DNA from: a virus
Strand: one strand, 5' to 3'
Length of the DNA: 37,298 bases
Virus record (IMG/VR): IMGVR_UViG_3300044691_000359
Span: 1-37,298 of that record
Shown here piece after piece: positions 1-37,298 of this stretch (positions within the stretch are counted from its first letter, which is position 1; every line of letters starts with the position of its first letter). The position numbers and the translations under genes were made by a program. The notes under the pieces are model-generated. The model ran no database searches. It was given only the letters and a program-made list of their open reading frames with translations, and was not told where the DNA came from.

Positions 1-71
1 GTGAAGCCGCGCTGGTAGTTGGTGCGGACCTGCTCGCGCCAGTCGGCGGGCAGTGTGACGGTGTCGGTCAT
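1..71 (-). CDS. partial early gene, unknown function
   Basis: Only the first 23 codons are inside the window; the gene runs off the left end. The peptide starts MTDTVTLPADWREQV. The ATG lies three bases after the stop of the preceding minus-strand gene, so it continues the early operon. No family is recognised from so short a piece. Confidence 0.6.
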   Translation of the reverse strand, partial: MTDTVTLPADWREQVRTNYQRGF

Positions 72-74
72 TGG

Positions 75-965
75 TCAGCCTGCCTGTTCGAGGGGTAGCG
101 CACCGCGGCGCTTGCGGAAGGACTCGAGGGCTTGCGCGCGGGTCACAAGCCTCCGGGAGCGGGTCCCGGAGACGGTCCAGCTGTCCTCATGCGACCAGCG
201 GCGCAGCGTGCCCACCGGGACGCCGAGCTCTTCGGCGAGCCGGGCGTAGTCGCTCTGGCCGTCGCCGAGCTCATGCCAGCGGCTGCGTGGCCAGACCGTG
301 CCACAGTTGGAGCATCTGAGTTCGGTGGCGTCGGTGCGAACGCGGAGTCGTGCGCCGCACTCGAGGGTGACGGGGCGCGTGGCTGTGTCGATGCCGAGTA
401 CCCGGACCGTGCAGGTGCCGAGCCGGATGGTTGGGGCGTCCATGCGGCCGGCCGATCGCAGTGCGGCGAGTACGGCGTGGACTTCGGCGGCGAAGTCGGC
501 GAGCCACTCCTGCCCCATCACCCAATGCCACTCAAACTTCAAGGTACCGATCTCACGGGCCATAGTGACCCGGCCGTCCGGGACCGTGCCCCGGAGCTGG
601 TCCCGCGCGGTGTCGAGAGACCGTTCCTCCCTGACCTCACGGGCCCACCCGGCGATGCTGGCGAGGGCCGCGGGTGGTTGCCCGGCCGACGTGGACGAAC
701 GGACGTCGGTGTGGACGATGAGCCCGTCAACGGCGGGTGAACGTGGACCCGGGACCGGTCGGCTGCCGCCGGCGTTGCTGCCTGAGCCGCCAGGGATCAA
801 CTCCTCGACGTCCGTCAACTCGTAGTACAGCCGGCCCAGTTCGGTGACGGCCTTGGCGAGTTTCTCGCTGCACGGGTCGCAGGCGAGGCGGCCGGGTGCG
901 GCACGGTAGGCGACGCCGTCGTTGCAGCTGCAGCCGAGGACGCACGTCCTGATCGTTGCGGTCAT
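75..965 (-). CDS. Cys-rich early protein with C-terminal HTH-like segment
   Basis: About 296 residues, function unknown. The ATG at 965 overlaps the upstream stop by ATGA, which decides the start; the reading frame stays open further upstream, but that part is Arg/Pro-rich and overlaps real genes. The N-terminus has closely spaced cysteines (CVLGCSC, then CDPC about 25 residues on). A second pair (RCSNCG) lies about two thirds along, so one or two zinc sites are likely. After it comes a segment like a small helix-turn-helix (LAEELGVPVGTLRRW). Zinc plus HTH suggests nucleic-acid binding, but this is inference. It is the last complete gene of the early operon in the window. Confidence 0.75.
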   Translation of the reverse strand: MTATIRTCVLGCSCNDGVAYRAAPGRLACDPCSEKLAKAVTELGRLYYELTDVEELIPGGSGSNAGGSRPVPGPRSPAVDGLIVHTDVRSSTSAGQPPAALASIAGWAREVREERSLDTARDQLRGTVPDGRVTMAREIGTLKFEWHWVMGQEWLADFAAEVHAVLAALRSAGRMDAPTIRLGTCTVRVLGIDTATRPVTLECGARLRVRTDATELRCSNCGTVWPRSRWHELGDGQSDYARLAEELGVPVGTLRRWSHEDSWTVSGTRSRRLVTRAQALESFRKRRGALPLEQAG

Positions 966-1165
966 TCGCGTGCCTCTCGTCCGTCCAGGGAGGAATGGGT
1001 GTGCAGCCAGCCGTCTGGGCCGTGGGGGTTCGGGACCAGTTCGACCTCGGGGACGCAGACGCAGACAGGTCCGTTGGTGTCGTGTTCGATCAGGTCGCCG
1101 ATCGGGTGGACGTGCACGACTCCGGTGTCGATGGGCAGCGCTTCCCACCGCTTCACCCTGGTCAT
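962..1165 (-). CDS. small early protein, unknown
   Basis: 67 residues, rich in His, Val and acidic residues, with no membrane segment and no recognised domain. It overlaps its neighbours on both sides by four bases (1162-1165 and 962-965), so it is translationally coupled in the early operon. The VCVCV and HTHSS segments could bind a metal, but that is only a composition remark. Confidence 0.7.
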   Translation of the reverse strand: MTRVKRWEALPIDTGVVHVHPIGDLIEHDTNGPVCVCVPEVELVPNPHGPDGWLHTHSSLDGREARE

Positions 1166-1578
1166 CGTCTTGGTCCCCGCGGATTGGGTTGGACGCGGTA
1201 GCGACCGCGCCCGCAGGTGGCGTCACGTTCCCCGAAGATCGGTGACCTCGGTGGGTCACCAGCGCCGTGCTCGTGCCTCTGCCCGCAGTACGGGCACCTG
1301 ACAGCGACGATCCCGCCGCCACCGTCGTAGCCGGTGAAGACCACTGGGACACGGCCATGGAGGATGGCCTCAGCGGCTAGAACCTCAGGGCTCTGAGTCC
1401 GGCGCCCAACAGCGCGGGCGGCGGCCTCGAATGGTTCCAGCGGCACGCACTTCGGAAAGCTGTCGCGCCATGCTTGCCGTTCCGCCGCACGGGTGGCGCG
1501 GAACTCCTCGATAGTGGGGACGTAGGTCTTGTACTGGCCGTGACCATCGATTGCCTTGCCTGGCATAGCTTCCAACAT
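1162..1578 (-). CDS. early protein with zinc-ribbon-like C-terminus
   Basis: 138 residues, not assigned to a family. The C-terminal third carries CPYCGQRHEHGAG followed by another Cys about 20 residues later, which looks like a zinc ribbon. The N-terminal half is charged and probably helical (EEFRATRAAERQAWRD). The ATG at 1578 has a good ribosome site (GGGAG) just upstream. It lies 18 bases after the ATPase gene and overlaps the next gene by four bases. Confidence 0.75.
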   Translation of the reverse strand: MLEAMPGKAIDGHGQYKTYVPTIEEFRATRAAERQAWRDSFPKCVPLEPFEAAARAVGRRTQSPEVLAAEAILHGRVPVVFTGYDGGGGIVAVRCPYCGQRHEHGAGDPPRSPIFGERDATCGRGRYRVQPNPRGPRR

Positions 1579-1596
1579 GGTGATCTCCCGGTCTGC

Positions 1597-2886
1597 TCAG
1601 CTGATGCGGGTGATGCCGCTCTCGTAGTCCGATTGGCCGACCGTCCAGGGCAGGATGTCGGTGCCGTGCTTGAGCAGCGACGGCCAGGATCGTTCGTCTC
1701 GGGAGCCGCGCCAGGCAACCATCTCGACGATGCTGGGGTGTTCTTCTGCGGCTGCATCGCCGTAGCCGCGGAGCCCAAAGCCGAACTCGGGCCAGCGCAG
1801 CAGCAGCGACGAGCCGGTGGGGCGGAGCTTGCGGCCGCCTTGGGCTTCGCCGACGTGACCGACGTGGGCCTCGAGGATGAGCGTGAACTTGTACTTGACG
1901 CGCAGCTGGTCGAGGGCGTCGACGAGGGCTTTGGCTGCGGGTTCGTCGCGGATGTCGAGTTTGCTCAGGCGGTAGAGCGGCCCGGCGACAACGAGGTCGG
2001 GCGCGGCGGCGGCGATCTTCGCTTCGATGCGGCCGAAGTCGCGCGGGTCGGCTAGGTCGAGTCCGGCCGGCGTGATGATGAACCGGAGTTGGTCTTTCCA
2101 GTCGATGGGCGCGAGTGCGTGGGTTTCGCGCAGGTGGTTGATCGCGCCGACGTAGCGGCGGTAGCGGCGGCGGATTTGGCGGGTGGAGTTCTCGGCGTCG
2201 ATGACGAGCACCCGGAACCCTTCACGGCTGAACAGTTCGCCGGTGAACGGGTGGGCGCCGCCGGCGACGGCGAGCGCGATCTGGGCGAGCAGGGTGGACT
2301 TCCCGACGCCTTCGAACGCAGTGATCATGAGCCGGTCCATGCGCTCGAGGAGGTTCGGCACCAGCCAGGCGTAGGGCTCGTCCGGCTCGTCGAGCAGCTC
2401 CTGCAGGCTGGTGGGTGGCTGGGCGACCGCGGGGGTGAGCGCTTCGGCGGTAGCGGCGAGCCCGGTGACGGCGGCTTGGACGATGGCAGCCACGTCCTCG
2501 GGTTCGGTGGCCGTTTCGAGGCGTTGGCCTAGCCGGGTCGCGACGATGTCGGCTTCCCGGATCGTGAAGCACATGGCGACTTGCTCGGCGTAGTGATCCC
2601 AATCGCTGAGGGGCGGCGAATTGGACGCGCAGGCGAGCACGAATTGCCGGGCGCGTTCGGCCTGGTCGGCGATGTCGATGGACGAGGCCACGTCAGCGGC
2701 GATGACGAGCGGGTCGAGCGGGATGCCGCGGCGGATGCGGTCGCGCACCACGGTCACGACGGGCTCCATGCTGGCCGCCCACGCCTGCGCTGGGATGCTC
2801 AAGAACTTGTCACGGACCGCGGGGTGCCCAGACAGCGTCATCTCGAGGAGTCGCCGTTCGGCGATGAGGTCATGCCGTGCGCTCAT
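1597..2886 (-). CDS. RepA/DnaB-type replicative ATPase (AAA_25-like)
   Basis: 429 residues from the ATG at 2886. That start has GAGGAG upstream and overlaps the previous gene by 17 bases; a longer reading exists but its first part is Arg/Pro-rich and unsupported. Residues 1-110 are helical and resemble the DnaB N-terminal domain. Residues 180-380 form a RecA-fold ATPase: Walker A at about 190-199 (AFEGVGKST), VLVIDAEN near 230, a Walker B-like DLVVAGPL near 298 and LILEAHVGH near 340. This layout matches RepA-like hexameric helicases of phages and plasmids. With the initiator gene two positions upstream it probably forms the phage replication module, acting in the cytoplasm on the phage origin. 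Whether it is a helicase or only a loader cannot be decided here. Confidence 0.85.
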   Translation of the reverse strand: MSARHDLIAERRLLEMTLSGHPAVRDKFLSIPAQAWAASMEPVVTVVRDRIRRGIPLDPLVIAADVASSIDIADQAERARQFVLACASNSPPLSDWDHYAEQVAMCFTIREADIVATRLGQRLETATEPEDVAAIVQAAVTGLAATAEALTPAVAQPPTSLQELLDEPDEPYAWLVPNLLERMDRLMITAFEGVGKSTLLAQIALAVAGGAHPFTGELFSREGFRVLVIDAENSTRQIRRRYRRYVGAINHLRETHALAPIDWKDQLRFIITPAGLDLADPRDFGRIEAKIAAAAPDLVVAGPLYRLSKLDIRDEPAAKALVDALDQLRVKYKFTLILEAHVGHVGEAQGGRKLRPTGSSLLLRWPEFGFGLRGYGDAAAEEHPSIVEMVAWRGSRDERSWPSLLKHGTDILPWTVGQSDYESGITRIS

Positions 2887-3322
2887 AGCCGCGACTCCTC
2901 TTCTCCTGGATGGTCGGCAACGCCTTGGGGTTGAGGCAGGGGCACAGGTCATGGCAGCCCGCTTGGCGGTGCTGGATGCTGGGAGCGATCTCGGGGCCGC
3001 CAGCGCCGAGGAAGGTCGCGATGGGCTGGTGGTAGTGGCCTTCGACGCGGTCGATGCGTTCCCAGATCCGAGCGAGGATCCGTTGTGACTGAGCGAAGAG
3101 CCACGCGCTGGTGACTACCAGCGGTTGGAAGTCTTCGGCTTCGACTTGGGTGGCGAGGATGGCAGCAACGTTGAGGCCTTCGTCGTCGACGGCGTCGCGG
3201 TGGGCAAGGGCGCAGGCTTGGACGTTGGCCGGGTAGGTGCCGGACACGGCGAGCAGGTCAACCTCGAAGCGGCCGACCTGCCACCAGCGGCCGGTGTCGT
3301 CGAGTTGGCGAATGACGATCAC
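2870..3322 (-). CDS. early protein, unknown, Cys/His cluster at C-terminus
   Basis: 150 residues starting at a GTG that overlaps the upstream stop (GTGA at 3319-3322). No family recognised. The N-terminal part looks like a mixed alpha/beta fold (RWWQVGRFEVDLLAVSGTYP). The last 40 residues have an HRQAGCHDLCPCLNP cluster that may bind zinc. Sitting between the initiator and the ATPase it could take part in replication, for example as a loader, but nothing in the sequence proves that. Confidence 0.7.
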   Translation of the reverse strand: MIVIRQLDDTGRWWQVGRFEVDLLAVSGTYPANVQACALAHRDAVDDEGLNVAAILATQVEAEDFQPLVVTSAWLFAQSQRILARIWERIDRVEGHYHQPIATFLGAGGPEIAPSIQHRQAGCHDLCPCLNPKALPTIQEKRSRGYERTA

Positions 3323-4260
3323 CGTTCCACCAGCCTTCCGGTTTTCGGGTCGCGCTTCGTGTGGGCCGGGAGGCCGTCGGCGGAGACCTGCCCGTTGCGG
3401 CCGGCGGTGACGGTGAGTTCCCTGTCGATGCTGACGTAACCCTTGGACCCTGCGGCCGTTGCGGCGACGAGGACACGGGCGGGGTCGTTCTTGTCGAGCA
3501 GTTCCTTGGCGAGCTTGGCGACCTGGCCGATCTGACTCTTGGACGGCTCGACGCCGTTGGCCTTCGCTCCGTCGATCCAGGCTGCCGTGACGCTCTGCGC
3601 GGAGACACTCGGCGGCGGCGAAGCTGCCGAGTCTTTTTTCTTTGTGGAGTAAGGAGCTAGGAGCATGGAGCTAGGAGCAGGCGCGCGCACGCGAGTAGCC
3701 GATAGATCATCCAGGTCCATCGACAATGCATTGTCGATGGATTCCGGATGCATAGTCGACGGCTCAACCGATAGGTCACCCGACGTCGTAACCGATAGAA
3801 CAACAGGCTCCTTAGCCAGTAGCTCAACGGCTCGAACTGAGTCCCATCCGCCAAGGTCCGGGAAGTCGTCGCGGAGGCGCTTCAACTCGTGCACGACGAC
3901 GCCTCGCAACCTCGACGAGGCCACCAGCGCGAACGCCTTCGCCATCGCCGTGGCCATCCGCTCGCGCCCCATTAGGCCGTCATTCCTGACGAAGCTGCGG
4001 ACGAGGCACTCCTCCGTGTCCTCGTCGATCACGAGATACCGGCCAGCAACCAGCTCGGCTGCGGCGGCCTCGACTGCTTCGACAGTCCAGCCGCGGGCGA
4101 GGGCGGCGATGCGGCGCGGGCGCCAGTCGGCAACCCCGCAGTAGCTCAAGGTCGGTGACGTCATGATCAGCATGTACGCGTGCTGCGCGGCAGGTGTGAG
4201 AGCGCGGAAGTCGTCATCTGACCACATCGACAATCGGACCTGAGCATGTTCCCTGGCCAA
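3319..4260 (-). CDS. replication initiator / replisome organiser-like protein
   Basis: 313 residues from a TTG at 4260 chosen because GAAAGGG lies about six bases upstream; a TTG at 4278 is the alternative. The N-terminal 110 residues (VRLSMWSDDDFRALTPAAQ, then a LSYCGVADWRPRRIAALA segment) are of the winged-helix type found at the start of phage replication initiators of the DnaD/O type. Residues about 150-225 are a low-complexity linker and the C-terminal 90 residues are a helical domain. The linker is encoded by a block of palindromes and short repeats (3630-3800) that may be the origin, as in lambda O. Together with the RepA-like ATPase downstream this is the probable replication module. 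The exact family is not certain. Confidence 0.7.
   Translation of the reverse strand: MAREHAQVRLSMWSDDDFRALTPAAQHAYMLIMTSPTLSYCGVADWRPRRIAALARGWTVEAVEAAAAELVAGRYLVIDEDTEECLVRSFVRNDGLMGRERMATAMAKAFALVASSRLRGVVVHELKRLRDDFPDLGGWDSVRAVELLAKEPVVLSVTTSGDLSVEPSTMHPESIDNALSMDLDDLSATRVRAPAPSSMLLAPYSTKKKDSAASPPPSVSAQSVTAAWIDGAKANGVEPSKSQIGQVAKLAKELLDKNDPARVLVAATAAGSKGYVSIDRELTVTAGRNGQVSADGLPAHTKRDPKTGRLVER
3630..3800 (-). other. candidate intragenic replication origin (palindrome plus iterons)
   Basis: Inside the initiator gene. A perfect 26-base palindrome spans 3716-3741 (13-base arms, left arm TCCATCGACAATG). Its half-site recurs at 3747-3762 (13 of 16 bases match 3725-3740). The heptamer CCGATAG occurs at 3699, 3768 and 3792. 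A 13-base direct repeat (GGAGCTAGGAGCA) occurs at 3653 and 3667, offset by 14 bases and so not explained by codons. An A/T-rich tract lies at 3632-3656. The arrangement resembles lambda ori inside gene O; function is inferred. Confidence 0.45.
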
Positions 4261-4286
4261 GAGATGACCCTTTCTCAAGTGTGGGC

Positions 4287-4310
4287 GGGGCCGGGCCGAA
4301 GCCCGGCCCC
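4287..4310. terminator. GC hairpin between early genes
   Basis: A perfect 10-base-pair stem (GGGGCCGGGC) with a CGAA tetraloop in the only sizeable gap of the early operon, between the 87-residue gene and the initiator. It has no T-tract. It could be an attenuator or an RNA-processing site lowering or separating initiator expression. Confidence 0.45.
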
Positions 4311-4334
4311 CGATGGTGCGGCGTCCACAAGGGA

Positions 4335-4598
4335 CTATGCAGACTCGGCCAGGCCGGCGCGATCGTGCAGGAACCCGACGACGTAGCCGACGGCCACCGG
4401 GTCGGTCCCGACGATCGCGACGTCGCCCCCGCGGCGCCAGGCCAGCATCCGAAGACAGCTGAGTGCTGCACTGTCCGGCCAGTCGGTGTCGATCTCCACC
4501 TCGACGGAGAGGTGCTTGGGGATGGACCTACCCGGGTCTGCACACAGTTCGGCGAGCGCGAGACGGACGACCGCCGTGCCGTCGGCGGGCGCGCTCAC
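4335..4598 (-). CDS. small early protein, unknown
   Basis: 87 residues, no recognised domain. It contains a moderately hydrophobic C-terminal stretch (VAIVGTDPVAVGYVVGFL) that is short of a clear membrane helix. The ATG overlaps the upstream stop by four bases (4595-4598), so it is coupled to the 79-residue gene. It is the last gene before the hairpin that precedes the initiator. Confidence 0.65.
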   Translation of the reverse strand: MSAPADGTAVVRLALAELCADPGRSIPKHLSVEVEIDTDWPDSAALSCLRMLAWRRGGDVAIVGTDPVAVGYVVGFLHDRAGLAESA

Positions 4599-4834
4599 GA
4601 TTCGCTCGACTCGAGGTCGGGTGCCTGGTCGTCGAGCACACGGTCGGCGGCCGGGGCGTCATCGAACTCCGCGACCAGCGCGCGAACGGTCTCCGCGAAC
4701 TGGGCCTCGTACGCGGCCCGAACGACCGAGTCGTGCTGATACAACGCACCCCTGCTGGGGAGCAGGCGGCCGCTGACGAAGCACACGACGCCCAGCAACG
4801 CCGGGCCGCCGAAGTCCAAAATCGAGGTGATCAT
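4595..4834 (-). CDS. small early membrane protein, unknown
   Basis: 79 residues with one N-terminal hydrophobic helix (residues about 4-24, ILDFGGPALLGVVCFVSGRL) followed by an acidic, probably helical tail. It overlaps genes on both sides by four bases. A single-pass early membrane protein in a temperate phage may act in superinfection exclusion, but there is no direct evidence. Confidence 0.65.
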   Translation of the reverse strand: MITSILDFGGPALLGVVCFVSGRLLPSRGALYQHDSVVRAAYEAQFAETVRALVAEFDDAPAADRVLDDQAPDLESSES

Positions 4835-5379
4835 CGGTGGGCTCCGAACTGCTTCACCGAGATCTTCGCGTCCGGCGATAGGTCGACAAAGATCCCAGCC
4901 TCGACGCCTTCCGTCACGATGCGCGGGAGAGCGAGCGCAATCGCCTGAACGAGTGCCTCGTACAGGAACTCCGGGTCCACCTGGCCGGCCACCGCCTGTG
5001 CGGTGAGACGTGCCCCAAGCTCGAACTCCGCGTCACCAGGCGCCACCTCGGGGACGCCGTAGGAGAAGCCCTTCTCCTCGGTGGCGACGAGCATCCACAG
5101 TGGCGCGTGCCCTTTGCTGCCGTCCGGCCTCGTGCACACCCCTACGGGCTGCTCGGGGCGGTCGTTGCGCACCTTGCTGACCAGCCAGCGGGTAAAGAAG
5201 GGCAGCGCCACGGGCCGGTTGATGTAGGGATCGCGCCTGACTTCGGCGTGATGGTCAGCGAACGCCGTGGCGAACTCGGTGGCAGTGAACTCCGGCGGGA
5301 GTAGACCGTCGAGGTTGTGGTCCATCGCGGTCTGGAAGTCGGCGATCCAGGCAGCGGACTTCGTGTCGTTGGTCGTCAT
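4831..5379 (-). CDS. early protein, unknown
   Basis: 182 residues with no recognised family. The middle part has LPFFTRWLVSKVRNDRPEQP and a hydrophobic LWMLVATEE strand, suggesting a compact alpha/beta protein; the C-terminal half is helical. It is translationally coupled on both sides by four-base overlaps (4831-4834, 5376-5379). Confidence 0.7.
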   Translation of the reverse strand: MTTNDTKSAAWIADFQTAMDHNLDGLLPPEFTATEFATAFADHHAEVRRDPYINRPVALPFFTRWLVSKVRNDRPEQPVGVCTRPDGSKGHAPLWMLVATEEKGFSYGVPEVAPGDAEFELGARLTAQAVAGQVDPEFLYEALVQAIALALPRIVTEGVEAGIFVDLSPDAKISVKQFGAHR

Positions 5380-5912
5380 TGCGTGTCTCCCTGGGGAAAG
5401 TGGTGGGCCTGGTCGGCGAGGTGCGGGTCCGGGACGACACGCAGAAGGCGTTTAGCCTCGGACTGGTCGGGGTCGAGCGCGCCTGGGTCTCGCCGGAATC
5501 CCATGTGCCGCGCGACAGCACCCCAGTCGGTGACGTCGAACGACGGCTCGTCGTGCCGGCGTGCGTCGGTGTGGACGTATCGCCACGAGGTCCATTCGGC
5601 GCCGCTGGCGCCCCAGTCCGCCCACGCGGCGAACGTCGTGACCTCGAGCACCTGGCCGTAGACACGCTGGCCGTCGTCTTCCCGGTAGACGCGATTGCCC
5701 GCACCGACATGCAAGTGGTTGCGGTTGAACCAGAACGGCAGGCAGAACTCCCCGCCCCTGGCGGTGATGTTCTGCCGGAGCCGGTCCGCGCTCAGGGCAC
5801 CCCAGCGGTCGTCGACGCGCTGCGAATAGAGGAACGCGAGGGTGAGATCTTCCAGCGCGGCCTTGAGGGCATGGACCTCGGCCATGGGAACCGTGATCAT
5901 TTGGTCGGTCAC
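5376..5912 (-). CDS. early protein, unknown
   Basis: 178 residues, rich in Trp, Arg and Asp, with no recognised domain. After an N-terminal helix (VHALKAALEDLTLAFLYSQR) it has strands with FCLPFWFNRNHLHVGAGN, which may form a beta-rich core. It overlaps the antirepressor-like gene by four bases (5909-5912) and the next gene by four bases. Confidence 0.7.
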   Translation of the reverse strand: MTDQMITVPMAEVHALKAALEDLTLAFLYSQRVDDRWGALSADRLRQNITARGGEFCLPFWFNRNHLHVGAGNRVYREDDGQRVYGQVLEVTTFAAWADWGASGAEWTSWRYVHTDARRHDEPSFDVTDWGAVARHMGFRRDPGALDPDQSEAKRLLRVVPDPHLADQAHHFPQGDTQ

Positions 5913-6859
5913 GCGGCACGCCCGATCTGGCGGCGGCCTGGACCGAACCAGCGGGTCAGGTAGTCGCGCAGAGCAAGTTCAGCTTCCTTGCCAGGGATCA
6001 CCTTGGTGTGGAAGCGAGCTCGACCACCGTGCACACCGTTGGGTGTCAGCTCGAGGAACCGCTGCCCCGAGGCCGTCGGGTGCCGGTGCTCGTGGCCGTC
6101 CTTGAAGACCGGCTTGCCGTCCTTGAACAGCTGGTTGCCCGCGCGGTCCAGTTTGGGGCGGGTGAGCCGCTGGTTGATCAGCAGGCCCGCGCGCTTCCGG
6201 TCGTACATGCACTCCCAAAAATCGTCCTCGGGGACGTGAGAGAACCAGGTCTTGCGCCACGTCGTGATGACGATCGCCTCGGCGTGCTCGTACTCCTGGT
6301 TGCGCCGGTACTCCAGTTCGGCGCGATGCTCGGCCAGCTCGCGCGCTACCTGCTCGGCATCGGCGCGGTCTTCGGCGTCGAGCACCATGCGGGCGAGCAT
6401 TCGACGGTCCACCGTGCTCACGTCCACTGCCGCCGATCCACCGCCTGCAGGCTCGGCTTCGTAGCCGTCCTGCACCGCGTCACGGACAGCGCGAGCGATG
6501 GGCGAGTCTCGGAGCAGCAAGCCGACACGGACGACCGTCCGACGATCGAAGAGCGCCAACTGTGTGGCTCGGGACGAGATCTCACTGAGGGACTTCATGT
6601 CCCTGAGTTCCTCGTCTGAGATGACCCGGAAGCCGTTACTGTCCAACTCCTCGCGGTTGCGCTGAACCAGCTTCTTGATCACCTCAGCGCTGACCTCGTA
6701 GTAGTTGGCGACGAGCTCGGTGGTGAGGTGGTGTCTGTCCGGCAGAAGACGAAGGGCCTTTACCTTGTCGAGCACGTCCGTGCGATTGCCGAAACGGTCA
6801 CGCTCGGCCCGGGGCATCGGCTCCGGCTCGCCGCCGGTGTACAGCTCAAGGTCCCTCAT
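5909..6859 (-). CDS. antirepressor-like DNA-binding protein
   Basis: 316 residues. Residues about 28-120 (LDKVKALRLLPDRHHLTTEL, then VANYYEVSAEVIKKLVQRNR and LALFDRRTVVRVGLLLRDSP) match a DNA-binding N-terminal region recurrent in actinobacterial phage antirepressor-like and regulatory proteins. The middle is a charged coiled-coil (residues about 150-190). The C-terminal part (LLINQRLTRPKLD, ending HPTASGQRFLEL) is reminiscent of the KilAC/ANT domain. It lies near the start of the early operon, just after the excisionase-like gene and opposite the repressor, where an antirepressor would be expected. The assignment rests on remembered patterns, so it is moderate. Confidence 0.5.
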   Translation of the reverse strand: MRDLELYTGGEPEPMPRAERDRFGNRTDVLDKVKALRLLPDRHHLTTELVANYYEVSAEVIKKLVQRNREELDSNGFRVISDEELRDMKSLSEISSRATQLALFDRRTVVRVGLLLRDSPIARAVRDAVQDGYEAEPAGGGSAAVDVSTVDRRMLARMVLDAEDRADAEQVARELAEHRAELEYRRNQEYEHAEAIVITTWRKTWFSHVPEDDFWECMYDRKRAGLLINQRLTRPKLDRAGNQLFKDGKPVFKDGHEHRHPTASGQRFLELTPNGVHGGRARFHTKVIPGKEAELALRDYLTRWFGPGRRQIGRAA

Positions 6860-7098
6860 CGGACGGCCGCCTTGCTGCCCTTGGGCAGGAGGGAGGCCAG
6901 ATACTCCTTGATCAGGACCAGCTCCGCGTCATACTGCTCCGGCGTCAACGGTGGCTGGGCGTGCAGCTGTGCAGCCAGCTGGTCGGTCAGCTGGGCAGCC
7001 AGCTCGCGGAAGCGGGAGCAAGTGGAGGCTTCGGCCGGCGATGCACCCGTGATCAAGTCGCACAGCTCGGCGGGTATGGCATCATGTTGCGTGAGCAC
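6856..7098 (-). CDS. small early protein, unknown
   Basis: 80 residues from a GTG at 7098 preceded by GGA about eight bases upstream. It is largely alpha-helical (FRELAAQLTDQLAAQLHAQ and EQYDAELVLIKEYLASLLP) and could be a small oligomeric adaptor. It overlaps the next gene by four bases. About 90 non-coding bases separate it from the excisionase-like gene. Confidence 0.65.
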   Translation of the reverse strand: MLTQHDAIPAELCDLITGASPAEASTCSRFRELAAQLTDQLAAQLHAQPPLTPEQYDAELVLIKEYLASLLPKGSKAAVR

Positions 7099-7186
7099 GT
7101 GAGTTTCCTTTGCAGGGGTTCGCTGTTCACGGATCCCGTCGGGTGGCTGCCCGGCGGGATCGTCTCGTTGGCGGTGATCATGGGGA

Positions 7187-7387
7187 TCACGCCGCCTTCC
7201 GGGTCTTGCCCGGCTTCTCTCCTCTGATGTACGCGTCCAAGTCGGACTGGTAAATCCGCCACTTGCAGTTCAGCCCGCGCTGGTAGCCGCGGAGCTCCTG
7301 CCTCTGCAGCGCCCTGAGCAGGGTCTTCGGGTGACAAGCGGCGTATCTGGACGCTGCCGCCACGCTCAACACGGTGGTCTCGGTCAT
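7187..7387 (-). CDS. excisionase-like MerR/HTH_17 DNA-binding protein
   Basis: 66 residues from the ATG at 7387, chosen because GAAGGG lies about seven bases upstream; longer readings lack such a site. The sequence VLSVAAASRYAACHPKTLLR, then RGLNCKWRIYQSDLDAYIRG, is the winged helix-turn-helix of the excisionase (Xis/AlpA/HTH_17) group. It is the first gene of the leftward early operon and lies opposite the repressor and integrase. Its likely role is recombination directionality at attP, perhaps with early regulation. Confidence 0.8.
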   Translation of the reverse strand: MTETTVLSVAAASRYAACHPKTLLRALQRQELRGYQRGLNCKWRIYQSDLDAYIRGEKPGKTRKAA

Positions 7388-7424
7388 CGTTTGCCCTTCC
7401 GCCGATGATCTCGATCTACCGAGG

Positions 7425-7453
7425 ACTGTAGCGATCTTGGCGGTCAGCCGCAA
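7425..7453 (-). promoter_or_regulatory. candidate early promoter
   Basis: On the minus strand, TTGCGG at 7453-7448, a 17-base spacer and TACAGT at 7430-7425, about 40 bases upstream of the excisionase-like start. It would drive the leftward early operon. It overlaps the first of three TTRGCGGT repeats that may bind the repressor. Confidence 0.45.
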
Positions 7454-7520
7454 CCATCTGGCCGCAGAAACCCCTAAGTTGGCGGTGACGGCTACGGCTT
7501 GCGCACTGAGAGTTAGCGGT
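7437..7520. promoter_or_regulatory. candidate repressor operator repeats
   Basis: Three direct copies of TTRGCGGT lie in the divergent region between the excisionase-like gene and the repressor: 7437-7444 and 7479-7486 (TTGGCGGT) and 7513-7520 (TTAGCGGT). The first sits inside the candidate early promoter. Repeated sites in such a region are expected of a phage immunity switch. A shorter CACAGAAG repeat lies closer to the repressor start. Binding is not shown. Confidence 0.35.
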
Positions 7521-7618
7521 ATTTAGGGTGAATTTGAGCCAAGATGTGGCCAAAAGCGGGCTACTGATGTCTACTAGTGGGCACAGAAGTCCACAGAAGC
7601 AAGCAAGGGGAGGAACCC

Positions 7619-8593
7619 GTGACCGAGGAGACGCAGGGCACGCAAGCAGAGCCGCGCCGACAATACTCACCCGGCAGCTCGCTTCTCGGGCACGCATCTC
7701 AGCGCCGTCGAGAAATCCTGGGAGCCACACAAGAAGATGTCGCGGAGCGTTTCGGTGGTCCGTCAGTAGCCAGCTTGCGGACAATCGAAAACTCCCAAGC
7801 AGACAACTACAGGGCGAAGACCCTTTTTTCGCTGGACGCGGCCCTAGCGTGGCCTCGCGGGTCATCAATGGCGTTACTGACTGGCGATTTCGAAAGACTC
7901 GATCCTGAACACAAAGCCTACATGTCCGATAAATTCGGAGTAAATCTCTACGAGCCATTCGGGCCCACTAATTCGGATTTTGACTTCTTCGTGACAATTC
8001 TAATTACGGCGGTATCTGACTCCGACGTCGAAGCATACGACATCCCCGTACGCGCCGCCAGGACGCCAGGCAGCACAGCGAAAGAGAACCAAAAGTCAGA
8101 GGCACCCATAGCTGATCAGCAACCCGAACAGCAGGCTGCAATACCTACCACGTCGCCGGTCGATCTGCCGCTCGACACAAAAAGGAAGCCCAACACCTAC
8201 GAGTACGAACTCCCCCCCAACGACTACCTTGATCTCATCAATAGGCTCAGCCTAGGTCAACTGCGAGGCCTCAAAGACATCGCTCACGGCGCCTTAATAC
8301 TGAGGGATGAACCGCAATTTGACGAAGATGTTGAGTTCCTCCAGGAGGCAGAAAGAGAACTTGCCGCAGAAAAGTCGGTTAGTGAGATAGAGGCGAATCT
8401 AAGGGAAGCTTACACCGACAGTGCTTCCGGAGAACTAATCGACCAACTCTACGCTCAATACAGGGAAGCGCTCGGCGTACTGGGCAGGAACTCGATGATG
8501 AACAGCCTGCTCGTAAATGCCGTCGTGAACGTTCGACGAGCAAGGAAATTTGGGATCACCGGAGACACAAAAGCCGGTGACGTGGATGGCTAG
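7619..8593 (+). CDS. XRE-type immunity repressor
   Basis: 324 residues from the GTG at 7619, which has GGGGAGG six bases upstream. Residues about 22-90 form a lambda-repressor-like helix-turn-helix (RREILGATQEDVAERFGG, then SVASLRTIENSQ). A charged linker follows (residues about 150-200). The C-terminal 120 residues are acidic and helical, probably for oligomerisation; no LexA-type Ser/Lys protease motif is visible. It is transcribed away from the early operon and its stop overlaps the integrase start by eight bases, so repressor and integrase are probably made together. The gene is visibly richer in A and T than its neighbours, suggesting separate acquisition. The repressor role follows from position and the HTH. 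Confidence 0.75.
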   Translation: MTEETQGTQAEPRRQYSPGSSLLGHASQRRREILGATQEDVAERFGGPSVASLRTIENSQADNYRAKTLFSLDAALAWPRGSSMALLTGDFERLDPEHKAYMSDKFGVNLYEPFGPTNSDFDFFVTILITAVSDSDVEAYDIPVRAARTPGSTAKENQKSEAPIADQQPEQQAAIPTTSPVDLPLDTKRKPNTYEYELPPNDYLDLINRLSLGQLRGLKDIAHGALILRDEPQFDEDVEFLQEAERELAAEKSVSEIEANLREAYTDSASGELIDQLYAQYREALGVLGRNSMMNSLLVNAVVNVRRARKFGITGDTKAGDVDG

Positions 8594-9818
8594 CGCGGAG
8601 AGACTTCCAAGTAAGCGGTGGCGTGCTCTGTACGTCGACTCGGCCGGCGCGAAGAAGCGCGTGCCCGGGACATTCCCACGCAAGTCCGACGCCCTCGAAG
8701 CTGCTCAGGAAGCCGAGGTTAAGGCCAGGCGCAAGGCCGCGGCAGCAACCGGCACCCTCTCGGCCAAGACCACGTGGGGCGATTGGTGGTCGATCTTCAA
8801 CAGCGACAGAGTGTTCGAATCGGACACGGGCGGCGTCGAGGCCGCGATCGTCAAGAACTACCTCATGCCCCGGTGGAAAGACGTCGCGCTGAACATGATC
8901 GCGCACAACGAGGTGAAGACGTGGGTTAAAGACCTGCAAACAGGGCACGCTCCGAGCGCCGTCGAACGGCAAGGCTCCAAAGCCCCAAGCTACGTCCAGC
9001 GGGTGTTCTCGGTTTTCTCGGTCTCGATCACGGCCGCCGTGGACCGCGGCGTGCTGACTGCGTCGCCGACTGCAGGCGTCCGGTTACCCAAGAGGCAGCG
9101 GAAACCGAAGAAGGTCATCATGCCGGATGAGGCCGCGACCCTCTCACCGCACCTTGACCAGATCTACCGGGACGCAGTCGACTTCGTCGAGTTGACAGGG
9201 CTGCGCCCGAACGAACTCGCCGGACTACACCGGGACCCTGAGCGGATCGACCTGAAGGGCGGCTGGCTCGTCGTCGCCGACGTGTACGTGTTCAAGGCGA
9301 AGATGATCCGCGGATACCCGAAGGACCGGGAACCGCGCGTACTGCCGCTGAGCCCCAAGGCGATTGAGATCCTCAAGCGCCAGATGGAACGCCCTGCACT
9401 CGAAAACTGCGGCGTCCCGCACATGCGTGACGAGGTATGCAGGCACGACCTAGTCTTCCGCGCTCCCGCCGGCGGCGTCCTGAACCGAGACATCCTCGGG
9501 CACCACCTACGCAAGGCAGCAGCAGCCGCGAAGATCGGCGCCAAGCCTCCATACGCACTGAGGCGCGGCTTCGCCACGCGCCTCGGCAGGTCCAATCTGG
9601 ACATCTTCACGCTGGCCGATTTGATGGGTCACTCGGATATCAATCTCACGCGCGAGTACGTCGGAGAGACCGACGACAAGAAGTCGCGGGTGCTGGCTAG
9701 CTTGGGCGAGCCCGTCCCACTGAAGGCCGTGGGATCGCGTGGGACGGACCGTGGGACGGAGGTCGACAACCAGACGTCACCAGAGCCTCCCAAAGATGAC
9801 GCAAAGCATGTAGTCTGA
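8586..9818 (+). CDS. int: tyrosine integrase
   Basis: 410 residues from the ATG at 8586 (GGTGA just upstream); an in-frame GTG at 8577 is possible. Residues 10-55 resemble the N-terminal arm-binding domain, 60-165 the SAM-like core-binding domain and 180-370 the catalytic domain. Visible catalytic residues are Arg207 (TGLRPNEL), Arg326, His349 (LMGHSDI) and Tyr358 (TREYV). In the usual HxxR box the His is replaced by Tyr (PYALRRGF), a tolerated variation. It overlaps the repressor gene. The repeats in its 3' end and beyond (9713-10062) look like arm-type sites, so attP is probably immediately downstream. It integrates and, with the excisionase, excises the phage. Confidence 0.95.
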   Translation: MASAERLPSKRWRALYVDSAGAKKRVPGTFPRKSDALEAAQEAEVKARRKAAAATGTLSAKTTWGDWWSIFNSDRVFESDTGGVEAAIVKNYLMPRWKDVALNMIAHNEVKTWVKDLQTGHAPSAVERQGSKAPSYVQRVFSVFSVSITAAVDRGVLTASPTAGVRLPKRQRKPKKVIMPDEAATLSPHLDQIYRDAVDFVELTGLRPNELAGLHRDPERIDLKGGWLVVADVYVFKAKMIRGYPKDREPRVLPLSPKAIEILKRQMERPALENCGVPHMRDEVCRHDLVFRAPAGGVLNRDILGHHLRKAAAAAKIGAKPPYALRRGFATRLGRSNLDIFTLADLMGHSDINLTREYVGETDDKKSRVLASLGEPVPLKAVGSRGTDRGTEVDNQTSPEPPKDDAKHVV

Positions 9819-10062
9819 CCAGCAATAACAGTCCTATCCACTACCTCTGACTCCAAGTGAGTCCCACACACGTTTTCCCAGGTCACAGGCGAATGTGGAC
9901 ATGATGTACGTCCACGAGCCGTCGCGGATCCAGCAGTCGAAGGATATTGCGAAGTTCATCACTACCAGCTCAAACAGGTAGTTGAAGATGATCAAGCCTT
10001 AACGTGGGCATGGGACGTACGTGGGATCAGAGAGTCTGAATCCCAGGGAATCCCATGCCCAC
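9713..10062. other. candidate attP region with arm-type repeats
   Basis: No gene lies at 9819-10054. Copies of CGTGGGAY occur at 9728, 9738, 9750 and 10020 on the plus strand, an inverted copy at 9713-9720, and GTCCCAC at 9861; related TGGGCA/TGGGAC words lie at 10004-10016. The repeats flank a clear middle stretch (9868-10002) holding two inverted repeats: GTGGAC-N9-GTCCAC (9895-9915) and ACTACC-N10-GGTAGT (9961-9982). This fits P and P' arms around a core. The three copies inside the integrase gene also encode a GSRGTDRGT repeat, so part of the signal may be coding. No tRNA piece was seen. Confidence 0.45.
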
Positions 10063-10489
10063 CCAGGTACTGCTAGACAGCCCCATCCAGAGCGGCCATG
10101 ACTGGCTCGACATCGGCGTCGGGATGGTCCGGTGCACCAGGTGCCCGGTCCGTGTCACACCGCCCGTCATCAAGCACGGCTTCGTCCCGCCGTGCTCCCC
10201 CGACGAGCAATGCCCCGCGTCCATCTCGCTCGGCCACCACGAGATCACCCTCACCCCGGGCAGCGCGGCCACGTCGGGCTCGTGCCTCTTCTGCTTCACC
10301 GAGTTCGGACCGGCAGGGCCAGGCCCTGCAGCAGGGACGCCGCACCTCTACTCCGACGACTGCCCGTGCGAGCCGCTCGTCCTTGACGGCGGCGGCCGCT
10401 GGCACCGCGGTGACCCGAACACCGTCTTCGAGCCGAGCCCCGGCGACGACATCGACGCCAACGGCTACGCGCTCGTGGACCACAGGTAG
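10055..10489 (+). CDS. Cys-rich cargo protein, unknown
   Basis: 144 residues, no family recognised. It has several paired cysteines: CTRC, CSPDEQC, CLFC and CPC, with His residues between, so one or two zinc sites are likely. It has no signal peptide or membrane segment. It is the first gene of the plus-strand cargo island. Its ATG is inside one arm (10051-10062) of a 12-base inverted repeat whose other arm is at 10004-10015, so translation may be regulated by folding or protein binding. The ribosome site is weak. Confidence 0.65.
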   Translation: MPTQVLLDSPIQSGHDWLDIGVGMVRCTRCPVRVTPPVIKHGFVPPCSPDEQCPASISLGHHEITLTPGSAATSGSCLFCFTEFGPAGPGPAAGTPHLYSDDCPCEPLVLDGGGRWHRGDPNTVFEPSPGDDIDANGYALVDHR

Positions 10490-10495
10490 CCCGCG

Positions 10496-10999
10496 ATGTC
10501 GACGCTCGAAGTATGGCGCCCGGTCGCGAGGTACGAAGGCATCTACGAGGTATCCGACATTGGACGGGTACGGAGTCTCGAACGAATCGGCACCTTCGGC
10601 CGCCGGTGGCCCTCGGTGCTGCGCCGCACGCACATCAATGTCACTGGCTACCGAGCACTGCCGCTCTACCGAGGAGATGGCGGGGCCAGTCACCGCATAC
10701 ACAGGCTGGTCTGCGAGGCATTCCACGGGACGCCCCTGCCGGGTCAAGTGGTTCGACACCTCGACGGCGACTGCCTGAACAACTGCGCCGAGAACCTGAC
10801 GTGGGGAACGTTCAGCGAGAACTCTCGGGACGCGGTACGTCACAGGACGAACAACAACTCGGCCAAGGACTCCTGCAAGAACGGGCACCTGCTCGAGGGC
10901 GCGAATCTGCATATCGCACCGACCGGCTACCGCGTGTGCCGGACCTGCAATCGCAACGCGGTAGCTCGGTATGTCGCCCGCAAGGCGGACCACCGATGA
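10496..10999 (+). CDS. NUMOD4-HNH homing endonuclease
   Basis: 167 residues. Residues 6-30 (VWRPVARYEGIYEVSDIGRV) are a clear NUMOD4 motif. Residues about 68-110 form an HNH core: IHRLVCEAFHG, VRHLDGD, NNCAENLTWGT. The C-terminus adds a zinc-binding SCKNGHL ... RVCRTCNR segment common in actinophage HNH proteins. Such free-standing enzymes nick or cut DNA at a specific site and spread as selfish genes. It begins six bases after the Cys-rich gene and overlaps the mannosyltransferase start by ATGA, so it is embedded in the cargo operon. Confidence 0.9.
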   Translation: MSTLEVWRPVARYEGIYEVSDIGRVRSLERIGTFGRRWPSVLRRTHINVTGYRALPLYRGDGGASHRIHRLVCEAFHGTPLPGQVVRHLDGDCLNNCAENLTWGTFSENSRDAVRHRTNNNSAKDSCKNGHLLEGANLHIAPTGYRVCRTCNRNAVARYVARKADHR

Positions 11000-12189
11000 C
11001 GGCGACCGCGTTCCTCACCGCACCGGCCATCGCGACCGTATCCGTGCCAAAGGCGACCCACGTCGCCGTCCCACGCTGGGCACGCTCGACGTACCTGCGC
11101 GCGGTCGTCCTCTACCTCGCCGTCCGCGCGCTCGGCATCGGCGTCCTCGCGGTCATGGCCAGCCGCGCGCACCTGCCGCTCCTCGACCGGCTCACCGCGT
11201 GGGACGGGCAGTGGTACCTCAACCTCGCGCAGGCCGGCTACGGCATGACCGGCACCATCGACGCCACCGGCAAGCCCTTCGCCGACGCACCGATGGCGTT
11301 CTTCCCGCTCTACCCCTCGCTCATCTCCCTGGTGCACAACCTGCCAGGGGTCAGCCTCACCGCGGCCGGGATCGTCGTCAGCACGCTGGCCGGTACGGCG
11401 GCCGCGTGCGCGCTGCTGCGCATCGGCCGGCTCGTCTCCCCCGGCTCGACGCGGACCGGTCTGATCCTCGTCGCACTGTGGGCCGGGGCGCCGATGGCCA
11501 TCACCGAAAGCATGGTCTACACGGAGGCGTTGTTCACCGCGCTCGCCGCGTGGGCGCTCGTCGGCGTGCTCGAGAGGAACTGGTACCTGGCCGGCGCGGC
11601 TTGCCTGTTCGCCGGGCTGACCCGCTCGACCGCGGTCGTCATCATCGCCGTCGTCCTGATCGCCGCGTTGATCGCGTTCTACCGGGATCTCGCCCGCTGG
11701 CCGGCACTCGCCGCCGCGGTCGCCGCGCCGCTCGGACTCGTCGCGTACTGGGGCTCCGTTGCCATCCGGACGGGCAGCCTCACCGGCTGGCAGGACATCG
11801 AGATGCGCGGCTGGAACACGCGGTGGGACTTCGGCAGGGAGGCGTGGCTGTTCATCAAGGGCAACCTGTTCGGCGATGGGCCGACGTTCGAGGTGGTCGT
11901 CGTCGCGGTCGTGCTCGGCGCCATCGTCCTCGCCGGGCTGTCGGTGCGTCGGCTGCCGTGGCCACTCGCCGCGTACGCCGTCGGTGTCGTCCTGCTCGTC
12001 GTCGGCACAGCGGGCCTGCCGTTCGCGAAGTCCCGCTTCCTGCTCCCCGACTTCCCCCTGCTCATCCCGATCGCTATCGGCCTGGCGAAATGCCGCACCT
12101 CGACCGCTATGTGGGCGACGGTCGCGTTCGTGCTCGCCGGGTCCTGGTTCTCCGCCTACTCACTCACCGTTTGGAGGTACGCGATCTGA
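10996..12189 (+). CDS. PIG-V/GT-C type membrane mannosyltransferase
   Basis: 397 residues from the ATG at 10996, which overlaps the HNH stop (ATGA). It is a polytopic membrane protein with about nine to eleven hydrophobic helices. The first periplasmic loop carries TAWDGQWYLNLAQAGYG (Asp70) and then MAFFPLYPSLI, the hallmark of the PIG-V/GPI mannosyltransferase 2 family and related actinobacterial GT-C enzymes, which move a sugar from a polyprenyl-phosphate donor to an outside acceptor. A later loop has SLTGWQDIEMRGWNTRWDFG. On a phage this suggests modification of a cell-surface glycan or glycoprotein in the lysogen. It is followed by an overlapping 36-residue membrane peptide. The acceptor and sugar are unknown. 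Confidence 0.8.
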   Translation: MTATAFLTAPAIATVSVPKATHVAVPRWARSTYLRAVVLYLAVRALGIGVLAVMASRAHLPLLDRLTAWDGQWYLNLAQAGYGMTGTIDATGKPFADAPMAFFPLYPSLISLVHNLPGVSLTAAGIVVSTLAGTAAACALLRIGRLVSPGSTRTGLILVALWAGAPMAITESMVYTEALFTALAAWALVGVLERNWYLAGAACLFAGLTRSTAVVIIAVVLIAALIAFYRDLARWPALAAAVAAPLGLVAYWGSVAIRTGSLTGWQDIEMRGWNTRWDFGREAWLFIKGNLFGDGPTFEVVVVAVVLGAIVLAGLSVRRLPWPLAAYAVGVVLLVVGTAGLPFAKSRFLLPDFPLLIPIAIGLAKCRTSTAMWATVAFVLAGSWFSAYSLTVWRYAI

Positions 12190-12299
12190 TGCGCTGGCAC
12201 CGTTGCCACCACCATCACCGGCCGCCGAACTACATGCTCCGGCGCGCAATCCTTGTCGGGCTTCTACTTCTCGCCGGGATCTACGCAGCCACTCACTAA
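12189..12299 (+). CDS. 36-residue membrane peptide coupled to mannosyltransferase
   Basis: The ATG shares its A with the mannosyltransferase stop (TGATG at 12187-12191). The peptide starts MRWHRCHHHHRPPNY and then has one hydrophobic helix (AILVGLLLLAGIYAA). The coupling and the clean hydrophobic segment argue for a real gene, perhaps an accessory subunit. The His-rich start could bind metal. No family is known to me. Confidence 0.5.
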   Translation: MRWHRCHHHHRPPNYMLRRAILVGLLLLAGIYAATH

Positions 12300-12315
12300 C
12301 CGAGATCACGGTTAG
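12296..12315 (+). terminator. small hairpin after the mannosyltransferase operon
   Basis: CTAACCG at 12296-12302 pairs perfectly with CGGTTAG at 12309-12315 and covers the stop codon of the 36-residue peptide. It has no T-tract, so it is a weak terminator at most. The rest of the gap to 12392 holds the ribosome site AGAGGA of the next gene. Confidence 0.35.
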
Positions 12316-12392
12316 ACCGTCGCCGTTCGTATTCCGTAACACCCTTCCCACGCTTAGCGAATAGTGCACCGACGAAGAAAGAGGAAACGCCA

Positions 12393-13007
12393 ATGCCAGA
12401 CCAGAACCCTTACGCGCCACCTGCGGACAACAATGCGTACATGCCTCCGGTGAATCCCCACCACTTCGGGAATCTGCCAATTGAGCCACCGAGCAAGCAG
12501 AAGCACACCCTGCGCACCGTCATGCTCGTCATCGGCTCGCTCGTCGGCGTGCTGTTCATCGGCGGCATCATCGCTGCAGCGACCGGGGCCGCCTCGAAGG
12601 GTCCGACCACAGTCGGCGCCGGCGTCTCCTCGGCCGACACCCAGCAAGTCGCCGCGCCTGCCGCGCCGATATTCACCACTGCCGCCACGCCGACACTTAT
12701 CCCGGTTCCTGTGGTGCCCCCCAAGCCGAGCGACTTCACCGCCACCGTCAAGACGATGAGCAAGCACTGCTTTGGGTCTGCAGGGTGCAACGTCGCCGTC
12801 CAGCCCGACCTCAGCTACCACGGGATCGCCGACCTGACGGCGATGACGTGCTCAATCACCTACAACGTTTCGGGCGACGAGTCTGGGCCCACGATCGAGA
12901 CCGGCACGACCTCGGGTAGCCAGTTCAGCTTCACCGAGTCCTTGATCAGCACTCCGTCGAGCAAGACGAAGATCGCTATCACGGTCACGGACGTCACCTG
13001 CAACTAA
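12393..13007 (+). CDS. membrane-anchored exported protein, unknown
   Basis: 204 residues. The layout is a Pro/Asn-rich cytoplasmic start (residues 1-38), one membrane helix (about 41-67, VMLVIGSLVGVLFIGGIIAA), a Pro/Ala/Thr-rich stalk to about 115 and an outside domain with four cysteines (HCFGSAGC, MTCSITYNV and a C-terminal VTCN), probably paired. The outside domain is a small beta-rich fold. The start has AGAGGA upstream and the gene ends at a strong terminator. Anchored surface proteins on temperate phages often change adsorption or exclude superinfection; that role is inference. Confidence 0.75.
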   Translation: MPDQNPYAPPADNNAYMPPVNPHHFGNLPIEPPSKQKHTLRTVMLVIGSLVGVLFIGGIIAAATGAASKGPTTVGAGVSSADTQQVAAPAAPIFTTAATPTLIPVPVVPPKPSDFTATVKTMSKHCFGSAGCNVAVQPDLSYHGIADLTAMTCSITYNVSGDESGPTIETGTTSGSQFSFTESLISTPSSKTKIAITVTDVTCN

Positions 13008-13011
13008 ACCC

Positions 13012-13068
13012 CGAGCAGCAGAACGCCCCGGCGCAGTATCGGTGTGCGCCGGGGCGTTCTGCTGCTCG
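13012..13068. terminator. strong bidirectional intrinsic terminator
   Basis: A perfect 24-base-pair stem (13012-13035 with 13045-13068) with a nine-base loop sits exactly between two convergent genes, the exported protein (plus) and DUF397 (minus). It starts five bases after one stop and ends one base before the other. It lacks T-tracts, as is common in high-GC actinobacteria. Confidence 0.9.
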
Positions 13069-13069
13069 G

Positions 13070-13258
13070 TTACTGCTGGGTCTTGACCGCGGCGGTGAAT
13101 GCGGCCCACTGAGAGCTGCTAACGGTCAACTTGCCACCCTCGCGGTTCTTGGTGTCTCGCACGCCGACAACGTTGCCAGTGGCGACCTCGACGCAGTTGT
13201 CGGTTGATCCGCTGTAGCTTGACTTTTTCCAGGGTCCCGCCCGCTCGGGTACGGTCAT
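13070..13258 (-). CDS. DUF397 protein
   Basis: 62 residues with the DUF397 signature: WKKSSYSGSTDNCVEVA, GVRDTKNREGGKL and QWAAFTAAV. These small actinobacterial proteins are nearly always next to an XRE-DUF5753 regulator, as here, where they overlap by four bases (13255-13258). In streptomycetes such pairs affect development and antibiotic production. The exact biochemistry of DUF397 is unclear; it may act as a partner of the regulator. Confidence 0.92.
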   Translation of the reverse strand: MTVPERAGPWKKSSYSGSTDNCVEVATGNVVGVRDTKNREGGKLTVSSSQWAAFTAAVKTQQ

Positions 13259-14103
13259 CTTGTCGTCTCCTTGCCCTTGATGACATCGGCGATGAGCTCA
13301 GCTGTGTCGGTCGGGCTCATCGCCACTTCTTCCACCCTGTTCAGTGCACGTTCATACGGCCCAACTTCGTTGGGCTCGTGCAGAAACAGGCCGGAAATCT
13401 TGTTCTCGAGGTGCACGATCGAACCGCGATCGGCGAACTGCGCGATCGAGAACGGTCCCTCGAGGCCGGGATGCCACGTCGTGCGCGTCGGGATCACGCG
13501 GAGCTCGACGTTCGAGCGCTCCCCCATCTCCAGCAGGAACGCCAACTGCTCGAGCATGACCTCTTCGCCGCCGATGAGTTCGAGAAGCACCGGCTCCCAC
13601 AAGAACGCGCGCAGCTCAACCGGTTCCTTGCGGGTGATCGATTCCCGCCGGCCGACACGAACGGCGACCTTGAGGTCGATCTCCTCGCGGGGCACCTCGG
13701 CGGCGATCATCACGGCTCGCGCGTAGGGACCCGCCTGCAGCAGCCCGGGGATGAGCAGCGGCGAAACGGCGACGATGGTCTGCGCAGTGCGCTCGATCTC
13801 GAGAAGCGCGGACAGTTGGCCTTGCTGCTCCGGCATGCCGACCGAGAGCCAGTGCGCCGCGTCGGTGTCGCGGGACATCTCGACGAGCGCCTGACGAACG
13901 TCAACGGGTGCGTCGGCGACGGTGAGGAACGCAGCGACGTCGGCTTCGGATGGTGTCCTGTCGCCGGTTTCCCAGCGGGAGACGGTGGGGTGGGCGTAGC
14001 CAAGACGTAGCGCCATCGCACGTACTGAAAGGCCGTCGACAGCTTCACGGGCCTTGCGCAGCTCGGCGCCGAGGGCACGGCTCTTCGGGGTGGTACCAGC
14101 CAT
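13255..14103 (-). CDS. XRE-family regulator with DUF5753 domain
   Basis: 282 residues from the ATG at 14103. Residues about 10-65 form a helix-turn-helix (LGAELRKAREAVDGLSVRAM, then HPTVSRWETGDRTPS). The rest (about 90-275) is the DUF5753 domain with its usual LLIPGLLQAGPYARAV and EQLAFLLEMGERSNVELRVI segments. This family is abundant on actinobacterial chromosomes and uncommon as phage cargo. A TATTCT box lies seven bases before the ATG and there is no ribosome site, so the mRNA is probably leaderless. It faces a rightward operon whose promoter carries a triple GGTACC site and may control it. Confidence 0.92.
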   Translation of the reverse strand: MAGTTPKSRALGAELRKAREAVDGLSVRAMALRLGYAHPTVSRWETGDRTPSEADVAAFLTVADAPVDVRQALVEMSRDTDAAHWLSVGMPEQQGQLSALLEIERTAQTIVAVSPLLIPGLLQAGPYARAVMIAAEVPREEIDLKVAVRVGRRESITRKEPVELRAFLWEPVLLELIGGEEVMLEQLAFLLEMGERSNVELRVIPTRTTWHPGLEGPFSIAQFADRGSIVHLENKISGLFLHEPNEVGPYERALNRVEEVAMSPTDTAELIADVIKGKETTR

Positions 14104-14110
14104 GGACCAC

Positions 14111-14138
14111 AGAATACGCACACGTTGGGCCCCGTCAG
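14111..14138 (-). promoter_or_regulatory. candidate leaderless promoter of the XRE-DUF5753 gene
   Basis: On the minus strand CTGACG (14138-14133), a 16-base spacer and TATTCT (14116-14111). The -10 box ends seven bases before the ATG at 14103, so transcription would begin at or next to the start codon. The absence of a ribosome site agrees with this. Confidence 0.5.
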
Positions 14139-14157
14139 GGGTCACCCGATTGGTGCA

Positions 14158-14219
14158 TTGAGTTCTGGGTGGTGCCATGCCGATACTTGGTTGGTACCGC
14201 CGGTACCACTGGTACCAAC
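14158..14219 (+). promoter_or_regulatory. promoter with triple GGTACC operator-like site
   Basis: TTGAGT (14158-14163), an 18-base spacer and GATACT (14182-14187) form a plausible promoter for the rightward genes. At the expected start point lies a symmetric array: GTTGGTACC (14190-14198), a central GGTACC (14202-14207) and GGTACCAAC (14211-14219). All three share one centre of symmetry at 14204.5. This looks like a repressor site, most simply for the neighbouring XRE-DUF5753 protein. Confidence 0.5.
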
Positions 14220-14255
14220 GCGGTGGCGAGGCCGAGACAAGCGGAAGGCTACGGG

Positions 14256-14495
14256 ATGTCGGACTACGAGTGGCGCAGCACCTGGCCGGTTCAGGGCAAG
14301 GCGCTCGACGGCGGCACCGTCTCCGTGGTCATGGGCCTGCTCGAGAGACCTGACGGCACCTGGCTGGGGATCGCCATAGACGGCGCCGACCCGATCCTTC
14401 TCCCGATCAAGGAAGCCATCGCGCACAGCATGGCCGTCCGGGACGCGATCGCCGAGAGGTACCGCATCTCCAACCACGAGGGCGGTGGCCTGTGA
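14256..14495 (+). CDS. small cargo protein, unknown
   Basis: 79 residues from the ATG at 14256, with GGAAGG about eight bases upstream. It looks like a compact beta-rich start (GTVSVVMGLLERPDGTWLGI) followed by a helix. It is the first gene behind the promoter with the triple GGTACC site, and it overlaps the next gene by four bases (GTGA). No family recognised. Confidence 0.7.
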   Translation: MSDYEWRSTWPVQGKALDGGTVSVVMGLLERPDGTWLGIAIDGADPILLPIKEAIAHSMAVRDAIAERYRISNHEGGGL

Positions 14496-14614
14496 GCTGG
14501 TTCAGCAACTCCGGGTCCGGCCCCGAGGTCCCGTACGAGCCACCGAAGGACGACGACAAGCAGGCGAAGGCCGAACCGGACGCGGCGTCCGCCACCGGAG
14601 AGGACGACCAGTGA
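14492..14614 (+). CDS. 40-residue acidic peptide
   Basis: Starts at a GTG overlapping the previous stop (14492-14495) and ends in a GTGA overlap with the next gene (14611-14614). It is polar and low-complexity (YEPPKDDDKQAKAEPDAASA). The tight coupling on both sides argues that it is translated. Function unknown. Confidence 0.55.
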   Translation: MSWFSNSGSGPEVPYEPPKDDDKQAKAEPDAASATGEDDQ

Positions 14615-14886
14615 CCGTCACCGAGCACCGCCAAACCGCCTTCGACACCGCCGCCTGCTACATGCCGGTCACGATGGGCGGTGTCAGGCACCTCACCTAC
14701 ATGCCGCCGATCGCTCCGTACGCAGGCACTCGGGTGGAGTTGGCGTGCGAGCTCGTCCGCACCGTAGGCCGAGAGACCTGGCACGACGCGCTGTTCGACT
14801 GCCACCTCTGCACCGTGCTGTACGACCCCACTCGAGCTGCCCGGTCGGCGCGCCCGTCTCCCGATGGCGCCGCGCTGACTGGGTGA
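14611..14886 (+). CDS. small cargo protein with possible zinc site, unknown
   Basis: 91 residues from a GTG coupled to the previous gene. It has a Cys near the start (TAACYMPV) and later an LACELVR plus a FDCHLCTVLYD segment. The CHLC pair with nearby His suggests a metal site. It is the last of the three coupled small genes and is followed within ten bases by the first hairpin of the array at 14895. Confidence 0.65.
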   Translation: MTVTEHRQTAFDTAACYMPVTMGGVRHLTYMPPIAPYAGTRVELACELVRTVGRETWHDALFDCHLCTVLYDPTRAARSARPSPDGAALTG

Positions 14887-14894
14887 CCAACCCT

Positions 14895-15187
14895 CAACCG
14901 GTCCGGGCTGCTCTCATCCCCCGACACGGCCCGGACCGGTTGGGCCTTGGCTCCGTGCCCGAACGCTGTATCGGTGGGCACGGGGAGGCCTCCGCGCTGG
15001 CCTTTAAGCGGCGCGGAGGAGCGGGGCCCGGTGGCATTCGCACGCACCCGGGCCCCGTCTCCACCCCAGATCGGTGCGCCGACCCCCCGCGGCGCACTTC
15101 GATACCGCGGCTGGGCAGTTCCGCCTGCAGGTCACCAGCCGCGGGAACGTCAGGGCCCGGTAGGCACCTCCCGCCTACCGGGCCCTG
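14895..15187 (+). ncRNA. array of seven hairpins, candidate structured RNA
   Basis: No credible gene lies at 14887-15267. Seven perfect stems follow one another: 14895-14942 (14 bp), 14953-14983 (8 bp), 14989-15019 (9 bp), 15022-15057 (10 bp), 15074-15097 (7 bp), 15105-15144 (10 bp) and 15151-15187 (15 bp, loop ACCTCCC). Most gaps are 2-16 bases. The stems differ in sequence, so this is not a repeat array. Three plus-strand loops are C-rich (ATCCCCC, ACCCCCC, CCTCCC) and could pair with ribosome-binding sites. It may be a regulatory RNA or stacked terminators. Confidence 0.4.
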
Positions 15188-15267
15188 TCACATTCCAGTC
15201 ACACCGGTAACAGACCACAAGGTCAACGCGACGACCACATCAAACCTACCTAGCGCCGGAGCCAGCC

Positions 15268-15759
15268 ACGACCGAGATCCAGGACCAGCCCGCGGGGACC
15301 CAGCCGGCACCACGTCGTCCGCGGCGCGCGTGGATGATCGCCGCGGTAGGCGCCGCGATCGTGGTGGTCGGTGGCACGGTGGGCGCCGTGGTGGCGGCAC
15401 CTGCCTCGCCGACAACGTTCACACTCAACGGGGCGGTGTCGATGCTGAACAGTGGGGATCTGATCCAGGCGAACGGGGACGGCGGCTGCTACGGGATCGG
15501 CAGCTATTCGGACCTCGCTACGGGTGCCACCGTCACTGTGCGGGACGAGAGCGGGCTAACCGTCGCGATGGGCACGCTCGGGGCAAGCGACGCCGCTGTC
15601 ACGCCGCAGACAGGGTTCGTGTGGGGGTGCGACATCGACTTCGCCGTCGTCGGCGTGCCTGACGGGCACCCTCAGTATCAGGTGTCCGTCGCGAACCGCG
15701 CCCCGCAGGTGGTCTCTCTGAGCACCGCGCGCACCTACGGCGCGGTGCTGAACATCTGA
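15268..15759 (+). CDS. exported or membrane-anchored cargo protein, unknown
   Basis: About 163 residues if translation begins at 15268, or 141 from the first ATG at 15334. The longer form is preferred: a coding-like cytoplasmic tail (TTEIQDQPAGTQPAPRRPRR) precedes the membrane helix (MIAAVGAAIVVVGGTVGAVV), GGAG lies six bases before codon 15268, and the ATG at 15334 has no ribosome site. Codon 15268 is ACG, so either ACG is used as a start or an ATG has mutated. The outside part has two cysteines (GGCYGIGSY and VWGCDIDF) and is beta-rich. It ends head-on against the late operon terminator. Function unknown; surface location is likely. Confidence 0.6.
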   Translation, partial: TTEIQDQPAGTQPAPRRPRRAWMIAAVGAAIVVVGGTVGAVVAAPASPTTFTLNGAVSMLNSGDLIQANGDGGCYGIGSYSDLATGATVTVRDESGLTVAMGTLGASDAAVTPQTGFVWGCDIDFAVVGVPDGHPQYQVSVANRAPQVVSLSTARTYGAVLNI

Positions 15760-15769
15760 TTTTGGGCAC

Positions 15770-15829
15770 AAAAAAGCAGGCCCCCGATACTCAACCTGGG
15801 CAGGGGATGCCAGGGAGTACCGGGGGCCT
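15770..15829 (-). terminator. late operon intrinsic terminator
   Basis: On the minus strand a 14-base stem with one mismatch (15829-15816 with 15791-15778) is followed by a run of six T (15775-15770). It lies about 40 bases beyond the holin stop, so it ends the leftward late transcript. It may also end the convergent exported-protein transcript. Confidence 0.85.
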
Positions 15830-15868
15830 TGTGCCGCCTCCGACGGGGCGGCAGTAGGGGTGTCGGAC

Positions 15869-16060
15869 CTACAGGGTGTTCTTGACGACGCCGACCGCGA
15901 CGGGGGTGACGATCGCGGCGACAGCGGCGAGGATCGCGGCCACGATGCCCGCGGGCACGTGCACACCGACCGCGGCGAGGATGCCGAGGACGACCGGGGC
16001 GGGCAGCTGAGCGAGGATCGCCGCGACGACCTTCTTGTACTTCGCGAGGTTGGCGAGCAT
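15869..16060 (-). CDS. holin with two membrane segments
   Basis: 63 residues from the ATG at 16060, which has GGAG six bases upstream. An upstream in-frame ATG at 16102, touching the previous stop (TGATG), would give 77 residues, so a dual start is possible as in lambda S. The protein has two hydrophobic segments (VVAAILAQLPAPVVLGILAA and PAGIVAAILAAVAAIVTPVA) joined by a short VGVHV turn, with a basic start (KYKK). It is the last gene of the lysis cassette, just before the late terminator. Small two-helix proteins in this place are holins, which open the membrane for the lysins. Confidence 0.7.
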   Translation of the reverse strand: MLANLAKYKKVVAAILAQLPAPVVLGILAAVGVHVPAGIVAAILAAVAAIVTPVAVGVVKNTL

Positions 16061-16101
16061 GGTTTCTCCGATCAGAGGTTCGTCGATGGGGCGCCGGGAC
16101 A

Positions 16102-16332
16102 TCAGAGGCGGCTCTCCGGCTGGAACACCGCGCGGTTCAGCGCCATGAAGCCCTGCTGGAAGTGGGTGCGCGCGATCGACACCCAGCGGCGGTCGACCTC
16201 GGATCCGTCGAGCTGGAGAAGCCAATCACCCAACTCGTTCTCCAGGTCCTTGGAGTGGTTGACCGTGTTGATCTTCTCGGGGCTCTGGGGAACGTAGCCG
16301 GTGATGGCTCCCGGTTCCTGCGGGTCGCTCAT
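16102..16332 (-). CDS. helical-hairpin protein, possibly Acb2/Tad1-like
   Basis: 76 residues. After a Pro-rich start it forms two helices: NTVNHSKDLENELGDWLLQL and RRWVSIARTHFQQGFMALNR. The second, with an Arg-Trp, a conserved ARTHFQQGFMAL run and a final AVFQP, resembles the small helical-hairpin proteins grouped with Acb2 and Tad1, which bind cyclic nucleotides and block CBASS or Thoeris defence. Such proteins are often found among phage lysis and late genes. It is coupled to both neighbours (four-base overlap upstream, TGATG downstream). The match is from memory of the family pattern and needs a profile search; a plain structural role is the alternative. Confidence 0.5.
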   Translation of the reverse strand: MSDPQEPGAITGYVPQSPEKINTVNHSKDLENELGDWLLQLDGSEVDRRWVSIARTHFQQGFMALNRAVFQPESRL

Positions 16333-17174
16333 GCGGTGGGGGTGACGGCGATGGTGACCTTGACGTGAGCGGCGACCGCGGCGTTGATCGCGTCGGTGAC
16401 CATCTGGGGAGTGATCGCCGGGTTGGCGGTCGCCGCGGCGAGAGCGGCCGTGAGACCGACGACAGCGGCCGCGATCTGCTGGATGCGGATGTTGTCCTCA
16501 GCGAGGCAGTTGTTCACGGTCTTGACCGTGGCGGGGGTGTCCACGCCTGCCCAGTTCGGCATATGCACGTTGTCGGTGAGAAGCATGTCGGGTGCACCAA
16601 TCGGTAGGTACTGCTCGCTGATGTCCACCTGGACGCCCGCGACGGGCGCGGTGCCGTCATTGCGCTGCCACAGGTGGATCCACTGCTGGTTGGCTGCCGA
16701 CGGCTGGGAGCCGGCGAGCCAGAAGTACGACCCGACACCAGCGTTGTGGGCGCCGGTGAGGGTCTCGAGGAACCCGTACGTGCCGGACTCGGTGTGGCCG
16801 AGGGCGTCGTTGAACCCGCGGGCGTACTTGACGGCGTCCGCGACCTGGCCGGCCGTGGCGTGGGAGTCTGCCGCGGCGAGGATCGGCACGGAGTCCGGGA
16901 TCCCGCAGGTTCTCGCGTCCGCGCGTGCTGTGTTGGCGTGGGACACACCTGCGGCGTAGTCGTCGGCCGCGACCCACGCGTCGTCCGTGTTGAGCTCGGC
17001 GACGAGAAGCACCTGGATGCCGTTGCGCACGAGGTCCTGGTACTCGGCTGCGGTGATGCGCTTCCCTGCGCTGCCGAGCCCGACGTACCGGATCACGCCG
17101 ACGTACCCGTCAGCTTTCAGGGTTGCGCCGGAGGGCCGGCCACCGGAGTAGTCGGCCCACTTCCCCAGGCTCAT
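16329..17174 (-). CDS. DUF1906 glycoside-hydrolase-like endolysin
   Basis: 281 residues from the ATG at 17174 (TGATG with the upstream stop). Residues 1-210 match DUF1906, a TIM-barrel family related to GH25 lysozymes: KWADYSGGRPSGATLKADGY at the start with Asp8, GIQVLLVAELNTDDAW, ARGFNDALGH and WIHLWQRNDGTAPVAGVQVD. The final 70 residues are Ala-rich helices that may bind the wall or form oligomers. It has no signal peptide, so release depends on a holin. It lies right after the papain-like lysin, so the phage seems to make a glycan-cleaving and a peptide-cleaving lysin. Confidence 0.8.
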   Translation of the reverse strand: MSLGKWADYSGGRPSGATLKADGYVGVIRYVGLGSAGKRITAAEYQDLVRNGIQVLLVAELNTDDAWVAADDYAAGVSHANTARADARTCGIPDSVPILAAADSHATAGQVADAVKYARGFNDALGHTESGTYGFLETLTGAHNAGVGSYFWLAGSQPSAANQQWIHLWQRNDGTAPVAGVQVDISEQYLPIGAPDMLLTDNVHMPNWAGVDTPATVKTVNNCLAEDNIRIQQIAAAVVGLTAALAAATANPAITPQMVTDAINAAVAAHVKVTIAVTPTA

Positions 17175-18184
17175 CAGAAGTTCCGGGCTTTCTTCCAGGC
17201 CAGGAACGCCTTCGCAGCGGCGGCGTTGTCGGTGACGTGGTGCTTCGCTGCCCACGGGGTCAACGCGGCCACCAGCGCGGCGTCAGCGGTCGCTACAGGT
17301 GCAGGAGGGACCGGAGTCGGGTCAGGCACCGGGACAGGAATCGGCGGAACCGGAACGGGAGTGGGGACAGGCTTTGGGGCTGGAAACGGGTTGGGCTTCC
17401 CGGTGAGTTCGGCGAAGTCCTCACCGAGCCCGAACAGGTCCAACCCTTCCGGGCTGTGACCGGACACGTCGAGCCACTCCGGGGTGATGACAACCCAGGC
17501 TTCTTCGACGTACTTGGACCACCACCGGTCCGTCATGTCCTCGACCGCGCCCCAGGTGACGATCCGCTCGTCCTTGTTGGCGGTGTTGAAGTAGCCGTGG
17601 TGGATGGCGTGGCCACCGTCGATGCCACCATCGTTGACGAGGACGTCCCACGGCTGGTGGTTGTTGAACTGGCCCATCGCGGAGTTCGGGAAGTTCACCC
17701 CGAGACACAAGCTGCCGAACAGGTTGAGTGCGGCGTCGAGCTCGACGCGGTCGGAGATCTTCACCGATGCGTACGCCAGGATCTTGTGTGCGTCCGCGTA
17801 CTCCTTCGCGGCCGTGCCACCGATGCCGACCTTCTGCCAGTACGCCAACGCGTCGGCGATGACGGTGCCCTGGTCAGTCGACGGGTCCTTCGGGTTGTAC
17901 CCAGTGACCGCGGAGTACCCCTTGATCAGATCTGCAGTGGTGACTTTGATGGTTTCACCGTTGCCGTAGGTGGATGCGGCTTCGATGACGTGCCCGATCA
18001 TCGCCCAAACGCAGTCGCCGAGCTGGTCGTTGCCGTAAATCGGCCACTCACCCACCTTGGACAGGTAGTCCACCATCGCCGGGTTCGGCGGCACCGTGCC
18101 GGCGAGACGCGGACCCAGCTCGAGCTTCGGGCGCGCAGGGTCGTGGGGCAGCCGACCGAGTTTGAAAGTCGTCGGAGTCGTCAT
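17174..18184 (-). CDS. papain-like cysteine peptidase lysin
   Basis: 336 residues from the ATG at 18184. Residues 30-250 form a papain-fold peptidase: Gln54 and Cys58 in YGNDQLGDCVWAMIGHVIE, His192 in GIDGGHAIHHGYF and an acidic or Asn partner further on in the TWGAVEDMT segment. A Pro/Val repeat linker follows (about 265-300, PVPTPVPVPPIPVPVPDPTP), then a 45-residue helical C-terminal domain. Such enzymes are found near actinophage lysis genes and may cut peptidoglycan peptides or act on host proteins. It is adjacent to the DUF1906 lysin. The substrate is not shown by the sequence. Confidence 0.7.
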   Translation of the reverse strand: MTTPTTFKLGRLPHDPARPKLELGPRLAGTVPPNPAMVDYLSKVGEWPIYGNDQLGDCVWAMIGHVIEAASTYGNGETIKVTTADLIKGYSAVTGYNPKDPSTDQGTVIADALAYWQKVGIGGTAAKEYADAHKILAYASVKISDRVELDAALNLFGSLCLGVNFPNSAMGQFNNHQPWDVLVNDGGIDGGHAIHHGYFNTANKDERIVTWGAVEDMTDRWWSKYVEEAWVVITPEWLDVSGHSPEGLDLFGLGEDFAELTGKPNPFPAPKPVPTPVPVPPIPVPVPDPTPVPPAPVATADAALVAALTPWAAKHHVTDNAAAAKAFLAWKKARNF

Positions 18185-18195
18185 GGGTTGGGGCC

Positions 18196-19026
18196 TCAAT
18201 TCGGGGGTATCGGAAGAATCGGAGCGCTGGTCGTCGGAGCCGCCGGGCATGCCGCGTCACCAGCGGGATGCGTCGCAGTCGTGTCATCACCAGTCGCCGG
18301 GTTGTGCAGAGACACCACCACCTGGCAAGTGCCGGCGTCGTCGCGCTGGAACTCCACGTCCGTGACGCTCACGCCCTGCGCACCGGTGCCGCCGGCACAG
18401 TTGCCGTGCGCGTCGCAGTACGCGGCGACGGATGCGGCGACCTGCGCGTCCGTGGCTGATTGGCCATCGTTGCCGTTGTGCCCCGGGGTGCCCCGGAAGT
18501 CGGCGGCGTGCGACGCGATGTAGCTCGAGGCCGCGGCCGAGATCTCGTCAGCGGTCGGCGGCCTGCCAGGAGTCGGCGGGTTCACCGTCAGGTAGTCCGC
18601 GACGGCGGTCGCGACCATCGCTGGGGTGGCATCCTGCCCGTTGGCCGGCGGGTGCGCGCGGAGCTGCTCGGCGACGGCGTCGTCGATCTGTGCCTGCGTC
18701 GGGCCGGTGGCGACCGGTACCGGTGCGGGTGCGGGTGCGGGTGCGGGGGCGGTCGGCGCGGCGGGCTCGACGACCGGGGTGCCGCCGAGGCGGAGCACCT
18801 GGTCGCGCAACTTCGCGGCGTCGACGGCGTTCTGGTTGGACTGGGTGGCGACCTCGCCGAGCTGCCCGCGGATCTCCGACAGGCGAGGCACGAAGTACAC
18901 GACCGCGGCGACGATGCAGAAGAGAAGCACACCGAGCGCAATCCAGGTGGACCGCCGGCCACGCAGGTCTTTCGGTGCGTTCTCGGATGTGCTCTCGACT
19001 ATGTGGCGCGCCTGGTCATTGGTCAC
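18196..19026 (-). CDS. single-pass membrane protein with coiled coil and Pro/Ala stalk
   Basis: 276 residues from a GTG at 19026, preceded by GGAGGAGG and overlapping the previous stop (GTGA). Layout: cytoplasmic start (1-26), membrane helix (about 28-48, STWIALGVLLFCIVAAVVYF), coiled coil (50-85), Pro/Ala stalk (EPAAPTAPAPAPAPAPVPVA), several Ala-rich helical repeats of a TxxxVAxAVADYL type, a Gly-rich stretch with GTPGHNGNDGQ, and a small C-terminal beta domain with cysteines (DVEFQRDDAGTCQVVVSLHN). It lies at the boundary of tail and lysis genes. It may bridge membrane and wall during lysis, or be a lysogen surface protein. Function not known. Confidence 0.7.
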   Translation of the reverse strand: MTNDQARHIVESTSENAPKDLRGRRSTWIALGVLLFCIVAAVVYFVPRLSEIRGQLGEVATQSNQNAVDAAKLRDQVLRLGGTPVVEPAAPTAPAPAPAPAPVPVATGPTQAQIDDAVAEQLRAHPPANGQDATPAMVATAVADYLTVNPPTPGRPPTADEISAAASSYIASHAADFRGTPGHNGNDGQSATDAQVAASVAAYCDAHGNCAGGTGAQGVSVTDVEFQRDDAGTCQVVVSLHNPATGDDTTATHPAGDAACPAAPTTSAPILPIPPN

Positions 19027-19268
19027 AATTCCTCCTCCTTTCGGAGTGATTCCTGTATGTCGTCGATTTCCTCTGGGGTGATTTCCCCGTCCCGCACCGC
19101 TTCGAGGAGTTTGATCGCGGTCTCTTTCGATGCCTTGCGGGCGACCTGCTTGTTTCCGCCGCGCCGCGCGGGGCGAATCGTGTTCCATATGAGCACGAAC
19201 GCGGACGACAGTGAACCGATAAGGATGGATACACCGACAAGCAGATCTTTGATGTCACCCACCGACAC
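19023..19268 (-). CDS. small single-pass membrane protein, second holin candidate
   Basis: 81 residues with one N-terminal membrane helix (about 8-30, LLVGVSILIGSLSSAFVLIW) and a long charged helical tail (KETAIKLLEAVRDGEITPEE). It begins the lysis cassette and overlaps the next gene by GTGA. Many actinophages have two small membrane proteins in the lysis region, one holin and one regulator. Which one opens the membrane here cannot be told. Confidence 0.65.
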   Translation of the reverse strand: MSVGDIKDLLVGVSILIGSLSSAFVLIWNTIRPARRGGNKQVARKASKETAIKLLEAVRDGEITPEEIDDIQESLRKEEEL

Positions 19269-19290
19269 CTCCTTTCAATTCCCCAAAGGA

Positions 19291-20046
19291 TCAGTGCGAA
19301 CCGACGTCGGCGTCATAGACGGCCTTCGAGCCGCCCGACACTTCACCAGCGATAACGAAGAAGGCAGTCGATACAGGCTTCACTAGCACCTGCACGGTTA
19401 CCCCCTGCTCGTTCATGAAGTTGGCGGGCAGCAGAAGGCGTTTAGTAAAGAACTGGGCACCGCTGCCCGTCGTGGTCGATGAGGTGACCGTGGTCGTTCC
19501 GTCGGTGACCAAAACTCGATAGTCGAAGTTTGTCACGGAGAACGTGTTGCCGTTCGCGGTGGTCAGCACAGTGAATGTGCCGGTGACCTGAATGGACGGG
19601 TTGTAAAAAATCGCCGCCAGTTGGGCAATCGTGACCTCGGCCCCGGCGGCAACACTGAAGAACCCGCCACCCGCGAACAGCGGCGGCAGCGGCATGGTGA
19701 CGATCGGCGCGGACAGTCCGTACCCAGCGGACTCGTCGGTCTGCAACATCGCGTTTCCGGACAGGTCGTTGATCCGCAGCTGCTGCTTGCTGCCGTACGT
19801 AGCGGCACCCGGCCGGATCGTCAGCGCCGGCCCACCATCCTGGTACTTCAGCACGGTGTCCACCACCGGATTGCCCGAACCGTCCACAATGGTCGGGTCG
19901 GGGTAGATCTGGAACGAGCCATTCGGCCCCGCCGAGAACGGGTATTTCGACTGCCGTCCCTGCTCGGCCGCGACCTGGTCCCGGTCCTTGAACTGGTTGG
20001 CGATCACGTCGCCGCCGGTGAAGTTGACCTTTGGTGTGTTCACCAT
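19291..20046 (-). CDS. tail-tip or fibre-like minor tail protein
   Basis: 251 residues from the ATG at 20046, which touches the previous stop (TGATG). It is beta-rich and full of Gly, Thr and Ser, with NFTGGDVIANQFKDRDQVAA at the start and TVTSSTTTGSGAQFFTKRLL near the end. Length, composition and place after the gp37-like protein fit a receptor-binding or fibre component. No specific domain recognised. It is the last structural gene before lysis. Confidence 0.65.
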   Translation of the reverse strand: MVNTPKVNFTGGDVIANQFKDRDQVAAEQGRQSKYPFSAGPNGSFQIYPDPTIVDGSGNPVVDTVLKYQDGGPALTIRPGAATYGSKQQLRINDLSGNAMLQTDESAGYGLSAPIVTMPLPPLFAGGGFFSVAAGAEVTIAQLAAIFYNPSIQVTGTFTVLTTANGNTFSVTNFDYRVLVTDGTTTVTSSTTTGSGAQFFTKRLLLPANFMNEQGVTVQVLVKPVSTAFFVIAGEVSGGSKAVYDADVGSH

Positions 20047-21194
20047 CAGAAGGCCCCTCTCGCGTCGAGGGCGTGGGTCACGGTGTTGGGGTCGCTGCCG
20101 TTCGCCAAGCCGATGATGCGCACCGAGTACAGGCCGTCCGGGATCCACGGGTGGCCGATCACGTTGTAGGTCGCGAAATAGCCCGGGTCATACGACCCCA
20201 GCGGCGAGACGCCGTCGATGCGGATCAAGGGTTTCCAGGTCTCGGTGGACTTTCCGTAGAGGCCGATGTCCGCCGTGGCGTAGGCGTTGAGGACGTCCTG
20301 GCTGGATTCCGACGAGTGGTTGCTGTCGACGTAGTCCAGCAGCGGCCACCCGTTAGTGATCAACCCCGGGTTGTTGGCGTACCCGCTGAGTTGTGTCTGC
20401 GAGTTGCCCGCGCCCTTGACCCACGCGGCCGTAGCCACAGTGGACCCATCGGCGTCGAGTGGTAGACCCTGGATCGTGCTCTTGTAGTCGAACGCAACCG
20501 GCGCCCCAAGCTGGGTGATGTAGGGCTTGCCGATGGCCATGCGGTGCCGGATGAAACGGCCACTGCCCGGCACGTTCAGCAGGTACGGGGCGAAGTCGAC
20601 GTCCGGTCCGCCGCCGACCTGGGTGAGTTCCTGCAGCCGTTGCCCGCACGGGGCGAGGTCGAACCCGTTGTACGTGCGGGTATTGGTGCCGGTTCCGGAG
20701 TCGGCCGGGATGTCCACGGGCAGCGCGGATCCCGGTCGCCCGGTCATGGTGACGGCGTTGCGCACGATCGCCGCGGCGATGTCCCACAGTTGCCCCGTGA
20801 TCGTCACGTCGGCCGACGGGTCGGTGATCAGTGTGGTGGCGGGGTCGTAGGCCGGGTGGTGCAGGTTGCGGCGGTTCAGCAACGACCAGAAGCCGCCGAA
20901 GCTGACCTGCACGGTGCCGCCGGCGTCGTCGACCGGGTAGGCCGTGATCGGGCCGGCGTTGCACACGTAGTCGCCCCACAGGACCGCGATGGAGAACCGC
21001 CACGGGATCATCAGCGAGCGCAGCACACCGGGCGCCCAGCCTTGGGACTGCAGCGGCATCGTGATCTGGTTGGCGGTGCTCGCGTTGATCTGGCGGGCCC
21101 AGGTCGGGGGCGCGTTGATCGGGAGCTCGGCCGAACCGACGACACGGCCCGAGGTGGACGAGTAGACCAGCGCGGTGTAACCGCCGATGCTCAC
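20046..21194 (-). CDS. minor tail protein, ReqiPepy6 gp37-like
   Basis: 382 residues. The sequence resembles the ReqiPepy6 Gp37-like family of actinophage tail proteins: YTALVYSSTSGRVVGSAELP at the start, repeated beta strands in the middle (TVQVSFGGFWSLLNRRNLHH) and a C-terminal part ending in GLYSVRIIGLANGSDPN. These correspond to the baseplate hub or Tal-like proteins of the tail tip. It follows the other tail-tip genes and is coupled to the next gene. Confidence 0.75.
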   Translation of the reverse strand: MSIGGYTALVYSSTSGRVVGSAELPINAPPTWARQINASTANQITMPLQSQGWAPGVLRSLMIPWRFSIAVLWGDYVCNAGPITAYPVDDAGGTVQVSFGGFWSLLNRRNLHHPAYDPATTLITDPSADVTITGQLWDIAAAIVRNAVTMTGRPGSALPVDIPADSGTGTNTRTYNGFDLAPCGQRLQELTQVGGGPDVDFAPYLLNVPGSGRFIRHRMAIGKPYITQLGAPVAFDYKSTIQGLPLDADGSTVATAAWVKGAGNSQTQLSGYANNPGLITNGWPLLDYVDSNHSSESSQDVLNAYATADIGLYGKSTETWKPLIRIDGVSPLGSYDPGYFATYNVIGHPWIPDGLYSVRIIGLANGSDPNTVTHALDARGAF

Positions 21195-21197
21195 GGC

Positions 21198-22346
21198 TCA
21201 CACGTCCGGGATCAGGGTGGCCGGGCCCAGACGGGTGACCTTGAAATACGACCTGCCGCCGGCGTCTGGTTTCGAGTCCAACCCGCCGGCGCCCGACAGC
21301 CGGGAGAACGTACCCACGAACGTCCGGGTACCCGTCGCGGTCGGCTTGAGCAGGAACTTGTACGTCTTGAACAGCGGCTGGTTGACCGGTTCGTTCTGGA
21401 TATCGTCCTCAAACTGGATTGCGCCCGAGACGTTGGTGTCCCGGATGCGCACCTTGAACACGTCGGTGCCGATGGACAGCTGGTGAGCGAACCCCCACTC
21501 GACCTCGTACGCCTGGCCGTTGACGACCGGGAACGACCCGGTGCCCGTGTTGGTCAGGATCTCGGTTCCGCTCGAGGTGGTGGCCAACGTGGTACCGGTG
21601 ACGTAGCGGTTGCCACCGACGACCTGGTTGGGCGAGTTGGTGTAGGTGATGATGTTGACCCAGCTCGCCGTGCTGTCCGACCAGCGGTCGATGCCGGTCC
21701 CCGTGTCTCGCAGTTCGCCGTCGCGGAAGCCTGGATCGGTGAGCAGGTCACCGGCGCCGATGTCGAGCAGTCGCCGGATGCCGCCGTTGAGCGTCGTGCT
21801 TTTGCGCATGGGGGTGATCTGGGCGTTGGTGATGGTGGTCGCCAGCGCGTTCACGCGCGCCGAGGCGAGCAGCAAACAGCCGGCGGGCAACGTCGGCAAC
21901 ACCGGGCTGGCATTCGGCGAGCCCGTGATGACCTCGATCGCCGCGCCCAGCGGTCCGGGGTCGGACAGCGCGGTGTCGCGAACACGCACCACGATGGCGT
22001 CCAGCCGCGGGTTGGTGGGGTCGGCGTCGGCTACGCGCGGGTTGGACACCGACACGCTGTATGCCTGGTACACCGCGTTTCCGGCTCGGTAGACGATCGC
22101 CGTGCCGGGGTAGACGACCAGCGTCAGCGACGGTGTTCCCTGAGCTGCCACAAGGAAGTCGAAGTGCAGCCCGTTGAAGCTTGCCGCGGGAACCACGCCG
22201 CCGCGCCACACCTGGTTGGGAATGATCGCCGAGATCTGGGGGTTGGCACCGGCCCAGTAGCCGCCGTCGTGCTGGCGCCCCTCGAGCGCGGCGTTGAGCG
22301 ACTGCAGCGTCCACGCGCCGTCGATGGGAACGTTGGTCAAAACCAT
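21198..22346 (-). CDS. minor tail / baseplate protein with carbohydrate-binding-like C-terminus
   Basis: 382 residues. The N-terminal half (ALEGRQHDGGYWAGANPQIS, then FDFLVAAQGTPSLTLVVYPG) resembles the upper-baseplate fibre proteins of actinophages. The C-terminal half (about 210-382) has a jelly-roll look: GTGSFPVVNGQAYEVEWGFA and a TYKFLLKPTATGTRTFVGTF segment, similar to carbohydrate-binding modules. It probably touches host surface sugars during adsorption. Confidence 0.7.
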   Translation of the reverse strand: MVLTNVPIDGAWTLQSLNAALEGRQHDGGYWAGANPQISAIIPNQVWRGGVVPAASFNGLHFDFLVAAQGTPSLTLVVYPGTAIVYRAGNAVYQAYSVSVSNPRVADADPTNPRLDAIVVRVRDTALSDPGPLGAAIEVITGSPNASPVLPTLPAGCLLLASARVNALATTITNAQITPMRKSTTLNGGIRRLLDIGAGDLLTDPGFRDGELRDTGTGIDRWSDSTASWVNIITYTNSPNQVVGGNRYVTGTTLATTSSGTEILTNTGTGSFPVVNGQAYEVEWGFAHQLSIGTDVFKVRIRDTNVSGAIQFEDDIQNEPVNQPLFKTYKFLLKPTATGTRTFVGTFSRLSGAGGLDSKPDAGGRSYFKVTRLGPATLIPDV

Positions 22347-22358
22347 GTCGGAACCTCT

Positions 22359-23234
22359 CTACCAGCTCGCGTTTTGCCATGAGGCGGAAAGGGTTCCGCT
22401 GCCACCGGACGCCGCCAGCGACACCGTGACGGACCCGCCGGGCGGGATGGAGAACCACTGTGCGGCGGACAGCAGCGTGAAGCGGTCGGACCCGTTGAGC
22501 GCCACGGAGCGGATCTCGGGATCGGTGACGATCACGACGTTGTCGCTGGCGCCCAGGGTGTCGGCGTAGGCGATCTGCGCCCCGGTGCCGGTGTTGGTGA
22601 GGACCGGCAGCGTCAACGGCCCAGCGAACGTGAACACGGGCCAGCTCTGCGCGGTCCCGGTGTTCTGCATGACGAACGAGCCCGACGACGAGACGCTGCC
22701 CCAGTTCAGCCCGCCACCGGTAGACCAATCGAGCCCGCCGCCGGTGGACCAGTCCAGGCCGTTGCCGAAGATCGGCAGCGACGTGACCGCGGTCTGCACG
22801 TTCGCGTCGAGGTAGCGCCCGTCCGCTGCCCACACGGAGAACTGCCACTGGAACAGGTACGGGTTGCCGCCGAAGGCGATCTTCACTTCCGACGCCAGCT
22901 CGACGAGGACCGTGCGCGCGGCCACCCCGTCGTCCATCGTGAACAGCTGCTGCCCGCCGTCCGGGAATGCCCGGGCGATGAGATCTCGCGCCTGGCGCGC
23001 GGTGACGCGGCCCTGCGTTGCGCACCAGCCGGTCAGCGTGACCGTGCGCGAGTCCCGGAAGGACGGCGCACGGAAGCTGCCGTCGGCGTAGGGCTTCGGG
23101 CTGGTCCGCATCCTCGGCGCCGGCATGTTGAGCGCGTCCTGTGAGGACACTCCCCACATGGCGTTGTTGTCGTCGAGCACGCCCGCGTTCCAGCCGTTAA
23201 TGGAATACGTCGGATACGTCAGGACTGCGGGCAT
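22359..23234 (-). CDS. distal tail protein (Dit-like)
   Basis: 291 residues immediately downstream of the tape measure, the usual place of Dit. It has the typical start of actinophage distal tail proteins (YPTYSINGWNAGVLDDNN), a middle GQQLFTMDDGVAARTVLVEL segment and a C-terminal galectin-like half rich in beta strands. Near residue 160 it has an eight-residue motif repeated in tandem (GLDWSTGG, GLDWSTGG, GLNWGS). It forms the ring at the end of the tail tube. Confidence 0.75.
   Translation of the reverse strand: MPAVLTYPTYSINGWNAGVLDDNNAMWGVSSQDALNMPAPRMRTSPKPYADGSFRAPSFRDSRTVTLTGWCATQGRVTARQARDLIARAFPDGGQQLFTMDDGVAARTVLVELASEVKIAFGGNPYLFQWQFSVWAADGRYLDANVQTAVTSLPIFGNGLDWSTGGGLDWSTGGGLNWGSVSSSGSFVMQNTGTAQSWPVFTFAGPLTLPVLTNTGTGAQIAYADTLGASDNVVIVTDPEIRSVALNGSDRFTLLSAAQWFSIPPGGSVTVSLAASGGSGTLSASWQNASW
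22701..22760 (-). repeat. 24-base tandem repeat inside the distal tail gene
   Basis: Two and a half copies of a 24-base unit encode the GLDWSTGG motif of the distal tail protein. Copies differ at synonymous positions, so the repeat is kept at the protein level. It is too short and too regular to be a CRISPR array. Confidence 0.7.
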
Positions 23235-23246
23235 GCTCGACCCCTC

Positions 23247-26200
23247 TTAGACCGTGCGAAGTGCCCACAGCACTTCAGCGGACACCAGTTGCGCTGTATC
23301 GCTGGAACTCGCGCCCGCAGGCGGATACACGTTCACCGTGACGTGCGGTGCCACAGGGCCAGATGACGTCGAGGACGAGGCCATCGCGGCGGCACCGCCC
23401 GACGTCGCCGCGGGCATCATGCGGTTGGCCGCGGCCAGCAGGTCGAGGGAACGCCGCGAGTCGTCCAGCGGGATGTAGGCCTCCGGGACTGTGGCGTCCC
23501 CCATCCACTTCAACGTGCCGGGCGCCACGACCTGCGCGATTCCCGCCAGAGCGTTGGCCGACGTCGGTGTCGGCAGACCGCCGTCGGCGAACATCTTCAC
23601 CGGCGCCTGGATCGAGCCCTCCGCCTGCATCGAGCCGGCCATGCCGGTGCCGATGCCGATCGACGCCGAACCGCCGATGGTCTTGATCTGGATCCGGATC
23701 ACCCGGCCGTCGTTGCCCCGGACCAGGCCGTTGATCGCGTCCTGCGCGGCTTGGGTGTCGCCGGTGATCTTGATCTGCTTGCCGTCGGGCAGCTGGTACA
23801 CCGCCTGGCCGACGTTGTTGATTTTGACCTTGAGGCCGTCGGACTGGGCCTCGGTCACCGACATCTTGCCGATGGTGTCCTGCAGCGACTGGGGAAGGTT
23901 TCCCTTGAACGCGTCGGCGAGTTTGACCGCCTCGGCGTTCTGGGCGTGCAGTCCGTCGGTGAGCTTGCCGGCCGCGGTGGTCGCGGTCGAGTTGGCCTGA
24001 GCTGCCTGCCCGGCCGCCTTCTCCTCGTTGGCGAAGGCCTGCTCGACCGCGAGCAGCGCCGTGGCCTTCTGGGCGGCCGTCGCCTTGGTGTCACCGGACA
24101 CCTTGTTGTAGCTGGCCAGCGCGGTCTTGCTGGACTCGACCGAACCGCGGTACGCCAGGTTCGCGTCCTGGCTGGCGTAGATCGCCTGCGTGGCCGCGTT
24201 GGTCGCGTCCCGGTTGGCCACCTGCGCCTGAGTCAGCCCGGTCAGGCTGCCCTCGGAGAGCAGATAGGCGTCGTTGGCTTCCTTCTCCGCCTTGATCTGC
24301 TCGCCGACCGCGCCGGTACCGTTCATGATCGCCGAAAGCTGCTGCAGCTGTGCGTCGTGCAGCTTGATCGTGCTGCCGGTGACCAAACCGTTGGTGTAGT
24401 TGGTCTCGGTGCCGTATCCGGTGACCTTGGTCTTGACGTCCTCGTAGGCGCCGCCATTCTTCAGCAGCTGCTCGTTGAGCGACTGCAGGCCCTTGATCGA
24501 GTCCTGGCTCAAACCCTGCTGCTTGCCGATGGCGGCGATCGAGTCGTTCGACTTCGTCGTCAGGACGTCCAGCGCGCCGGCGTTCCCGGTGATGGCGAGC
24601 TGAGCCTCGCCCAGGGTGCCGCCGAAGACCTTCAGGTTGGAGGCCGCGTTCTTGTCGGCCAGCGCCTTGTTGTTCGTCGCCGCGGTGGCGTCGCCCATGG
24701 TGCCGTTGTCCTGGCGCAGCGCGTCGGTGAGCTGCAAGACGTTCTGCTTGTGCTCGGCGACCTTCTCGGCGGCCTTCTGCTGCGCCTCGCCGAACTGCTG
24801 CAGCAACAAACTGCCGCCGACCATCGCCAGGCCGAGTGGGTTGAACCCGGTGTCCACGATGGACCCGAGTCCGGCCTTGAGCTTGCTGGTGCCGTTCTTG
24901 TCGGCGTCCTCCATCGCCGTCTTGAACGGGGTCGTTTTCTTGCCCGCGTCGTCGACGCTGCCCGCGAACGCTTTGAGCCCAAACCCGGTCGCGCCGAGGC
25001 TGGTACCGAACAGCTTCGCGACCGAGTTCACCGCGCCCAGAGAGCCGGCCGACTGCGCGAGCGGACCCGCCCACGCGCCGAGGCCCTTCGCCACCTGGTT
25101 GACGATGCCGAGCATCCCGCCGACCGTGCCGATGAAACCGCTCGTCGCGCCCTGCAGCGCTGGCATGCCGTTGGTCGTGAGCGTGCCGATGATGCCCTCG
25201 ACCTGGCCGAGTGACGCCCGGAACTGCGGCAGCACCGCGTTGGCGCCGTTGGACAGGTTCGCCAACAAGGTGCCGATGAAACCTTCGAGGTCGCGGACGA
25301 TCCCGCCGGTGGTCTGCATCGCCTGGTTGGACGAGTCGGCGCCGGCGGCCATGTTGGTGAACATGTCGCCCACGCCCGCGCCGGTCTGCTCGGCCATCGA
25401 CCGCAAGCCCTGCAGTGGCCCGTTAGAGTTGCGGACCGCCGTCAGCATGCCCGGCACCGCGTTCTCGGCGAAGTCCGTCACCGAGCCGGTCAGCATCTTC
25501 ACCGCGGGCACGCTGTCGTCCATGGCCAGCTGGATCTCAGGGGCCATGCGGTGGAAGCTCGCGCCGAGGTCGTCAGCCGCGGTCGAGAGCGGGCCGACCA
25601 TCACCTGGGACATCGAGTTGATCGAGTCCTCGACGTGGTTCTGCATGTCGGTAAAGGACTTCACGACGGTCTGGTTCGAGCTGACCGACTTGGCCGCGAT
25701 GCCGATAAACAATGCAGGTACCAGCGCGAAGGACGCACCGACCGCCAGCGCGCCGGCGGCAGCCGCCGCCGGGAGCCCGGCGAACATCGCGGCGAACTGG
25801 ATCAGCGAGAACTGGGAGTTGACCTTGTCGACCTGGGCCTTGGCCGCGTCGGCCAACTTCGGGCTGCGCTTGAAATCGTCGCCCAGGCCGCTGATCTTCT
25901 CTTCGAACTTCTTCGTGTCAAGGTCGGCCTCCACCACGACACGCTTGCGGGTGGCGAGTAGCGCGTCGATCTTCGCCTGTGCCTTCGCGATGTTCGCGTC
26001 GACGTCGAGTTTGGTGTTGCCGCGCTTGGATTCCAGGTCGGCGATCTTGGCTTGCGCCTTCGCGACGTTCGCGTCGATCTCGATCGTGGTGGCGTTCTTC
26101 TTCGCCGCGAGCTCATCGATCCGCGCGCGAGCCCGGGTGATGTCCGCGTCGGTGGGGATCTTGATCGCGGTGCCGGCTTCGGTGTCCCGCGCGAAATTCT

Positions 26201-26294
26201 TGACCTCTTCACGGGCCTTGGTCATGGCATCGTCCACCGTGGTGGTGATCTCCATATACGCCTTGGCTACGCGGATTCCCTCGTCGTTGGCCAC
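23247..26294 (-). CDS. tape measure protein
   Basis: About 1015 residues, the longest gene here. A GTG at 26294 with GAGGGG six bases upstream is preferred over a TTG at 26300. The N-terminal 160 residues carry a repeated coiled-coil unit (DANVAKAQAKIADLESKRGN and DANIAKAQAKIDALLATRKR). A hydrophobic region (about 165-210, AAAAAGALAVGASFALVPAL) follows. The rest is Ala/Gly-rich helices, ending in a small LDLLAAANRMMPAATSGG segment. Length and place between chaperone pair and Dit are diagnostic. It sets tail length and may insert in the host membrane during DNA entry. Confidence 0.95.
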   Translation of the reverse strand: MANDEGIRVAKAYMEITTTVDDAMTKAREEVKNFARDTEAGTAIKIPTDADITRARARIDELAAKKNATTIEIDANVAKAQAKIADLESKRGNTKLDVDANIAKAQAKIDALLATRKRVVVEADLDTKKFEEKISGLGDDFKRSPKLADAAKAQVDKVNSQFSLIQFAAMFAGLPAAAAAGALAVGASFALVPALFIGIAAKSVSSNQTVVKSFTDMQNHVEDSINSMSQVMVGPLSTAADDLGASFHRMAPEIQLAMDDSVPAVKMLTGSVTDFAENAVPGMLTAVRNSNGPLQGLRSMAEQTGAGVGDMFTNMAAGADSSNQAMQTTGGIVRDLEGFIGTLLANLSNGANAVLPQFRASLGQVEGIIGTLTTNGMPALQGATSGFIGTVGGMLGIVNQVAKGLGAWAGPLAQSAGSLGAVNSVAKLFGTSLGATGFGLKAFAGSVDDAGKKTTPFKTAMEDADKNGTSKLKAGLGSIVDTGFNPLGLAMVGGSLLLQQFGEAQQKAAEKVAEHKQNVLQLTDALRQDNGTMGDATAATNNKALADKNAASNLKVFGGTLGEAQLAITGNAGALDVLTTKSNDSIAAIGKQQGLSQDSIKGLQSLNEQLLKNGGAYEDVKTKVTGYGTETNYTNGLVTGSTIKLHDAQLQQLSAIMNGTGAVGEQIKAEKEANDAYLLSEGSLTGLTQAQVANRDATNAATQAIYASQDANLAYRGSVESSKTALASYNKVSGDTKATAAQKATALLAVEQAFANEEKAAGQAAQANSTATTAAGKLTDGLHAQNAEAVKLADAFKGNLPQSLQDTIGKMSVTEAQSDGLKVKINNVGQAVYQLPDGKQIKITGDTQAAQDAINGLVRGNDGRVIRIQIKTIGGSASIGIGTGMAGSMQAEGSIQAPVKMFADGGLPTPTSANALAGIAQVVAPGTLKWMGDATVPEAYIPLDDSRRSLDLLAAANRMMPAATSGGAAAMASSSTSSGPVAPHVTVNVYPPAGASSSDTAQLVSAEVLWALRTV

Positions 26295-26304
26295 GATCAA
26301 CCCC

Positions 26305-26664
26305 TCACCTGAACTGCATCGCAGCCATCTCTTCAGCGCTGATGTGAGTGACTGTCTCGCCGGGCTCGAGGAACGCCGACATCATCGGATCGAGCGGCAC
26401 GGTTTCGGCCGGCGGTTCGGCGAGCAGGCGGTCGATCGCACACCGGCACGCCCCGCCGTACGCGGGCAGATGCTCGACGAATCCCCAATACAATCCGGGG
26501 TCTAGCTCAAGCGTTTGGTCCGGCAAGAGCCGGTGGTACCGCGACAGGTCGCTGGTCACTGCCGTCTGCAGTTCCGGGTGAGCTGACCAACCGATCCGGT
26601 CCACCCACGCCCGTGTCTGCGCCAGCCAGTCGGGGATCCCGTCCGGTGACCGCTCCGGCGTCAC
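26305..26664 (-). CDS. tail assembly chaperone, T part (reached by frameshift)
   Basis: 119 codons (DWLAQTRAWVDRIGWSAHPE, then LDPGLYWGFVEHLPAYGGAC). The first GTG has no ribosome site and the frame is entered from the G gene at a CCC-AAA-A site, so it is probably made only as the C-terminal part of a G-T fusion of about 225 residues. In siphophages the fusion binds the tape measure during tail building. The frame is +1 (or -2) to G, not the common -1. Confidence 0.75.
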   Translation of the reverse strand: MTPERSPDGIPDWLAQTRAWVDRIGWSAHPELQTAVTSDLSRYHRLLPDQTLELDPGLYWGFVEHLPAYGGACRCAIDRLLAEPPAETVPLDPMMSAFLEPGETVTHISAEEMAAMQFR

Positions 26665-26983
26665 TTTTGGGTGGCACCACGCCCGCGATCTTGTACGACA
26701 CTGCCGCCAGGATCGCGTCGAGGTTGTGGTCCATCACGTCGCTCGGCTCGGCGAGCGCGCGGTCCATGAACTTGCGGAATCCGTTGTCGCTGATCATCCA
26801 GCGCGCGGCCATTACGGTCGCGTACTCCGCGCCGACCTCGGACACGTTCGTCCGGTGCGCCAGGCTTTCGGTCACCGAGGCCTTCGCGATGAGTGTGTAG
26901 TCGTGTCCGTCCATCCGAAACAGGAACTCGACCGGCCGCTCGGCTGCGGGCGTGGTCGGGCGGTCAGGAATGTCGATGGTCAT
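26507..26983 (-). CDS. tail assembly chaperone, G part
   Basis: 158 residues if read to its own stop. Residues 1-105 look genuine (VEFLFRMDGHDYTLIAKASV, then YATVMAARWMISDNGFRKFM and ILAAVSYKIAGVVPPK). After PPK the frame turns into low-complexity sequence that overlaps the T gene, which suggests that many ribosomes leave the frame there. It sits between the major tail protein and the tape measure, as always for this pair. Confidence 0.8.
   Translation of the reverse strand: MTIDIPDRPTTPAAERPVEFLFRMDGHDYTLIAKASVTESLAHRTNVSEVGAEYATVMAARWMISDNGFRKFMDRALAEPSDVMDHNLDAILAAVSYKIAGVVPPKSDAGAVTGRDPRLAGADTGVGGPDRLVSSPGTADGSDQRPVAVPPALAGPNA
26664..26671 (-). other. candidate +1 programmed frameshift site
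   Basis: On the minus strand CCCAAAAG. In the G frame the codons are CCC AAA AGT; a +1 slip on CCC-A gives CCA AAA GTG and enters the T frame. No -1 slippery heptamer connects the two frames. A -2 slip, as in phage Mu, is the alternative. Confidence 0.5.
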
Positions 26984-27077
26984 GGTGTCCTCTCACGGAA
27001 GGGTTTGGGCGCCCACCACGCGCCGGCCGACGCTGTGGGCTCTAGCGGCCGTGACCCGCCAGCCGAAACAAGACGGC

Positions 27078-27677
27078 CTAGGCCGTGGCGTTCATCGTCT
27101 TCATGCCCCACGGGGCGATGGAGTTCGACACGAAGTGGCACATCGCCGAGACACCGGCGAACATGGACTTGTTCGTCTTGTCCGCGGTGTAGGTCAGGTC
27201 GGAGACCTGCAGCACCTTGCGCAGATTGATATCGCGCTTCTGCCCGGCGAAACCGGTGTCCGACACCGGCGCCTTGCCCCGGATGAGGATCTTGAAGTAC
27301 ACCGGGTCGTTCGCGACGAGGTCCGCCACCGGCTCGAACGCGTCCATCGCGGTCGCGCCGGTGCCGGTGGTGGTGATCGTGCCGCCGTTCATCAGCGTCT
27401 TGAAGTTCGTCGAGTTGACCTTGGTCAGTGGGATCGCCGCGGCGGTCGCCGCCTGGTCCAGAGAGGACGCCAGCGGGAAACCCGACTGGTCGACGTACTG
27501 CTGGACGTACTTCATGCCGAACACGAGCTTGAGCCCGCCGTCGGTGGCGCCGGCGTAGATCCAGTTCGCGGCGGCCGCGGTGGTCGGGGTGGCCGGCTCC
27601 ACGGCGAGGGCGTCGGTGAACGGCGCGACGTAGATGTCGCACGGGCCGACTGTGAGGTCGCTTGAGGACACAGGCAT
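27078..27677 (-). CDS. major tail tube protein
   Basis: 199 residues. Its features fit actinophage major tail proteins: LTVGPCDIYVAPFTDALAVE at the start, an NWIYAGATDGGLKLVFG segment and a TSL-like close with VLQVSDLTYTADKTNKSMFA. It lies directly upstream of the chaperone pair. It polymerises into the tail tube. A 14-base palindrome (27073-27086) covers its stop codon and might moderate read-through into the chaperone genes. Confidence 0.85.
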   Translation of the reverse strand: MPVSSSDLTVGPCDIYVAPFTDALAVEPATPTTAAAANWIYAGATDGGLKLVFGMKYVQQYVDQSGFPLASSLDQAATAAAIPLTKVNSTNFKTLMNGGTITTTGTGATAMDAFEPVADLVANDPVYFKILIRGKAPVSDTGFAGQKRDINLRKVLQVSDLTYTADKTNKSMFAGVSAMCHFVSNSIAPWGMKTMNATA

Positions 27678-27678
27678 G

Positions 27679-27951
27679 TCAGTTGCTCCCCGCGGTCTTC
27701 GAGGTCACCGCGGCGAGATCGCCCGGCTTGGTGGTCGGCACGACGGTCGGCACAGCGTCTCCGGGCTTCGGGTTCGATCCCTCGACCGCGGTGACATCGG
27801 GCTCGCTGCCGAGCGCCGTGTGCCACGCGGCGATCTCGTCGGCGGTGCACTCGGTGACGCCGCCGCCCACCTGCCCGCGCAGACCGGCCGCTTCGTCGTC
27901 GGGCAGCTCGCGCACGCCCCAGGGTGTGTTGTACAGGGCCATATCGGCCAC
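27679..27951 (-). CDS. small protein between tail terminator and tail tube
   Basis: 90 residues starting MADMALYNTPWGVRELPDDE. The C-terminal half is Pro/Thr/Val-rich and probably flexible. Proteins with this start and length often lie just before the major tail gene in actinophages, but their role is not established. It is one base away from the major tail gene. Confidence 0.65.
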   Translation of the reverse strand: MADMALYNTPWGVRELPDDEAAGLRGQVGGGVTECTADEIAAWHTALGSEPDVTAVEGSNPKPGDAVPTVVPTTKPGDLAAVTSKTAGSN

Positions 27952-27955
27952 GCTC

Positions 27956-28387
27956 CTAAATAGTCGGTGTCCAAATCAGCTGGGCGTCGAGGGTGACGTG
28001 CGCCAGTGCTGCCGTGTCGCCGTGAACCCGCACCGGGCCATCGGAGATCCACGCTTCATTGATCAGTGCCGCCGGGAATCCCGGGATGATGTTGTTCGCC
28101 ATACGCGGCACGCTGCGCGCGATCGCCTCGCCCGCACCATCGGCCTTCCCCCACGGGGGTACTTCCGTTGGGCCTGAATAGAAAACGTCGATCTGCACGC
28201 GCATCGTGCGCGAGCCGACCGGCGCCATGCTCGGGTCCAACGTCGTGGCCACCGTGAAGTGCCGGACGAATCCGTCCGGGACGGTCGAGCTGGTGAGGGT
28301 GTCGCCGATCGGCAGGGCTGTCATCGTGGCCAGCCACGCCGCCGCGACGGTCTCGTTGGTGGCCATGCCAATCACGGGAGTGAACAC
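27956..28387 (-). CDS. tail terminator protein
   Basis: 143 residues from a GTG at 28387 preceded by a strong GGGAGGGGG site. Longer readings overlap the previous gene without support. The sequence (NETVAAAWLATMTALPIGDT, RHFTVATTLDPSMAPVGSRT, MRVQIDVFYSG) matches the fold pattern of lambda gpU-like tail terminators in head-tail modules. It caps the finished tail tube and makes the joint to the head. Confidence 0.65.
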   Translation of the reverse strand: MFTPVIGMATNETVAAAWLATMTALPIGDTLTSSTVPDGFVRHFTVATTLDPSMAPVGSRTMRVQIDVFYSGPTEVPPWGKADGAGEAIARSVPRMANNIIPGFPAALINEAWISDGPVRVHGDTAALAHVTLDAQLIWTPTI

Positions 28388-28400
28388 AGCGGCCCCCTCC

Positions 28401-28691
28401 CTACTGCGTGATGACGCGTTCGGTGTGGATCGATGGCCGCAAGTACGGCTCCGGAGCGAACTTGTCCGTGCCCCGCTCGACATAGGCGCCGTAGTCCGCA
28501 TTGGACTCAATCCGGTAACCCGCCGACGCCGATCCCGTGCTCTCGATGCGGGACACGAGGTTTCCCGTCCGGCGAGGTGCGCGCTGCCTCGCCTCGTCGG
28601 TCACCGACTTGATGACCGCGTCGCACGCGTCGACGATCGACGCTTCGAACTCGGCCATGCCTTCCTCGTCGATCTCGACACGGCCACTCAC
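28401..28691 (-). CDS. HK97 gp10-like head-tail/tail completion protein
   Basis: 96 residues from a GTG that overlaps the previous stop (GTGA at 28688-28691). The pattern RQRAPRRTGNLVSRIESTGS, YRIESNADYGAYVERGT and EPYLRPSIHTE is the HK97-gp10 signature. Such proteins finish the neck or tail end during virion assembly. Confidence 0.85.
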   Translation of the reverse strand: MSGRVEIDEEGMAEFEASIVDACDAVIKSVTDEARQRAPRRTGNLVSRIESTGSASAGYRIESNADYGAYVERGTDKFAPEPYLRPSIHTERVITQ

Positions 28692-29008
28692 CCGGCACGC
28701 ACCTTCGCCATGACCAGCCAATCGCCCCGCCGTAGCGGAGACCGCCGAGCGGCCGTGACGTCGAACATCGTCCCGTCGGCCCCGCGCAGCAGAGTGGCCG
28801 ACGTGATGTTCTGGGTGCCCTTGCGGATGTAGAGCTCCCACTGCTGCACCACGGAGACCTTCCCCGTCGCCGGGTCCGTCACGGTCTCCGTGGTGTCCAC
28901 GATGGACGCAGGGATTGTCTCCAGCACCGCGCCCAGCGTGGGGTCGCCCCAGCTGTCAGTGCCCGGTTGGCCGAGCACCTCGACCGTGGTCTGGTACGCG
29001 AAGCTCAT
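28688..29008 (-). CDS. head closure (stopper) protein
   Basis: 106 residues, beta-rich (TTVEVLGQPGTDSWGDPTLG, QQWELYIRKGTQNITSATLL, DWLVMAKVRAG). Its place between the connector and the gp10-like protein and its size fit the SPP1 gp16-type stopper. It overlaps genes on both sides by four bases. Confidence 0.7.
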   Translation of the reverse strand: MSFAYQTTVEVLGQPGTDSWGDPTLGAVLETIPASIVDTTETVTDPATGKVSVVQQWELYIRKGTQNITSATLLRGADGTMFDVTAARRSPLRRGDWLVMAKVRAG

Positions 29009-29478
29009 GGCCCGCTCCAGAGATACGGATCGTTGATCCCGCCGTACCGAATGGACTCGCCATCGAACTGGTCCTGCAGGAACAACGCGCCGAGCTCAAC
29101 GTCCCATTCGCGCTGCATCTCCACCGACACCAGCGAGCGGTCCTCAGTCCCGCCGACCTTCAAACTGGCCAGCAGCGCCTTCTCATCCTCGGACAGGAAG
29201 ACGCCCTTGGCGACGTTCTGGGCGTACCCCTGGGTGAAAGCACCCGCGCCCTGGTAGGTCACCGCGTCGGGGTTGCGGAACGCCCGCTCAGCGGCCCGCA
29301 ACGCGATGACCCGCACCACCTTCGGCACGATCGTGGGGTCGGTCCACGCTTGCCCGACCTCGGTCTCGATGAGGTCGGACGCATCGGAGAGTGCGGCGGA
29401 TGCACGGGCGTAGTCCGGGGTGCCGTCCGTCAGAGTCTCGCCGAGCCGGTCACTGAGATCCGCAACTGTGCCGTACAT
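29005..29478 (-). CDS. head-tail connector (adaptor) protein
   Basis: 157 residues, mostly helical: YGTVADLSDRLGETLTDGTP, ALSDASDLIETEVGQAWTDP, VVRVIALRAAERAFRNPDAV and a C-terminal WDVELGALFLQDQFDG. This is the pattern of the HK97 gp6/SPP1 gp15 adaptor group that sits under the portal. It follows the coat gene directly. Confidence 0.8.
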   Translation of the reverse strand: MYGTVADLSDRLGETLTDGTPDYARASAALSDASDLIETEVGQAWTDPTIVPKVVRVIALRAAERAFRNPDAVTYQGAGAFTQGYAQNVAKGVFLSEDEKALLASLKVGGTEDRSLVSVEMQREWDVELGALFLQDQFDGESIRYGGINDPYLWSGP

Positions 29479-29491
29479 CCGCCGCCGCCGA

Positions 29492-30712
29492 TCAGGTGCT
29501 CAGCGTCAGCTTGCAGCCACGGACGAACGCGCCCGCGGTGCCGCCGGCCGTGGTGGTCGCCACGGTGACCGTCGGGGTGCCGCCGGTCAGACCGGCCGGG
29601 TTGCCCGTCATCTGGTCGACGTTGGTTCCCGCCGGGAAGGTGACCGTCCACACGCCACCGGCCACGCCGGTGACCTGGCAGTCCGGAGCGACGTTCAGGT
29701 CGTTGATCGCCTTGCGGACCTGCGCCGACGTGCCCGCGAACGGGATCGTCGCCGTGGTGCCCGTCAGGGTGTTCGCGGTGACGGTCAGCGTGAAGGTGCC
29801 GCCCGTCGCGCCGCCGCCGATGGTGACGGTCTGGACCTCGGCCGACTTGCCGTCAGTGACGACGTTCGCGCCGATGTAGGCGTTGACGATCGAGCGGTCG
29901 GCGAGGACCGTCGCGTCGTAGTCACGCAGCCACCGCATCGCCAGGCCGTTGTAGGACTGCTGCACGCCGAACGTGGCGCCGTCCGGCACGACCGGAGCTG
30001 CCATGGCGCACGCAAACGCGGCCTTGTGGAACACGTACGCGCTCTTCGGGTCGATCGCCTGCGACAGGTACGCAGGCATGCCCGCGATGGTGGTGACGCG
30101 GGCGTCGATGATCGCCGACGGGGTCTGGCCAGTGGAGTCGTAGCGGTTGAACTGGTCGAAGGACATGATCGTCTCTTCGACGTCGGACCCCATGACGATC
30201 ACGCGGTCGGCCAGCGGCACGAACTGCTTGTTGAGGTAGTTGCGCGCCTTGATGAACGCCGTCGCCGGGCGGCTGGTGGAGATCGCCGCGTTGTCAATGC
30301 TGAGTTGCGCCGCGGTCGGGTAGGTGGCGCCCTCGATCGCCGCGGCGACTTGGTTTTCCATCTCCCGGGCGACCGCGCGGACCTGGGGCTGCAAGATCTG
30401 CGTCCCGAAATCCTTGATGTCGAGCGTCAGCTCGGCGTCGGTCACGCGCACCGCGCTGTAGACGTCGTTCGACAGCTTGATGTCGACACCGACCTCGTTG
30501 ATGTCGTCCAACACGATTGTTCCGGTCGAGCGCAGACCGCGGGTGTGGGCGTCAAGGCGGGCCGGGACGCGCAGGGTGACGGTGTCACCGAACGCGCCTT
30601 TGAAGTCGGCGATGCCGTAGTTCCACACCAGACCGGGGAGAACGATCTCCCGCTCGAGGATGCCGAGCGCCGCCGAGGCGATCACTGTCGGCTTGAGGTA
30701 TGCGTTGGCCAT
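29492..30712 (-). CDS. major capsid protein
   Basis: 406 residues. Residues 1-305 resemble the P22-like branch of HK97-fold coat proteins (VIASAALGILEREIVLPGLV, DTVTLRVPARL, KLSNDVYSAVRVTDAELTLD, RDYDATVLADRSIVNAYIGA). The last 95 residues form an added Thr/Gly-rich beta domain (VQTVTIGGGATGGTFTLTVT to the KLTLST end), which may decorate the capsid surface. It lies after the scaffold, in the usual order. Confidence 0.9.
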   Translation of the reverse strand: MANAYLKPTVIASAALGILEREIVLPGLVWNYGIADFKGAFGDTVTLRVPARLDAHTRGLRSTGTIVLDDINEVGVDIKLSNDVYSAVRVTDAELTLDIKDFGTQILQPQVRAVAREMENQVAAAIEGATYPTAAQLSIDNAAISTSRPATAFIKARNYLNKQFVPLADRVIVMGSDVEETIMSFDQFNRYDSTGQTPSAIIDARVTTIAGMPAYLSQAIDPKSAYVFHKAAFACAMAAPVVPDGATFGVQQSYNGLAMRWLRDYDATVLADRSIVNAYIGANVVTDGKSAEVQTVTIGGGATGGTFTLTVTANTLTGTTATIPFAGTSAQVRKAINDLNVAPDCQVTGVAGGVWTVTFPAGTNVDQMTGNPAGLTGGTPTVTVATTTAGGTAGAFVRGCKLTLST

Positions 30713-30791
30713 GACGGCCTGCCTTTCGGTTGGGGGTTGCCGCTAAACGGCGTGACATTCAGCGGCAGCCCCCACGAGAGGCCACCGTGTC

Positions 30792-31361
30792 CTAGCGGCG
30801 GATTTGCGCCGCGAGCTTCGCCGGATCGGTTTCTTCCGGCTCTTCGTTCGGCTTCGAGCCGGCACGAAGTTTCGGGATCGGCCGGCGATCAGGCGGGCCA
30901 CTGGCCGCGGCCGTTCCGCCGAACGTTTCGAGCAGATCAGCGGCGTCGGCGTCGAGTTCTTCTTTCGTGGTGCCAACGAGCCGCTTCGCCTGCGCTTTGG
31001 TGAGACCATGCTCGAGGCCGATGTCAAGCTTGAGCAGTTCGAGCTCGGCCTTCTCGGCGCGCGTCGCGAGCGCCGTGTGAGCCTCTTCCCGCTTCTGCTG
31101 CTCGGACTTGGACGCGTCGGCCTTCTCCTGCTCGGCCTTGCGGAAACCAGCCAGCTCGGTCTCCAGAGCGGTCGCCTTCGTCTTCGCGGCGTTGCGCTCT
31201 TCGCGGATCGCGGCCAGCGCGCGCTGCCCCGGCTCGCCGAGCTTGTCCTCGCCGTCGATCTTCTCCTGGGCGGCAGCGGCCGCGGCTGATGCGGCGGCTG
31301 CTGTGGCGGCGTCCGCGGCGGTCGCTTCGGCGGCCAGTTCTGCGTCAGTCTTTTCGGGCAT
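30792..31361 (-). CDS. scaffolding protein
   Basis: 189 residues from the ATG at 31361 with GAGGGA about eight bases upstream. It is highly charged and helical: an Ala-rich start (AEATAADAATAAAASAAAAA), a coiled coil (REERNAAKTKATALETELAG and on) and a basic C-terminus (PAKLAAQIRR) that would bind coat protein. Composition and place before the coat gene are typical. Confidence 0.85.
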   Translation of the reverse strand: MPEKTDAELAAEATAADAATAAAASAAAAAAQEKIDGEDKLGEPGQRALAAIREERNAAKTKATALETELAGFRKAEQEKADASKSEQQKREEAHTALATRAEKAELELLKLDIGLEHGLTKAQAKRLVGTTKEELDADAADLLETFGGTAAASGPPDRRPIPKLRAGSKPNEEPEETDPAKLAAQIRR

Positions 31362-31418
31362 GACAAATGTCCCTCTCGAAGGGTGGTTGGCCGCGGGCAT
31401 CGCGCGGGCGGCCGGGAA

Positions 31419-32474
31419 CTACAGCAGCGACAACATCCGCTCAAGCTGAGCGATGCGGTCGGTCTGGTATTTCCGTGCGGCGTCGGACTTCGTTGACCCC
31501 ACGGTCGTGCTCAGCGCGGCGTGTTCCGCGCTGTACTGCGCCCGGAGTGAGGCGTCGTCGGGAACGGCGGATGCAGCCGACGCGGTCGGCGACTTCCGTT
31601 CCGGGCGCGGCCCACGGCCGGACAACTGTTTGCCGTCGCGCCACGCGGTGACACGACCATCGGGCGCCGTCTTGGTGATGACGCCCTTCTTATTCGGCTT
31701 GCTGGTGTAGCCGTTCCACTCGCGGCCCTCGACCTCGGCCCGGAACTTTGACAGCGCAGCCTTGCCGTACAAGCCTTTCGTGGACGTCGCCCACAGCTCC
31801 TGCATGTCCCGCTGCAGCTTCGGAATCGGCTGCCCGATCCGGAACACGGGGCCGGGAACACAGCGGCACAGGCCGTGCGCGGCGAACCCGACGTGAGCTT
31901 TGGTGTAGGTGTTCGCCTGCAGCATCTTGCAGAACCCGCACGCGTCCGGCCGAGCGATCCGGGTCGCCCCGTAGCGGGCCTGAGGGTCCTGGGCGATCGC
32001 GGCGAGTGTCGTGTCGCGGCCACCGGCCAGCACGGCCGTGTTGACCGTCTCCGACGTCGTCACGAACCCCGTCGTCATCGCCTGCTCGGGTTTGCGGCCG
32101 AGCTTCTGCTGATGCAGCACCGTGCCCGGGCCGGTGATGAGCAGATCCTGAGTCAGCGTGTCCAGGTCGACCGGCGCCGGCAGAACCGGCCGGAACGGGG
32201 CGAGGTCGCCGGTGACCAGCGCCCGAACCGTGTTGTAGTCGGTGACCGCCTGGTCAGATGACTTCTTCCACCACCGGTTGACCAGCCCGAGCGTCTGCTG
32301 TAGCCAGTCCGATGTGGACGAGACCACGTGCAGCGGGTCAAGCAGCTTCCACAGGATCGCCATCTCGTCGAGCGCGCCGGCCGACAGCGCGTCCTGCGAC
32401 GTCTTCGCCGAGGTCTGCGCCGTGGCGACGGCCAGATCAGCCGGCACCGGTCGCCGCCGGTGCCGGAGCGCCAC
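31419..32474 (-). CDS. minor capsid protein, MuF/VG15-like
   Basis: 351 residues from a GTG at 32474 that overlaps the portal gene by 38 bases; a GTG at 32447 is an alternative. The N-terminal 200 residues are helical. The conserved part is RIARPDACGFCKMLQANTYT with HVGFAAHGLCRCVPGPVFR, a Cys/His motif seen in MuF-like minor head proteins next to portals. The C-terminal part is basic and variable and might be an effector region, but no toxin domain is visible. It is probably packed in the head. Confidence 0.8.
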   Translation of the reverse strand: MALRHRRRPVPADLAVATAQTSAKTSQDALSAGALDEMAILWKLLDPLHVVSSTSDWLQQTLGLVNRWWKKSSDQAVTDYNTVRALVTGDLAPFRPVLPAPVDLDTLTQDLLITGPGTVLHQQKLGRKPEQAMTTGFVTTSETVNTAVLAGGRDTTLAAIAQDPQARYGATRIARPDACGFCKMLQANTYTKAHVGFAAHGLCRCVPGPVFRIGQPIPKLQRDMQELWATSTKGLYGKAALSKFRAEVEGREWNGYTSKPNKKGVITKTAPDGRVTAWRDGKQLSGRGPRPERKSPTASAASAVPDDASLRAQYSAEHAALSTTVGSTKSDAARKYQTDRIAQLERMLSLL

Positions 32475-33861
32475 CGGCGGGAGCCGGAGCCGTCGCGGGC
32501 AGCCAGCTGCCGCCCGCGTCGGACTTGGACGACGCCATGATGGAGTCCTTGACCGCGAACCCGGCCGCCTTGAGCGCGGTGATCGGGTCCTGCTCCTTCT
32601 GCAGCCGGATCGACTCGCTGATGTCCTGCTGCGTGAAGCCCGGGATCTTGGACCAGAGCACCTGTGGCGGGATCGCCAGGCCCTGTGCGAGCTTCACGAG
32701 TGGGTCCGATACCTGGGCGAGGGATCGGACGCCAATGTCGGCCCAGGTGACCTCCGCGTCGGGTTCCTCGTCCACGCGCCCGTCAGCGAACGCCATGAGC
32801 TGCAGCAACGCTTCGAACTGTTCACCGAGCTGCAGCTTGTAGCCCGCGATCTTCGAGTCGTGGCCTTGGCCGGACGCCGTGAGGGTGCCCTCGCCGATGT
32901 TGGTCAGATCAGCCATGAGGGCCTGGGCGGGTGTGCGCGACGCGATCGCCATGTGAGCGGCGGCTTGGTCGATGACGCGCAGGTACCCGTCCAGCGGAGT
33001 GCCGGCCGCGGTCGCCAGCCTGGCATCAGCCGCCGGGGTTGTCAGGATCCGCTTGGCTGATACCTCGATCGGGATGGGCTTCTTCGTGACCGGGTCCTTC
33101 GGCTGCTCGATACCGGAGGCCAGCACGATGCGGTGCGCGCCGTAGTTCGAGACGATCAGCATGTCCATGATGGACTGCGTGAGGCGGTCCTGTAGCCGGA
33201 TGTGCGGCTCGACTTCGCCGATGTGGCGGCCCTCGAGGTCCATGTCCGGAGTGATCCGGATGAACGGGCACTTCCCCATCATGTGAGGGGTTAAGCCCTT
33301 GACGATCAGCTGGCCGTCGGCGTTGCGGCCGATGTCGTAGAAGTAGTTGTCGTCGACAAGGCCCTTGATCGTGCCGTTCGTCTTCGTCAGCAGCACGTAC
33401 TCGGGGTACACATCGGATGTCGGGTCGTCGTAGATCGCGAACGCCTGCCGCGCGGAGTAGCACTTCACGACCGCAGACGGCGTACCGCGCACCACCGACG
33501 CATACGAGCACCCGTTCGCCACGGCCGAGGAGATCAGCTTCGCGTGCTTCGCGTCCATCCCGGCCGTCTGCCAGGACTTCCACGTCGGGGAGTCGTCCTT
33601 CGCGCCCGGAGTTCGGTAGCCGGAGATCCGCAGGGCGTCCGCCGACGAGTCGACGATCAGGGGCAGCAGGTTCAGCCGCGCGCGCTCGCGCAGCTGCCGG
33701 AACTCCACGGTGGCGTTCTGCGGAAGGTACGGGAGGTCCTGCTCCCCCTGCATGTACGCGTCGACCCGCTTGAGACGGGCGACCTCGTGCCCGCGGTCGA
33801 CGTCGACCTGCTCGGTCAAGCTCTTGATCAGTTCCAGTGTCAGCGGTTCTGGTGCAGCCAC
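32437..33861 (-). CDS. portal protein, SPP1 gp6-like
   Basis: 474 residues. It fits the SPP1 Gp6-like portal family: YMQGEQDLPYLPQNATVEFR near the start, NLLPLIVDSSADALRISGYR, IRLQDRLTQSIMDMLIVSNY, and a long C-terminal helix region with SRTPAQALMADLTNIGEGTL. The last 25 residues are a Pro/Ala/Gly tail. It forms the ring through which DNA enters and leaves and lies between terminase and MuF-like genes. Confidence 0.92.
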   Translation of the reverse strand: MAAPEPLTLELIKSLTEQVDVDRGHEVARLKRVDAYMQGEQDLPYLPQNATVEFRQLRERARLNLLPLIVDSSADALRISGYRTPGAKDDSPTWKSWQTAGMDAKHAKLISSAVANGCSYASVVRGTPSAVVKCYSARQAFAIYDDPTSDVYPEYVLLTKTNGTIKGLVDDNYFYDIGRNADGQLIVKGLTPHMMGKCPFIRITPDMDLEGRHIGEVEPHIRLQDRLTQSIMDMLIVSNYGAHRIVLASGIEQPKDPVTKKPIPIEVSAKRILTTPAADARLATAAGTPLDGYLRVIDQAAAHMAIASRTPAQALMADLTNIGEGTLTASGQGHDSKIAGYKLQLGEQFEALLQLMAFADGRVDEEPDAEVTWADIGVRSLAQVSDPLVKLAQGLAIPPQVLWSKIPGFTQQDISESIRLQKEQDPITALKAAGFAVKDSIMASSKSDAGGSWLPATAPAPAGGAPAPAATGAG

Positions 33862-33874
33862 AACGAACCCCCTC

Positions 33875-35611
33875 TCACTCCTGGAACACGGACCGGTCCA
33901 CCGGCGTCTCTTCGGTCTTGCCGGACAGGAGCACCAGGCGCCGTGCGAGCCGCGCGAGGACCATCGTCACCGCAAGGTCGACCTTGTCTTTCGAGTCGCG
34001 GTTCGCCTTGCCCAGGGAAAAGCCCCACTTGTTCGGGCGCCGGCGGGCGTGCCGGACGTGCATCCGCAGGCCGGCGTCGCCGTCCCACTTGAGGGTCTTG
34101 TCTTCGTCGATGGCTTGCACCGTCGCCATGGCTTCTTCGGTGAACAGCCGGTTTCGGTCGGCGCCGCCCGGACCCGAGGTCCGCATGTCGAACACCGTGT
34201 GGTTTGTTGCGCTGGCCTTGATCAGCAGGTCGTCGCGGAAGTCCTGGTGCCACTGGTCAAAGCAGGCACCCCAGTACGCCGACTCGTCGGCGTCGTCCCG
34301 GGCCGGAGACGGATCCCCGAAGAACGCCACGACCCGGTAGGCGGTGCGGAGCATCTCCACTTCGGTCATGACCTCGTCGCGTGGAACGAGCCATCCCTTT
34401 CCGCGGTCGCCGTGCGGCTTCTGCCACAGTCGGATGGTCTGGACGAAACCGTCGTCGATTCGGCATGCGATCAGGCCGGTCGAGTCCTCCGACTTCGAGC
34501 AGTCCAGCGCGATGGCGATCATCTGGCCGGGCGCGATCCGGATGTCCGGGTGCGCGCCTTCGTCGAACGCGCGCGGGTCGATCCAGCCGGACTCGTTGGC
34601 AGCGGTGGCGTTGAAGTAGTAGCGGAGCGAGTCCGCGACCGGGGTGGAGGTGTCGTAGATTTCGCCGGTGATCCGGTCGAGGTCCACCCACGGCGCGTCC
34701 GCGTACGCCGCGCGAAGACCTAGTTGGACATCGAGGTCCGTGTGCAGCGACAAGTAGGCCGGGGCCTCACAGGAGTCGTAGAGGATGTCCTGCCGCGGCG
34801 TCTTGCCGGCGACCTGGTTCTGCCACGACTCAAACGTGTCCTCCGCGACCGAACCGCCGCCCTCCTCATGGGCGTTGGTGAACTCGCAGATCCGCGCAAG
34901 CCCGTCCGGAGACTTCGCGACGTTACGTCGGACCACGTCGGCCATGGCCTTGCCGCCGGACGACGTCGTCATGTGGTGCGGTTCCTCGAGCGCGATGAAC
35001 GTCGCCGGGTCACCCTCGGCGGACTTCACCGACGTGGTGAGGATCTGCATCCGGCTGCCGGACTTCGCCGCCGAGCCAAGCTTGCCGGCGTCGAACCCGA
35101 TGGCCATCTTCAGCCGCTTGGACACCATCGCGTTCGCGACGAGTAGTACGTCCTGCGCCTGGCCCTCGCTGTTGGCCGCGATCTGGACGAGCGCCACGCG
35201 GTGCGCGACACCGACCGGGTTGCCCAGTTCGTCGAAGTGGTGGAAGACCACCGGCCCTGCGAACTCGATGAGCAGCATCGCCGCCGCGAACGGCGACTTG
35301 CCATTGCCCTTCGAGCGCCTGTTCACCGCACGCCGGTAGAGCCACTTGCCCTGATCATCGACGGCGTAGAACTGGACCAGGAAACGCTTCTGCGCGCGGG
35401 TGAATCGCCACGGCTGGCCGGTCAGGTGGTGCACGAGCCACTGCTCGGCCCACAGGATGACGTCGAACCCCAGCGTCGCCGGAAGGTTAGCCAAGTCATC
35501 TGGCCACGGCAGCGAACGCCACGCGCCGTAGACCCGGTCCCGGTAGTAGCCAGTCGGCGGCTCAATCTCGTCGAACCGCAGGTCGGTCGGGGCTTCGAGG
35601 AGAGCAGTCAC
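33875..35611 (-). CDS. terL: terminase large subunit
   Basis: 578 residues from a GTG at 35611 with GAGGGGG upstream. The N-terminal ATPase has Walker A at about 98-107 (NRRSKGNGKSP) and Walker B at 205-210 (FIALEEPHHM). The C-terminal RNase-H-like nuclease has Asp370 (IAIALDCSKSED), Asp433 (FFGDPSP) and a late DKVDLAVTM acidic motif. It pumps and cuts phage DNA during packaging. It follows the small subunit after about 40 bases. Confidence 0.95.
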   Translation of the reverse strand: MTALLEAPTDLRFDEIEPPTGYYRDRVYGAWRSLPWPDDLANLPATLGFDVILWAEQWLVHHLTGQPWRFTRAQKRFLVQFYAVDDQGKWLYRRAVNRRSKGNGKSPFAAAMLLIEFAGPVVFHHFDELGNPVGVAHRVALVQIAANSEGQAQDVLLVANAMVSKRLKMAIGFDAGKLGSAAKSGSRMQILTTSVKSAEGDPATFIALEEPHHMTTSSGGKAMADVVRRNVAKSPDGLARICEFTNAHEEGGGSVAEDTFESWQNQVAGKTPRQDILYDSCEAPAYLSLHTDLDVQLGLRAAYADAPWVDLDRITGEIYDTSTPVADSLRYYFNATAANESGWIDPRAFDEGAHPDIRIAPGQMIAIALDCSKSEDSTGLIACRIDDGFVQTIRLWQKPHGDRGKGWLVPRDEVMTEVEMLRTAYRVVAFFGDPSPARDDADESAYWGACFDQWHQDFRDDLLIKASATNHTVFDMRTSGPGGADRNRLFTEEAMATVQAIDEDKTLKWDGDAGLRMHVRHARRRPNKWGFSLGKANRDSKDKVDLAVTMVLARLARRLVLLSGKTEETPVDRSVFQE

Positions 35612-35652
35612 GATCGCCCCCTCAGCCCCGAGCAACTACTCCCGGAGAGTTC

Positions 35653-36129
35653 TCACAGACCCGCTGCTTTCGCGCGATCGATCGGAGTGACATTCGCCAA
35701 CTCTGGGACTTCCTCACCGCGCTGAACCTCGATCTTCAGGCGCCGGCGGGCCGACTCCAGCGTCATGAGCTCGGCCATCATCGACCGGACCTCCGCCATC
35801 TTCATCGCCGTCCAGCCCTTCACGACGATGCCGCGGATGAAGTCGTCGATCGCGAGCATGTAGATCCTCGCGGTCTGCCAGTCCGACGCGGTGTAGAACT
35901 CGTCGTACCCGGAGACCTTCATCGACGCCCACAGGTCGAGGGTCATCGGAAGTGGTTCGTCGACGCCCTCCGGGAAAGCCAGCGGAGGCTGTTCACACGA
36001 ACCCTGCGCCACCGGCTTCGACACGTTGTCCGGGTGATCCGGGTGGCCGATCGCCGTAGTGGCGTGACCGAGTTTGACGTCCGAGCGTTTGCGGTTCGCA
36101 CCGCCGCTCCTGCCTGCAACTCCGGGCAT
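35653..36129 (-). CDS. terS: terminase small subunit
   Basis: 158 residues. The start GRSGGANRKRSDVKLGHATT is a hallmark of a family of actinophage small terminases. The C-terminal half is helical (DDFIRGIVVKGWTAMKMAEV, ELMTLESARRRLKIEVQ) for ring formation. It binds the packaging site, which may lie in the non-coding stretch just upstream (36130-36341), and hands DNA to the large subunit. Confidence 0.9.
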   Translation of the reverse strand: MPGVAGRSGGANRKRSDVKLGHATTAIGHPDHPDNVSKPVAQGSCEQPPLAFPEGVDEPLPMTLDLWASMKVSGYDEFYTASDWQTARIYMLAIDDFIRGIVVKGWTAMKMAEVRSMMAELMTLESARRRLKIEVQRGEEVPELANVTPIDRAKAAGL

Positions 36130-36341
36130 GATTCACAACCCAACTGTCAACAAAGGACGGACGACCGCCCCTCGCGGCGACCGGCATCGCGCCGACCGAC
36201 CAAGGCTTGCCTAACCAGAGCTCATTCGCTGAGGGCACTCACAGGCCCTAACCGACCGACCAGGGCCCCTAAGGGGCGGAGGGGGAGTCGGGGGGTGGGG
36301 TGAGTTGCTCCCTCGCGAAAGTGTTTTGTCAATGAAAACTT
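36130..36341. other. non-coding region before terS, candidate cos/pac site
   Basis: 212 bases without a gene between HNH endonuclease and terS. It has an 11-base direct repeat (CCGACCGACCA at 36192 and 36252, 60 bases apart), a GCCCC-TAA-GGGGC inverted repeat (36265-36277), four G-runs (36273-36300) and an A/T-rich inverted repeat (AATGAAA-AC-TTTCATT, 36331-36346). This is the usual place for cos or pac. The exact cut cannot be seen. Confidence 0.4.
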
Positions 36342-36704
36342 TCATTTTGTTTCGATCGTGCGATCAGGCTCGGCGACGGTTGGCTGGTCGCCGGCCGGGC
36401 GTAGCCCTGGGTGCGGGGGTACTGGGCGCAGGGTACGTGGCCCTACCCCCCGTGCTGCTAGTCCTTCAGCTGCTGACTTCGCTCGATGATGTGTGTCGCA
36501 GATCCGACGCGCGTTCTCCACCCGGTCGCTGCCGCCCGCTGAGTGAGGCGTGACGTGGTCGGTGTCGCGTGCTGGTGCGCCGCATCGCTGGCCATTCTCC
36601 ACCACCTCACAGCGTCCGTGTGAGCGTCGGGCCACTATGGCCATGGTGCGATGCCACTCGCGTGAATGGACGCGGCGTTGGGCGCGCTGCCATCCCCCGC
36701 TCAT
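36342..36704 (-). CDS. HNH endonuclease of the packaging region
   Basis: 120 residues from the ATG at 36704, which overlaps the stop of a 17-codon upstream frame (ATGA). It has a basic start (RAQRRVHSREWHRTMAIVAR), the core CEVVENGQRCGAPARDTDHV, and NARRICDTHHRAK, a standard HNH fold with zinc-binding cysteines. HNH proteins next to terminase genes are needed for DNA packaging cuts in HK97-type phages. The tail is Pro-rich. Confidence 0.88.
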   Translation of the reverse strand: MSGGWQRAQRRVHSREWHRTMAIVARRSHGRCEVVENGQRCGAPARDTDHVTPHSAGGSDRVENARRICDTHHRAKSAAEGLAARGVGPRTLRPVPPHPGLRPAGDQPTVAEPDRTIETK

Positions 36705-36754
36705 CGCGAACGCGGCGGCTGTCCGATGTCGTGCATCAGTGGCGGTGCCGACAT
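36701..36754 (-). CDS. 17-codon leader frame coupled to HNH gene
   Basis: The ATG at 36754 has a much stronger ribosome site (GGGGGGAGG) than the HNH start, and the 17-residue frame (MSAPPLMHDIGQPPRSR) ends in an ATGA overlap with it. It may exist only to load ribosomes for the HNH gene. The peptide itself has no visible function. Confidence 0.45.
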   Translation of the reverse strand: MSAPPLMHDIGQPPRSR

Positions 36755-36797
36755 GACGACCTCCCCCCGACCTGTTGGTGAGCGCCATCCTGGGCAT

Positions 36798-36837
36798 GAG
36801 AAAGCCCCGGCCAGTTAGCTACTGGTCGGGGCTTCTC
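36798..36837 (-). terminator. terminator-like hairpin after the late promoter
   Basis: Arms 36803-36815 and 36821-36833 pair over 13 bases with one G-T pair, around a five-base loop; further pairing (GAGAA with TTCTC) extends the stem. On the minus strand the stem is followed by TTTCTC. It lies about 30 bases after the predicted start of the TTGACA promoter, so it may act as an attenuator. Confidence 0.6.
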
Positions 36838-36872
36838 GAAGTCTTCGTTGGAGACAGAGGTCCAACATCAAG

Positions 36873-36902
36873 ATCGTACGTTCGGTGCAGGTCAGCTGTC
36901 AA
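36873..36902 (-). promoter_or_regulatory. candidate late promoter
   Basis: On the minus strand TTGACA (36902-36897), an 18-base spacer and TACGAT (36878-36873), a close match to sigma-70-type sites and the best in the window. Transcription would begin near 36866 and run leftward toward HNH and terminase. The first transcribed bases form GTTGGA-N8-TCCAAC (36866-36847), then the terminator-like hairpin. Confidence 0.55.
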
Positions 36903-36926
36903 CCAGGGTTGCGCCGAGGCGTGAAA

Positions 36927-37172
36927 TCAGAGTGCCTTCTGCCGGCGGGTGTACGCGGCGACGTGCTGCTCGATGTGTTGTCTGATCTGAGCCGCGGACC
37001 AGTTAGGTTCGATGCCGACGTAGATCCAGTTGATCGCGTCATTGGCGAACTCAAGCATCGCCCACTGCAGATCCTTCCGGGCCTTCGGGTCGTCGGTCGC
37101 TGCTTCGATGGGGCCGCGGGCCTCTCGGCGGTCCAGGCTCGCGGTCATCGGGTCAGGTTGGTCCGGGCTCAT
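36927..37172 (-). CDS. small protein, unknown
   Basis: 81 residues from an ATG at 37172 with GGAAAG about ten bases upstream. It is acidic at the start and then helical (KDLQWAMLEFANDAINWIYV, SAAQIRQHIEQHVAAYTRRQ). No family recognised. It lies just before the late promoter and is probably the last gene of the early or middle transcript. Confidence 0.7.
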   Translation of the reverse strand: MSPDQPDPMTASLDRREARGPIEAATDDPKARKDLQWAMLEFANDAINWIYVGIEPNWSAAQIRQHIEQHVAAYTRRQKAL

Positions 37173-37239
37173 GCCGCTACTTTCCGAACGTCGGGGTGGT
37201 GGTTGATGAGTCGGTCGGTTGCGGCCGACCGTTACTCGC

Positions 37240-37298
37240 TTATCTCGGTCTCGCCGTCGCGTTGAGCTTCGCGTTGAGCGCGTCAGCGACCTTGCACC
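37240..37298 (-). CDS. partial gene at right end, C-terminus only
   Basis: An open minus-strand frame ends with a TAA at 37240-37242; the visible end reads CKVADALNAKLNATARPR. It looks like a helical protein end. The rest is beyond the window. Its frame does not continue into the partial gene at position 1, so the two ends do not join directly. Confidence 0.5.
   Translation of the reverse strand, partial: CKVADALNAKLNATARPR

Follow-up and report, generated by a model that had tools for sequence, protein, structure and literature searches.

Genomic context of the hairpin row

The DNA analysed here (the window, 37,298 nt) is a temperate phage contig from IMG/VR with identifiable genes for terminase, portal, head, tail, integrase and helicase. 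The same phage, a prophage of a soil bacterium, was found at 99.99% identity inside the Amycolatopsis MAG RYN_118, where it has its first base at window position 9899 and its last at 9960, the 62-base overlap marking the attachment site. Comparison with the MAG also indicated that the window lacks a 1,008-base segment of the circular genome, at the junction between its last base (37298) and its first. With the attachment site at 9899-9960 on one side and the lysis genes on the other, the row of hairpins described below is therefore located in a cargo region.

Three small, overlapping plus-strand genes precede the row. The first is an open reading frame of 79 aa (14256-14495) that overlaps the next gene at its stop and has no Pfam match. 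The second (14492-14614) encodes a 40-aa protein beginning MSWFSNSGSG, for which a search with the 40 aa gave no convincing relative elsewhere apart from the counterpart described below. The third (14611-14886, 91 aa) occupies the position that a conserved Cys-rich (C..C) protein of 90-105 aa has in other elements and is itself very divergent. PADLOC identified no defence family among the small genes. A gene pair comprising an XRE-DUF5753 regulator and an overlapping DUF397 gene, a common actinobacterial combination, lies on the minus strand at 13070-14178, divergent from the small cargo genes. The next gene downstream of the row (15334-15759, plus strand) encodes a small membrane or secreted-type protein with no family match. 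Its frame extends upstream over 15208-15334 on the plus strand as protein-like sequence that lacks ATG, GTG and TTG, and a GGAG directly precedes an ACG at 15268.

Structure and significance of the row

An optimal-chain scan of 14895-15187 recovered all seven perfect stems of a preliminary description of this DNA, with lengths of 8-15 bp and gaps of 2-16 bases. These are H1 (14895-14942, perfect stem of 14 bp, loop ATCCCCC(GACA)), H2 (14953-14983, perfect stem of 8 bp), H3 (14989-15019, stem of 9 bp), H4 (15022-15057, perfect stem of 10 bp), H5 (15074-15097, stem of 8 bp, loop ACCCCCCG), H6 (15105-15144, stem of 10 bp, loop stretch GCCTGCAGGTCACC) and H7 (15151-15187, perfect stem of 15 bp, loop ACCTCCC), all given on the plus strand. 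The three C-rich plus-strand loops noted earlier (ATCCCCC, ACCCCCC and CCTCCC) were also as described. The count of seven was short by one, as a further hairpin, H0, lies just ahead of these coordinates (14839-14884, plus strand, loop CTCCCGA) and overlaps the end of annotated gene 3. In a second copy of the row the Cys-rich gene ends before H0, and in the window there is no corresponding stop within 14838-14886 and the frame crosses the hairpin.

Measured by perfect stems the gaps from H1 to H7 are 10, 5, 2, 16, 7 and 6 nt, the 16-nt gap being smaller once the weaker outer pairs of H5 are included. The row thus has the spacing of less than 15 nt by which hairpin-cluster terminators are defined, and H1 begins 8 nt past the stop codon at 14884-14886, inside the 80 nt from the stop that the same definition allows. 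A search for a U-tract terminator at the row was negative.

The plus strand is predicted to fold at -199.1 kcal/mol compared with a mean of -149.4 (sd 6.3) for dinucleotide-shuffled sequence (z = -7.9), an energy reached by none of 100 shuffles, and the minus strand gave z = -7.8, so that the comparison proposed in the preliminary description placed both strands outside the shuffled range. The row had the highest chain score (74 stem-bp) of 28,783 windows of 330 nt, drawn from about 0.86 Mb of Amycolatopsis DNA comprising 40 stretches of two genomes and two element regions, for which the 99.9th percentile was 41. Its second copy ranked next with 60 stem-bp. The best-scoring background site (L081:15740-15930) is an intergenic stretch of the chromosome in that same genome, with several strong hairpins in tandem. 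The structure of the row is far beyond chance and, as proposed earlier, repeat expansion does not account for the stems, there being no direct-repeat family inside the row; it consequently does not fit CRISPR, TIGR or type III antitoxin RNA arrays. Dispersed palindromes of the REP/BIME type were rejected, since the genome has just one further near-full-length copy and the hairpin families vary in sequence. The row had no match in Rfam at gathering scores, and a loose threshold gave only weak matches, including a Streptomyces sRNA at an E value above 1.

Related rows in Amycolatopsis elements

The second row in the RYN_118 genome is 86% identical over the whole unit (365 nt). It is located in an island beside a tRNA-Val gene, where a GntR regulator and a fragment of an integrase are also found. 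Upstream of it is a small gene whose product begins MSFFSNSGSG, the divergent counterpart of window gene 2, and the gene for a 90-aa Cys-rich protein comes after this one. The genes around it have strongly diverged from those of the window while the row itself has been kept. The genome also has a third, shorter row. Relatives of the 90-aa protein were found in Amycolatopsis, and across 390 genomes of the family a single weak match lay beyond the genus. Many of the relatives have other hairpin rows or single hairpins downstream. The protein has no recognisable fold or family, and its AlphaFold model (pLDDT 61) was too low in confidence for a structure search.

Other Amycolatopsis prophages have different rows 3' of the same type of small Cys-rich gene. 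In two, L130 and L124, the row adjoins the lysis module and, as in the window, separates the small genes from a gene that converges with the lysin. The lysins of the window and L130 are 44% identical, and the downstream secreted-type proteins of these two have no detectable relationship. Three hairpins, alpha, beta and gamma, are kept in order in five elements (L130, L124, L129, L177 and L139). The shortest related row, on contig C161, consists of H0-, H5- and H6-like hairpins only, and the rows therefore differ by whole hairpins. As rows of this kind recur elsewhere, that of the window is not a single oddity. These relatives were found through the protein gene and then by hairpin strength within one genus, a procedure that favours structured examples. 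DNA searches of phage and plasmid collections gave no relatives of the row. Exact-motif scans of viral contigs returned chance coding matches only, and blastn gave weak matches in further genomes of the genus, for the most part isolated pieces, of which one was a lone 3' hairpin.

Paired changes in the stems

The preliminary description had called for a search for compensating stem changes in relatives, and these were present in several hairpin families, the window and its closest copy giving a mixed result. H0 belongs to a genus-wide hairpin family ('B'; 42.9 bits with model CM R1), in which 14 sequences had 93.8% standard pairs, a percentage biased upward because the sequences were partly selected as strong hairpins, and six of the 14 pairs were changed on both sides. 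Its covariation score was reached by none of 500 shuffles. The putative homology of the family rests on common stem ends, loops and placement. H6 has five of ten pairs doubly changed across three rows while a 14-base loop stretch is unchanged, and H5 is similar to a C-rich-loop hairpin in six other rows. The beta hairpin has one doubly changed pair and gamma has two. Between the window row and the 86% copy three pairs were compensated, six had one-sided changes that still pair and fourteen were broken, the broken pairs being mostly at helix ends or inner loops with three in main stems. H2 is identical in the two copies, a single base difference disrupts a pair of H3, and H7 has one compensated and one broken pair.

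With a covariance model trained on the H0 set, additional copies outside that set were located near eight further protein-gene relatives, in every case on the gene strand (p = 0.004). The sampled background gave nothing at E <= 0.1 but the known copy on C161. Within Amycolatopsis 26 of 80 genomes had a match at E <= 0.01, and outside the genus there were six matches in about 310 genomes of the family, all at E >= 0.0019 and near chance. At significant scores H0-type hairpins thus appear limited to Amycolatopsis in the genomes searched.

Stop codon placement and loop composition

Of 21 H0-type hairpins, 17 start 1-5 nt past a stop codon. All three stop codons are represented, and recoding at one stop codon is therefore unlikely. 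Hairpins of this type also occur singly 3' of many small genes, and some (L119, L131 and L177) are followed by another gene start after only about 25-60 nt. In two genomes (L198 and L199:1501-1545) an H0-type hairpin is located 3' of an apparently chromosomal amidohydrolase-like gene that converges with another gene.

The loops of the rows are C-rich on the gene strand (C164:G54), with 34 loops richer in C and six in G, compared with C85:G71 and 20 loops richer in C against 12 in G for a set of 41 hairpins directly 3' of 585 chromosomal genes. The difference was significant by base when related rows were taken as independent (Fisher p = 4e-5) and marginal when counted per loop (p = 0.05), the rows being mutually related. 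Unpaired C-rich loops on the RNA strand, a feature by which C-rich-loop regulatory RNAs are recognised, are thus present in the row. The suggestion that the loops pair to ribosome sites was not borne out in a crude test, in which complements of the loop 7-mers occurred in 11.2% of 330 start regions compared with 9.9% (sd 2.0) for shuffled loops and were therefore not in excess.

Possible functions of the row

Clusters of hairpins spaced by less than 15 nt and located close to stop codons have been described as intrinsic terminators that are most frequent in GC-rich genomes and do not need a U-tract (Gupta and Pal 2021, PMC8355165). The sense placement of the row at the end of an operon, its GC-rich stems without U-tracts and the occurrence of such hairpins behind a few apparently ordinary genes of the chromosome, convergent pairs among them (L198, L199), favour a function in 3'-end formation. 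Together with the published survey they have led us to take the row, with moderate confidence, as an oversized transcription terminator and insulator of the hairpin-cluster type that forms the structured 3' end of the operon of small cargo genes. A polymerase exiting the small genes would encounter eight GC-rich hairpins without U-tracts, the first at the stop codon, and cargo transcription would halt or fade before it reached the lysis module or the next gene. The hairpins would also block 3' exonucleases. The row would be built of hairpin modules used across many Amycolatopsis mobile elements, with whole hairpins gained and lost. Further points in favour of termination are the start of most H0-type hairpins within 1-5 nt of a stop, the gene-strand placement of all eight copies outside the training set, the tandem terminator-like hairpins in intergenic DNA of the chromosome (L081) and the two other prophages in which the row has a like position beside the lysis module.

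The row resembles hairpin-cluster terminators (PMC8355165) in its close hairpins from near the stop codon, the dispensable U-tract and the GC-rich genome, but has eight long hairpins where theirs are usually two or three, hairpin families common to several elements and C-rich sense loops. The chromosomal 3' hairpins of actinobacteria, terminators without a U-tract, likewise have long GC-rich stems directly after genes, but are mostly single, with loops that have no C bias and no common loop sequence. Neither the C-rich loops on the RNA strand nor the conservation of the H0, H5 and H6 loops is expected from plain termination, and eight hairpins far exceed what it needs. Full termination would also be awkward where H0-type hairpins sit shortly before a gene start (L119, L131, L177). 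As the hairpins are fixed at stop codons, the terminating ribosome could control their folding. Cargo genes of a prophage need to be expressed in the lysogen without waking the adjacent lytic genes, and recurrent, modular, genus-specific 3' hairpins at stops would be a concrete, testable solution in a GC-rich host, where terminators are poorly understood.

It is possible, but not probable, that the row is or becomes a functional RNA that binds mRNAs, a small RNA or a protein, conceivably the Cys-rich protein encoded just upstream, through its C-rich and other conserved loops. The regulatory RNA proposed in the preliminary description is upheld in so far as there are related rows, paired changes and C-rich sense loops, but the position suits 3'-end structures at least equally and pairing with ribosome sites found no support. 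The loop composition (164:54 compared with 85:71), the conservation of the H0 and H6 loops while their stems change and the association of the rows with one protein family point to such an RNA, as does the precedent of S. aureus RNAIII, where C-rich loops bind ribosome sites (PMC2837412). With RNAIII and other C-rich-loop regulatory RNAs the row shares a long structure of several hairpins with unpaired C-rich loops (PMC2837412). It differs from them in being located at an operon 3' end without excess complementarity to start regions. The lack of a recognisable fold or family for the Cys-rich protein and of an Rfam match at gathering scores also count against a functional RNA. If the loops matter, they would represent an RNA family not found here in Rfam.

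A further reading, which we regard as rather unlikely, is that Amycolatopsis prophages and islands share a modular system of 3'-end RNA hairpins, stacked into rows and located 1-5 nt past stops, whose conserved C-rich loops would control cargo expression by binding of protein or RNA or by coupling to the terminating ribosome. It is unlikely that the row is a scar, with every hairpin marking the former 3' end of a small gene and repeated gene loss in a fast-changing island having stacked them into a row that has no role as a whole. Such a history would agree with rows that differ by whole hairpins, C161 having only H0-, H5- and H6-like ones, and with the single H0-type hairpins 3' of many small genes, but not readily with the retention of 86% identity over 365 nt in another element despite strong divergence of the neighbouring genes, nor with the alpha-beta-gamma order maintained in five elements. 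A replication or recombination site with hairpins acting in single-stranded DNA is very improbable since, although the stems would form in DNA too and the second copy is near a tRNA and an integrase fragment, the hairpins are on one strand relative to the genes and abut stop codons, the integrase and attachment site of the window are 5 kb distant, and there is no replication-initiator gene beside the row, the DnaB-like helicase gene being at 1597-2952.

Other features of the window

ARAGORN predicted tRNA genes at 20613-20706 (Val) and 31319-31415 (Pro), which overlap phage genes on the opposite strand and are probably false. Between the lysin and holin-like genes, a minus-strand gene (16102-16332) encodes a 76-aa protein with an Acb2/Tad1 hairpin domain (PF24729, E 1e-17), a family whose members include anti-CBASS and anti-Thoeris proteins that sequester cyclic nucleotides.
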